From contig KV908656.1 of the NCBI GenBank assembly GCA_002005505.1, positions 43,075 through 107,074 on the forward strand: 64,000 nt of DNA. The letters are read 5' to 3'. This document shows, piece after piece, positions 1 to 64,000 of this stretch. The translations under genes and the position numbers were made by a program. Numbering within the stretch: the first letter of the stretch is position 1; every line of letters begins with the position of its first letter. This stretch comes from Botryococcus braunii. Lineage: Eukaryota; Chlorophyta; Trebouxiophyceae. The notes below the pieces were generated by a model, which was given only the letters and a program-made list of their open reading frames with translations, did no database searches and was not told where the DNA came from.

Positions 1-1219
1 AGAATGTTTCCCTTGTATACATGACTCACACTGGGGAGAACACTCTGAGCATGGAGCAAGGGACACATTGATCCCAGTGACCAGGTCTTCGTTCTCCAAC
101 CTTGTCATACTCTCAACCCCAGGACGCCCCAACCTTGCATGCCACAGTAGTCGATCTGTACACACGTGCCCTTTCCTGGCATGATACGAGGCAACATGAG
201 GACTGGACTGTGGCTGCGCATCATGCTGGCTCTTGACGGGACACACCCATTCTAAAAGAAACAGCCCTCGCTCTCTGGCTATCTTACCAGACCAGCCTGC
301 TGGGCCTTTTGATGGTCGTGTACCCACCTGCACTGTCAGTGAGGAATGATGCTCCATCCTGAATGGCTCCTGTGACGGAAATCAGATTAGTGTGTGCAGT
401 GGGCACACACTGCACATTATGCAGCCAAAACACCTCTTGTCTGGCATTGACCAGACACACAGACCCAGTTGCAACTATCCCTCCTTTGGCGTCAGAAGTG
501 GCCAAATGAAGAGGGAGGGGTTGGGCATGCAGGACTGGGTTGTGTAGTAAAGACAGATCATTTACAAGGTGCACCGATGCACCACTATCTATCAGCCACG
601 AGGTATTGCAAGCCCCATGAGACGTAGGGGTAAGCACATTCAAAGAAACGAACATAGGCTCACCAGCACCTGGAGGAGGTGGTGGTGGGAGATGCCAGCC
701 TGGGAAGAAGGGGAAGATAGTAGACACAGATCCAGGAGCATGTGAGGGTGCCACGGGAGGGCCTCCTCTGGACTGGCCAGCATCCCACCAGCTGGCTTGT
801 TGCTGAGGAGCTCGAGTGCCCCACCACGCAGCTGGGCCCGCACTTGCAGCTTGCATTGTGCCACGTAGAGCTTGCAGCCTCTTCAGTTCCAGGCACTCCC
901 TCCAGAAATGTCCCGTCCCGTTGCAGAAGCGACACGCCAGTTCCTCCTTTGGCCTCCTGCCACGTCCAGACCCTCGCCCCCTGCCTCCAGCGTTGTGAGC
1001 TGAAGGGCCATGGGGGGCCTGACCATCAGCAGGTGCTCCAGCTCCCACTCCTGGTGCTGCTCCAGCGCCCGGTGCAGCTCCAGCGCCTTGGGGAGGCCCA
1101 GGGATTCCACCCTGAGCTGGCACGGCTGCTGCTGCTGCTGCCATAACTGCTGCAGCTGATGCTGTGACTTGCACTGACTCTGCCAGCGGGATATCCTGGT
1201 ACTCCAAGTTCTCAATGGC
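1..1219 (-). pseudogene. Fragment of copia family A element (gag zinc knuckle, protease, start of integrase)
   Basis: Read on the minus strand, this is the middle of a Ty1/copia polyprotein nearly identical to element A further right (compare 30240-31139 and 22926-23248). It has the end of gag, a CCHC zinc knuckle (CRFCNGTGHFWREC, about 907-948), a Gly/Ala/Pro-rich spacer and the aspartic protease motif WLIDSGASVH (about 570-600). The frame breaks near 310, where the sequence has extra bases compared with A, and the integrase zinc region follows down to position 1. Homology to A stops abruptly at 1219 inside gag. The rest of the element lies outside the window to the left. Unlike A, this copy has no B insertion, so it shows the pre-insertion state of the site where B landed. 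Confidence 0.85.
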
Positions 1220-1618
1220 CCACCACTTCCAAACAGCACAAGGCCTGCCAGTCGTGTCCTCGAATGCATACACGTGGACACAGTTGGAGAACTCCCTGTC
1301 AGAGCCCTCACTGGAGAGAAGTACCGGGTCACAGTTCTGGATGAAGCGTCACACTGTGTTGCAGCTATCCCTGTGAAGTCCAAGGCAGAAATCCCCAGGA
1401 AGCTGAAGGACTTGCTCACATTCTGGCAGAAACGGCTGAACCTGCAGATCAAATCCATACGGTCTGACAGGGGCACAGAGTTCCTCAACCAGGAGTTCAG
1501 GTCATTTTGCATCGTCCAGGGTATTGAGGTGGAAACCTCTGTGCCTGGCACGCCCCAGCAGAACGGAGCAGCGGAGCGCATGAACCGCACACTCAAGGAG
1601 CGTGTCAGAAGCTACTAG
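1220..1618 (+). pseudogene. Copia element F: integrase core
   Basis: Plus-strand remnant of a Ty1/copia integrase (rve fold), which joins retrotransposon cDNA to host DNA. The DDE triad is visible: D in HVDTVG (about 1268-1285), D in IRSDRGTEF (about 1456-1482) and E in QQNGAAERMN (about 1555-1584). The reading frame stops at a TAG at 1616-1618, soon after the last catalytic residue. The upstream gag, protease and zinc region are missing; they were replaced at 1219 by the oppositely oriented A fragment. It belongs to the same polyprotein type as A, B and C but is more diverged. Confidence 0.85.
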
Positions 1619-2943
1619 CAGCAGCGCAAGCCAAAATGTCGCTATGAAAGGAGGCCCTCCAAGCAGCAGTCCTCCTGTGCAACATTGTGCCTGCCAACAA
1701 CAGGAGCATCACCCCATATGAGGCCTTTTTTGGCATCAAGCCACCAGCAGCTGCCCTTCGGACCTGGGGATGCAAGGCATTCGTCCTACTTCAGAAGCCA
1801 CACATGACAGCAACTGGACCAAGGTCACTGCCTGGGATGATGGTGGGATAGGAGGTGGGATCCAAGGCCTATCGCATCCTCACCGCCCAAGGCATAAAGG
1901 TGTCCAGGGACGTGCGCTTCATCGAAGAGGAGCTTGGAGCGCCAGCAGTGGGCTACCTGGACCTTCGCACATGGGGGCGCCATCAAGCGCAGCCTCCACC
2001 AGGTCCTGCTGCACAAGGCAATCAGTCCCCTGCCTCCAGAACTGCCCCAACAGTGGAGGCGCCAGCTGGACCAAGACCCATGGACCCTCTGCAAACACAA
2101 GTCCCAGCACGTCTTGGAGCAGGACCATCACCTGGACCTTCTGGCGCAACCAATGGGACACCTTGATCACCTGCAACTGGCAACGATGAACTGCAGCAAC
2201 CACTGGAGCCCTGCAACACACATCAACACTCAACGGGTGGACCAGAGACAAGGTCTCCTTCCCCTGTTCAGCCTGCAGGCTCACCAGCGATTGACGCTGA
2301 AGCCCCTGTACATCCTGAGGGGCGCAGCTGGTCCTTCCTTGACAGATTGAGAGACTGTGCACGTGGTGAGAAAGGACAATTGGGTCAAGATGAGCGTCTG
2401 CAGGCGACCCAGCAATTGCTCAGACCCCCTTCAGGGGTTCCTACAGCAGGGGAAGCCCAAAGGTCAGCTGTGCAAGCACATCAAAGGCAAGAGAGAGCTG
2501 ACAGGCGCACTCTCGTGAGAGAGCTGAAATCTAGCGTACAGATGTCTCGCTCTGCATCTCCTTCTGAGAGAATTACTGAGTGACTGAGTAGAGGGAGCGG
2601 GAGCCCTTCACAAGCCACAGGTCATGGCTTAGGAGGAGGGACAGCCGTAGAGAGAGATAGTCAGGAAGCAAGGGAAGTAAATTCCCAGCATGGGTGCCTT
2701 AAAAAAGGGAAAATGGGGCCTTCAGCCATCCCTGAAAATAAGGTACAACATGATGTACAGCATAAGGTACAACATGATGTACATGTTGAGCATCCTGCCC
2801 CTCATTTACCCCATCCCGAGAGTGATTCAGTGGAAGTCATTGAGACAATCCCCTTGGCAATTGAGAGCACATGTGAGAGAATGGAGACAGGGAGAGGTGC
2901 TGAAGCACACATGGGCCCAGAGAGAAACCGACAGGACAGGTAA
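1619..2943 (+). pseudogene. Copia element F: decayed integrase end and integrase-RT linker
   Basis: Out-of-frame continuation of F. Recognisable pieces are the post-core integrase region (frames around 1640-1800) and the conserved SKAYRIL...SRDVRFIEE strand at about 1857-1935, which in A, B and C reads SKAYRxY...SRDVxFxEH. The rest is a low-complexity Pro/Gln/Ser-rich linker with several stops and frame changes. Around 2741-2790 it holds two copies of a site beginning ATAAGGTACAACATGATG, the same half-site seen in family A LTRs and linker. The catalytic RT is absent: the linker runs directly into the RT C-terminus at about 2944. Confidence 0.6.
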
Positions 2944-3804
2944 GTCTCTATCAGCTGCATCCCAAAGATTGAGGCACTGCTAGATAAGTTCGGTGTGAGC
3001 GATGGCGGAAGAGTAGTGGACACTCCCATGCACAAGGGATTCGTTCCTACTCGGATGCCCTTCGTAGAGGATGAGCGTGATGGTTCGGGTGCTGGGGTCC
3101 CCTTAGATCCAGGTCATAGATATTGTGAGCTTATTGGGTCACTGCTGTATATAGCCAATACAACACCACATGATATTGCACAAGCTGTCGGCGTTCTGTC
3201 TCGCTATAGGTGTAATCCCACCACTGCCCATTAAAATGCAGCAATGCGTGTGTTGCACTACCTTAGGGATACGAAGGACAAAGTCCTCGTACTAGGTGGC
3301 AACTCCAGTGTAGTCTTGGAGGGTTATGTAGATGCCGATTTTGCTGGTGACCTTGATAGTAGATTTTCTACGTCTGGGTATGTATTTTATTTAAAATTTC
3401 ATATATGTCTTTGGCGGTGCTGTGTCATGAAGCAGCAAGAAGCAAAACTCTGTGGCTACCTCAACTGTTAAGGCAGAGTTCATGGCTTCTAGCCTTGCCA
3501 TCAAGGAGGCCAACTGGCTGAGGTCCTTCTTGGAGGAGATTGGAGAGCCACCTTGGAATGTTAAATTTTCAGTGACAACCAAGGGTGCATCAACAATCTT
3601 AGGAACCCTGTGCACTCTAAGTTCACAAAGCATATCGCAGTGGCATTCCACTACGCACGTCAGGCCATTAAGTTGTGCCAAGTTGATATCCAATATGTGG
3701 AATCAGCTAAGAACCGTGCAGATGTGATGACCAAGCCATTGGTTGGTCTCGTGTTCCGGAAACATGTCGATGCTCTAGGTCTACTCACTCTGTATCAAGA
3801 GTGA
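2944..3804 (+). pseudogene. Copia element F: RT C-terminus and RNase H
   Basis: Begins with SCIPKIEAL, the segment that in A, B and C follows the RT palm, so the YVDD active site has been deleted. It continues through PGHRYCELIGSLLYIANTT and VGVLSRYR into the RNase H region (EGYVDADFAGD at about 3320-3352, then AEFMAS and FTKHIAVAFHYAR). A TAA replaces a Trp/Asn region codon near 3232, and there are frameshifts near 3390-3450 and 3560. The region ends with the conserved ADVMTKPL block at about 3719-3742, just before the polypurine tract. Confidence 0.8.
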
Positions 3805-3808
3805 AAAC

Positions 3809-3817
3809 AAGGGGAAG
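3809..3817 (+). promoter_or_regulatory. Polypurine tract of element F
   Basis: AAGGGGAAG directly precedes the TGTT start of F's 3' LTR. It is the plus-strand priming site, and the same sequence abuts the 3' LTRs of A, B and E. Confidence 0.75.
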
Positions 3818-3839
3818 TGTTACATTTTGTGACATATAG
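3818..3839 (+). repeat. Element F 3' LTR, first part
   Basis: The LTR starts TGTTACATTTTGTGACATA and is interrupted after 22 bp by element E. The last five bases, TATAG, are the target-site copy that recurs at 8807-8811. The LTR resumes at 8812. Confidence 0.75.
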
Positions 3840-4539
3840 TGTTGAGTTGTGAACATACATTATAGAATGCCTTGTGCTTTAGGTGATCTTCAAATTTACA
3901 TTATTAGGATACGGGTCCACTATCCACATAAGGTACCTCAAGACACGTTCGGATGAGGTCTATTTCGAACATAAGGTACAATCTGATTTAGATTACGCGT
4001 TAGTGTGAAAGGACTATTAAAGCTGCGATCACCGCATAGTCGAGCAACTGGTTTGGAAAGATACTGGGCACATAAGGATGCCAGTCTTGTTCATGCAGTT
4101 GCATGTGTCTAAAGAGCACACAGTCGTCAAGGACGGTAGCTGGAGTGGCACGAACTTACGACCTGTCTGCTTGCTTACAGGTGCGGTGACGCAGGGTGTG
4201 TATTGGTAATGTGTTCATGTTTGATTGCTTGTTTGTAAGTGAACCATCTTAGTGGACAATCAAGTCTCCCAAACAGCTAAGGGACGGAGTCTTGATTGAG
4301 TATAGGAAGGTACTTGCTTTCAGCCGTCAGGAGCTTATCCGTGTGTAGATGCTCATTGACAGATCAACATGTAACGGAACTGGTTTGGAAAGATACTGGG
4401 CACATAAGGATGCCAGTCTTGTTCATGCAGTTGCATGTGTCTAAAGAGCACACAGTCGTCAAGGACGGTAGCTGGAGTGGCACGAACTTACGACCTGTCT
4501 GCTTGCTTACAGGTGATGCCGAATGCCCATAACCTAACA
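3840..4539 (+). repeat. Element E 5' LTR (long form, U3-R-X-R-U5)
   Basis: 700 bp, TGTTG...AACA. The segments are U3 3840-4045; first repeat 4046-4180, ending TTGCTTACAG; spacer X 4181-4377, starting GTGCGG; second repeat 4378-4512, identical to the first over 135 bp; and U5 4513-4539. U3 carries two ATAAGGTAC sites, at about 3929 and 3970. Confidence 0.9.
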
Positions 4540-4553
4540 GGTTATGGGCCCAC
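4540..4553 (+). promoter_or_regulatory. Element E primer-binding site (inner tRNA-iMet)
   Basis: GGTTATGGGCCCAC directly follows the LTR. It is complementary to the anticodon-arm region of initiator tRNA-Met (…GGGCCCAUAACC…), not to a tRNA 3' CCA end. This type of site is known from Drosophila copia, where a half-tRNA primes. The LTR's last bases, GCCCATAACC, can pair with it to form a 10-bp hairpin with a TAACA loop. Confidence 0.8.
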
Positions 4554-5325
4554 CCAACTCTGGGTGCTGAGGACAAGCCGATATGTGGTTTTTGGGCAAG
4601 GCACTGGTGGCCAGCGGACACTACACAAGTCTACTCCAGTCCCAAAGGGAGCGACAGCCCCGCAGTTTGTACCCCGCCTTCATGTCGCAGTATATGCTTC
4701 AGAATCCATTCGAATTGATTCTGAAATGCCAAGAAATCTTGGCAGTTTCATCCGCAAGGCGAGGTGGTGAAATCCCGGTTGGAAGGGCACGAGGCGGAAG
4801 ACCACCTTGGGATGAAGGAGTGAAATTTTGAGTGCATATGGGAGGTTGTGTATGATTTGGGATCTGAAATTGTGAGTGTGTGGCTCAATGAGTTGAGAGA
4901 GGAAGTGATGCTCCCGTGTTCCAGTAAGTGTACTGGTTGAGAGGTGAACCAATAGAAAGGCTTCTTTTTAAGTCTGCACCCTCTTAAGGCTGGAGATCAA
5001 GGGGGTCAGATTAACAAAAGTAGTTATGAATGACCTCTAACCACTGACAGCAAGTGTGATACTCAGCGGGAAGAAGTGGGTGGACCCTAGGGAGCCCCCA
5101 TCCAGGTATTGGTAGACACCATGAGCAACAGTACAGGTACTGCAGCATGGGGATGGGCTTACATATGTGTTGTATGTGTAAGCGTGTGTAAAGATGTCCA
5201 TGAGCTGGGGCTTGAAAGACATTGATTGTGTATGTGTAAACAGCCAGGAGTTGGTGCAATATGGTGGTAAGGGACTTTTGGTTCCCCAGTCCACTGAGCA
5301 CATTCTTATTGTGGTTTGCGCTGCT
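4554..5325 (+). other. Element E leader region, no convincing gene
   Basis: Follows the primer site. A short Arg/Gly-rich frame runs from an ATG at about 4682 to 4831 but matches nothing I recognise. The rest has no supported coding potential. Confidence 0.4.
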
Positions 5326-5490
5326 ACTCGCTGATGGCTAGTCCCTAATGTTAAGGGTGAGAAAGGCTGATCAGGTGTCGCATTCGGACTCGCTGATGGC
5401 TAGTCCCTAATGTTGAGGGTGAGAAAGGCTGATCAGGTGTCGCGTTCGGACTCGCTGATGGCTAGTCCCTAATGTTGAGGGTGAGAAATG
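5326..5490 (+). repeat. 62-bp tandem repeat inside element E
   Basis: About 2.7 copies of a 62-bp unit starting ACTCGCTGATGGCTAGTCCC, at 5326, 5388 and 5450. The third copy diverges after about 40 bp. Copies differ by one or two bases. Confidence 0.9.
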
Positions 5491-5835
5491 CAAAATCGGG
5501 AGTCGTGTGCCTCATTGAACTGTCGTGCACTTGCGGAGTCAAGACCTCTTATCGGAACTGCTGTGTAATCAATGTCATGACTTGTCTTATGTGCCTGGCA
5601 TTCCTTCCATGTTTTCCAGAATGTGAAACTAGACATTGACTGGTTGTGTCTGGTCAATGATGTGTAGTCAATGCGATGTATGGCTGATGTTGTGTGGCCA
5701 ACGCGGTTTTCAAACCTTGAGTGGTCTTACATAGGGTCATATATGGGTCCAGTGTGGCTTGTGAGACCTCTCTATGTGTGTCTGTGTATGTGGTGTTGTG
5801 AAAATCCCCAAGGTATGCTGAGGTTTTTTTGAATT

Positions 5836-6276
5836 GGTGTTGAAAGTTTTTGGGTTGACCAGGAGTGAGTTGTGGGTACCAGAAGATTACAATTTTATCG
5901 TTGCGCAATGCATGCGCTTCACACCCTGACCTACAGTCTGGCATGGACCATAGAGTAATTGACCCAGAATGTTTAAGGGGATATACATCAATGACCTGGT
6001 GTTGAAAGTTTTTGGGCTGACCAAGAGTGAGTTGTGGGTACCACAAGATTACAATTGTATCGTTGCGCAATGCATGCGCTTCACGCCCTGACCTACAGTC
6101 TGGCATGGACCATAGGGTAATTGACCTAGAATGTTTAAGGTGATATACATGAATGACCTGGTGTTGAAAGGTTTTGGGCTGACCAGGAGTGAGTTGTGGG
6201 TACCAGAAGATTACAATTTTATCGTTGCAATGCATGGTAGTTGACCCAGAATGTTTAAGGTGATATACATGAATGA
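5836..6276 (+). repeat. 162-bp tandem repeat inside element E
   Basis: Units start GGTGTTGAAAG at 5836, 5998 and 6160. The first two are full 162-bp units; the third has an internal deletion of about 50 bp. Because 162 is a multiple of three, the minus strand stays open and shows a 54-residue repeat, which I regard as incidental. Confidence 0.9.
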
Positions 6277-7563
6277 CTCTAGGAATGCAAAGAGGGGTAG
6301 AAATAGCTGCAAGTTAGTCTTAATCCGTGGTGCGGGCTACACAAAGGATATGAGTGTTAGATGGGCCAAATTATGAACACCAAAAATTGCTAACATGTAA
6401 AGCTAATTCTCATATTGACATGGAAAAGAATTGGTTTCTGAGGACAATGAATTAATTTGAAGAGTTTTGGGTTAATCTGTGACATAATGTGGTCAGGGGA
6501 AGCTCATCAGTTATCGTTGCGCGCGTGCGCGCGTTGCGTTTTTCGCGCATTTGGATGTTGAGTAGCCTAATGTCTAGTAGTGATGATGAAGAGGATCTAT
6601 TGTGCTCAACATGAGGTTACTGATAGGTACCTGTGATGACCCTAGCTCCTCAAGCAGAGGATGGTGATATTTGACCCAACACACGTAAGCGTTGGTGACT
6701 TTGTAAGTCATGTGTATTGTTGCAGCAACGCCCTTAGAGACTGATCATAGTACTGATGGTGTATAGATAAGACTTTTTTAAGGGTTATGTGTATAAATAG
6801 GGTAGAGGTGAGCTACCATCATTGTGACCAATACAAGTGAGCTTTGGGAGGTAGAATTGTCAGTTACAGACAATTTAATCCTAAGGCCTTGATGCATCGG
6901 TGCACCCTCACGTTAGAAAGCTAGACCGGGATAGCCAGTAAAATCAATGAAAGCTAGAGAGAGTTCTTACAGACAGCCAGAGAGCCAAGTTTGGGAGTTG
7001 TGGCCATATGTGAGAAATCTTGAAAAATTCCAGATGAAAGTCGTTGATATCCAGACTCTAGGTTATATAACATGAAACATAGTTGTTAGATGCGTTTTTG
7101 AGTGCAGGTCGTTTGTAACGGTGTCTTTTTAGTCTTGATGCTTCAAATACTTAACCAAATAAAAGTATAGAGGTTGGAGAAATATAATTTGGTCGACGGA
7201 CCGTGAAACATGTAATAGCACTTCCAGGGGAAGCAATGTGAGTTAGGGCAAGACAACTTGAAAGTACTCAAGCAGTAAGTCCTGGGTCATGTTGGTTGTG
7301 CAAGTATTGGCCTCCATATGGTGATAGAAAGGGAACTCACACAGGAAATCACGGTCGCAACTAGTTTCGATGTCGCGCCGCGGACTAAAGGGTCAGTTGA
7401 AATGTATGGGGGGGCTTTGAAAGTGAGGGGATGGATTTTGAGTTTACATGTATGTTTAGCTGTCATGATCATCATGACGGGTACGTATTAAATTCATGTC
7501 GTCATTTGAACACGTCGAGGAGACTAGTCTTCAATTGTTGTCAGAGGTATTACTGCGGTATAC
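6277..7563 (+). other. Element E interior, decayed
   Basis: No intact gene. At about 6885-6905 the sequence reads as a remnant of the protease motif (GATGCATCGGTGCACC, equivalent to ASVH in A). A CpG-rich patch GCGCGCGTGCGCGCG lies near 6518-6532. Confidence 0.4.
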
Positions 7564-8030
7564 ATGAGTGGTGTCTGTGGACTTAGAATAGCGTTGCAAA
7601 ACGTTGGAAAGGGTGTGTGTGAGGATGGTCGTGGAGTTGATACTCCAATGTTCAAGGACTTTGTGGCTAGCAGCAGGCTCGAGTCCAAGGATGTGGAGTC
7701 AGTAGGGTCAGGCACTCCTGGCCATCGGTATTGTGAGCTTAAAGGGTCACTCCGTTACATTGCCAACACCACCAGATCTGAAATTGCATAGGCAGTTGGT
7801 GTGTTGCCAAGGTACAGAATGAGCCCTACCACTTCGCACTGGAGTGAAGCCATTCGAGTGCTGAAGTATCTTAGGGACACCCAAGAGTTAGCGTTAACTC
7901 TTGGAGGTAAGGTACCCGAGCGTGAAGGCTTTGTGGATGCCACTAAGCTAGGGAGGCCATAGGAGAGGGACTGGCAGATATCCCCTATGTGGAATCTGCT
8001 CACAATGTGGCTGAGTTTATGACCAAACAA
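7564..8030 (+). pseudogene. Element E: scrap of family A RT C-terminus and RNase H
   Basis: Aligns to the C-terminal part of A's polyprotein: GRGVDTPMFKDFVASSR, then PGHRYCELKGSLRYIANTT, a stop (TAG at 7789-7791) where A has Ser-Gln, YRMSPTTSHW and LRDTQELALTLGGK. After FVDA at about 7931-7942 most of RNase H is deleted, and the sequence resumes in the ADxMTKP region near 8010. This shows that E derives from an autonomous family A element. Confidence 0.8.
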
Positions 8031-8100
8031 CTTAACAAGTCCGTGGTGTTAGTCATAGGGATTCACTAGGACTGAGAAGATACACATAAAGCATGCATGC

Positions 8101-8109
8101 AAGGGGAAG
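8101..8109 (+). promoter_or_regulatory. Element E polypurine tract
   Basis: AAGGGGAAG abuts the 3' LTR and is identical to the tracts of A, B and F. Confidence 0.75.
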
Positions 8110-8806
8110 TGTTGAGTTGTGAACATACATTATAGACCTTGTGCTTTAGGTGATCTTCAAATTTACATTATTAGGATACGGGTCCACTATCCAAATAAGG
8201 TACCTCAAGACACGTTCGGATGAGGTCTATTTCGAACATAAGGTACAATCTGATTTAGATTACGCGTTAGTGTGAAAGGACTATTAAAGCTGCGATCACC
8301 GCATAGTCGAGCAACTGGTTTGGAAAGATACTGGGCACATAAGGATGCCAGTCTTGTTCATGCAGTTGCATGTGTCTAAAGAGCACACAGTCGTCAAGGA
8401 CGGTAGCTGGAGTGGCACGAACTTACGACCTGTCTGCTTGCTTACAGGTGCGGTGACGCAGGGTGTGTATTGGTAATGTGTTCATGTTTGATTGCTTGTT
8501 TGTAAGTGAACCATCTTAGTGGACAATCAAGTCTCCCAAACAGCTAAGGGACGGAGTCTTGATTGAGTATAGGAAGGTACTTGCTTTCAGCCGTCAGGAG
8601 CTTATCCGTGTGTAGATGCTCATTGACAGATCAACATGTAACGGAACTGGTTTGGAAAGATACTGGGCACATAAGGATGCCAGTCTTGTTCATGCAGTTG
8701 CATGTGTCTAAAGAGCACACAGTCGTCAAGGACGGTAGCTGGAGTGGCACGAACTTACGACCTGTCTGCTTGCTTACAGGTGATGCCGAATGCCCATAAC
8801 CTAACA
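8110..8806 (+). repeat. Element E 3' LTR (long form)
   Basis: 697 bp with U3 8110-8312, repeats at 8313-8447 and 8645-8779, spacer 8448-8644 and U5 8780-8806. In this element both LTRs keep the duplicated segment, unlike A and B. Confidence 0.9.
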
Positions 8807-8811
8807 TATAG

Positions 8812-9460
8812 TGAGATTGCCTTGCTCTTGAACATACATGAATTCTTAAAAGGAACTGATAAACAATAGCATGAACAAAGGCATACATGAGACGCTTATC
8901 AAAGAGAAGTGTAATTAAGCACAAGGTCATGTTATAAATAGTGTCGTACGGTATTCGCACGTGGTTGCCAGATCAACGCGTGATCTTGCAACGCTGGTAT
9001 TTGAAAGGCAAGCAGCGGAGTTGAATGTCACTTGCCTAGCAATGATTGATGTTGTGTGAAGACAGCAAGTGTTTTGCTTATGGCGTAAGGCCGTCACACG
9101 GACTGCCCAGCCAACTAAGACAACTGATCACTCGCTCTGCTCGTGCTTGTAGGTAAGGCCGATTGGCCTAGTTAGACATGTTAAGACATGCATGGACAAG
9201 TTACTTGCTTACTATAACTGACTTGTTGAACATCTGTATCTTCATCGGTTGTGGGTGTCATACCTATGAATGAAGATCAGGGAGACAAGTGTCATGCTAG
9301 ATATTTGTTAGCGTATGCAAGGATTTATGTTTTGGAGGCTCAATTGCGTTAGCATAAGAAGACTCTAAATGTAACGACTTGCCTAGCACTATCAATGATT
9401 GATGCATGTGTGAAGACAGCAAGTGTTTTGCTTATGGCGTAAGGCCGTCACACGGACTGT
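8812..9460 (+). repeat. Element F 3' LTR, second part (truncated)
   Basis: Continues F's LTR after the TATAG duplication. It has its own version of the duplicated segment: first copy 9030-9152, ending GCTTGTAG before GTAAGG, and second copy from 9377, cut off near 9460 where homology stops. The spacer is 9153-9376. Its sequence is clearly different from the A, B, C and D LTRs, but the layout is the same. Confidence 0.65.
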
Positions 9461-10442
9461 CAAAGACCTCAGGAGTGTGAAGTTACAACTGCCTGGTTTT
9501 GCCAACTATTTCTTTTCTGTAGAAGTGTGGTTGGTTTGTGTATACGCAATGGCGGCACATTTATTGCCATGGTGTTAACGCTCGAGCATGTGGCACAACC
9601 CGTACCGTTAAGATGGTGTTTTGAAGTTAAGTAGGGCAGATTGAGTACACAATTTGGAACTTCGATTTGTAATTAACAACAGCCCTATTTAGTACTGTGA
9701 ATGGAGTGGAGTGGCGACTAGCCTCTTTGGTCCCTCCGTCGTTTTCTTCAATTTGTCTGATCGCTGCGCAGATTTCCTGACTCCCCACATAAGGGTGATT
9801 AGTCTTTTGTAGTAACATGATATGGATGAGAAGTAGGGCCTGGCTGAAAGGATTGGTCAAATGGCACGTCACGTAAGTGATTGGAACTTGCAGTATGTAG
9901 GGTATCCCATAGGCTAGTTTCGGAAACGCAACTCTGGGTTGTCGAGGATAGGTCGCATGATGTTGGGTTTGAGTGTTGCTTCTCTATCCATGATAGGTTG
10001 AACTGTGCTTCGTTGCATTGCCTTAAAAAAGTAGTTATGGTCAAATTCGAAACATGCAGTATGGCACACTAGTAGCACGGGTACCATGGTTTCGAATGGA
10101 TCGCGACAGAATTTTAAACCTTTCCAAATTGTGCCCAGATTGCAGAGAAAAGGATATATGTAACACTTGTAGCTCTTTGTGATTTATGCCTGCACAAGAC
10201 ATCCTTGTAAAAAATTTTGCATTTCAGAGCAGATTTGGCATATGTAGTTTTGCATTGTATCATGGTCCTTTTCAGCTTTTTGTTGGCAGAAAATGGAACA
10301 GTCCGATAGAGCTTTGAAAAAGGAGTCGATTGGTGCCTTCAAATGATTTTTTGCCAACATTGTCGAATAACACCAGGCGAAAAAAAAGTTGTGCCAAATA
10401 TTTGGCACATTTGGAATTAGTAATCGGACTCCAATAATAAAA
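9461..10442. other. Unassigned sequence
   Basis: No gene or repeat recognised. One perfect 18-bp palindrome, GTGCCAAATATTTGGCAC, lies at 10391-10408. Confidence 0.3.
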
Positions 10443-10450
10443 GCGGCAAC

Positions 10451-10747
10451 CAGGGTTCGCGGCGAAAAGATTGGAGTGGGGCGAAAGGCGAAACTCCTGG
10501 AGGGGCCTGAGGCGAAACTACTCAGGCCAGGCGAAAGTTTTCTGATAGCATATCCTTGTAAGCGAAAAGATTCTGAGTCCATCTGTGTAGCTCACATGCC
10601 CCAAAACGTTTTTTTACCATAGACTAACAGGATTCATTGAAATGGCCATCACAACTGGTAGCATACACACTAAAAAACGCCACAGACTAACACCCTGATG
10701 GTGCAGTCACCCTGCAATCAATCTCATGAGTCTTCTCTAGTGCTTTT

Positions 10748-10822
<75 letters not shown>

Positions 10823-11481
10823 TTCATGCATTCCCCCCGGTACACGCACGCACACACGTGCGCGCGCGCGCGCGCACACACACACACACACACAACCTCC
10901 CCATCCATAAATCCCACACTGCAGCTGCATATTAAATTCAGAACCCAGGGAAATGAGACTCTTAAATAGAGTGCTGTGAACGCAGTTTCTCAACATCACT
11001 GCTGAATTCAAATATTGCAGCCGGTCCAACTGTTTGGGCAGTGTTCTCCACTGTCCTTGCTGTTGCAGAGATCTGAACGAGATCATTAATAATGGCATTC
11101 TGCATGTCAAAGCCATCCCAATTCCCCAGCAGTAGTTCCATGAAGGAGATGGGCTTGCCGTTGCCGGCTATCGGAGATCTCAGATCATCCCGAAACCCGC
11201 GGCCCACAGGCCAAGATTCTCTCGTTGTACATCCGACACTGTACTGCATATTTACTTCTCAACTCGAAATTGTACTGCTTATGTACTTCTCAACTGAAAA
11301 CTGTACTGCAAATGTACTGCACCGTATTGAAAATCTCGTGAAACACGTCGTTTGACATGCTGAATTGACTCTTACACGTCTTGCCTTTCGCCCCTTCGCC
11401 CACCCCCCAGGAGGCGAAACTTCCTTCGCCCAGTTTGGCTCCATGTAGGCGAAAGACTTTTGTCTTTCGCCGCGAACCCTG
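10451..11481. mobile_element. Non-autonomous hAT-type DNA transposon
   Basis: A 1,031-bp element with inverted ends CAGGGTTCGCGGCGAAA, the CAGGG start being typical of hAT elements. It is flanked by a perfect 8-bp duplication GCGGCAAC (10443-10450 and 11482-11489), the hAT duplication length. Both ends carry several GGCGAAA motifs in subterminal positions, as expected for transposase-binding sites. There is no transposase ORF. The interior holds a (CA)n microsatellite. Confidence 0.88.
10750..10892 (+). repeat. (CA)n and (CG)n microsatellite
   Basis: Pure CA run at about 10750-10818, then a short unique piece, then CA/CG alternation to 10892, inside the hAT element. Confidence 0.95.
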
Positions 11482-11519
11482 GCGGCAACCCTGATCGTAG
11501 TGCTTTCGTCAGATCCAAT

Positions 11520-12333
11520 CAGTGCATTTTTTAGTGGCAACTTGTTGCCAAAATGGCGATATTTAATAATAGGGGGCTGAAAATGGCAATTTTAAATATA
11601 TCCTGGGCTGTTGGGATTGCCATTTCTGACAACCTATATTAATTTTTTACGGCGGAGGTTGCCAATCGGTGGCAACCAGTAATTAATGTGACCTTACCCA
11701 AAGTTGCCATGTGGCAACCTGAAATTAATTGGTTATGGACCGAAGTTGCCATTGGAAATCCGAAATCCGAAATGTTCCTTTCTGCAAAAGATAGAAGGGG
11801 TCTAAACATTACAATGGATCATCGTGCAGGCTCTGATGATGACTTAGACATTGATTTCTCCATCTTGGAACCCGAATCTGAGGACTCCGAGGACATGTTA
11901 GACGTACAGTACATGCAAAAGATCCAGTGTTTAGTTCATTGTTAAAACCAGTCTATTGACAGCAAGGTTAGATCGAATAGTCTGCTTTCTATTGGTTCTA
12001 CTTGTGTTTGTGCACACTGTGTGATGGTGTAAACTTCATTTGGTGTGAATTTCATTCAGAATTTTGGTTTGTAATATTATCCAAGCTCCTTATTACGGCT
12101 TTTTTCTCCCTGTCCGTTCCTATTTCTCATTACTGCCCGGCCCCAAGGCCTTCTAAACGAAATTTCGTATTGGCAACTAAAAATTGAACTTAAACCCTGT
12201 GAAGTTGCCACACTGGCAACCGGAGAAAAATGAAATCCATTGGAAGTTGCCACATATTGGCAAGTGAAAAATAAATATTCTGTCGAAAAATTGCCATTTT
12301 GGCAATTGCCCTGTGGCACTAAAAAATTCACTG
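11520..12333. mobile_element. Second small hAT-like element with TTGCCA palindromes
   Basis: Inverted ends read CAGTGNATTTTTTAGTGNCA on both sides (11520 onward; 12333 backward). The flanking 8-mers GATCCAAT (11512-11519) and GATCCCAC (12334-12341) match at 6 of 8 positions, as expected for an old 8-bp duplication. Both subterminal zones, about 11530-11750 and 12165-12315, are filled with short palindromes built on GTTGCCA/TGGCAAC. It is 814 bp long and probably non-autonomous. Confidence 0.65.
11688..11945 (+). other. Short acidic ORF within the second hAT-like element
   Basis: 85 codons with an Asp/Glu/Ser-rich patch (SDDDLDIDF, EPESEDSEDM). It has no recognisable domain and may be a chance frame or a remnant of a transposase N-terminus. 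The start is not supported by any context. Confidence 0.2.
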
Positions 12334-12341
12334 GATCCCAC

Positions 12342-13575
<1,234 letters not shown>

Positions 13576-13577
<2 letters not shown>

Positions 13578-14381
13578 TTAATAGGACTTGTGTGTCTCGA
13601 ATGGTGTGTGCGTGCATGTATTTTACATGAAATATGTCCAGCAAGAAGGGCTGCTTGCAAGGTTGTTGCTGCTGCAAGGTTGTTTCTAATTCGCATTGAA
13701 CAACCACCCAAGGGCTTGGTTACATTGGCATTGTTTCCATACTTCCAGGGGTATGACTTAAGAACAGAAGACTTGATGGTTGCGCCAGTTTGTTCATTTT
13801 CTGTATGAAAACTATATGGCTACTTAACATGAGTCCTGATAATGTATTCATTGATGGTCCATATGCTGTTTTGTTGCATTCCATGATATTTGTACTGGTG
13901 TAATTATCTTTCGAGCCCCATATTCAAATGCAAGGTTTGAGAAGTTTTTCGTAATGTTCTGTTGATCAGTTTTGACTGCGCCTGTGGACATAATGGAGGC
14001 ATCAAGCAGCATCAAGCCGGTGTGGAACCCCGCATTCTGGCCTCTTTGTCTTAGTTTTTGAAACCTAATGCTCAGGGATATGTTCTTAACATTGGCAAAA
14101 AGACTGACAATGCATCTTTCTGCTAAGTTATGATGCTTGTCGGGTGAATGGAAGGGACACAAGGGAGAGGTATATGGGAGGTAACAGGAGTGCAATACAA
14201 GATAGTATCATGTGTGCAAGCAATGGGTGTTATTCCATCAAACTCAATGCCTTTCCAAAGTCACTGCACATCTTGTGTGGTTCACGAATGGTCTTTTTCA
14301 CAAACAGGCTTGCTAAATTGGACCAATGATGAAAGCCAAGTCTATCTCACAAGCAGCATGGGTAGTAAAGGAGTGTAGCAG
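13576..14381 (+). other. Region upstream of the GT92 exons
   Basis: Likely holds the promoter or earlier exons of the GT92 gene, because the recognised protein lacks the N-terminal membrane anchor usual in that family. I could not place exons here. The frame of the first recognised exon is closed by TAA at 14366-14368. Confidence 0.3.
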
Positions 14382-14742
14382 GTGTAAAATTAGATGAGGA
14401 TGGTTTAAGATGTCCAACCCTGGTTATCCTTGAAGTCCCTTCAGTACTCTTCCATCTGCACAATGCTAGTAGTTTTCCATCTGCAGATGAGATTATGCGG
14501 TGCCTAGTAACAGTACTTGGTGGTATGCAGAGCCCCAAGATACGGGACATCTCAAGATCACAGGGGCTTTTCAATCACAAGGGACCGGGCCAGAACAGAT
14601 TATTGCGCCGCCTGTTGGCAAGTATTGATGTACTGGACCATGCAAAGATTGAGGTCTTCTCAGCGTATCATGACCCCTTACTTAATGAGGTCCGCATCTT
14701 TGCTGCTGTGCACCCCGGAGGTGTGTGCCAAAAGTTCCAAAG
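14382..14742 (+). CDS. Glycosyltransferase family 92 gene, upstream exon
   Basis: Open from 14369; the likely acceptor is TAGCAG just before 14382. The frame includes KIEVFSAYHDPLLNEVRIFA at about 14648-14707, which resembles the SAYxD...VRV opening of GT92 domains. The donor AAAG|GTCTGA after 14742 leaves two bases that combine with the G at 15450 to continue the frame into the catalytic exon. The intron (14743-15449, 707 bp) contains long CT and GT microsatellites. Start codon, signal anchor and any earlier exons are not identified. The domain resemblance and exon boundaries are my reading of the sequence and need RNA support. Confidence 0.55.
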
Positions 14743-14889
14743 GTCTGATCATTTATCTTTCTTTACCCACACTCACATGCGGACTGTTTCCAATGTGACA
14801 CCTTGTGTTACATTTTGCAAATGAAACCTCCTTTGGTTGCTTAAAAGTGATGGAAAACTAATCTGTGCTTAATCAAGGCCTGTGTGCCT

Positions 14890-15117
<228 letters not shown>

Positions 15118-15449
15118 AGAGCGGTTTATAGATATCTCAGGCTAATTCGTGCTTACCATTGTATTTGAAATACTTCAGGGTGCGTGCAGGTGCGCTTGAT
15201 CCAAGATAAGAACATTCTTGGTTCATGCTAGATTGTTTCAGTTAATCTTCATCCCCGATATTATTCGATTGATGTCTTTTTCTACATGTTGCAAGCAATT
15301 CTTTGGAATTGTTTGTTGCAGGCATATTCTAAGTATTTTTATGCAGTAAGAGTATTACGCACTAGTTGGAGTCTATTCAGGAATTTTCTGTATAGCCCTA
15401 ATTGTCTGGCATAGCAGTGGAGGCGTATTTAGAGTTGTGGCTTGGGCAG

Positions 15450-16392
15450 GTGTGTCTTCCCAAATATTACCACTTCCGAGTTGGAACCAGGAGCAGAAAC
15501 TCTGATGCCTTTTTGGTCTAGAAAGCAGATGGATCATGACTTTGTTGATTGCTACGTCACCTGCAGACTGAATGTAGAAATGAAAAGGCGGCCAGAATCA
15601 GTTACAGTTCTTTTTAAGGAGGAGGTGGTAGCTAGTACTTCTCTGGAACCAGTTATAATTGGAAATGTTTCAAAGGGCATTGGAATGTGTCTTGGACCAG
15701 TCTATTCATATATCCCTCAATTTGCTGACTGGCTCATGTACCATTCCGCCCTGGGAGTAGAGGGCATTCATGCCTACTCACCTGTTTTGGATCCCCGCCA
15801 AAAGAAGGGTAGGGGATTTTACCGCCCACCCTTTCTCTTGCACCACTTCCTACTGGAGTGGACTCTGTACAGGACACCTTTGCACTATGCGTATTTTGGA
15901 CAGAAGTTACTTTACAATGATTGTATCTACCGCCACCGTCACCTGTACCAATTTATCTTTATATATGATGCTGATGAATTTATTTATTTCCCTTCTGGAA
16001 TTCCAAGCTCGCTTCTCACATGGCTTACAAACATTACTCCCTCAAATGCTTCTGCTGCTAGCTTACATTGTGCACGGTATGATGCTGGATGCAAGAATGA
16101 ATTCAGGTTTCCGAGGAATGCTGCCAACGGCACCAAATCAGATCACCCAGAGTTGTATCAGAGTTATAATTACTCAGTTTTTAACATTGATTTTAACCCG
16201 ATTGAAATCATAGGATGTAGAACATCTGATGGTTTTTGTACAATGAAGTCCATTGTGCGCCCTTTGGCAATTAAAGCATATAATGTTCACTACCCACAAG
16301 CTGTATACCCTGGCTGGGAGTGGTTGACATTTTCAGTGGACCCCCATGTTGCTATCTATAAGCACATAAGGTGCGAATGGACAGACAAGTAG
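15450..16392 (+). CDS. Glycosyltransferase family 92 catalytic exon
   Basis: Encodes about 314 residues and ends with TAG at 16390. GT92 (formerly DUF23) enzymes transfer sugars, for example galactose in plant galactan synthases and animal core-glycan enzymes, and act in the Golgi lumen. Visible hallmarks are CLGPVYSYIPQFADWLMYHS, which opens the GT-A fold; the metal-binding DxD as IYDADEFIYFP (about 15961-15993); paired cysteines; and a C-terminal YKHIR before the stop. The first in-frame start-like codon is TTG at 15442, and GGGCAG|G at 15449 is a good acceptor, so this is an internal or last exon and not a complete ORF. It is the only host gene I recognise here. The donor and acceptor sugars cannot be predicted. 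Confidence 0.82.
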
Positions 16393-17226
16393 TACTTCCA
16401 GAGTTTGCTGCAATTGTTGTTAGAATGGCATGTCTTTCCATGTGCCTTGCTAACAAATTCTTGTTAGAAAGACTCTGACTGACTGGTGTCAGAATCCTAT
16501 ACTTTGGACCACCAGTGTTGAGATCAGGGAATTATGACCAAGTGGTTTTGGAGGGCCCTTTGAGAATCTACATCCCTTGCATCGTGACCCATACATGTGA
16601 ATGCAGTTCTTCCGTACCTGTGATCTATGTCCCTGAAATTCGCCTCAGAGGCAAATTATATCTTGAGGACATGGGAATAAGGGCCGTCGTCTGAGCGCTG
16701 AGGCTTTTTCAGCAAGCTTATAAGCCAAATTCTATGGTGGCAATTTTCTGTTAACAGCGTGCCCTTTACATGTCCTGTGGCGAGCCCTGTCCCCACTTAG
16801 ACAACATAAAGGGAGAGTGGTGTTGGAGGGAAGCTACTGAAGTTATGAGGGAAAGGGGTACGTACACTCTTTTGATAAGATACTTGGTATAGGAAGAGGC
16901 GTCTGTTAGTTCTCTTAGTATGCAACTGTTATCTGGCCTATGAAGGAAGGTACTGTTTCCGGTTTTCCTTTTCTGATTTGTATTCATAATTTCTAATATT
17001 CTAGTCTTCGCTTTCACTCTCGTTCACTTAGGAAAAATGGAAAGGGGGGAGTCAAGCCTGCAGGTCATTGGCCACTTTCGGGGGATTTTAGGCCGTCTAG
17101 GGCTGGGATGGGAGTCGGGGCATTTCTGATCCCATCCTGCCAGACCGTCCATCTTAAGCTACTCGCACTGGTGCCAAACTGTCATATTATGTTGCCGTCC
17201 CACCTCCCCCAGCATGGTATGGACAC
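16393..17226 (+). other. 3' flank of the GT92 gene
   Basis: Probably 3' UTR and intergenic sequence. No further coding exon or clear poly(A) signal recognised. Confidence 0.3.
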
Positions 17227-17916
17227 TGTTAGGTTATGGGCATTCGGCGTGTCATGTAAGCACGCAGACAAGTCGTAAGTGTGTATCCCTCCACCTACAG
17301 TCCTTGACGACTGTCTGCTCTTGTACACATGCAACTAAACAAGCCTGGCATCCTCATGTGCCCAGAATCTCTCCAAACCAGTTCCATTACACGTTGACTT
17401 GTCAATGAGCATCTACACACGGATATGCTCCTGACGGCTAAAAGCAAGTCCCTTCCTATACTCGATCCAGCCGCTGTCCCTTAACTGTTTGGGTGGCTGG
17501 ACTGTACACAAAGATGGTTCTTTCACAATTGAGCAATCGAACATGAACACAATACCCTTACACACCGTACGTTACCGCACCCTGTAAGCACAGAGACAGG
17601 TCGTAAGTGTGTATCCCTCCAGCTAAAGTCCTTGGCGACGGTCTGCTCTTGTACACATGCACCTGAATGAACAATACTGGCATCCTCATGTGCCCAGAAT
17701 CTTTCCAAAGCAGTTGCTCAACTGTGCGGTAATCGCAGCTTTTAATAGTTTTCCACTAACGCGTAATCTAGATCATATTGTACCTTATGTTGCAAAGCAT
17801 TCACATTCTACCGTGGTCAAGGTACCTTCTGTTCTTAATTGAACCCATATCCTAATATTGTACATGAAGATCACCTAAAGCACAAGGCATCCACTAATAA
17901 TGTTCGTAACTCAACA
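17227..17916 (-). repeat. Solo LTR of a family A copia relative
   Basis: 690 bp in minus orientation, with no internal region on either side. Flanks GACAC (17222-17226) and GATAC (17917-17921) are a 5-bp duplication with one mismatch. It retains both copies of the duplicated segment and the spacer (long form), but the junction after the second copy is mutated (TTACAT instead of TTACAG). It is older than the LTRs of A and E. Confidence 0.85.
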
Positions 17917-18646
17917 GATACATCTTAACAGCGGTCTTTTGTGCCCCAACTTTGAATAGCTTCTTCCTGCCCCATTATCAGCAGTACCTGAGTCGAATTC
18001 CGGCCCCATCTGGCTGTCCTCAATTGGCCCATATAGGCACGCCCCTCCCATCAATTCCAGTCAAAGTCAGCCTGGTTCCATTATGACCATGCCCAATCAC
18101 AGTCCAATTTGGTCAAAAGTTTGTCACGACGGTATTGTTAGATCATGTATGTGACCAGCATAAAAGGCCCATCCCGAGAGATCATGGCAGAACCACATCG
18201 CAGCAAACTAGTCTCAATTTCGACACGAAAGACACGTGTGCCTGTTCCTCTATATAATATTCATTTTTTCCATCCTTGCTACCTGCTACCAGACCGGAGA
18301 GGGAAGGGGGGTCGGGTGGGCGGGCGGGGGTGGGGGGGGGGGGGGCGCAGCCCCTCTATGATCTGCAAAACACATCTGGCTGGTCGCGGATCTAATATCC
18401 TTTTAACCATCCTTCCTAGTTTATGGGGTTGTACTTGCAACTTTTGGTCCCATGCTTACTCGAAAACCTGTGACGATATAGCAAGTGCCTGTTATACTAA
18501 GTAGCCACTATGAATTTCGAACAGAATATGCCCTTTCCGGATCCCCTGGGGACCGGGAAGAAGGAAGGAAGGAAGATTACATCCAAAGACCAGCCACTAG
18601 GGCTGAAGAGGACGGCAGTACAATGAATGACCCATATCTTAGCCAA
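17917..18646. other. Unassigned sequence
   Basis: No gene recognised. A G-rich stretch with a run of about 14 G lies near 18332-18345. Confidence 0.3.
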
Positions 18647-19187
18647 CTAAGGTCGCACAGCCCCTGGGAGAGTGAGGTAGCTCTCCAATGCTCTAGTCAC
18701 AAATTTGGCAACCCCTTCAAGGTCTTCTTGCCACATAAACGTCTGTACAGATCGACTCCTTTGTTGAAAGAGATGCATAAATTGTTGCCGTACATGTTGT
18801 ACAGCCGGACAAGTGAACAACAGATGATGTTCATCACCAACGAGCTCTAAGGAGCACCTCGTGCAAATCCTCTGGTCTCGAGGGATGCCTTGTTGTCTAC
18901 CTTTATCAATAGGAAGGTCATGACACCCTAATCTAAATCGCATAAAGGTCCGCAATGTGCAATTAGGAAGGTGGAGTTTGAGCGCACTCTTACGCCGTGG
19001 CACATGAGGCGGACGTGCGAACCACCTTTGGTATCTGCAGAATAAGGCTCTTGGGGATGCACAAGTGCGAGGGGAGATGTCCAGGTCATCCCATATCATG
19101 TCACTTTTACGGTCTAACAGATCCTTTACCTGTGAAATGTCAATCTGCAAGGCTCTATCAAACCGCACATGGTCAGCCATATAGTAT
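18647..19187 (-). pseudogene. C-terminal tail of a non-LTR retrotransposon polyprotein
   Basis: About 180 residues ending at the stop at 18647. The segment FRLGCHDLPIDKGR, then GIPRDQRICTRC, then DEHHLLFTCPAVQHVR is the zinc-binding tail (C-x2-C...H...C) found after the RT domain in many LINE-type elements. The RT and endonuclease are absent because the frame runs straight into the LTR of element A at 19188. It could be the 3' end of an element whose 5' part is the fragment at 32936-33352, but that link is only a guess. Confidence 0.7.
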
Positions 19188-19557
19188 TGTAAAAGGTTAT
19201 GGGCAGTGGCGTATCCTGTAAGCAAGCAGACAGGTCGTAAGTTCGTTCCTCTCCAGCTACAGTCCTAGACGACTGTCTGCTCTTTTAGACACATGCAAAT
19301 GCATGAACAAGACTGGCATCCTTATGTGCCCAGTATCTTTCCAAACCAGTTGCTCGACTATGCGGTGATCGCAGCTTTAATAGTCCTTTCACGCTAACGC
19401 GTAATCTAAATCAGATTGTACCTTATGTTCGAAATAGACCTCATCCGAACGTGTCTTGAGGTACCTTATGTGGATAGTGGACCCGTATCCTAATAATGTA
19501 CATTTGAAGATCACCTAAAGCACAAGGCATTCTACAATGTATGTTCACAACTCAACA
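19188..19557 (-). repeat. Element A 3' LTR (short form)
   Basis: 370 bp: U3 19352-19557, a single repeat copy 19216-19351, U5 19188-19215. It lacks exactly one repeat plus the 197-bp spacer compared with the 703-bp 5' LTR. Confidence 0.9.
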
Positions 19558-19566
19558 CTTCCCCTT
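19558..19566 (-). promoter_or_regulatory. Element A polypurine tract
   Basis: AAGGGGAAG on the minus strand, abutting the 3' LTR. Confidence 0.75.
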
Positions 19567-19577
19567 GCCTGCATGCT

Positions 19578-20279
19578 TTATGTGTATCTTCTCAAACCTA
19601 GTGAATCACGATGACCAACAAACACGGGCTTAGCAAGTGGCTTGGTCATAATGTCAGCCACATTTCGAGCAGATTCTACATAGAGGATATCTACCTGCCC
19701 AAGTGCCATAGCTTCCCTAGCATAGTGGAAGCTTACTGCAACATGCTTTGTGAATTTGGAAAAAAGGGGGTTCCGTAAATTGGAAATGCATCCTTGGTTG
19801 TCACAGAAAATTTTGACTCTCCAAGGTGCAGCTCCAATCTCTTCCAAGAAGCCCCTAAGCCAGTTGGCTTCCTTCACAATATGGCCGGCTGCCATAAACT
19901 CGGCTTGCACAGTTGAGGTAGCAACTGAGCTCTGCTTCTTGCTTCCCCAAACCACGGCACTACCATAGACTGATAGAACATAGCCAGTGGTGGAATACCT
20001 GTGGTCCAGGTCCCCAGCATAGTCGGCATCAACATAGCCTTCTAGCTCAGGCCCCTTTCCACCCAGAGTAAGAGCTAATTCTCTCGTATCTCTCAAGTAC
20101 TTCAGCACTCGAATGGCCTCATTCCAGTGTGAGGTAGTGGGTGTCATTCTATACCTTGACAACACTCCAACAGCCTGAGAAATGTAAGGCCGGGTCGTAT
20201 TGGCACTATATAGCAACGATCCAATCAACTCACAGTACCGATGACCAGGTGGCAGTGGGGTACCTGCCCCATGTGACAA
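19578..20279 (-). pseudogene. Element A: RT end and RNase H
   Basis: 233 codons. It starts in GAGTPLPPGHRYCELIGSLL and continues through LSRYRMTPTTSHWNEAIR into RNase H (EGYVDADYAGD, VVWGSKKQSSVATSTVQAEF, FCDNQGC, FTKHVAVSFHYAREA, ADIMTKPL). RNase H removes template RNA during cDNA synthesis. The domain itself is intact and ends normally 20 bp before the 3' LTR. A frame break at about 20280-20292 separates it from the RT body. Confidence 0.88.
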
Positions 20280-20291
20280 ACCATCGATTCC

Positions 20292-21824
20292 TCAGATGTC
20301 TGAGGACTCGGGTCTGCTGCTAGCCACGAAGTCCTTGGACATGGGGGTATCAACCACACGCCCATCATCAGCAACCCCAAACTTTTCCACAAGAGCATCA
20401 ATCTTGGGAGTGCAACTCATGGAAATAGTGCTCTGAACTCTATTGCGTAGGACCTGACACCCCAGGAAATCATTCACCTCTCCCAAATCATGGATTGTGA
20501 AGTCCTTCTTCAACAACTCTTTCCTCCACTCAATCTCTGCAACCAATCTGGCAACTATGAGAAGATCATCAACATAAACAAGAATAAAGGACAGGTTGCC
20601 ATCAGGGGCCCTCCTGATGTATACACCCGCATCACTCTTGCACACACTATACCCCATCACGCTCAACTTGTCGGTCAAGGTCTTGTGCCAAGCCCGTGGG
20701 GCTTGTTTTAGACCGTATAGTGCCTTCCTGAGCTTGCACACAACCCTCGTGTTGCCATTCTCAAATCCTGGTGGTTGGGTCACATAGACCTCTTCCTCCA
20801 ACTCTCCATTGAGAAAAGCCGTCTTGATATCCACTTGGTGGACCTCCAGATTCTGTGTGGCAGCCATGGCCAGCACAGCCCTCCTTGCCCCATAGCTGCT
20901 GGTGGGTGCAAATACCTCCCCAACATCTATCCCAGGGATCTGTCTACACCCTTGGGCAACTAACCTCGCTTTAAAGCGAGTAACATTCCCATGTGCATCA
21001 ATTTTAGTGGAGAATATCCAATGGACAGGAATAACTTTTTGTCCATGTGGTCTGTCCACATACTCTAGAACCTCATGGGTATCAAGGGAATCCATCTCTT
21101 CTCTCATTGCTTGTGGCCAAAAATCCCACTGAGGGGAGCATTGGGCTTCCCTCAGGTTAGATGGCACGTGAACCTTTCCCAGCTTGACATAAGGTACATT
21201 TTGTACCTTATGCTGAGACTCTGCAGTACTGTCAGCACTCCTGGGACTGTTGTCTTTTATATTCCTCTGATCCTGGTTCCCAGAATAAGGTACATTTTGT
21301 ACATTATGTTGAGATCCTGCAGTACAGCTAGAACTGCCAGAGCCCTCCCCAACTCTCTCTCTTGAACTGCCAGACTCATGCGCTCCACCATTACAATCTC
21401 TCACCTTTCTCAATGCAGGTGGAAGCAGCAGCTCTCTCTCTCTCCTGGACTCACACCTAGGTACACTACTCTGACTTTCCTGAGCTGCGCCTACTGTGTC
21501 AGGCTGCACCCCATAAGCATGACTGGTTCCCAGCTCAACTTGGCTACGTGCTTCCCCTGCTGCTGGCACTTCTAGCCCACTACTCTTCTCGCTAACATCT
21601 TCTCCAAGCATAGCCTCCCCTGTCTCAACCTGCCTCTGCAAATCAGGGAGACCTACCGAGGGTGGCTCACTCACAAGTACCTGGCCTGAGCCAGGGTCAT
21701 GCATGGGGACCCCTACTGAGTCCCTCCTAGCCTGGCGCTGTTCATAACGCTGATCCCTTGTGAGGGTGGTTCCTGGGGGAAGTCTATGTTGAGACTTCCC
21801 CTGGAACCTGACCCCCTCCTGCAT
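20292..21824 (-). pseudogene. Element A: integrase-RT linker and reverse transcriptase
   Basis: 510 codons. The N-terminal half is a Ser/Glu/Arg-rich linker with two palindromic DNA sites (21189-21211 and 21285-21307) that encode repeated QNVPY. The RT starts at SNLREAQCSPQWDFWPQAM and includes VIPVHWIFSTKIDAHG, FKARLVAQGCRQ, DIKTAFLNGELEEEVYVTQPPGF, LYGLKQAPRAW and the catalytic YVDDLLIV at about 20567-20590. All core copia RT motifs are present. The upstream break lies at the run of seven C at about 21861-21867. Confidence 0.9.
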
Positions 21825-21878
21825 CTTCTGCAGTTTGTCCAGCTGCGAGTGCGCTTCAGCACCCCCCCGAGCTAAATT

Positions 21879-23248
21879 TTAAAGATGGCCCAGCACTGAC
21901 CATGACTGCTGTGAGGTCTCTGAAGTGGCAGGGGAACCATCCTGGCTGCTGGGGGCTCCAGCCACAGGTCCGACTGAGCTCCTCAGCCTGCTGTGATCCT
22001 CTGGAGAGCTGGCAGTGGTAGCAGGAGATCCAGTGGGCTTGCACTCCACCACTGGGTCATCCTCTGCTTCCCAAAAATTCACGGGAATGGCTGTTGGTGA
22101 GCTGGGGACATTGGAATTGCCTCCCCTGCCCTGCAAGGACGCTCCTGAAAGCCATTGAGAGGATCCAGGTTGCACCTTAGACATACCCACTCTCTCCCCT
22201 CCTCTCAAATGCTCAAGGAATGTAACATCCCTGCTCTCTTTCCATACACCATTGCCTACGTACACTCTATAGGCCTTGGACTGTGGGCAATACCCAGTGA
22301 ACATGCCTGGAATGGTTTTTGGTCCAAATACAGACCGCTGACCTGGGGGAATGTGAACATGTGCCACACAGCCCCATGTGCGCAAGGAAGCAACATCAGG
22401 CTTTACCCCATAGAACATCTCAGTAGGGGTCAGAGGCCTGCCTGTGGTGGGGCCCACGTTGTACAGCAGGGTGGCAGACTCCAGTGCCTCCTTCCACAAG
22501 GAAGGGTCTGCTGCAGCGTGCACCAACAGGGTCCTTGTGCGCTCCTTCAGAGTCCGATTAATGCGCTCAGAAAGTCCATTTTGCTGAGGCGTGGATGGAG
22601 CTGAGGTCTCCATTTTAGTGCCTTGCTGAGCACAAAATTCTTTGAACTGCTGATTCAGAAATTCTGTCCCTCTATCAGATCTCACACACTTCACCACTTT
22701 CTCATGAAATGTCTGCCAGTACTTCAAGAGCTCAATGAGGGCCTTGGGAATGGCTTCTTTCGACTTCACGGCCAATGAGGCTATCAGATGGGATTTTTCA
22801 TCAACAACAGTAACCCAAAAACGCTCTCCCGTGATTGCAGCTGGTGAAATGGGACCCACAGTGTCCACATGCACTCTATCTAACACACTCTCTGCAGGCC
22901 TAGAGGAAGCTGGAAAGGGGGGGCGAGAATGTTTCCCTTGTATACATGACTCACACTGGGGAGAACACTCTGAGCATGGAGCAAGGGACACATTGATCCC
23001 AGTGACCAGGTCTTCGTTGTCCAACCTTGTCATACTCTTAACCCCAGGATGCCCCAACCTTGCATGCCACAGTAGTCGATCTGTACACACGTGCCCTTTC
23101 CTGGCATGATACGAGGCCACATGAGGACTGGACTGTGGCTGCGCATCATGCTGGCTCTTGACGGGACACACCCATTCTAAAAAAAACAGCCCTCGCTCTC
23201 TGGCTATCTTACCAGACCAGCCTGCTGGGCCTTTCATGGTCGTGTACC
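21879..23248 (-). pseudogene. Element A: integrase
   Basis: The frame runs from the B insertion site down to a stop at 21879. It holds the N-terminal zinc region (WHARLGHPG...CSECSPQCESC), then the catalytic core with D in HVDTVGPISP, D in VRSDRGTEFLN and E in QQNGLSERINRTLKERT, then WGCVAHVHIPPGQRSVF and the SKAYRVY...SRDVTFLEH block. A proline-rich tail follows. Residues before TTMKGPAGW are supplied by B's LTR and are not part of A. With 30240-31817 it formed one gag-protease-integrase frame before B inserted. Confidence 0.9.
23244..23248 (+). repeat. Target-site duplication of element B, left copy
   Basis: GTACC, repeated at 30240-30244. The uninterrupted relative at 1-1219 has the same junction sequence once. 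Confidence 0.95.
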
Positions 23249-23974
23249 TGTTATAATAGTGAAAGAACATTTTGGTGCCTTTCCCTCAGAAGAGTAATAG
23301 TGGCCAGATTAGCTCCAATTACCAGTGAGAACGGTTATTAGAATGAGTAATAGGTGGCAGAACCTAGGAGTTCTGCCAGAACCAATCTAGACCAATTGTA
23401 CGTCAATAAGGGAGGATAAGGTAATCAGACACGGTTTGCTCGAAAGACTATATGCTCCTGGCTCGAAGGACTGAGGCACTTGATTGGGACATCAAAAGCA
23501 CTTCGGGTGTTTGATACTTCACTGTTGACAGTCAAGTCATCTCATTCACAGTCGACACTGCTTGTTACTCGACACACAACAAGATTGTCGCCGGGCTAAA
23601 CACCCTCGTGCCGGGTCATAAAGGTAAACTGCTGTCAGGACATCACATGCATAAGAACAATGGATTAGGAAAGGGTCTAGATAGTGTGTAATAGAAAGGT
23701 GCTACTCATGCTCATGGGACATCGGTAATGCAGACTATCAGTAACCTCGCAGATAGAGTAGTTGAATTGCTGAGTGATGAGAGAGAGCAATAAGCATTGT
23801 AACACTTGATTGGGACATCAAAAGCACTTCGGGTGTTTGATACTTCACTGTTGCCAGTCAAGTCATCTCATTCACAGTCGACACTGCTTGTTACTCGACA
23901 CACAACAAGAGTGTCGCCGGGCTAAACACCCTCGTGCCGGGTCATACAGGGAACGCCGAACTCAGAAGTTTACA
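23249..23974 (+). repeat. Element B 5' LTR (long form)
   Basis: U3 23249-23476, repeat copy 1 23477-23623 (ending CATAAAG before GTAAAC), spacer 23624-23802, repeat copy 2 23803-23949 (ending CATACAG before GG), U5 23950-23974. The two 147-bp copies differ at about three positions. Confidence 0.95.
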
Positions 23975-23988
23975 GGTTATGGGCCCAC
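23975..23988 (+). promoter_or_regulatory. Element B primer-binding site (inner tRNA-iMet)
   Basis: GGTTATGGGCCCAC with no spacing from the LTR end. Same site as in A and E, although the U5 end here (GAAGTTTACA) does not pair with it. Confidence 0.8.
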
Positions 23989-24040
23989 GACTTTTCTGCT
24001 GAGGCATGAAAAATGTATGACTTGGGCAAAGTAGTCTGCG

Positions 24041-24559
24041 ATGGCGCGAAAGAGACCAACCGGACGTATGAGCACGGGCGGAAGTAGACCTCCTCCACCT
24101 CCACCCCCTCCTCCAACATATAACGAGCGAAGAAAGGCAGGAGGAGAGAAAGGACCACGGACGATAGAATAACGAGCATTCCTGGTGAAGGACTTCGTCC
24201 ACGAAGCTCACGGACGGGGAGCACTCACGCCCCCTCGGTGGTTCCCAGAGCGTTTTCCGATATATCCAGCTTATAAATTCACTTTTTGGGAAATCTCATT
24301 CATCAACGGAGAGCCAGGATATCTGACACGAGCAATTTTTGAGAGGTGCTTACAGCAAACGGGAGGTCCATCGCACGAAGCTTACTGGACAGAGAAAGCC
24401 GCCTACGCAGCGATTGAGCTAGCTTTGAGCAGCCTGGGAGACGACTTCATTGATCGTCTAATTCTCTACAGCGAGGGCGAATTTCACGTGGACGAGTGGG
24501 TAACAAAGGACGACAGTGAGGACGGAGACTCCAGACTGTCAGAAAGGAGCGACGACTGA
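24041..24559 (+). pseudogene. Element B leader ORF0, H3-tail-like N-terminus, with one in-frame stop
   Basis: ATG at 24041 opens a 43-codon frame ending at TAA 24170-24172; the same frame then stays open to 24559. The first residues, MARKRPTGRMSTGGSRP, align without gaps to histone H3 residues 1-16 with A1, R2, T6, R8, S10, T11, G12, G13 and P16 identical. A run of eight prolines follows, then TYNE. After the stop, RAFLVKDF matches RAFIVKDY in the leader ORF of C, so the stop probably interrupts one longer protein of about 172 residues. That protein has an acidic Asp/Glu/Ser tail and ends 15 bp before gag. The function is unknown. Confidence 0.5.
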
Positions 24560-24574
24560 CAGGGTCCGAACAGC

Positions 24575-24897
24575 ATGAAGAAGAAGGGTACCAGCACCAG
24601 CTCAGAATCTAAGTCAGCAGGGGAGGAGTCCACATCAACTCCTACCAGGGAGCCTTGCACTCCTAGCACCTCCAGAGGGGAAGGAGACACCCTTCCCAAG
24701 GTTATTGCCACTCAGGTCAAGGTACATATAAAACTGCAACGTAAGGGCCAGAACTTTGTGGTGTGGGACAACGCTTTCACTGCAGCAAATGATGCCAAGG
24801 GTTCGTTGCCAGCCATTCAACAAGCCATGCCTGGGACTACCCACAATGCCGCAGCATTGTTGTTGCTGTATGAATCAGTACCAGAAGACTGGTGGGG
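24575..24897 (+). pseudogene. Element B: gag N-terminus
   Basis: ATG at 24575. A Lys/Ser/Thr-rich start and the block REPCTPSTSRGEGDTLPKV are shared with C (REPCTPSTSRGSGDELPKI). The capsid-like region VKVHIKLQRKGQNFVVWDNA follows. The frame shifts at the G-run around 24893-24898, after which gag continues in another frame. Confidence 0.8.
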
Positions 24898-26957
24898 GAG
24901 CTGTCAAGTAAGCCATCGGCATATGATGCATATGTGTATATTTGTAGGAAGTTTGTGGGAGGCTACAATACTCAGGCCAATGCTGACTGGTTAAAGGAGA
25001 TGTCCCATGGCATGAAACAAGGGGAAACCATTTCCCAGTATGTCAATAGGATTATCAATCTCAAAGGTTGCTTGAAACGAAATGGACATGATCTTCTAGA
25101 TGGGCACGTGGCCACTTAGATTGTGCAGGGACTGCCAGCAGCTGCCAACCCCCCTGGACTACTGCCTACAGCCGTTGCTTATCCCTTGGACCAACTAGCA
25201 GACCTCATCTCCACCACAGCAGAAGCAACGGGCTACGATGATGACCCAGATCTGCCTCCAGTGGTCATGACTGCACAACCAGTGCAGGCTGCTGCAGCCC
25301 CTGCCCCTACTGCATGTGCTTTGACTCAGACCAGACAGCCTGCAGACACAGAGACAAAGGGGGAAGTACGTGGTACATGCAACTACTGCCACAAAAGGGG
25401 ACACTTCTGGAGAGACTGCCGCAAGAGACAGAGGGACGCCGAAACCCAGAGGAATGTGGTAGCAGCAGTGCAGCAACTGGCAGGCATGTGGCCCCAAGGT
25501 CAGTTTCCTGGAGGACCCCAGTCCCCACCAGCAGTCCAGCATGTCTTCCCTGCAGTGGGAGCGTTCCCACTGCTGCATCCGCCACCTGGTCCACCTTCTC
25601 CCCCACCTGAAGGTATGCCAGACGTGGTATCCTACAATGTTCTCAAACCATGCAAGGGGAGAATTTCCAAACAGTCCTGGTTGGTAGACAGTGGAGCGTC
25701 AGTCCATCTTGTCAATGATCTGTCACTGATACATGCTCCCACAGTCCATGCTGCTCCTATCCCTCTGCAGCTGGCCACATCTGATGCAACAGGAGGAATT
25801 ACTGCCACTGGATCAATCTGCATATTGAACCAGCAATCTATCCCGCTGTGGCTGCATCATGTCCAGTGTGTTCCCTCTGCAACGATGAACATCTTGTCTG
25901 TTTCTGCTGCCCTGCGTGATGGAGCTTGCTTTACCACAGACAGCATGGGTGCTTTTACCACAGTCTCTGGCCCAAATGGCTGGAAGATGCCCATTAGAGC
26001 AGAAAAAGGTCTTTATTATGTACATGACTGCTTATCTGTTCCCCCAGTACAATGGCTGTTACCAGTGGCAGCTGCAGTGAAGAGCAAATCCAAGAAGAAC
26101 CTGCAGCATGATTGTGCGAAACGTTTTCTGTGGCACAGCAGAATGGGACATCCGGGTGAACCATGGATGCAGCGCCTGAGCAATGAGCAGCTGGTCACAG
26201 GCATTGATACCTCCCTGTCATCCTGTGAGAACTGTCCAAAGTATTGTGAAGCATGCATTGAGGGGAAGCACACCCGTCCTCCCTTTGGTGAAAGTTCCAG
26301 GCCTGCAATAAATCCTCTTGACAGAGTCCATATTGACACTGTGGGCCCCATTTCACCAGCAGCCATCTCTGGGGAACGTTTTTGGGTGACTGTAGCTGAT
26401 GAGGCATCTGGATGGAAGGCTGTCCTACCAGTAAAGTCAAAGGATGTAATTGCCTCAGTTGTCAGAGACCTGATCCTTTTTTGGCAGACAGAAAGAGGAA
26501 GAGCTGTCAAGTGCATTCGGTGTGACAGAGGCACAGAATTTATTAATTCCAGATTCAAGGAGTTCTGTGCATCTCAGGGCACTAAGCTGGAGATGTCTGC
26601 CCCCTACACACCCCAGCAGAACGGGATAGCAGAGCGAGCCAACAGGACCTTGAAGGAGCGAACCAGAACCTTCCTCAATTTTGCTGGTGCCAGCCCAGTC
26701 ATGTGGAAAGAGGCCCTAGAAACAGCCTGCATCCTCCTGAATATGGGACCCAGTACAGGCAGGCCTCTCACTCCTTGTGAATTATTCATGGGATACAAGC
26801 CAGATGTGTCACTTCTTCGTACGTGGGGATGCCTGGCATTTGTGCATGTGCCCGATCAGCAGAGGGGGGTATTTGCACCAAAGGCTGTGCCTGGCATGTT
26901 CACTGGCTATTCCCCAGTGTCTAAGGCATATCGTATTTATCTGGGGGGGGGGGGGGG
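24898..26957 (+). pseudogene. Element B: gag C-terminus, zinc knuckle, protease, integrase
   Basis: Continues gag (PSAYDAYVYICRKFVGGYN, ISQYVNRIINLKGCL), with a TAG at 25117-25119 where C has a glutamine CAG codon. The domains that follow are a CCHC knuckle (CNYCHKRGHFWRDC, about 25378-25419), the protease motif WLVDSGASVHLVND (about 25678-25719), the integrase zinc region (WHSRMGHPG...CENCPKYCEAC), and the integrase core with D in HIDTVGPISP, D in IRCDRGTEF and E in QQNGIAERANRT. The frame is lost at a run of 14 G at 26943-26956, just after SKAYRIYLG. Confidence 0.9.
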
Positions 26958-27847
26958 TCTGGAGAGAGAGCATAGATGTCCAGTTTGTGGAACACATCCG
27001 AGGAGCCTCTCGGGTGGGAATGTTCACCCTCCCTGACCAGCCACTACAGTTCACGTACCCTGAAGGCTTGCCAGCTCAGCAGCACATCAGCGACCCGACA
27101 GTCTCCTCACCTCAGTGCAGCACTCAGAATCAGGTTGTCAGAGCTCCCTGCCCCAGCAGCAGACCTGACAGCACCCTCCCAGGACCCCCTGACCAAGCTG
27201 CAACCGAGCCTACATGTCAGGGGAAGTCTTCCCAAGAGGAGGGCGTTCCAGAAATTGGTCATGGACCAAGTGAGAAACCACCGCAGCAGGATCTGGACCG
27301 GTCCGGGGCACTGGATACACTTCAGCGACTTGCGCGAGGAGGCTCTGACAGTGGGCAGCATCAACGGACCTTGGAGCGAGCACAGCAGTCCCTCCGGAAT
27401 ACACCTCCTGCTACTGTAACTCCGCCTTTGAATGGACCCTCTCGGGCCCAACGCTATGAGCATCGCACTGCTGCTCGCGAGCTCCTGCTGGCACAGGAGA
27501 AGGGAGAGAGCTGTGAGCGAGTGGGGGTGACTGAATGTGACACCGAGTCACAGGGACCAAGGGAAGTGCAGGAAAGAAGTCAGGATCCTGAGAGACCTGA
27601 ACTACATGTGAGTGATGAGAGGGGGACAGTCTCTAATCAGACTGAAAATGGTCCAAGCGAGCTGAGATGTATGGGTGGGACCTGTTCAGTGCCTGAGGGG
27701 ATTGTTAGAGATGTGAGTTCTGTCTGTAATGCCCAAAGACAAAGTGGTGCCAGCCACACAAGTGTGGGCCTTGCTTGTGAGGGTGCGGCTGGGCCTGCGC
27801 CCCAGCGCTCATGTTTGGTGGGGAGCAGACAGAGAGAGAGAGAGAGG
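26958..27847 (+). pseudogene. Element B: integrase end and linker
   Basis: Frame after the G-run: VWRESIDVQFVEHIRGASRVG closes the integrase, followed by a long Pro/Ser/Glu/Arg-rich linker (QRYEHRTAARELLLAQEKGES, conserved in C). The frame is lost again in the (GA)n run at about 27829-27847. Confidence 0.8.
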
Positions 27848-28886
27848 CATGGGCACAACACCCAGACAGACCAAGTGTCCAAGCTGTGCAGAGTGTTTCA
27901 ATTGCCTGTGAGAGCTCTGACGTGGCTGAAACCCGTCAGACATGTAAGAGTGTGGATGAGGAGGTGAATCGGAAGCTTGGACAGTGTGAGAATTTGCCCA
28001 ATTATAAAAGCTTTCCGAGAGATACCTGTGTCTGGGAAGATGATGTGAGAGTGCGAAGCAGTAAGCTTGAAAGGGCAAACTGTGAGTCGAAAAGAGAGAG
28101 AGAGCAGCGAGGAAAGTCAGAATCCTCACAACCTGCACCCAGGTGCAGTGCGGCGACATTCAGCGAAAGAGTAGTGGGTGAAAGAGAGAGTGAGAGCAAG
28201 CCAGATCAGGGGAAGCACACAGGGGTACGGTTTGGGAAGATTAGTGTGCCTTCCAGCTTGAGGGAGGCACAGAAGTCCCCGCAGTGGGAATATTGGAAGG
28301 CTGCTATGCAAGAAGAGCAGAATTCCTTGGATGCCCACGAGGTCATGGAATATGTCCCCAGACCTCGTGGCCATAAGGTGATTCCAGTTCACTGGATCTT
28401 TTCCGTGAAAATGGATGCCCATGGCAATGTGCTGAGGTTTAAGGCTAGGCTGGTAGCTCAAGGATGCAGGCAAATTCCTGGAGTAGATGTCATGGAAGTC
28501 TTTGCCCCAACTAGCAGCTATGGATCCAGGAGAGCCTTACTGTCAGTGGCCGCACAAGAGGGCCTTGAAATTCACGAGGTGGATGTCAAGACTGCGTTCC
28601 TGAATGGGGAACTAGAGGAGGAAGTGTATGTCACCCAACCTCCTGGGTTTGAAAATGGGGATGGTAACACAGTGTGTCGCTTGAAGAAGGCATTGTATGG
28701 CCTGAAGCAAGCTCCAAGGGTATGGCATAAGACCCTTAATGAGAAGCTGCATACCATGGGCTATGAAGTGTGCAAGAGTGATGCTGGTGTCTATGTGAAG
28801 TGTTCAGTAGATGGAGGAAAGTCATTTGTGTTGATCTATGTAGATGATCTACTGATAGTTTCCAAGGGAATGGGAGAGATTGAGAG
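27848..28886 (+). pseudogene. Element B: linker repeat and reverse transcriptase
   Basis: Begins with a linker containing one copy of the Cys repeat EEVN...C...PNYK...DTCVWEDDVR (about 27957-28055). The RT follows from SSLREAQKSPQWEYW with VIPVHWIFSVKMDAHG, FKARLVAQGCRQ, DVKTAFLNGELEEEVYVTQP, LYGLKQAPR and catalytic YVDDLLIV (about 28837-28860). A two-base loss in a GA-run near 28887 shifts the frame. Confidence 0.9.
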
Positions 28887-29821
28887 TGAAGGGACTACTC
28901 AAGCAAGAGTTCACCATTCATGATTTAGGAGAGGTGAAAGATTTTTTGGGATGTCAAGTGATGAGAGATAGGGAAAAAGGGCTTATTTCATTAAGTTGCA
29001 TCCCTAAGATTGATGCACTGGTTGAGAAATTTGGGCTGGATCTGGAGTCTGTGGGGCCCGACACCCCTATGACCAAAGATTTTGTGGCCACACAGCGACC
29101 TATGTCCAGGGACAACAGTGACAGCATTGGTGCTGGGAGCCCACTTCCGCCAAGACACAGGTACTGTGAACTGGTTGGGTCACTGTTGTACATTGCAAAT
29201 ACCACTAGGCCTGATATTTCACAGGTTGTGGGAGTGCTTTCCAGGTACAGGATTACCCCTACTACTGCTCACTGGAATGAAGCCATCAGAGTGTTGAAAT
29301 ATCTGAAGGCAACCAGAGATCTCGTTTTGGTCCTAGGAGGGAAGGACACAGAGCTGGAGGGTTTTGTTGATGCAGATTATGGTGGGGATCAAGATAATCG
29401 ATTTTCCACTACAGGGTATGTAATCAGAGTGTTTGGTGGAGCTGTAGTTTGGGGGAGCAAGAAGCAGTCCGCAGTTGCCACATCCACTGTAGAAGCTGAG
29501 TTCATGGCGGCAAGTGCAGCTGTCAAAGAGGCCAATCGGATGAAGGGATTCCTTGAGGAAATTGGGATTTCCCCTTGGATTGTCAAGATTCACTGTGATA
29601 ATCAGGGATGCATCAATCATCTCAGAAATCCAGTGTTCTCTAAGCATACTAAGCATATTGCTATCAGCTTCCACTTTGCGCGGGAAGCTATTGCATTGGG
29701 TCAAGTTGATGTGAAATACGTTCCTTCTGCAGGGAATGTGGCGGATATATTCACCAAGCCTTTAACAAGGCAGGTATTTCAAGGACATCGTGAGGCTCTG
29801 GGTTTGGCCAAGTTTTTGTGA
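28887..29821 (+). pseudogene. Element B: RT end and RNase H
   Basis: Open to the natural stop at 29819-29821. It starts VKGLLKQEFTIHDLGEVKDF, continues through PRHRYCELVGSLLYIANTTRP and YRITPTTAHW, and has complete RNase H blocks (EGFVDADYGGD, VVWGSKKQSAVATSTVEAEF, HCDNQGC, HTKHIAISFHFAREA, ADIFTKPL). No damage inside. Confidence 0.9.
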
Positions 29822-29830
29822 GGAAAAGGC

Positions 29831-29839
29831 AAGGGGAAG
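29831..29839 (+). promoter_or_regulatory. Element B polypurine tract
   Basis: AAGGGGAAG immediately before the 3' LTR. Confidence 0.75.
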
Positions 29840-30239
29840 TGTTATAATAGTGAAAGAACATTTTGGTGCCTTTCCCTCAGAAGAGTAATAGTGGCCAGAT
29901 TAGCTCCAATTACCAGTGAGAACGGTTATTAGAATGAGTAATAGGTGGCAGAACCTAGGAGTTCTGCCAGAACCAATCTAGACCAATTCTACGTCAATAA
30001 GGGAGGATAAGGTAATCAGACACGGTTTGCTCGAAAGACTATATGCTCCTGGCTCGAAGGACTGAGGCACTTGATTGGGACATCAAAAGCACTTCGGGTG
30101 TTTGATACTTCACTGTTGCCAATCAAGTCATCTCATTCACAGTCGACACTGCTTGTTACTCGACACACAACAAGAGTGTCGCCGGGCTAAACACCCTCGT
30201 GCCGGGTCATACAGGGAACGCCGAACTCAGAAGTTTACA
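29840..30239 (+). repeat. Element B 3' LTR (short form)
   Basis: 400 bp: U3 29840-30067, one repeat 30068-30214, U5 30215-30239. Equals the 5' LTR minus 326 bp. At the three positions where the 5' copies differ, it carries the copy 2 bases. Confidence 0.95.
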
Positions 30240-31817
30240 GTACCCACTTGCACTGTCAGTGAGGAATGATGCTCCATCCTGAATGGCTCCTGTGACAGAA
30301 ATAAGATTAGTGTGTGCAGTGGGCACACACTGCACATTATATAGCCAAAACACCTCTTGTCTGGCATTGACCAGACACACAGACCCAGTTGCAACTATCC
30401 CTCCTTTGGCATCAGAAGTGGCCAAATGAAGAGGGAGGGGTTGAGCATGCATGATTGGGTTGTGTAGTAAAGACAGATCATTTACAAGGTGCACCGATGC
30501 ACCACTATCTATCAGCCACGAGGTACTGCAAGCCCCATGAGATGTAGGGGTAAGCACATTCAACGAAACGAACATAGGCTCACCAGCACCTGGAGGAGGT
30601 GGTGGTGGGAGATGCCAGCCTGGGAAGAAGGGGAAGATAGTGGACACAGATCCAGGAGGATGTGAGGTTGACACGGGAGGGCCTCCTCTGGACTGGCCAG
30701 CATCCCACCAGCTGGCTTGTTGCTGAGGAGCTCCAGTGCCCCACCACGCAGCTGGGCCCGCACTTGCAGCTTGCATTGTGCCACGTAGAGCTTGCAGCCT
30801 CTTCAGTTCCAGGCAATCCCTCCAGAAATGTCCCGTCCCGTTGCAGAAGCGACACGCCGGTTCCTCCTTTGGCCTCCTGCCACGTCCAGACCCTCGCCCC
30901 CTGCCTCCAGCGTTGTGAGCAGAAGGGCCATAGGGGGCCTGACCATCAGCAGGTGCTCCAGCTCCCACTCCTGGTGCTGCTCCAGCGCCCGGTGCAGCTC
31001 CAGCGCCTTGGGGAGGCCCAGGGATTCCACCCTGAGCTGGCACGGCTGCTGCTGCTACTGCCATAACTGCTGCAGCTGATGCTGTGACTTGCACTGACTC
31101 TGCCAGCGGGATATCCTGGTACTCCAAGTTCTCAATGGCAGTGAGGATCGTCTCCAGCATGTTGTAGGGGTCTGACTTGGCGGAGGTAATTGCCCAAGCG
31201 TCGTTCTGCAAGACTGCAGGTAGTCCCTTATACATATACCTGCAGATCTGGCGGTCGCTCAGCTGATGGTTATTGGCCTCCAGGGAGGTGGCAATACTGA
31301 TGACTCGGTGGCACCATTCTTGCACTGTCTCTCCTTTTACCATGCCTTGTTTGAGCCCCTTGATCCACTTCTCGTTGATTTCCCTGTCCTTCCCTCCAGT
31401 GCAGCGGTCTGCCATCCACTGAATGAAGTCAAAAGCGCTCCCCCGCTGTTTGACTTCGTCGTGCCACATGGACGGGACAGACTGCAAAATGAAATGTTTT
31501 ACTGCTGCGTTCTCTGCGGTCTTGGGCATAGCTGTCTCCAACGCTCCCATTGCTCCTTTTTGCATTGCGCAAGACTCCAGCTCTTCACGCCAGGCACTGA
31601 AATTAGTGCGATCAGCCTTCAGCTGTGTAGACATCTTGGGATTGGAGGAGTTCATCGTGTATGCATACGAGCTGGCTGCAGTGCCTCCAGTGGTCTGTCC
31701 TGACTGTCCAGCTCCTGAGGAGGCCGTGCTGCCTCCTGCTGGTGTTGCCATAGTCTCTGTACTGCTGGGATTACTTTCAGAAACCTTGATTTGGGAACGA
31801 GTTTGAGGTCTGGTCAT
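30240..31817 (-). pseudogene. Element A: gag, zinc knuckle and protease
   Basis: Starts at the ATG complementary to 31815-31817 (the frame is open slightly further upstream but without an ATG). Order: Ser/Thr/Gly-rich N-terminus; gag body with FSAWREELESC and KWIKGLKQGMVKGETVQEW, similar to copia gag (UBN2 type); a Pro/Gly/Ala-rich spacer; CCHC knuckle CRFCNGTGHFWRDC (about 30827-30868); protease motif WLIDSGASVHLVND (about 30487-30528). The frame is intact up to the B insertion at 30244, where it would continue at 23248. Confidence 0.9.
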
Positions 31818-32039
31818 ACACTTCACTTGCTCTCACAGCGTTCAGCCTGACACAGCTGGTTTAAGTATACCCTTCCGGCGTGCACCACAGCACTTTCAAG
31901 TATTCCACCCTTTCGAGGTCTAGCATGTACCCTTAATATGCAAGATATGCAAAATATTCTTCAGCAATTCAATTGCTTGACCACCCGGACCTACTGACGG
32001 TCTCACGACAACGACGACGGGTGATAATCTCAGGTCACT

Positions 32040-32183
32040 TCACGGAGAAAAAAAACTTCCCAAGATATTGAAGACTCTGTCCGTAGGCCTTCTGAGTGAA
32101 TATCCAGTTGTTCCTTTTTTACTTCTTCTTGCCGTCAGGCGAGTCCGTGGAAAACCCAGTACAGATGCATCCGATGATGCCAT
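32040..32183 (-). CDS. Element A leader ORF0 with H3-tail-like segment
   Basis: A 47-residue ORF between the primer site and gag; ATG complementary to 32181-32183 and TGA at 32040-32042. Residues 13-24, RTRLTARRSKKG, align to histone H3 residues 2-13 (RTKQTARKSTGG) with seven identities and two Arg/Lys exchanges. The short ORF is basic and sits where ORF0 of B and C sits. Whether it is translated is unknown. Taken alone the match is suggestive; its weight comes from the same pattern in B and C. Confidence 0.4.
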   Translation of the reverse strand: MASSDASVLGFPRTRLTARRSKKGTTGYSLRRPTDRVFNILGSFFSP

Positions 32184-32220
32184 GCACTCCTGTCTGCCCT
32201 TGGCTCAGCTGGAAGGGCGT

Positions 32221-32232
32221 GGGCCCATAACC
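32221..32232 (-). promoter_or_regulatory. Element A primer-binding site (inner tRNA-iMet)
   Basis: Minus strand GGTTATGGGCCC directly follows the LTR end. The U5 end CCCATAACC is its inverted complement across a short loop. Confidence 0.8.
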
Positions 32233-32935
32233 TGTAAAAGGTTATGGGCAGTGGCGTATCCTGTAAGCAAGCAGACAGGTCGTAAGTTCGTGCCTCTCCA
32301 GCTACAGTCCTTGACGACTGTCTGCTCTTTTAGACACATGCAACTGCATGAACAAGACTGGCATCCTTATGTGCCCAGTATCTTTCCAAACCAGTTCCGT
32401 TACATGTTGATCTGTCAATGAGCATCTACACACGGATAAGCTCCTGACGGCTGAAAGCAAGTACCTTCCTATACTCAATCAAGACTCCGTCCCTTAGCTG
32501 TTTGGGAGACTTGATTGTCCACTAAGATGGTTCACTTACAAACAAGCAATCAAACATGAACACATTACCAATACACATCCTGCGTCACCGCACCTGTAAG
32601 CAAGCAGACAGGTCGTAAGTTCGTGCCTCTCCAGCTACAGTCCTTGACGACTGTCTGCTCTTTTAGACACATGCAACTGCATGAACAAGACTGGCATCCT
32701 TATGTGCCCAGTATCTTTCCAAACCAGTTGCTCGACTATGCGGTGATCGCAGCTTTAATAGTCCTTTCACGCTAACGCGTAATCTAAATCAGATTGTACC
32801 TTATGTTCGAAATAGACCTCATCCGAACGTGTCTTGAGGTACCTTATGTGGATAGTGGACCCGTATCCTAATAATGTACATTTGAAGATCACCTAAAGCA
32901 CAAGGCATTCTATAATGTATGTTCACAACTCAACA
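32233..32935 (-). repeat. Element A 5' LTR (long form)
   Basis: 703 bp: U3 32730-32935, repeat copy 1 32594-32729 (followed by GTGCGG), spacer 32397-32593, repeat copy 2 32261-32396 (followed by GATACG), U5 32233-32260. The two 136-bp repeats appear identical. Confidence 0.92.
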
Positions 32936-33352
32936 GCTTGAAACAGGAACATGATTAATCCTGACTGCTCTTCTGACACTGCTAGGATCTAAAGGGAGGT
33001 TGGAAGGCATACCACTAGGAGGAGAGATGCCTGAGCTTAAAGCAGGAGCAGATACAGCTAGAGGTTGACCAGCAGGATCAGCAGGAAGAGACTCTGAGTG
33101 ATCATAATCCCCGTATAGATACTCATCACTTACCTCCCCTGCGTGGCGCCCCTCAGCTTCACTGTCCTCCGTTGAGCTGTTGGCACCTGCACCTGCACTA
33201 GAGGTGTAGCCCCTTGAGTCTCCTTGAGTAGAATAAGATTGTTCGAAACTTTCATTGTTATAAACGTTTGAGGGATCATCCTCAATAACAGTGGGTACTT
33301 CATAAGATTCTTCAGGATTAGCATAGGGTGGCACAGTATATGTACCACTCAT
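32936..33352 (-). pseudogene. 5' part of an unrecognised ORF cut by element A
   Basis: ATG complementary to 33350-33352 opens a frame of about 138 residues, rich in Ser, Glu, Pro and Tyr (for example SYEVPTVIEDDPSNVYNN), that ends within a few codons of the LTR of A. It has no domain I recognise. It might be the N-terminal or gag-like part of a retroelement, or a host exon. Confidence 0.35.
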
Positions 33353-34440
33353 TGCATGAAAATAACGTAGTCAGCACAAGCTCTAACTGGTAGAGCTCTC
33401 CAGCGACCACCCCAGCCTTCACCAATAGCCAACTTCTCTCTCACTGCCTTAGTCACAAGGGCTTAGACAATCGAGAAGTCCAACCAGAGTAACCCACCAG
33501 AAGACAGCAAGAGTCCTTCTACCTGACACGGTGGTCTGCGTAGACCCCGTGCAGGCTTAGGTGCTCTTTAGTCTTTAAAAGAGTGCTATGAAAAGCAGAA
33601 CGTAGAAAGCTGCGAGGCTTCTTTACTTTGAAAGATCCCGTGCGACGGGAGACGATAATACCATAAGCGATTTAATCGCCGATACCATTTAGCGTAATGG
33701 CATCATCAAAACAGAATTTGTAGAATTGGAATTGGCATAAAAATCCCTGTGACTCACACTCTTTGACTAAGTGAACTGTGCCCAAGTGAAGCTTGTAGAA
33801 GTGGACGAAACACGACCAAGCAAACGGGACAGGAGCTTGATAAGGGCACTCAAGACTGACTGATCCCTTGGACACTTCCTATTTATACTAACTAAGGAGA
33901 CTACTCATTTATTAGCCTCCTGATAGGTTTGCAACTCCAGATCTTAAGAGAGTACGGGCACGATCAAGTTTGCATGCCATCAGTACTATGCACTGGAATT
34001 TCAATGTACCTCATGATTCGACATGGTCGTCGATGAATAGTACGAATCTCGTTCGATGCTAATCTCGAATCTAAGTGACTCGAAACTTTAACTCACCACC
34101 GAGATGAACCTCGAATCAAACACCAAGGACCGCAGGACTTAAAGTCTCACGATCGATGAGATCCGGTATAAGTACACCTTACTAGAAAACAACCAGAAAA
34201 CAGCCCGAAATTGTACCAGGGCCTCTATAAAGCACTATGAGTGTCAATTTACCTTAAAGTACCATACAGTACAAACAAACCCAAGTGAACTAGTATTGTA
34301 CCTTAATGTTTATGAGAATTCTCGGTATTATAAACCCTTGAAATGAATTGATGTGTCTCACAAACATGCTAATATGAAATGACCCAACATGTTGAAGAAA
34401 TACATAAGGTATACATGTTAGTGTCCATTTTTCTAACATT
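33353..34440. other. Unassigned flank left of the tandem array
   Basis: No gene recognised. AT-rich towards the array. Confidence 0.3.
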
Positions 34441-36602
34441 AAACCCCCTGGTACAATAATAGGTCATTTCACGAGAGTGTCACGTGGGTTTCCTGATAGG
34501 CCCCAAATGACCCAGGGGTGGCGTCCCCCACTCATGTGGGGAAGGGGTACACAACAACTAGCACATGTGACACTCATTAAACATAAGTGCTCTCCATTTC
34601 TCGTCATAGCAGCACATGGCTTCCCTTCGTTTGGGACTTGGCATACATAATTGAAACGTCATTTCGATTAGATTATGTGAGAACGTGCCAGAGTCTGGTT
34701 AGCACCATGTTGACGAATGGAGAGCAATAAAAATACCATGGTATATGGAATCTAACAAGCCACGGCTTGCATTACACACTCGACCATGATTTTAGACATG
34801 GTCGAATGGCTCAAGAAACGTTTGAAAGTAAAACATATGGGCCTACGCTTCCGGTTAGTAACGATTAATGTGACTCAAAATGCTTCATGGCATTGTCATT
34901 CTTCCGGCCAACCTGGATTGAAGGATAGCCTAGCTTTTGCCATGGCGGACACGTGTGACATAGCCGTTACCAACACGAGGAGCGACGTGCTGGTTTCTAT
35001 TAGATGGCTGCAAAGTAACGAGATGATGATGAAGATGATGTGTGTGTTTGTTTATGAGAGAGAGAGGGGGGGGGTTAAGGGGAGGGGGTACTGACATGCT
35101 GGAGCGAGAGTGACATCTGGAAATGCCAATCAGAAACAATAGATTTCTTGCACTTTATCTGCTTGAGTTCATTCGAGTTTGTAGTGGGCATGTGCACATA
35201 CAAATCCACATCTTCATTGGACAAACACCTCCCGAATTTGGACGTACCCATATACGTGAAAGGGCTTGTTAGTATCCAAGACGAACGTAGGTAAACCCTA
35301 TAAATTTTAAGTGCTTCATGTTTATTATTTTGCTACCACTGGATCATTATCAGATCTACACCATGTGGCATATATCTGGACGTTGTAGCAAGCAGATGGT
35401 TGCGGTATCAAGCAGATTGGTCTAAACCCCGTAGTTTAAAAAGTTCTGGACCGTTGTTTGAATGCTACATTTGTCTATCCGCCACTTATCAAACCCGTTG
35501 GTTCAATCACGTAGGAGAATGTCTTGAAAGCAGCCGAATCTCGAATTGCACACGAATCAATCCTTCAAACAATCTTGAAATGTGTTAAAATATCTGATTT
35601 CACAGCATTTCCGGTGACGGAAGTGTAAGACAAGGGTATCGCACTTCAAAAGACTATCGTCCAGATACCGACAGCAACCCTCGAAGCAGTTTTTTAAACT
35701 TTTCCCAACATTTTCATTGTATTTACCTTTATGACGTAAGTTATCACTATAGCTGAAGATTTGCGGCCCAGTGCTTAATGCATTCGCGACACGGCAGCAG
35801 ATTTCCGGCAAGTGAGTTAGGAAGAAAACACCAAACTCGCACCACTCCCCCGAAACAATAAGTGGCGGTCACTTTGAGGAGTTGTTGCTACATCTAGATA
35901 GGGGCTCTGCATACAAGCGTGCCATTAAACGGTCCCTTTGTGAGTTTTTGTTAGCGCATGGGGCTAGCAAGCCATGACTCTAAATAGATTGCGAGCAACC
36001 CCCAAATTCTTGACAGGGCCCAGAATTTATGTTTCCTCAAGTTTTGTCTCCTTAGGCCCTTGCGTTTAAAGCCTCACAAGGTTTCCCCTTAGACCTTGCT
36101 TGCGGGTCCGGGCCCACACACACCTCTGTAAGAGCCAATCCTTTAGATAGTGGCACCCAAAGCCATGCTGGGCTCCTATCCTCTTCATACCACACGAAAA
36201 TACAGCATGCAAAATTGCATTTTAGCCCAAAGTGACCCCCGAACCTTGTACGGAGTACATTGGCTTACCTGAAAACTCACACGCCCTGACCGTCCCCCTT
36301 CAAATACACGGCCTTTTGCCTTGATTTCTAATCAACTTTAATTTGGAAAGGGAATTTTCTTTGTTAGAATTTCAGGCGTGACGACGCTGGACCACTGCCG
36401 AGTCGCCCGCTTGCCCACCTTAGAAAATTTGCCTAAGTGCGAAAGAGAGAGTCGGTTCATCGTACTCTTGGCAGTACATACCACGTCAGCACTAGAGCTA
36501 CACATGGCTGTGTCTCGCTTCCCTAGGCACGTGCGGCTGCCTTAGGCAATTTCGCCCTGTACATTCGACCGCCACTTATTTTTTCGGGGAATTGAGTGCC
36601 TT
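34441..36602 (+). repeat. Array unit 1
   Basis: 2,162 bp. Reads GTTTGAAAG...CATATGGGCCTACGC, TTAATTTGG near its end and CACTTTGAGG at 35872. Confidence 0.9.
35848..36589 (+). repeat. Inverted-repeat-bounded segment in array unit 1
   Basis: Arms at 35848-35870 and 36567-36589 share AATAAGTGGCGGTC and an outer CCCCGAAA, with one mismatch. The 742-bp segment recurs in every unit. It could be a small DNA transposon amplified with the array; no target duplication is evident. Confidence 0.6.
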
Positions 36603-37008
36603 AAACCCCCTGGTACAATAATAGGTCATTTCACGAGAGTGTCACGTGGGTTTCCTGATAGGCCCCAAATGACCCAGGGGTGGCGTCCCCCACTCATGTG
36701 GGGAAGGGGTACACAACAACTAGCACATGTGACACTCATTAAACATAAGTGCTCTCCATTTCTCGTCATAGCAGCACATGGCTTCCCTTCGTTTGGGACT
36801 TGGCATACATAATTGAAACGTCATTTCGATTAGATTATGTGAAAACGTGCCAGAGTCTGGTTAGCACCATGTTGACGAATGGAGAGCAATAAAAATACCA
36901 TGGTATATGGAATCTAACAAGCCACGGCTTGCATTACACACTCGACCATGATTTTAGACATGGTCGAATGGCTCAAGAAACGTTTGAAAGTAAAACATAT
37001 GGGCCTAC
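36603..37008 (+). repeat. Array unit 2, left part
   Basis: Interrupted by the gypsy element after CCTAC (37004-37008). Confidence 0.9.
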
Positions 37009-37296
37009 TGTAACGGTCTCCTCGTATTGCTGTAGTCATAGCTTCCGCCTGTGATATGTGGGGATTCTACTCGTTACCCGTTACAAGTGCTCCACCGGCT
37101 CTTGGCGGGATATTCCTAGCTGGCTCCTATGTACCTCCTATCGGGGTGGTACTCGCCCGAGCCTATGGAGGGAAGTAGGGCGCCATGCTATGGCATTGGG
37201 CATTGATTACTGACTCAGAGAGTAATCTTACTTGTAACGAGCTCCGTGTCTCAACTATTATTCCCTTTCTCTTCCCTTGCATTGCTGAGTACTACA
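37009..37296 (+). repeat. Gypsy 5' LTR
   Basis: 288 bp, TGTAACGG...ACTACA. Differs from the 3' LTR by T/C in GTGATATG versus GTGACATG. Confidence 0.96.
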
Positions 37297-37298
37297 AG

Positions 37299-37309
37299 TG
37301 GTTTCGGCG
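37299..37309 (+). promoter_or_regulatory. Gypsy primer-binding site
   Basis: TGGTTTCGGCG starts two bases after the LTR. The TGG start fits pairing with a tRNA 3' CCA end, in contrast to the inner-tRNA sites of the copia elements. I cannot name the tRNA. The gag ATG follows at 37312, so the leader is extremely short. Confidence 0.55.
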
Positions 37310-37311
37310 TT

Positions 37312-40300
37312 ATGGCTACGACAACCTCTAATGTTAATACCAACATCGTTTTTTCCGCTGATTTCTTAGCCGCTGTCAAATCTGCAATTGAATCTTCGGA
37401 CATTAGATGTCCATTTAGGAAAGATCTGGTTCATTTTTTATCGCACACACATGAGTATTTACCCCAACACGAAGTGCTCTTGTTAGCAATCGTCAACAAT
37501 TCTCGAATTTTTGCTCACTGGGCCGATAAGTTTAAGGAACTTGCAAAAGCGTTTAAGGACAAAGATGATCACGAAGTGTGTGAGCGATTTATGACGGACC
37601 ATCTCAGCAGAGTGGATACCGCCAACTTCGCGGGCTGGGTCGCAGCGGCCCAGGGCATTTACGAAGACTGGCTGACACGAACAGTAGGTGATTATGATTG
37701 GGACGACAATGGTAATGAGGAAGGTCCCTCCCCTACGTCGAATGTTGTTCCTGTTGGACCTGTGCCACCTGTGGAACCCGTGCCCATGGAGACAGAGCTG
37801 GGAGCACCGAAGCTGATTGACCTGTTTACGAAAGAAGATTTATATCATGTAGCACTAACCACAAAACCAGCGGCGGTTTCCATTAAAACGTGGCTATCAC
37901 TAAATAGCCAGGAGAGGCGCCTCATGCTGACTGGCGCGGACCGTACGGGTACACCCCCACCGATGTCTTTGCCTTTTAATTTGGATGCTTTAGAACCCAC
38001 AATACCTTTGATGAATACTGAAATGCAAATTCCGAAGACATACAAGCACAGGTACAGTGATAAGATGCTCCCGCCACCCGAGAAATTCACTGGCGCGCTC
38101 GAAGGTGCTTCTATCTCTTTGTTTTTAACACAGATACGTGCATACTTGTGTACACAATTGGGAGTATCTCAACCTCTTGAATCAGAATGGGGAACATTAC
38201 TTTTCAATCATTTGAGTGGTGACGCTCTTGATTTGGTACACGCTACGATGGAATCTGTTAAACGACCTTTAACGTGGTCAGAAACATGTGATTTACTGAC
38301 CAATGCATTTGTGGACGTTTCTCACAATGCCGTCCACTTGGGGGAACAACTGGATTCCCTTACGTTAAAAGAATTTGACGGAAAAGGCGGGCTCATTGCC
38401 TTTTGTCATAAATACCAATCTTTGGCCACCAAATTGGGGTCACGCAGGTCTGACGAGGACCATGTAAAGCATTTATATGACATCTTACCTGGACGCATGT
38501 GCGCCATGTTGACTGCAAAGTTCGATTTTACGACCTCTGTCAAACTCGTGGATGTATTGCGTGCTCTACGCACCTCCCGTTTTGGTTTGGAAAGCACAGC
38601 CAAACCATCAAAAGACTCACGGACGCACGCAGGTAATGGCCATACTCGTTATGGTCCATCAACGAGGGGAGGCTTCACTCCTCGGGGAGGCTCGACTCAC
38701 CGGGGATCTTATCAAAATCGTCACTGGCAAGCTGACGGACCTACCACGCCGAACAACAACCAAGCAAACTCCAACAATGGCAACCATGGCCACGATAATA
38801 AGCGCCGTCGCACGGCTTTTCAATATCTGAGGGAGAATAAGGTAGCTTCCCCTCATCTTTGTGCTCTTTCCGCAAGATCGCAAGGCAACGCAACACAGTT
38901 GGCCTCGAGTTGTGACGTCTCTTGCAACATGCCTTGCAGTAGCAACCTCAATAAATCTATCTTAGAACCACATTCAACTGCTCGTGACCTTCGTAATGCA
39001 GTCGATTGCTCCAAGCAGTCACTCCGGTTGAGAGATAACTCGCAGTTCAGTCGTGTGTTCGCCTCCAAGTACGAACCCTCTTTTGACATGTCAGCCCCGG
39101 GGTCTATTGCAGGGCAACAAATAAATGTGAAGTTAGATACGCAAGCTTCCACGTCATATCTGCCTAGCCATATTGCTGCCAAGGCTGGCGTGTGCCTGGG
39201 AACACCGGACAGAACCTTGCAAGCTTCTGTTGCGGATGGACATAAGTTGAATGTGTATGGGATTTATGAATGTGTTTTCCAACTTCAGGGACAAAACCTG
39301 AAAGCTTCTTGCATTGTCGCAGACCTTCCAGGAGATATCTTGTATCTTGGTAGAGACTGGCTCACAAATATGGGTGCAAGGCTGGACTTTGTGGATGGTT
39401 GTTTCTCGTTGCAAGTCGGCAAAGACAAATTAGTATTTAAAGCTGAAGAGGACTCTCCAGAGACGATCCAAGGCATAGGATCAGTTTTATGTGCTTTGAA
39501 CTTGAATGGTCCTAGTGATCTTCATCAACGCTTGTCCTCTGTAAATCCTTTGATTGCTGACCTCCTCCGGGAGTTTGAAGATTTGTTTCCAGAGTCCTTG
39601 CCTGCCGGTTTACCTCCATATAGGGGAACCCACCACGTGATTGATCTGGACCCCAACATACCCATCAAGCCAGGCTACACACCACGCCATTCTCCAAAGG
39701 AAAAAGCTGCAATTGAGGCTACCATCCTTCAACTGTTGGCTCTGGGCCTGATTGAGGACAGTACCCACCCTTTTTCTGCCCCTGTTTTGTTAGTTGAAAA
39801 AAAGGATGGGTCTTTGCGCATGGTGGTGGATTATCGCAAGTTGAACAGTGCCACCATCAAAAATAGCACACCCTTACCCAGGTTAGATGAAACCTTAGAT
39901 GAGCTTGCTGGTGCTAAATACTTTACGTCCTTGGACCTCCATAGTGGGTACCATCAGTTGAGAATTGATGATAGTGATGTCCCAAAAACCTCTTTTAAAA
40001 CTCATATGGGCCAATTTCAGTTTAAAGTGTTGCCATTTGGCCTGTCTAACGCTCCAGCCACCTTTCAAACAGCAATGAACAGAGTATTTGCCAAGTATCT
40101 TCATAAATTTGTAGTCATCTATCTAGATGACATCATGATATATAGTAAGACCAAAGAGGAACATCTTAAGCATCTGCAACTTGTTTTCCAACTTCTCAGA
40201 GACAATCGTTTCTATTTGAAACTCTCCAAGTGCTCATTCATGGAAGATTGGACCCTATTTTTAGGATACTATGTGGGGCCCGAGGGCATTAAACCGGATC

Positions 40301-42588
40301 CTGCAAAAATTTCTGCTGTCAAAGATTGGCCTATCCCTTCAAATGTTACTGAAGTGCGCGCATTTTTGGGGCTTTGCAATTTCTTCAGGAGATTTGTGCA
40401 GGGCTTCTCTGCACTAGCGCTCCCCCTCGTCAATCTCACCAAGAAGCATGCAGTATTTAGATGGACCATTGCATGCCACGAGGGATTTGAAGGGCTGAAG
40501 ACGGCCCTTACTGAAGCGCCAATTCTCCAAGCGCCTGACCCCTCTCTCCCTTACACTCTTGTCACAGATGCTTCTGGATTTGGGATGGGTGCAGTTTTAT
40601 TGCAGAATGACAAACCCATTGCATACTTGTCTAAGCGTTTCTCTGCAGCAGAAATGAACTATTCAGTGTCTGAGCAGGAATTGTGTGCCACCATATATGC
40701 GCTGAAAGCTTGGAGACATTACCTTGAAGGTTGTGACGGTCTTACTATTATCACAGATCATCATCCAAATACTTTCTTTCAAGGCACTCCTGTTCTGAGC
40801 AGGAGGCAAGCGAGGTGGTATGAAACTCTGCAAAGGTTCCACTTCAGCTGGAAGTACGAGCCTGGACACACAAATGTGGCTGATCCCTTGTCAAGATGCT
40901 CTAACCTTTTGAATACTGTTGCGGAGCACAGGCAACACATTCTCGCGGCGTTTACTCGCGCACAGGCCCGAGCTGCGGATCTCGATCATGCAACGCTTTC
41001 GGGACAACAGAGTGCTCCGGTTACTTCCGCGCCATTTGAGAACACCATCTTATTTCAAGATAAGTCTATTTCTCATTCGAAACCGAACTTACCTGTAACG
41101 GTACCCGGTTGTGCGAGTCACCTGCAGTCTAACGACCTGCAAGTTCAGTCCCACCCCACAACGGTAGAATGTGAAGTTTTTTCAAGTGATTTAGGCTTCA
41201 GTATACCAAATGAGATGAACCAACACCTTTCGGGGAAATTCCGTTCCCACAGCATACATTTTCCAAGTGAGCTGCAACTTCCAGACCCACCCCTGCTTGA
41301 CAAACTTAAAAGGGCTTATCAGAAAGACCCTAAGTTCTCGATGACCTCTACAACTGATAAATTGAAGTTTCATGATGGATTTTGGTGGAAGACGGTGAAG
41401 CAAGGGCACCAACGCATCGTGGTACCCTGTGACACTGAAGTGAAGTGTGGGCTCATCGCAGAATTTCATGACACACCTTCATATGGGCACATGAGAAGTA
41501 AGAGGACTTTGGAAGTCTTACAGCGCCATTTTACATGGCCAGGCATGGTTGGGGACGTCAAACGTTTCATTTCCAGCTGTGACAGCTGCCAACGCAACAA
41601 ACCCGACACAGCCGGCCCAAAAGGCCTACTCCGGCCTCTTCCAATCCCAGATAAGCCCTGGAATTCACTCTCATTTGATTTTATCACTTGCCTACCACCC
41701 ACGAATGATGGTCATAATGCCCTTTTGGTGGTGGTAGACCGTCTCACCAAGATGTGTAGATTGGTCCCTTGTGATTTTCATTGTTCGGCAGAGGATGTAG
41801 CGCGCCTCCTCTCTACTGCTGTGTTCAGCATCTTTGGGGTACCCGAAACACTGATTTCTGATAGGGACCCTCGTTTCACATCCCAGTGGTTTCAAACCTG
41901 GTGTAAATCCATTGGGATCAAACAGTGCATGTCCTCACCTTACCATCCTCAGACGGATGGACAAACCGAACGCATGAATAGGGTAGTGGAAGACATGCTA
42001 AGACACTTTGTGAACCCAAGGGGTTCTGACTGGGACACCTTTATCCCTGCAGCGCAACTTGCAATCAATAACGCATACCAACACAGCATCAAATCGACAC
42101 CCTTCTTTGTCAATTTTGGCAGGCATCCCCGAGTCCCCGGGTCATTAGCAAACGATCTGCCAAGTCCCCCTAGTGCTCCTGGCACTTCTGCCTTGCTAGC
42201 CTCTCATTTGCATGATGCAAACATATTGTTAAAAGCCGCCCAAGACAGAGTTGTCGCTTGGGAGAATGCAGAGAAGCATATTGCTTTAGCACAAGAGGCA
42301 CAGCAAAAACATTACAATAAGGGCAGACGGGACATTTCTTTTGCTGTGGGTGATAAAGTGTTGTTTTCGACCCGAAACGCTGGCCTGAAATCCACACTGT
42401 GCAGAAAATTGCTACCCAAGTGGAAAATTGCTACCCAAGTGATTCTCAATTGTCAAAGTCATCAGCCCTGTTGCCTACAAGCTCTCCTTTCCATCCCATG
42501 TGAAATGGCACAATGTTATACATGTATCTTCCTTGCGGAAGTACGTTCCGGGACGGAACCCCCCTCCTCCCTTGCCACTTATCATTGA
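37312..42588 (+). CDS. Gypsy gag-pol polyprotein
   Basis: One frame of about 1,758 residues from ATG 37312. I chose this start because upstream frame lies in the LTR. Gag comes first, with an Arg/Gly/Asn-rich basic end (about 38620-38820) and no CCHC knuckle. The protease reads LDTQAS (about 39133-39150) where LDTGAS is usual. The RT has VVDYRKLN, FTSLDLHSGYHQ and catalytic YLDD (about 40120-40131). RNase H has VTDASGFGMGAVL. Integrase has the zinc region (GHMRSKRT...SCDSCQRNK) and a core with D in SFDFITCLP, D in ISDRDPRF and E in DGQTERMNR. A 19-bp tandem duplication at 42403-42440 throws the end out of frame, so the ORF stops at 42588 without its chromodomain. Confidence 0.95.
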   Translation: MATTTSNVNTNIVFSADFLAAVKSAIESSDIRCPFRKDLVHFLSHTHEYLPQHEVLLLAIVNNSRIFAHWADKFKELAKAFKDKDDHEVCERFMTDHLSRVDTANFAGWVAAAQGIYEDWLTRTVGDYDWDDNGNEEGPSPTSNVVPVGPVPPVEPVPMETELGAPKLIDLFTKEDLYHVALTTKPAAVSIKTWLSLNSQERRLMLTGADRTGTPPPMSLPFNLDALEPTIPLMNTEMQIPKTYKHRYSDKMLPPPEKFTGALEGASISLFLTQIRAYLCTQLGVSQPLESEWGTLLFNHLSGDALDLVHATMESVKRPLTWSETCDLLTNAFVDVSHNAVHLGEQLDSLTLKEFDGKGGLIAFCHKYQSLATKLGSRRSDEDHVKHLYDILPGRMCAMLTAKFDFTTSVKLVDVLRALRTSRFGLESTAKPSKDSRTHAGNGHTRYGPSTRGGFTPRGGSTHRGSYQNRHWQADGPTTPNNNQANSNNGNHGHDNKRRRTAFQYLRENKVASPHLCALSARSQGNATQLASSCDVSCNMPCSSNLNKSILEPHSTARDLRNAVDCSKQSLRLRDNSQFSRVFASKYEPSFDMSAPGSIAGQQINVKLDTQASTSYLPSHIAAKAGVCLGTPDRTLQASVADGHKLNVYGIYECVFQLQGQNLKASCIVADLPGDILYLGRDWLTNMGARLDFVDGCFSLQVGKDKLVFKAEEDSPETIQGIGSVLCALNLNGPSDLHQRLSSVNPLIADLLREFEDLFPESLPAGLPPYRGTHHVIDLDPNIPIKPGYTPRHSPKEKAAIEATILQLLALGLIEDSTHPFSAPVLLVEKKDGSLRMVVDYRKLNSATIKNSTPLPRLDETLDELAGAKYFTSLDLHSGYHQLRIDDSDVPKTSFKTHMGQFQFKVLPFGLSNAPATFQTAMNRVFAKYLHKFVVIYLDDIMIYSKTKEEHLKHLQLVFQLLRDNRFYLKLSKCSFMEDWTLFLGYYVGPEGIKPDPAKISAVKDWPIPSNVTEVRAFLGLCNFFRRFVQGFSALALPLVNLTKKHAVFRWTIACHEGFEGLKTALTEAPILQAPDPSLPYTLVTDASGFGMGAVLLQNDKPIAYLSKRFSAAEMNYSVSEQELCATIYALKAWRHYLEGCDGLTIITDHHPNTFFQGTPVLSRRQARWYETLQRFHFSWKYEPGHTNVADPLSRCSNLLNTVAEHRQHILAAFTRAQARAADLDHATLSGQQSAPVTSAPFENTILFQDKSISHSKPNLPVTVPGCASHLQSNDLQVQSHPTTVECEVFSSDLGFSIPNEMNQHLSGKFRSHSIHFPSELQLPDPPLLDKLKRAYQKDPKFSMTSTTDKLKFHDGFWWKTVKQGHQRIVVPCDTEVKCGLIAEFHDTPSYGHMRSKRTLEVLQRHFTWPGMVGDVKRFISSCDSCQRNKPDTAGPKGLLRPLPIPDKPWNSLSFDFITCLPPTNDGHNALLVVVDRLTKMCRLVPCDFHCSAEDVARLLSTAVFSIFGVPETLISDRDPRFTSQWFQTWCKSIGIKQCMSSPYHPQTDGQTERMNRVVEDMLRHFVNPRGSDWDTFIPAAQLAINNAYQHSIKSTPFFVNFGRHPRVPGSLANDLPSPPSAPGTSALLASHLHDANILLKAAQDRVVAWENAEKHIALAQEAQQKHYNKGRRDISFAVGDKVLFSTRNAGLKSTLCRKLLPKWKIATQVILNCQSHQPCCLQALLSIPCEMAQCYTCIFLAEVRSGTEPPSSLATYH

Positions 42589-42799
42589 TGGGGAAGTCAA
42601 TTATGAGGTTGAGGCCATCTTGGCCCACATGAAAACCGGGAGTAGGAAAGGGAAACCTACTTTCAAATACCTCATCAAATGGGAAGGATATGGCGCAGAG
42701 CATAACTCTTGGGAGCCAGAGAGCAACTTGGTAGGTACTTGTGATAGCCTTTTGTCACCCTACAAACTCTCTCACGGGCTTAATAGCTGGGAGGGGTAG
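42441..42799 (+). pseudogene. Gypsy chromodomain, out of frame
   Basis: In the frame ending at 42799, SPVAYKLSFPSHVKWHNVIHV is followed by the chromodomain NYEVEAILAHMKT...YLIKWEGYGAEHNSWEPESNL (about 42599-42733). Chromodomains in these elements bind methylated histone H3 and steer integration. The conserved aromatic and acidic positions look intact, but the frame differs from the main ORF. Confidence 0.85.
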
Positions 42800-42876
42800 G
42801 GCATCCAAGGGCATCCGGGAATCCTTACTGGGGACCCTCTCTGTGTGTCTCAAGGATTTGGCAAACGTTGCCGAGT

Positions 42877-42877
<1 letters not shown>

Positions 42878-42937
<60 letters not shown>
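42878..42937 (+). repeat. Poly(A) tract in gypsy 3' region
   Basis: 60 consecutive A between GAGTC and CTTGACC. Confidence 0.95.
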
Positions 42938-42939
<2 letters not shown>

Positions 42940-43442
42940 TGACCTTGGGTTGGCACGTGACCAGGGACATCACGGGACGCCGTCGTTCCTGCAGCACGGA
43001 CAACCCAGACTCAGCGTGGATCCTGATCAAATCCACGCTCGCATGCCCAAATGTGAGGCATAACATGGTTCCCAAGGTGAACCAAGATGGAAGCGCACCA
43101 TCTTTATTTGGCTCGCAGCACTTCAGGAGATCACCCAAATGGGAAATTCCGGACTGAAGTGGGCTGAAGCCCTGGTTGTGTAGGAGTAGTACACCCCAGT
43201 AATTTAACCCTGTGTCATGGCAGTAAGGGTCGTTCCCTTACTGATTTCCCTCGGTAGCTAAGGAATTACAGCACCGTGCACGTGAACGTGCCGTGCACGT
43301 GTAGACATGTCGCATTCACAAGTCCCTGGCTAGGTTGTCATGGTATGGGACATGTACAGCTTCATTCGTACTGCCATTTGTATCCCGTTAGTGCCCATTT
43401 CAGGCAGTTACCGAAGGGGGGACGCGACTTAAGGGGGGGAGA

Positions 43443-43730
43443 TGTAACGGTCTCCTCGTATTGCTGTAGTCATAGCTTCCGCCTGTGACATGTGGGGATT
43501 CTACTCGTTACCCGTTACAAGTGCTCCACCGGCTCTTGGCGGGATATTCCTAGCTGGCTCCTATGTACCTCCTATCGGGGTGGTACTCGCCCGAGCCTAT
43601 GGAGGGAAGTAGGGCGCCATGCTATGGCATTGGGCATTGATTACTGACTCAGAGAGTAATCTTACTTGTAACGAGCTCCGTGTCTCAACTATTATTCCCT
43701 TTCTCTTCCCTTGCATTGCTGAGTACTACA
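43443..43730 (+). repeat. Gypsy 3' LTR
   Basis: 288 bp, preceded by the purine tract GGGGGGGAGA (43433-43442). Confidence 0.96.
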
Positions 43731-45493
43731 CCTACGCTTCCGGTTAGTAACGATTAGTGTGACTCAAAATGCTTCATGGCATTGTCATTCTTCCGGCCAA
43801 CCTGGATTGAAGGATAGCCTAGCTTTTGCCATGGCGGACACGTGTGACATAGCCGTTACCAACACGAGGAGCGACGTGCTGGTTTCTATTAGATGGCTGC
43901 AAAGTAACGAGATGATGATGAAGATGATGTGTGTGTTTGTTTATGAGAGAGAGAGGGGGGGGGGGTTAAGGGGAGGGGGTACTGACATGCTGGAGCGAGA
44001 GTGACATCTGGAAATGCCAATCAGAAACAATAGATTTCTTGCACTTTATCTGCTTGAGTTCATTCGAGTTTGTAGTGGGCATGTGCACATACAAATCCAC
44101 ATCTTCATTGGACAAACACCTCCCGAATTTGGACGTACCCATATACGTGAAAGGGCTTGTTAGTATCCAAGACGAACGTAGGTAAACCCTATAAATTTTA
44201 AGAGCTTCATGTTCATTGTTTTGCTACCACTGGATCATTATCAGATCTACACCATGTGGCATATATCTGGACGTTGTAGCAAGCAGATGGTTGCGGTATC
44301 AAGCAGATTGGTCTAAACCCCGTAGTTTAAAAAGTTCTGGACCGTTGTTTGAATGCTACATTTGTCTATCCGCCACTTATCAAACCAGTTGGTTCAATCA
44401 CGTAGGAGAATGTCTTGAAAGCAGCCGAATCTCGAATTGCACACGAATCAATCCTTCAAACAATCTTGAAATGTGTTAAAATATCTGATTTCGCAGCATT
44501 TCCGGTGACGGAAGTGTAAGACAAGGGTATCGCACTTCGAAAGACTATCGTCCAGATACCGACAGCAACCCTCGAAGCAGTTTTTTAAACTTTTCCCAAC
44601 ATTTTCATTGTATTTACCTTAATGACGTAAGTTATCACTATAGCTGAAGATTTGCGGCCCAGTGCTTAATGCATTCGCGACACGGCAGCAGATTTCCGGC
44701 GAGTGAGTTAGGAAGAAAACACCAAACTCGCACCACTCCCCCGAAACAATAAGTGGCGGTCACTTTGAGGAGTTGTTGCTACATCTAGATAGGGGCTCTG
44801 CATACAAGCGTGCCATTAAACGGTCCCTTTGTGAGTTTTTGTTAGCGCATGGGGCTAGCAAGCCATGACTCTAAATAGATTGCGAGCAACCCCCAAATTC
44901 TTAACAGGGCCCAGAATTTATGTTTCCTCAAGTTTTGTCTCCTTAGGCCCTTGCGTTTAAAGCCTCACAAGGTTTCCCCTTAGACCTTGCTTGCGGGTCC
45001 GGGCCCACACACACCTCTGTAAGAGCCAATCCTTTAGATAGTGGCACCCAAAGCCATGCTGGGCTCCTATCCTCTTCATACCACACGAAAATACAGCATG
45101 CAAAATTGCATTTTAGCCCAAAGTGACCCCCGAACCTTGTACGGAGTACATTGGCTTACCTGAAAACTCACACGCCCTGACCGTCCCCCTTCAAATACAC
45201 GGCCTTTTGCCTTGATTTCTAATCAAATTTAATTTGGAAAGGGAATTTTCTTTGTTAGAATTTCAGGCGTGACGACGCTGGACCACTGCCGAGTCGCCCG
45301 CTTGCCCACCTTAGAAAATTTGCCTAAGTGCGAAAGAGAGAGTCGGTTCATCGTACTCTTGGCAGTACATACCACGTCAGCACTAGAGCTACACATGGCT
45401 GTGTCTCGCTTCCCTAGGCACGTGCGGCTACCTTAGGCAATTTCGCCCTGTACATTCGACCGCCACTTATTTTTTCGGGGAATTGAGTGCCTT
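43731..45493 (+). repeat. Array unit 2, right part
   Basis: Resumes at CCTACGCTTCC after the gypsy element. Confidence 0.9.
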
Positions 45494-47653
45494 AAACCCC
45501 CTGGTACAATAATAGGTCATTTCACGAGAGTGTCACGTGGGTTTCCTGATAGGCCCCAAATGACCCAGGGGTGGCGTCCCCCACTCATGTGGGGAAGGGG
45601 TACACAACAACTAGCACATGTGACACTCATTAAACATAAGTGCTCTCCATTTCTCGTCATAGCAGCACATGGCTTCCCTTCGTTTGGGACTTGGCATACA
45701 TAATTGAAACGTCATTTCGATTAGATTATGTGAGAACGTGCCAGTATCTGGTTAGCACCATGTTGACGAATGGAGAGCAATAAAAATACCATGGTATATG
45801 GAATCTAACAAGCCACGGCTTGCATTACACACTCGACCATGATTTTAGACATGGTCGAATGGCTCAAGAAACAATGAAAGTAAAACCTATGGGACTACGC
45901 TTCCAATTAGTAACGATTAGTGTGACTCAAAATGCTTCATGGCATTGTCATTCTTCCGGCCAACCTGGATTGAAGGATAGCCTAGCTTTTGCCATGGCGG
46001 ACACGTGTGACATAGCCGTTACCAACACGAGGAGCGACGTGCTGGTTTCTATTATGGCTGCTAAGTAACGAGATGATGATGAAGATGATGTGTGTGTTTG
46101 TTTATGAGAGAGAGAGGGGGGGGGGGTTAAGGGGAGGGGGTACTGACATGCTGGAGCGAGAGTGACATCTGGAAATGCCAATCAGAAACAATAGATTTCT
46201 TGCACTTTATCTGCTTGAGTTCATTCGAGTTTGTAGTGGGCATGTGCACATACAAATCCACATCTTCATTGGACAAACACCTCCCGAATTTGGACGTACC
46301 CATGTACGTGAAAGGGCTTGTTAGTATCCAAGACGAACGTAGGTAAACCCTATAAAGTTTAAGAGCTTCATGTTTATTGTTTTGCTACCACTGGATCATT
46401 ATCAGATCTACACCATGTGGCATATATCTGGACGTTGTAGCAAGCAGATGGTTGCGGTATCAAGCAGATTGGTCTAAACCCCATAGTTTAAAAAGTTCTG
46501 GACCGTTGTTTGAATGCTACATTTGTCTATCCGCCACTTATCAAACCCGTTGGTTCAATCACGTAGGAGAATGTCTTGAAAGCAGCCGAATCTCGAATTG
46601 CACACGAATCAATCCTTCAAACAATCTTGAAATGTGTTAAAATATCTGATTTCACAGAATTTCCGGTGACGGAAGTGTAAGACAAGGGTATCGCACTTCG
46701 AAAGACTATCGTCCAGATACCGACAGCAACCCTCGAAGCAGTTTTTTAAACTTTTCCCAACATTTTCATTGTATTTACCTTAATGACGTAAGTTATCACT
46801 ATAGCTGAAGATTTGCGGCCCAGTGCTTAATGCATTCGCGACACGGCAGCAGATTTCCGGCGAGTGAGTTAGGAAGAAAACACCAAACTCGCACCACTCC
46901 CCCGAAACAATAAGTGGCGGTCACTTTCAGGAGTTGTTGCTACATCTAGATAGGGGCTCTGCATACAAGCGTGCCATTAAACGGTCCCTTTGTGAGTTTT
47001 TGTTAGCGCATGGGGCTAGCAAGCCATGACTCTAAATAGATTGCGAGCAACCCCCAAATTCTTAACAGGGCCCAGAATTTATGTTTCCTCAAGTTTTTTC
47101 TCCTTAGGCCCTTGCGTTTAAAGCCTCACAAGGTTTCCCCTTAGACCTTGCTTGCGGGTCCGGGCCCACACACACCTCTGTAAGAGCCAATCCTTTAGAT
47201 AGTGGCACCCAAAGCCATGCTGGGCTCCTATCCTCTTCATACCACACGAAAATACAGCATGCAAAATTGCATTTTAGCCCAAAGTGACCCCCGAACCTTG
47301 TACGGAGTACATTGGCTTACCTGAAAACTCACACGCCCTGACCGTCCCCCTTCAAATACACGGCCTTTTGCCTTGATTTCTAATCAACTTTAATTTGGAA
47401 AGGGAATTTTCTTTGTTAGAATTTCAGGCGTGACGACGCTGGACCACTGCCGAGTCGCCCGCTTGCCCACCTTAGAAAATTTGCCTAAGTGCGAAAGAGA
47501 GAGTCGGTTCATCGTACTCTTGGCAGTACATACCACGTCAGCACTAGAGCTACACATGGCTGTGTCTCGCTTCCCTAGGCACGTGCGGCTACCTTAGGCA
47601 ATTTCGCCCTGTACATTCGACCGCCACTTATTTTTTCGGGGAATTGAGTGCCT
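45494..47653 (+). repeat. Array unit 3
   Basis: 2,160 bp. Carries the variant ACAATGAAAGTAAAACC and ATTATGGCTGCTAAG shared only with unit 4. Confidence 0.9.
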
Positions 47654-49814
47654 AAACCCCCTGGTACAATAATAGGTCATTTCACGAGAGTGTCACGTGG
47701 GTTTCCTGATAGGCCCCAAATGACCCAGGGGTGGCGTCCCCCACTCATGTGGGGAAGGGGTACACAACAACTAGCACATGTGACACTCATTAAACATAAG
47801 TGCTCTCCATTTCTCGTCATAGCAGCACATGGCTTCCCTTCGTTTGGGACTTGGCATACATAATTGAAACGTCATTTCGATTAGATTATGTGAGAACGTG
47901 CCAGTATCTGGTTAGCACCATGTTGACGAATGGAGAGCAATAAAAATACCATGGTATATGGAATCTAACAAGCCACGGCTTGCATTACACACTCGACCAT
48001 GATTTTAGACATGGTCGAATGGCTCAAGAAACAATGAAAGTAAAACCTATGGGACTACGCTTCCAATTAGTAACGATTAGTGTGACTCAAAATGCTTCAT
48101 GGCATTGTCATTCTTCCGGCCAACCTGGATTGAAGGATAGCCTAGCTTTTGCCATGGCGGACACGTGTGACATAGCCGTTACCAACACGAGGAGCGACGT
48201 GCTGGTTTCTATTATGGCTGCTAAGTAACGAGATGATGATGAAGATGATGTGTGTGTTTGTTTATGAGAGAGAGAGGGGGGGGGGGGTTAAGGGGAGGGG
48301 GTACTGACATGCTGGAGCGAGAGTGACATCTGGAAATGCCAATCAGAAACAATAGATTTCTTGCACTTTATCTGCTTGAGTTCATTCGAGTTTGTAGTGG
48401 GCATGTGCACATACAAATCCACATCTTCATTGGACAAACACCTCCCGAATTTGGACGTACCCATGTACGTGAAAGGGCTTGTTAGTATCCAAGACGAACG
48501 TAGGTAAACCCTATAAATTTAAGAGCTTCATGTTTATTGTTTTGCTACCACTGGATCATTATCAGATCTACACCATGTGGCATATATCTGGACGTTGTAG
48601 CAAGCAGATGGTTGCGGTATCAAGCAGATTGGTCTAAACCCCGTAGTTTAAAAAGTTCTGGACCGTTGTTTGAATGCTACATTTGTCTATCCGCCACTTA
48701 TCAAACCCGTTGGTTCAATCACGTAGGAGAATGTCTTGAAAGCAGCCGAATCTCGAATTGCACACGAATCAATCCTTCAAACAATCTTGAAATGTGTTAA
48801 AATATCTGATTTCACAGAATTTCCGGTGACGGAAGTGTAAGACAAGGGTATCGCACTTCGAAAGACTATCGTCCAGATACCGACAGCAACCCTCGAAGCA
48901 GTTTTTTAAACTTTTCCCAACATTTTCATTGTATTTACCTTAATGACGTAAGTTATCACTATAGCTGAAGATTTGCGGCCCAGTGCTTAATGCATTCGCG
49001 ACACGGCAGCAGATTTCCGGCGAGTGAGTTAGGAAGAAAACACCAAACTCGCACCACTCCCCCGAAACAATAAGTGGCGGTCACTTTCAGGAGTTGTTGC
49101 TACATCTAGATAGGGGCTCTGCATACAAGCGTGCCATTAAACGGTCCCTTTGTGAGTTTTTGTTAGCGCATGGGGCTAGCAAGCCATGACTCTAAATAGA
49201 TTGCGAGCAACCCCCAAATTCTTAACAGGGCCCAGAATTTATGTTTCCTCAAGTTTTTTCTCCTTAGGCCCTTGCGTTTAAAGCCTCACAAGGTTTCCCC
49301 TTAGACCTTGCTTGCGGGTCCGGGCCCACACACACCTCTGTAAGAGCCAATCCTTTAGATAGTGGCACCCAAAGCCATGCTGGGCTCCTATCCTCTTCAT
49401 ACCACACGAAAATACAGCATGCAAAATTGCATTTTAGCCCAAAGTGACCCCCGAACCTTGTACGGAGTACATTGGCTTACCTGAAAACTCACACGCCCTG
49501 ACCGTCCCCCTTCAAATACACGGCCTTTTGCCTTGATTTCTAATCAACTTTAATTTGGAAAGGGAATTTTCTTTGTTAGAATTTCAGGCGTGACGACGCT
49601 GGACCACTGCCGAGTCGCCCGCTTGCCCACCTTAGAAAATTTGCCTAAGTGCGAAAGAGAGAGTCGGTTCATCGTACTCTTGGCAGTACATACCACGTCA
49701 GCACTAGAGCTACACATGGCTGTGTCTCGCTTCCCTAGGCACGTGCGGCTACCTTAGGCAATTTCGCCCTGTACATTCGACCGCCACTTATTTTTTCGGG
49801 GAATTGAGTGCCTT
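47654..49814 (+). repeat. Array unit 4
   Basis: 2,161 bp. Nearly identical to unit 3, including CAAGTTTTTTCTCC. Confidence 0.9.
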
Positions 49815-51976
49815 AAACCCCCTGGTACAATAATAGGTCATTTCACGAGAGTGTCACGTGGGTTTCCTGATAGGCCCCAAATGACCCAGGGGTGGCGTCC
49901 CCCACTCATGTGGGGAAGGGGTACACAACAACTAGCACATGTGACACTCATTAAACATAAGTGCTCTCCATTTCTCGTCATAGCAGCACATGGCTTCCCT
50001 TCGTTTGGGACTTGGCATACATAATTGAAACGTCATTTCGATTAGATTATGTGAGAACGTGCCAGTATCTGGTTAGCACCATGTTGACGAATGGAGAGCA
50101 ATAAAAATACCATGGTATATGGAATCTAACAAGCCACGGCTTGCATTACACACTCGACCATGATTTTAGACATGGTCGAATGGCTCAAGAAACGTTTGAA
50201 AGTAAAACATATGGGCCTACGCTTCCGTTAGTAACGATTAGTGTGACTCAAAATGCTTCATGGCATTGTCATTCTTCCGGCCAACCTGGATTGAAGGATA
50301 GCCTAGCTTTTGCCATGGCGGACACGTGTGACATAGCCGTTACCAACACGAGGAGCGACGTGCTGGTTTCTATTAGATGGCTGCAAAGTAACGAGATGAT
50401 GATGAAGATGATGTGTGTGTTTGTTTATGAGAGAGAGAGGGGGGGGGGTTAAGGGGAGGGGGTACTGACATGCTGGAGCGAGAGTGACATCTGGAAATGC
50501 CAATCAGAAACAATAGATTTCTTGCACTTTATCTGCTTGAGTTCATTCGAGTTTGTAGTGGGCATGTGCACATACAAATCCACATCTTCATTGGACAAAC
50601 ACCTCCCGAATTTGGACGTACCCATATACGTGAAAGGGCTTGTTAGTATCCAAGACGAACGTAGGTAAACCCTATAAATTTTAAGAGCTTCATGTTTATT
50701 GTTTTGCTACCACTGGATCATTATCAGATCTACACCATGTGGCATATATCTGGACGTTGTAGCAAGCAGATGGTTGCGGTATCAAGCAGATTGGTCTAAA
50801 CCCCGTAGTTTAAAAAGTTCTGGACCGTTGTTTGAATGCTACATTTGTCTATCCGCCACTTATCAAACCCGTTGGTTCAATCACGTAGGAGAATGTCTTG
50901 AAAGCAGCCGAATCTCGAATTGCACACGAATCAATCCTTCAAACAATCTTGAAATGTGTTAAAATATCTGATTTCACAGCATTTCCGGTGACGGAAGTGT
51001 AAGACAAGGGTATCGCACTTCGAAAGACTATCGTCCAGATACCGACAGCAACCCTCGAAGCAGTTTTTTAAACTTTTCCCAACATTTTCATTGTATTTAC
51101 CTTAATGACGTAAGTTATCACTATAGCTGAAGATTTGCGGCCCAGTGCTTAATGCATTCGCGACACGGCAGCAGATTTCCGGCGAGTGAGTTAGGAAGAA
51201 AACACCAAACTCGCACCACTCCCCCGAAACAATAAGTGGCGGTCACTTTCAGGAGTTGTTGCTACATCTAGATAGGGGCTCTGCATACAAGCGTGCCATT
51301 AAACGGTCCCTTTGTGAGTTTTTGTTAGCGCATGGGGCTAGCAAGCCATGACTCTAAATAGATTGCGAGCAACCCCCAAATTCTTGACAGGGCCCAGAAT
51401 TTATGTTTCCTCAAGTTTTGTCTCCTTAGGCCCTTGCGTTTAAAGCCTCACAAGGTTTCCCCTTAGACCTTGCTTGCGGGTCCGGGCCCACACACACCTC
51501 TGTAAGAGCCAATCCTTTAGATAGTGGCACCCAAAGCCATGCTGGGCTCCTATCCTCTTCATACCACACGAAAATACAGCATGCAAAATTGCATTTTAGC
51601 CCAAAGTGACCCCCGAACCTTGTACGGAGTACATTGGCTTACCTGAAAACTCACACGCCCTGACCGTCCCCCTTCAAATACACGGCCTTTTGCCTTGATT
51701 TCTAATCAACTTTAACTTGGAAAGGGAATTTTCTTTGTTAGAATTTCAGGCGTGACGACGCTGGACCACTGCCGAGTCGCCCGCTTGCCCACCTTAGAAA
51801 ATTTGCCTAAGTGCGAAAGAGAGAGTCGGTTCATCGTACTCTTGGCAGTACATACCACGTCAGCACTAGAGCTACACATGGCTGTGTCTCGCTTCCCTAG
51901 GCACGTGCGGCTACCTTAGGCAATTTCGCCCTGTACATTCGACCGCCACTTATTTTTTCGGGGAATTGAGTGCCTT
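49815..51976 (+). repeat. Array unit 5
   Basis: 2,162 bp. Returns to the GTTTGAAAG form; has TTAACTTGG near its end, as in units 6 and 7. Confidence 0.9.
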
Positions 51977-54136
51977 AAACCCCCTGGTACAATAATAGGT
52001 CATTTCACGAGAGTGTCACGTGGGTTTCCTGATAGGCCCCAAATGACCCAGGGGTGGCGTCCCCCACTCATGTGGGGAAGGGGTACACAACAACTAGCAC
52101 ATGTGACACTCATTAAACATAAGTGCTCTCCATTTCTCGTCATAGCAGCACATGGCTTCCCTTCGTTTGGGACTTGGCATACATAATTGAAACGTCATTT
52201 CGATTAGATTATGTGAGAACGTGCCAGTATCTGGTTAGCACCATGTTGACGAATGGAGAGCAATAAAAATACCATGGTATATGGAATCTAACAAGCCACG
52301 GCTTGCATTACACACTCGACCATGATTTTAGACATGGTCGAATGGCTCAAGAAACGTTTGAAAGTAAAACATATGGGCCTACGCTTCCGGTTAGTAACGA
52401 TTAGTGTGACTCAAAATGCTTCATGGCATTGTCATTCTTCCGGCCAACCTGGATTGAAGGATAGCCTAGCTTTTGCCATGGCGGACACGTGTGACATAGC
52501 CGTTACCAACACGAGGAGCGACGTGCTGGTTTCTATTAGATGGCTGCAAAGTAACGAGATGATGATGAAGATGATGTGTGTGTTTGTTTATGAGAGAGAG
52601 AGGGGGGGGTTAAGGGGAGGGGTACTGACATGCTGGAGCGAGAGTGACATCTGGAAATGCCAATCAGAAACAATAGATTTCTTGCACTTTATCTGCTTGA
52701 GTTCATTCGAGTTTGTAGTGGGCATGTGCACATACAAATCCACATCTTCATTGGACAAACACCTCCCGAATTTGGACGTACCCATATACGTGAAAGGGCT
52801 TGTTAGTATCCAAGACGAACGTAGGTAAACCCTATAAATTTTAAGAGCTTCATGTTTATTGTTTTGCTACCACTGGATCATTATCAGATCTACACCATGT
52901 GGCATATATCTGGACGTTGTAGCAAGCAGATGGTTGCGGTATCAAGCAGATTGGTCTAAACCCCGTAGTTTAAAAAGTTCTGGACCGTTGTTTGAATGCT
53001 ACATTTGTCTATCCGCCACTTATCAAACCAGTTGGTTCAATCACGTAGGAGAATGTCTTGAAAGCAGCCGAATCTCGAATTGCACACGAATCAATCCTTC
53101 AAACAATCTTGAAATGTGTTAAAATATCTGATTTCACAGCATTTCCGGTGACGGAAGTGTAAGACAAGGGTATCGCACTTCGAAAGACTATCGTCCAGAT
53201 ACCGACAGCAACCCTCGAAGCAGTTTTTTAAACTTTTCCCAACATTTTCATTGTATTTACCTTAATGACGTAAGTTATCACTATAGCTGAAGATTTGCGG
53301 CCCAGTGCTTAATGCATTCGCGACACGGCAGCAGATTTCCGGCGAGTGAGTTAGGAAGAAAACACCAAACTCGCACCACTCCCCCGAAACAATAAGTGGC
53401 GGTCACTTTCAGGAGTTGTTGCTACATCTAGATAGGGGCTCTGCATACAAGCGTGCCATTAAACGGTCCCTTTGTGAGTTTTTGTTAGCGCATGGGGCTA
53501 GCAAGCCATGACTCTAAATAGATTGCGAGCAACCCCCAAATTCTTGACAGGGCCCAGAATTTATGTTTCCTCAAGTTTTGTCTCCTTAGGCCCTTGCGTT
53601 TAAAGCCTCACAAGGTTTCCCCTTAGACCTTGCTTGCGGGTCCGGGCCCACACACACCTCTGTAAGAGCCAATCCTTTAGATAGTGGCACCCAAAGCCAT
53701 GCTGGGCTCCTATCCTCTTCATACCACACGAAAATACAGCATGCAAAATTGCATTTTAGCCCAAAGTGACCCCCGAACCTTGTACGGAGTACATTGGCTT
53801 ACCTGAAAACTCACACGCCCTGACCGTCCCCCTTCAAATACACGGCCTTTTGCCTTGATTTCTAATCAACTTTAACTTGGAAAGGGAATTTTCTTTGTTA
53901 GAATTTCAGGCGTGACGACGCTGGACCACTGCCGAGTCGCCCGCTTGCCCACCTTAGAAAATTTGCCTAAGTGCGAAAGAGAGAGTCGGTTCATCGTACT
54001 CTTGGCAGTACATACCACGTCAGCACTAGAGCTACACATGGCTGTGTCTCGCTTCCCTAGGCACGTGCGGCTACCTTAGGCAATTTCGCCCTGTACATTC
54101 GACCGCCACTTATTTTTTCGGGGAATTGAGTGCCTT
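51977..54136 (+). repeat. Array unit 6
   Basis: 2,160 bp. Confidence 0.9.
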
Positions 54137-56295
54137 AAACCCCCTGGTACAATAATAGGTCATTTCACGAGAGTGTCACGTGGGTTTCCTGATAGGCCCC
54201 AAATGACCCAGGGGTGGCGTCCCCCACTCATGTGGGGAAGGGTACACAACAACTAGCACATGTGACACTCATTAAACATAAGTGCTCTCCATTTCTCGTC
54301 ATAGCAGCACATGGCTTCCCTTCGTTTGGACTTGGCATACATAATTGAAACGTCATTTCGATTAGATTATGTGAGAACGTGCCAGTATCTGGTTAGCACC
54401 ATGTTGACGAATGGAGAGCAATAAAAATACCATGGTATATGGAATCTAACAAGCCACGGCTTGCATTACACACTCGACCATGATTTTAGACATGGTCGAA
54501 TGGCTCAAGAAACGTTTGAAAGTAAAACATATGGGCCTACGCTTCCGGTTAGTAACGATTAGTGTGACTCAAAATGCTTCATGGCATTGTCATTCTTCCG
54601 GCCAACCTGGATTGAAGGATAGCCTAGCTTTTGCCATGGCGGACACGTGTGACATAGCCGTTACCAACACGAGGAGCGACGTGCTGGTTTCTATTAGATG
54701 GCTGCAAAGTAACGAGATGATGATGAAGATGATGTGTGTGTTTGTTTATGAGAGAGAGAGGGGGGGGGTTAAGGGGAGGGGTACTGACATGCTGGAGCGA
54801 GAGTGACATCTGGAAATGCCAATCAGAAACAATAGATTTCTTGCACTTTATCTGCTTGAGTTCATTCGAGTTTGTAGTGGGCATGTGCACATACAAATCC
54901 ACATCTTCATTGGACAAACACCTCCCGAATTTGGACGTACCCATATACGTGAAAGGGCTTGTTAGTATCCAAGACGAACGTAGGTAAACCCTATAAATTT
55001 TAAGAGCTTCATGTTTATTGTTTTGCTACCACTGGATCATTATCAGATCTACACCATGTGGCATATATCTGGACGTTGTAGCAAGCAGATGGTTGCGGTA
55101 TCAAGCAGATTGGTCTAAACCCCGTAGTTTAAAAAGTTCTGGACCGTTGTTTGAATGCTACATTTGTCTATCCGCCACTTATCAAACCCGTTGGTTCAAT
55201 CACGTAGGAGAATGTCTTGAAAGCAGCCGAATAACGAATTGCACACGAATCAATCCTTCAAACAATCTTGAAATGTGTTAAAATATCTGATTTCACAGCA
55301 TTTCCGGTGACGGAAGTGTAAGACAAGGGTATCGCACTTCGAAAGACTATCGTCCAGATACCGACAGCAACCCTCGAAGCAGTCTTTTAAACTTTTCCCA
55401 ACATTTTCATTGTATTTACCTTAATGACGTAAGTTATCACTATAGCTGAAGATTTGCGGCCCAGTGCTTAATGCATTCGCGACACGGCAGCAGATTTCCG
55501 GCGAGTGAGTTAGGAAGAAAACACCAAACTCGCACCACTCCCCCGAAACAATAAGTGGCGGTCACTTTCAGGAGTTGTTGCTACATCTAGATAGGGGCTC
55601 TGCATACAAGCGTGCCATTAAACGGTCCCTTTGTGAGTTTTTGTTAGCGCATGGGGCTAGCAAGCCATGACTCTAAATAGATTGCGAGCAACCCCCAAAT
55701 TCTTGACAGGGCCCAGAATTTATGTTTCCTCAAGTTTTGTCTCCTTAGGCCCTTGCGTTTAAAGCCTCACAAGGTTTCCCCTTAGACCTTGCTTGCGGGT
55801 CCGGGCCCACACACACCTCTGTAAGAGCCAATCCTTTAGATAGTGGCACCCAAAGCCATGCTGGGATCCTATCCTCTTCATAACACACGAAAATACAGCA
55901 TGCAAAATTGCATTTTAGCCCAAAGTGACCCCCGAACCTTGTACGGAGTACATTGGCTTACCTGAAAACTCACACGCCCTGACCGTCCCCCTTCAAATAC
56001 ACGGCCTTTTGCCTTGATTTCTAATCAACTTTAACTTGGAAAGGGAATTTTCTTTGTTAGAATTTCAGGCGTGACGACGCTGGACCACTGCCGAGTCGCC
56101 CGCTTGCCCACCTTAGAAAATTTGCCTAAGTGCGAAAGAGAGAGTCGGTTCATCGTACTCTTGGCAGTACATACCACGTCAGCACTAGAGCTACACATGG
56201 CTGTGTCTCGCTTCCCTAGGCACGTGCGGCTACCTTAGGCAATTTCGCCCTGTACATTCGACCGCCACTTATTTTTTCGGGGAATTGAGTGCCTT
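54137..56295 (+). repeat. Array unit 7
   Basis: 2,159 bp. Confidence 0.9.
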
Positions 56296-56424
56296 AAACC
56301 CCCTGGTACAATAATAGGTCATTTCACGAGAGTGTCACGTGGGTTTCCTGATAGGCCCCAAATGACCCAGGGGTGGCGTCCCCCACTCATGTGGGGAAGG
56401 GGTACACAACAACTAGCACATGTG
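56296..56424 (+). repeat. Array unit 8, truncated by element C
   Basis: 129 bp remain before the LTR of C. The array may continue beyond C outside the window. Confidence 0.9.
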
Positions 56425-57115
56425 TGTTGTGTTAATTAATTTTATGCCTTTCCCTCAGAGGAGAAATAATGGCAAGTCTCCGGATGAGGACAATACCAAT
56501 TAGGAAGGAGAGGCAAAACTCTGAGTTCTGCCAGGCAATACATGCATTTGAACGAAGACTATCATAACGCAAGTTACAGACACGTTTGTAGAAAGGAGGC
56601 ATATGGGGCAAGCACGGAGAGGGAAGGCACTTGATTGGAACTATAGCAGCACTCCGGGTGTCTATCAATCAGTTGCCAACCAGTCCTTGACTTGTATATG
56701 TCCGTGCCTACTTAACAACGCACAAGTAGGAGGACATCGTCTAACACCCTCCGTGCCGCCACCATGCAGGTGACTTAACCCTTATTGTATTCCTGGATTT
56801 AGCACTCAGATGAACATTGTTAGAACAAGCTAGACATATGGAGTTGAGTTTAGCTCATCGGACAAAGTAACGAGCATGACCTGAGTGAGAGCAGGTTAGG
56901 CGTGTTTGAACTGCGTCACCTTATTAGGAGAGATGAGAGATATTGTAAGACTTGATTGGAACTATAGCAGCACTCCGGGTGTCTATCAATCAGTTGCCAA
57001 CCAGTCCTTGACTTGTATATGTCCGTGCCTACTTAACAACGCACAAGTAGGAGGACATCGTCTAACACCCTCCGTGCCGCCACCATGCAGGATACGCCAA
57101 GCCCAGAATATTTCA
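56425..57115 (+). repeat. Element C 5' LTR (long form)
   Basis: U3 56425-56628, repeat copy 1 56629-56769 (ending CATGCAG before GTGACT), spacer 56770-56949, repeat copy 2 56950-57090 (ending CATGCAG before GATACG), U5 57091-57115. The 141-bp copies appear identical and are distantly similar to those of B. Confidence 0.93.
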
Positions 57116-57128
57116 GGTTATGGCCCAC
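57116..57128 (+). promoter_or_regulatory. Element C primer-binding site
   Basis: GGTTATGGCCCAC, the same inner tRNA-iMet site as A and B with one G deleted from the GGG. Confidence 0.7.
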
Positions 57129-57182
57129 GGGCTCGGATGCTGAGAGTGGGTGGCGCCTAAATCGGAGCTCACTAGACTGTGA

Positions 57183-57380
57183 ATGGCGAAGAAGCGAACA
57201 AAGCAAACAGCCAGGAAGACTACCAACCTCAACGTCCCAGCGCGCTTGAGATCAGGACCTCCGTCATACAACGAACTAATCAGAGAAGGAGGACAACGTG
57301 GAGACCGCAATCCTGGCGAGAGAGCCTTTATCGTCAAAGACTACATTTTTCACCTTCACGTTGGCTGTCCGCTAGAGTAA
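57183..57380 (+). CDS. Element C leader ORF0, histone H3-tail mimic
   Basis: A 65-residue ORF from ATG 57183 to TAA, between the primer site and gag, with its own start and stop. The N-terminus is MAKKRTKQTARKTT; RTKQTARK equals residues 2-9 of the histone H3 tail (including K4 and K9), with two extra lysines after Met-Ala. Further on, PPSYNE and RAFIVKDY match PTYNE and RAFLVKDF of ORF0 in B, so this is a conserved element protein and not a stray host exon. B continues about 120 residues beyond this point, so C's version may be truncated. Possible roles are a decoy or guide for H3-modifying or H3-reading proteins; nothing in the sequence proves this. Confidence 0.6.
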   Translation: MAKKRTKQTARKTTNLNVPARLRSGPPSYNELIREGGQRGDRNPGERAFIVKDYIFHLHVGCPLE

Positions 57381-57431
57381 GATCTTGCTGCTACGTTGCG
57401 AGTACTGGAGTTATAAGACAACTGGGGAATT

Positions 57432-59620
57432 ATGACTTCCAAGAAGAAAGGATCATCAGCTAGTGGAGCATCAACGTCAAGCAGTGAACCAGCCTCATCC
57501 ACGCCCATCAGAGAACCATGTACTCCCAGCACCTCAAGAGGCAGCGGAGATGAGCTGCCCAAGATTATCCCAACAAATGTCAAGGTACACATAAAACTGA
57601 AGGAACGGGGGACAAATATTATTGTTTGGAAGAATGCATTTTTGGCAGCAAATGAGTCAAAAGGGTCTCTGCCTGCCATCCTGGAGGCTATGCCTGGTAC
57701 AGCACATGATGCAGCCGCAATGTTGCTGATTTATGAGTCAGTTCCAGAGGAATGGCTGGGACCTCTGTCTAATCTGCCCTCTGCCTATGATGCATATGAG
57801 TTCATCTGCAGAAAGTTTATTGGTGGATATAATATCCAGGCCAATGCAGACTGGCTCCAAGAAATGAACCAGGGAATGAAACATGACGAGACGATATCGC
57901 AGTATGTCAACAGAATGATCAACCTGAAGGCATGCCTTGACAGGAACAACCATGCTCTACTGGATGCACACGTTGCAACCCAGATTGTGCAGGGCTTGCC
58001 TGATGCAGCTAAAGAGCCAGGAATGATCACAACTGCTGCAGCACAACCCCTGGAGAAGCTGGCTGGACTTCTGCGCAACACAGCAGCGGCAGTGGGTTTT
58101 GATGAATATGCTCCTCGCCAACCAAGGGTTTTGGCTCTTGGACAAGGCTCCAGTGGAACCAATACCCCACCAGCTGCCAGTGCAGCCCATCAGCAGGCCC
58201 AACCAACTGTCTCTGAGGCCAAGTCCGAGACAAAGGGCATCTGCAACTACTGCAATAAGAAGGGGCATTACTGGAGGGACTGTCGAAAGAGGAAGCGGGA
58301 CGAGGAGACCCAACGGAACGTAGTGGCAGCGGTCCAACAACTGCAGGGAATGTGGCTACAGGGACCTCCACCTATGGGTGGCCCACACCCTCCTGCAGCC
58401 CAGCTGGCGCACCCTGGACTGGATGCCTTTCCTGCATGGTTTCAACCCCCAGCTCCCCCACCTCCACCACCTAGAGGTATGCCATACATAATTTCCCTCA
58501 ACATCCTGAAGACTCCTGTCAGAAATTCGTTTCTGCAATCCTGGCTGGTGGACAGTGGAGCATCTGTACATCTGGTGAATGATGTGACCTTGCTACATAA
58601 TCCAACTGTGCATGCCAAACCCATCCCATTACATCTGGCCACTTCAGATGCCACTGGAGGAATTGTAGCATCTGGCTCTGTCTGCATCCTCAGTCGAGTG
58701 GGAGTTCCCTTGTGGATACATCATGTTCAGTGTGTTCCTTCTGCAACCTCAAACATACTGTCAGTATCTGCAGCATTGCGGGATGGGGCAGTCTTTCGCA
58801 CAGATGATGTTGGAGCATTCACTGAAGTCTGTGGTCCAAACAGCTGGAGGTCTCGGATCAGTGCAGAGAAAGGGCTATTTTACATTCATCAAGTTGTAGC
58901 TCTGAGTCCCAGTGTTAACCACAGAATCATCTCGGCTGCTGTGAAGTCCAAAACCCCCACCCAAAACTCACACAACTGTGCCAGACGATACCTCTGGCAT
59001 AGCAGAATGGGACATCCAGGTGAAACATGGATGCAGCGCCTAACCAATGAGGACCTGGTCTCAGGACTTGATACATCCCTATGCCCCTGCTCCAATTGTC
59101 CAGTCTTCTGTGAAGCATGTATTGAGGGAAAGACGTCTCGGCCTCCATTTGGAGTAAGTAGTAGACCAGCTGTTGAACCACTTGACAGAGTACATATTGA
59201 CACTGTGGGCCCCATTTTTCCTGCTGCAGTAACTGGTGAACGTTACTGGGTGACTGCTTTGGATGAGTCATCTCAGTTAAAGGCAGTCCTGCCTGTGAAG
59301 TCCAAAGATGCCATCAGTGCTGCTGTGCGGGACCTCCTTCTATATTGGCAGACCCAGAAGAAAACCAAAGTGAAGTGTGTCCGATGTGACCGTGGAACTG
59401 AATTTCTGAATGCCACGTTCAAAGAATTTTGTGCATCCCAGGGGACTAAATTGGAGACCTCAGCTCCTTACACCCCGCAACAGAATGGAGCAGCTGAAAG
59501 AGCCAATCGCACCCTCAAGGAACGTACCAGGACTCTTCTGGCTTTTGCAGCTGCCAGTCCAACGTTGTGGAAGGAGGCCCTGGAAACTGCCTGCACCCTA
59601 CTGAACATGGGTCCCAGTAC
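57432..59620 (+). pseudogene. Element C: gag, zinc knuckle, protease, integrase core
   Basis: One open frame of about 730 residues from ATG 57432. Domains are gag (NVKVHIKLKERGTNIIVWKNA, PSAYDAYEFICRKFIGGYN), CCHC knuckle CNYCNKKGHYWRDC (about 58243-58284), protease WLVDSGASVHLVND (about 58543-58584), integrase zinc region (WHSRMGHPG...CSNCPVFCEAC) and core with D in HIDTVGPIFP, D in VRCDRGTEF and E in QQNGAAERANRT. The frame is lost at about 59620, in the GPSTG region, through a small deletion. Confidence 0.93.
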
Positions 59621-60240
59621 CGGAGGGACCGCACGCCATCAGAATTATTTTTTGGCTACAAACCAAATGTAACCCCATTGCGTACCTGGGGTTGCTTGGC
59701 CTTTGTGCACATCCCTGATGTCCAGCGCTCTGTGTTTTCCCCCAAAACTGTGCCAGGGATGCTTACTGGTTACTCAGCCTCCTCCAAAGCCTATCGGATA
59801 TATGTGGGAGGGGGTATCTGGAAGGAGAGCAGAGATGTGGTTTTCGTAGAGCACCTCAGGGGAGCCTCTCGGGTTGGCATGAGTGCTTCCCCAACACAGC
59901 CTACAGAGTTCCTGTGTCCTGAGTCCTCTGCAAGTGACACTCCCCCAGTCTTTCCCGGTACCTCCCCTGACACAACCAACATCAGCCTTGAGACAGATCT
60001 GGATGACCCACACAGTGAGCCTGAGTACCTGCCAGCCTCCAGCAACCTCCCCACACAGCCTGTCACAGGACCCCCCAGGGAGGCTGAGCCCGAGTCTAAA
60101 TCCAGAAGACTGTGTGACCCAGTGGAGATGGATCAAACCCTGGAGGCAGTACAGGACTTAGCCAGAGGAGTGAGAGGGACTCCCACCTTCGACCACAGAT
60201 GGAGCGAGCCCAGGAGGTCTTCAGACCAACTAGGTCTGAA
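59621..60240 (+). pseudogene. Element C: integrase C-terminal region
   Basis: ELFFGYKPNVTPLRTWGCLAF, SKAYRIYVGGGIWKESRDVVF and VEHLRGASRVG complete the integrase. A Ser/Pro/Thr-rich linker follows. The frame shifts near 60235. Confidence 0.85.
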
Positions 60241-61264
60241 TGCCGCAACCACCAATTGGATGGCCTGACCCGGGCCCAACGACACGAACAACGCATTGCC
60301 GCCAAAGACCTCCTGCTGCCACAGGAGAAGGGAGAGAGCAGAGAGCGAGAGGGGTTGACTGAAGGTGACTCTCTGTCACAGGGACCAGGGGAAGTGCAGC
60401 TAGAGGGTGATTCACATGAGGGGCATGAATTGCATGTGAGTGCAGTGAGGGGGCAGCTACATGCAAAGCTGCAAATGGTCCCGGGGAGCTGAGCAGCATG
60501 GGTGGGTCCTGTTCAGTGATTGAGAGAAATGTAAGAGATGTGACCATGCAGAGTTCTTTTGGCAACCCGTCCAGTCAGAGCACTCCTGGACGGGACTGTG
60601 GTGGCAGCCACCGGTCAGAGGAAGCATCATATGCTCCCTCTGCACCAGCCAAACATGATTGTGAGCGGGAGACAGGGTCTGCATCCTTGACTCCGTGTAA
60701 GGGACGAGAGGAGGAGGTGAATCAGGAGCACAGACATTGTGGAGACAGACCAAATTACAAGTGCTCACTGAGAGGTACCTGTGCCTGGGAGAGTGATGTC
60801 AGAGATGTGAGGTCACTCCCAACAGTGACATGCAGTCGGTCTGAGAGGCATGTGGATCACGTGAATCAGGGGAAGTATGCAGACACTCTGCCATATCCCG
60901 ATGTTGTTTGTGAGAGACCTGAAGAGTCTGAACTCTTGCAGGCATGTCAGAGTGTGTCCGAGGAGGTGAATCGGACGTCTGGACAATGTGAAGGAAATCC
61001 AAATTACAAAGACTGTCCGAGAGGTACCTGTGCATGGGAGGATGATGTGAGGGATGAGCAGAGTAACTTGTGCAAAGCCAAGTGTGAGTCCAAGCGAGAG
61101 CGTGCTATGAGAGTGCATTCTACTCCTACTGGAGAGCCTGTGATGTGTAACTCAGCGAGTGTCAGTGGAAGAGTAGTGGGTTCTGGACAAAGTGAGGAAA
61201 ATCAGGCAATACAAAGGAAAAGCACACAGGTGTCAGATTTGGGAAAATTCACGTTCCCTCTAAT
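60241..61264 (+). pseudogene. Element C: integrase-RT linker with duplicated Cys motif
   Basis: Two frames (joined near 60485) of charged linker. It contains QRHEQRIAAKDLLLPQEKGES, conserved in B, and two copies of EEVN...C...PNYK...RGTCAWExDVRD at about 60711-60810 and 60960-61058. B has one copy. A frame break near 61250 precedes the RT. Confidence 0.75.
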
Positions 61265-62130
61265 TTGAGAGAAGCACAGATGTCTCCCCAGTGGGAATAC
61301 TGGAAGGCAGCTATGCAGGAAGAGCAAAATTCCCTAGATACTCATGAGGTCATGGAGTATGTGCCAAGACCTCGTGGACATAAGGTTATTCCAGTTCACT
61401 GGATATTTTCAGTGAAAATGGATGCACATGGCAATGTGGTGAGATTCAAGGCCAGATTAGTGGCACAGGGATGCAGACAAATCCCTGGAGTGGATGTGAT
61501 GGAGGTTTTTGCTCCTACTAGTAGCTATGGAGCTAGAAGAGCTCTGCTGGCCGTTGCTGCAAGAGAGGGCTGTGAAATTCATCAGGTAGACGTTAAGACC
61601 GCCTTTCTGAATGGTGAGCTCGAGGAGGAAGTATATGTAACGCAACCTCCTGGCTTTGAGAATGGGGATAAGCATATTGTGTGCCGATTGAGAAAGGCGT
61701 TGTATGGCCTGAAGCAGGCTCCACGTGCCTGGCACAAAACCCTGAATGACAAACTTGAAGTCATGGGGTATGAGGTGTGCAAGAGTGATGCGGGAGTGTA
61801 TGTGAGATGCTCTACTGATGGAGGAAAGTCCTATGTGCTGATCTATGTTGATGATCTTCTGATAGTTTCCAAGGGTATGTCAGAAATCGAGAGAGTGAAG
61901 GGACTCCTCAAGAAAGAGTTCACCATCCATGATCTTGGAGAAGTAAAGGATTTCTTGGGATGTCAAGTGATGAGAGATAGAGATAAAGGGCTGATCACCC
62001 TGAGTTGCATCCCTAAAATCGATGCACTTGTAGAGAAATTTGGCTTGGATCTTGAGTCAGTGGGACCTGATACTCCCATGACAAAAGATTTCGTAATGTC
62101 CCAAAGGCCTGCACCAGAGATGGGAGCGAC
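61265..62130 (+). pseudogene. Element C: reverse transcriptase
   Basis: REAQMSPQWEYWKAAMQEEQ starts the RT. It contains VIPVHWIFSVKMDAHG, FKARLVAQGCRQ, DVKTAFLNGELEEEVYVTQP, LYGLKQAPRAW, catalytic YVDDLLIV (about 61846-61869) and IHDLGEVKDFLGCQVM. No damage in the palm. The frame breaks near 62122. Confidence 0.93.
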
Positions 62131-62828
62131 AGCATTGGTGCTGGCAGTCCACTACCTCCAGGTCACCGTTACTGTGAGTTAGTAGGGTCTCTTCTGTATA
62201 TAGCCAACACCACACGTCCCGACATAGCTCAAGCAGTAGGTGTATTGTCTCGTTACCGCATATCTCCCACCACAGCACATTGGAATGAAGCCATCCGTGT
62301 GTTGAAGTATCTGAAAGGAACCCGAGATTTGGTTCTAACTCTCGGAGGGGGGAGATAGAGCTAGAAGGCTATGTGGATGCCGACTATGGAGGTGATCAGG
62401 ATCATCGCTTCTCTACCACTGGCTTTGTCCTCACTGTGTTTGGAGGAGCAGTGGTGTGGGGAAGTAAAAAGCAATCTGCTGTTGCCACTTCAACAGTGGA
62501 GGCTGAATTCATGGCAGCAAGTGCTGTTGTAAAGGAAGCAAATTGGCTGAGAGGTTTCCTGGAGGAAATTGGAGTGTTACCGTGGATAGTGAAGATTCAT
62601 TGTGACAACCAAGGGTGTATAAACCACCTGAGGAATCCGGTGTACTCCAAACACACAAAGCATATTGCAATTAGCTGTCACTTTGCCCGTGAAGCTATTG
62701 CAAAGGGGCAGGTTGAATTCAAGTACATTCAATCTGCTAGAAATGTGGCTGACATTTTTACCAAACCACTAGTTAGACAAGTGTTTCTGGGACATCGTAA
62801 CTCACTGGGACTGGCCAAGTTTCTGTGA
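62131..62828 (+). pseudogene. Element C: RT end and RNase H
   Basis: From LPPGHRYCELVGSLLYIANT (about 62150 onward), with a further break at the G-run near 62347-62353, then intact RNase H blocks (VDADYGGDQDHRFSTTG, VVWGSKKQSAVATSTVEAEF, HCDNQGC, HTKHIAISCHFAREA, ADIFTKPL) and a natural stop at 62826-62828. Confidence 0.9.
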
Positions 62829-62835
62829 GGTAAAG

Positions 62836-62844
62836 CAAGGGAAG
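62836..62844 (+). promoter_or_regulatory. Element C polypurine tract
   Basis: CAAGGGAAG before the 3' LTR. Confidence 0.65.
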
Positions 62845-62933
62845 TGTTGTGTTAATTAATTTTATGCCTTTCCCTCAGAGGAGAAATAATGGCAAGTCTC
62901 CGGATGAGGACAATACCAATTAAGGAAGGAGAG

Positions 62934-62935
<2 letters not shown>
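62845..62935 (+). repeat. Element C 3' LTR, first 91 bp
   Basis: Matches the start of the 5' LTR (56425-56514) with a one-base length difference, then enters poly(A) at a spot where the 5' LTR has only AAAA. Confidence 0.9.
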
Positions 62936-63001
<66 letters not shown>

Positions 63002-63028
63002 TCTGAGACATTATTTTTTTTTTTTTTT
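62936..63028 (+). repeat. Poly(A) tract (64 A), short unique piece, poly(T) tract (15 T)
   Basis: A64 at 62936-62999, then CTTCTGAGACATTA, then T15 at 63014-63028. It bridges the broken ends of the C and D LTRs. Confidence 0.95.
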
Positions 63029-63645
63029 GCCTTGTCTTTGTGATCTTCATGTGTGCACTATTAATATGGTCCATTGAGCATAGTACTTGGACCGCAGATC
63101 GACGTCGACATAATACAATCTCTAGACACGTTTGTCGATGAACTCACGCCCCCGAGATACAACTGGTTGAAAGATGCTGGCATCACCAGATGCTAGTCTG
63201 TCCGACAGTTGTGTGTGGCACTCAGCAGACAGTCGTACGGGACTGTACTGGAGTAACTTCGTCTATTGACGACCTGTCTGCTTTGTACAGGTACGGTGCG
63301 GCAGTGTGTGTTGTATCATTGTTGCTATTGTGAGAGTGAACAAGCTTAGTGTACCCTGTAGTCACTCAAACAGATAAGGGACAGTGACTTCAGGGAGTAT
63401 AGGCATGTACTTGAACGTAGCCGTCTAGAGCCTTATCTAGTGATTGCTTGATCGGTGCTTGTGTACAAGATAATGAGTAACGGAACGGTTGTGAAAGATG
63501 CTGGGCATCACCAGATGCTAGTCTTGTCCGACAGTTGTGTGTGGCACTCAGCAGACAGTCGTACGGACTGTAGCTGGAGTAACTTCGTCTATTGACGACC
63601 TGTCTGCTTTGTACAGGGAAAGCCGATTGCCCATAACCTTTCACA
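63001..63645 (+). repeat. Element D 5' LTR (long form, left end lost)
   Basis: Diverged relative of the family A LTR (GCCTTGTC...GTGATCTTCA matches U3 of A). Repeat copy 1 63161-63290, ending TTGTACAG before GTACGG; spacer 63291-63483; repeat copy 2 63484-63616, ending TTGTACAG before GGAAAG; U5 63617-63645. The spacer is recognisably homologous to that of A. The first roughly 20 bases of the LTR are missing or obscured. Confidence 0.85.
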
Positions 63646-63656
63646 GGTTATGGGCC
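63646..63656 (+). promoter_or_regulatory. Element D primer-binding site
   Basis: GGTTATGGGCC directly after the LTR. U5 end GCCCATAACC is its perfect inverted complement, giving a 10-bp hairpin. Confidence 0.75.
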
Positions 63657-63740
63657 ACGCCCTTCCCTGAGCCAAGTAAAAGCAGGAGTGAGGTCGTCTA
63701 CGGATGGGTCAGACGTAAGCGTCAACAAAGGAGCTCGAGC

Positions 63741-63818
63741 ATGGCGCAGCGGCGCAAGGGAACTCGAGTGTACCAGGACCATTATCTTACTCACAGTTTA
63801 CTTTCTGGAAATTCATAA
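63741..63818 (+). CDS. Element D leader ORF0 candidate
   Basis: 25 residues from ATG 63741, starting MAQRRKGTRVYQDHY, in the same place as ORF0 of A, B and C and similarly basic. It lacks a convincing H3-tail match. It may be a truncated version of the same protein or unrelated. Confidence 0.3.
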   Translation: MAQRRKGTRVYQDHYLTHSLLSGNS

Positions 63819-63948
63819 TTGAAGTTTTAGCTGTGCTTTATCATCATAGACGTTGTCTAGAAGCACTGAGTGAGTCGGGCCGGACCCGGCGCAAACTTCT
63901 GAGGGGAACATATCTGCTACTACTGTGCAGACTGGCTGGAAATTCATA

Positions 63949-64000
63949 ATGGAGGAGATGGAAGAGAGAATGGCTGGTAAGACGTGCGCAAACACCAAGG
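63949..64000 (+). CDS. Possible start of element D gag (runs off the window)
   Basis: ATG at 63949 opens a frame starting MEEMEERMAGKT that is still open at the window end. Its position about 300 bp after the primer site fits gag of B and C, but it is too short to identify. Confidence 0.25.
   Translation, partial: MEEMEERMAGKTCANTK

Follow-up and report, generated by a model that had tools for sequence, protein, structure and literature searches.

Short motifs that resemble the tail of histone H3 occur in non-histone proteins outside transposons, as in the tail of influenza NS1. The motifs of NS1 and G9a are shorter than the tail considered here. In G9a, again not a transposon case, the motif is an automethylation site that is bound by HP1 proteins when methylated (PMC9768651). 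Passages on H3K9 mimicry among EHMT partners describe no transposon case (PMC10611923). Histone mimicry is already known from viruses and host regulators, and inhibition by a lysine-to-methionine change is known from mutant histones and from EZHIP. EZHIP (CXorf67), a non-histone protein of placental mammals, has methionine in place of the target lysine in a tail-like peptide, and by means of this K27M-like peptide it inhibits PRC2, a histone methyltransferase (PMC12713659). Among the mutant histones, H3K9M dominantly blocks K9 methylation in fission yeast; the SET domains of Clr4 and G9a bind it more strongly than they bind H3, in a SAM-dependent manner, and it traps Clr4. The H3K9M peptide that was crystallised, ARTKQTARMSTGGKA, is bound by G9a (PMC5030085). 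Parasite proteins that counter silencing in plants are also known: geminivirus TrAP inhibits the H3K9 methyltransferase KYP (PMC4606454), and VANC of VANDAL transposons is a transposon-encoded anti-silencing protein (PMC5735166).

Here we analyse a 64,000-nucleotide stretch of Botryococcus braunii DNA (the window), in which the leaders of retroelements B and C each contain an open reading frame, ORF0, that begins like histone H3. Copies of the two types are called clade B and clade C. EZHIP is the product of a host gene, targets PRC2 and has its K27M-like motif in the C-terminus, whereas ORF0 is borne by a retrotransposon, and the motif of clade B, known here from sequence, is K9M-like, N-terminal and in the register of H3. 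Residues R2, T3, K4, Q5, R8, M9, S10, T11, G12, G13 and K14 of the H3K9M peptide recur in the clade B copy L117, which differs from it by A1G, T6S, A7G and A15R and has no histone family match behind the tail. TrAP is reported to bind the catalytic domain of KYP, in an abstract that makes no mention of histone mimicry; VANC is sequence-specific and acts through loss of DNA methylation. A literature search, judged mainly by titles and abstracts and covering few subscription journals, found no report of a transposon-encoded H3-tail mimic.

The leader frame and its element

The features of the two elements that are used below are as follows.

56424..57115, + strand: 5' LTR of element C (56424-56502 is an exact repeat; the opposite border is deduced from the primer site)
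57116..57128, + strand: primer binding site of element C, GGTTATGGCCCAC, the motif after the LTR
57183..57380, + strand: 65-aa ORF0 of element C, shortened by an internal deletion from 166 aa
57195..57218, + strand: RTKQTARK codons, the same residues as H3 2-9
57432..59672, + strand: gag-to-integrase frame of element C (Pfam)
61280..62182, + strand: copia-type reverse transcriptase (RVT_2) of element C (Pfam, 227.7 bits)
62844..62922, + strand: matching start of the 3' LTR of element C, ending near a 64-base homopolymer run at 62936
23975..23988, + strand: primer binding site of element B, GGTTATGGGCCCAC
24041..24559, + strand: ORF0 of element B, with a TAA at 24170-24172 that breaks the frame
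24044..24085, + strand: tail of element B resembling H3, ARKRPTGRMSTGGS; it aligns in register with H3 Ala1 and has Met where H3 has K9

Element C is a Ty1/copia-like LTR retrotransposon, as its LTRs, its primer site and the position of integrase upstream of reverse transcriptase indicate. Its terminal direct repeat is exact over 79 nt, the copies being 6,420 nt apart, and the primer site is presumably of the type that pairs with the internal half of initiator tRNA-Met. The domain order is gag-type, integrase and then, downstream, RVT_2. Both gag_pre-integrs (38.6 bits) and Pol_BBD exceed the Pfam cut-off, rve lies just under it (30.3 bits; cut-off 32.6), and Retrotran_gag_2 is also below. For RNase H, no Pfam match was found in 62511-62825, and the frame of this copy is broken. 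LTR elements are described as predominant among the class I elements of B. braunii race B (PMC11286282).

Several other observations concern the LTRs of the window. The 5' LTR of element C contains an exact 142-nt duplication (56629-56770 and 56950-57091), and by eye the LTR-like stretches near 4050-4500 and 8310-8780 appear internally duplicated too. The sites 4526-4548, 32224-32248 and 63630-63654 read CCCATAACC, 5 or 7 nt, and GGTTATGGG; they are apparently copia LTR/primer-site junctions, at which the LTR end seems to be an inverted copy of the element's own primer site. Homopolymer runs at 62936 (64 bases, near the end of the 3' LTR match of element C) and at 42878 (60 bases) are possibly assembly artefacts.

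The original prediction placed a 65-codon frame between the primer site and gag, and its coordinates, frame and sequence are right: the frame begins MAKKRTKQTARKTT / MAKKRTKQTARKTTNLNVPARL, reads MAKKRTKQTARKTTNLNVPARLRSGPPSYNELIREGGQRGDRNPGERAFIVKDYIFHLHVGCPLE, and is in frame with the gag ATG at 57432. However, this 65-codon frame is a shortened form with an internal deletion. Full-length relatives of the element C type have about 166 aa (166 in L036, L041 and L042), and other copies of this type among those examined are shorter, with 90, 80 or 68 aa. Compared with L041, 303 nt are missing from the ORF0 of the window copy, and a TAG repeat lies at the junction; the gap in the 90- and 80-aa forms is slightly smaller and has the same 3' junction. 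Splicing was considered as the origin of the 65- and 90-aa forms and rejected, since the lost stretch does not begin with GT and short repeats lie at the junctions. The N-terminal half is kept in all ORF0 forms seen, but that half was the search query. The deletion forms (65, 80 and 90 aa; window 57366-57380, L038, L039) account for most of the 150 scored ORF0 matches. For element B, unbroken relatives of the interrupted ORF0 have 174 aa.

ORF0 is modelled as a disordered tail followed by a small helical core of no recognised fold and an acidic end. In AlphaFold2 (AF2) predictions from 16 natural sequences, the core is helical (mean pLDDT 79, pTM 0.73) and residues 1-15 are disordered; these residues and the acidic end have low confidence. 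Comparison of the model with solved and viral structures gave no convincing match, and a Pfam search with both ORF0s gave nothing over the cut-off, the one match with an E-value of 0.31 being to a proline run. In particular, no histone Pfam family was found in either ORF0 that would place a histone fold behind the tail, and the printed PDB alignment of the L117 N-terminus with H3 stops at residue 17.

The junction between ORF0 and gag differs among copies. In clade B loci (L052 and others), ORF0 ends in a single TGA, with the gag ATG six codons beyond it in frame; read-through could join ORF0 to gag in this clade. Two in-frame stops separate ORF0 from gag in L002, L036, L041 and L042, which belong to clade C.

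Likeness to the H3 tail, abundance and selection

The host's own H3 starts MARTKQTARKSTGG, and comparison with it confirms the predicted identity of RTKQTARK to H3 residues 2-9. The octamer had been described as lying at the N-terminus. It is indeed near the start, but it is displaced by two residues (MAKK precedes RTKQ) and is therefore out of register with H3 Ala1. Clade C tails in general are shifted by two or three residues with respect to H3, and keep K4 and K9. For element B, only conservation of the remainder of the frame had been noted, but the H3-like tail itself is also present there: the ORF0 of element B starts at 24041 with MARKRPTGRMSTGG, H3-like and in register with Ala1, and clade B has Met in place of K9. 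The clade B start MARKR[PQ]TGRMSTGG aligns without gaps with that of the host H3. Divergent clade B copies are nearer to H3 (MARTRQSGRM.., MARTRKTGRMSTGY and MGRTRQSGRMSTGS); the best clade B tail is GRTKQSGRMSTGGK, against ARTKQTARKSTGGK in H3, and L117/L118 have MGRTKQSGRMSTGGKRPF, against MARTKQTARKSTGGKAPR in H3 (12 of 18 residues identical). An example of a clade B tail peptide is GRTKQSGRMSTGGKRP.

Residues of the tail were counted in 104 of 115 ORF0 entries; the other 11 had no ATG at the expected place, fewer than 60 aa, or runs of N. The omitted entries include element B of the window (present twice in the set, as L051; fewer than 60 aa) and L105, L114 and L115, which have no H3-like tail at the start, and the window copy of element C enters the counts twice, once as L020 and once from the window itself. 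Clade B contributes 45 copies with 17 distinct tails. Among these 17, residue 1 is always A, G or V, residue 4 is always basic (R4 in 16, K4 in one), and G7 and M9 are invariant; R2 and R8 are each found in 16, G12 in 15, T3 and T11 each in 13, T6 in 11 (S6 in five), and Q5 and S10 each in 10. The EZHIP-like sequence VRMR occurs in none of the 17 within the first 14 residues, where GRM is found in 16 and GQM in one. A small residue after the initiator Met permits its removal. Because residue 1 is small in clade B, the Met could be removed, and an H3-like free N-terminus would remain.

That such an octamer is unlikely by chance, as originally claimed, is borne out. We took the first Met of each stop-to-stop frame of at least 40 aa in the window, which gave 278 N-termini, and compared them with H3 1-17 at small offsets: 276 reach at most five matches, and the two ORF0s (B and C) match at 9 and 10 positions. 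Among 20,000 composition-keeping shuffles of each tail, 0 to 8 reach the H3 score for 10 Botryococcus tails, 12 for P0013 and 69 for P0012. By this test P0009 (1,973 of 20,000) and P0016 (18,205 of 20,000) are not H3-like. A phmmer search of 177,635 PDB sequences with the N-terminus of L117 gave 122 matches at E<=10, of which the best 60 are all H3; the best of them (E 0.026) aligns residues 1-17 with H3 1-17. With the C-type 32-aa N-terminus, H3 appeared only at E 2.2, after unrelated proteins, and with the whole 166-aa C-type ORF0 no H3 was found in the PDB at E<=10.

The genome searched comprises 176 Mb in 989 contigs, and near-identical proteins are named as those of B. braunii (Botrbrau1). 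The RTKQTARK codon pattern was found at 297 places and the reversed control at none; the pattern is loose, with Ser allowed for Arg, and at least three of the 100 places listed are host H3 exons (L085, L087, L088). The clade B pattern R-T-[basic]-x-x-[AG]-R-M was found at 227 places (reversed control, 2), two of the 100 listed appearing unrelated, and the start MARKR[PQ..]TGRM at 58 places (control, 0). When the genome was searched with the 65-aa ORF0, 740 candidates were obtained, and all of the 150 scored match. Two H3-like exons of the genome (G000:C256:171739-172303 and C224:266259-266432) are only 71-72% identical to H3 and are possibly centromeric H3 variants.

A search seeded with gag, and thus independent of ORF0, gave 2,214 candidates, of which 150 were scored. 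By eye, 41 of the first 51 gag matches have an ORF0 match at the expected place. For the 10 remaining and four others lower in the list, leaders were retrieved; 13 of the 14 exist, one of them consisting entirely of N. The other 12, all absent from the ORF0 lists, bear on whether further copies have the frame and the motif: 11 begin MAKKRTKQTAR, and 10 have the exact RTKQTARK. In L131 two residues are inserted, L130 and L142 have the tail with a frame break soon after, and L141 has LTR-like sequence instead and no ORF0. In the element C family, an unbroken frame of 1805 aa runs through many of the 150 gag copies listed, so that this family looks young; gag frames above 2,300 aa may stem from runs of N.

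Selection was assessed by Nei-Gojobori counts on cluster representatives (12 of clade B and 8 of clade C among 21 clusters; L074 was left out). In clade C the tail has pS 0.73 and pN 0.11, giving pN/pS 0.15 (95% bootstrap range 0.04-0.31), compared with 0.18 for the linker and 0.27 for the core, which here comprises only 36 codons because of the short forms. In clade B the tail has pS 0.49, pN 0.19 and pN/pS 0.39 (0.24-0.70), the linker 0.58 and the core 0.24 (0.19-0.32). Both bootstrap ranges for the tail lie below 1, so that purifying selection acts on it in clade B and clade C alike. The tail is the most constrained part in clade C only, by point estimate and with overlapping ranges; in clade B it is not more constrained than the core. 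Among the eight clade C representatives, every codon of KQTARKTT varies at silent sites and the residues are unchanged, the exceptions being TAGK in L110 and KIT in L103.

Protein searches gave 16 relatives of ORF0: eight Botryococcus models, three from ENA (P0004, P0015, P0016) and five from JGI metagenome contigs (P0009, P0010, P0012, P0013, P0014). No relative was confirmed among IMG/VR contigs. Tails of the relatives outside the Botryococcus genome are less H3-like: P0012 and P0013 keep QTARR, with Arg at position 9, P0009 and P0010 have RTQTAQRR, and P0016 has no clear H3-like motif. A tree of 33 cores without tails (omitting P0004, P0014, P0015 and L045) places clade B on one side and clade C together with the JGI rows on the other, across a branch of 0.7 changes per site that has support 100/100; its root is unsure, P0016, on a very long branch, being used as root. 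Since the H3-like tail is found in two deep clades, it is either an old common tail or the result of repeated convergence. We are highly confident that the likeness of ORF0 to the H3 tail is real, widespread and selected.

Proposed action and its alternatives

Two outcomes had originally been named as refuting a mimic, absence of the frame or motif from other copies and evolution of ORF0 free of constraint, and neither was observed. At the level of sequence, the predicted reading as a histone-tail mimic holds. We propose that ORF0 is an extra frame of a large Ty1/copia lineage of Botryococcus, placed between primer site and gag, and that its product would carry a mimic of the N-terminal tail of H3 on a small helical domain whose end is acidic. 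The protein would be made and its initiator Met removed; the exposed tail would then compete with H3 for enzymes or readers of H3K9 methylation, and the element would thereby escape heterochromatic silencing. In clade B, with Met9 and a conserved Arg8, an H3K9 methyltransferase would be trapped by its SET domain, as happens with H3K9M; clade C, with K4 and K9, would offer a decoy open to methylation or a dock for readers. ORF0 is probably a mimic for some ligand of the H3 tail. That the tail acts by inhibiting or titrating H3K9 methylation is a narrower claim, to which we give somewhat less than an even chance.

The host genome gives 11 matches to the SET domain above the Pfam cut-off, spread over nine loci; the SET exon of L128 comes closest to SUVH6 (E 5e-11), with H3K4 enzymes scoring nearly as well. 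The search for the Pre-SET family gave no match in the host or in any of the 14 control genomes. H3K9me1 is a mark of repressive chromatin in Chlamydomonas, though anti-silencing mutants with less H3K9me1 on transgenes showed unchanged transposon mobility (PMC7722844), which speaks against the proposed action.

The tail might be a true H3 mimic that is directed not at K9 methylation but at a PHD or chromodomain reader, a histone chaperone or an importin, and that serves nuclear entry or the placing of the element in chromatin. A basic residue at position 4, Q5 and R8 are found repeatedly in both clades, clade C keeps the methylatable K4 and K9, and the tail of H3 serves as a nuclear import signal in its own right (PMC5677370), all of which suits this reading; Met9, present in all 17 distinct clade B tails, is explained neither by import nor by K4 readers, and we regard the reading as a serious though less likely alternative. 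If Met9 were simply a second start codon, the 'K9M' of clade B would be meaningless. The JGI gene model P0002 does begin at Met9, and L119 and L120 lack ATG1 and keep Met9. On the other hand, in each of the 13 listed clade B copies ATG1 is preceded by a purine at -3 and followed by G at +4, a context that Met9 has in only one of them (L092), and the codons upstream of Met9 are conserved at the protein level, which makes a second start very improbable.

More ordinary origins of the likeness have also to be weighed. A basic N-terminus for nuclear localisation or RNA binding, resembling H3 by coincidence, would fit the MAKKR and MAKRRR starts of clade C, which look like a plain basic signal. Such a coincidence is hard to reconcile with the shuffles of the 10 Botryococcus tails, which almost never reach the H3 score while keeping composition, with the non-basic residues T3, Q5, T6, G7, M9, T11 and G12 that are common or invariant in clade B, and with the resemblance of both clades to the same stretch of H3 at the same place; we judge it improbable. 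The start-to-start register including the Met, and the extension of the likeness to K14 and P16 in L117, would be expected of a functionless relic of a captured host H3 gene start. However, silent changes exceed amino-acid changes in the tail, which has been retained across a deep split, and we attach least weight of all to this origin.

Mimicry of the H3 tail for some ligand is the reading that we carry forward, and within it the two clades have to be treated separately: clade C keeps K9, so that one inhibitor mechanism cannot cover both. By analogy with H3K9M, we infer that the ORF0 of clade B would be a K9M-type inhibitor of H3K9 methylation. Clade C, which retains K9, would more likely act as a decoy that becomes methylated or as a dock for readers. 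More tentatively, the two may be arms of one anti-heterochromatin strategy, a retrotransposon 'oncohistone' in which the K9M tail of clade B would trap an H3K9 methyltransferase and clade C would present an unaltered K9 tail; we offer this as a speculative scheme.

If this scheme is true, a transposable element with a selected N-terminal H3 tail that has Met at K9 would be a direct weapon against heterochromatin, and the anti-heterochromatin strategy would be present in hundreds of copies in one algal genome. The many natural tail variants may serve for mapping the specificity of algal H3K9 enzymes, and the resistance of retrotransposons to chromatin silencing in green algae would become testable.
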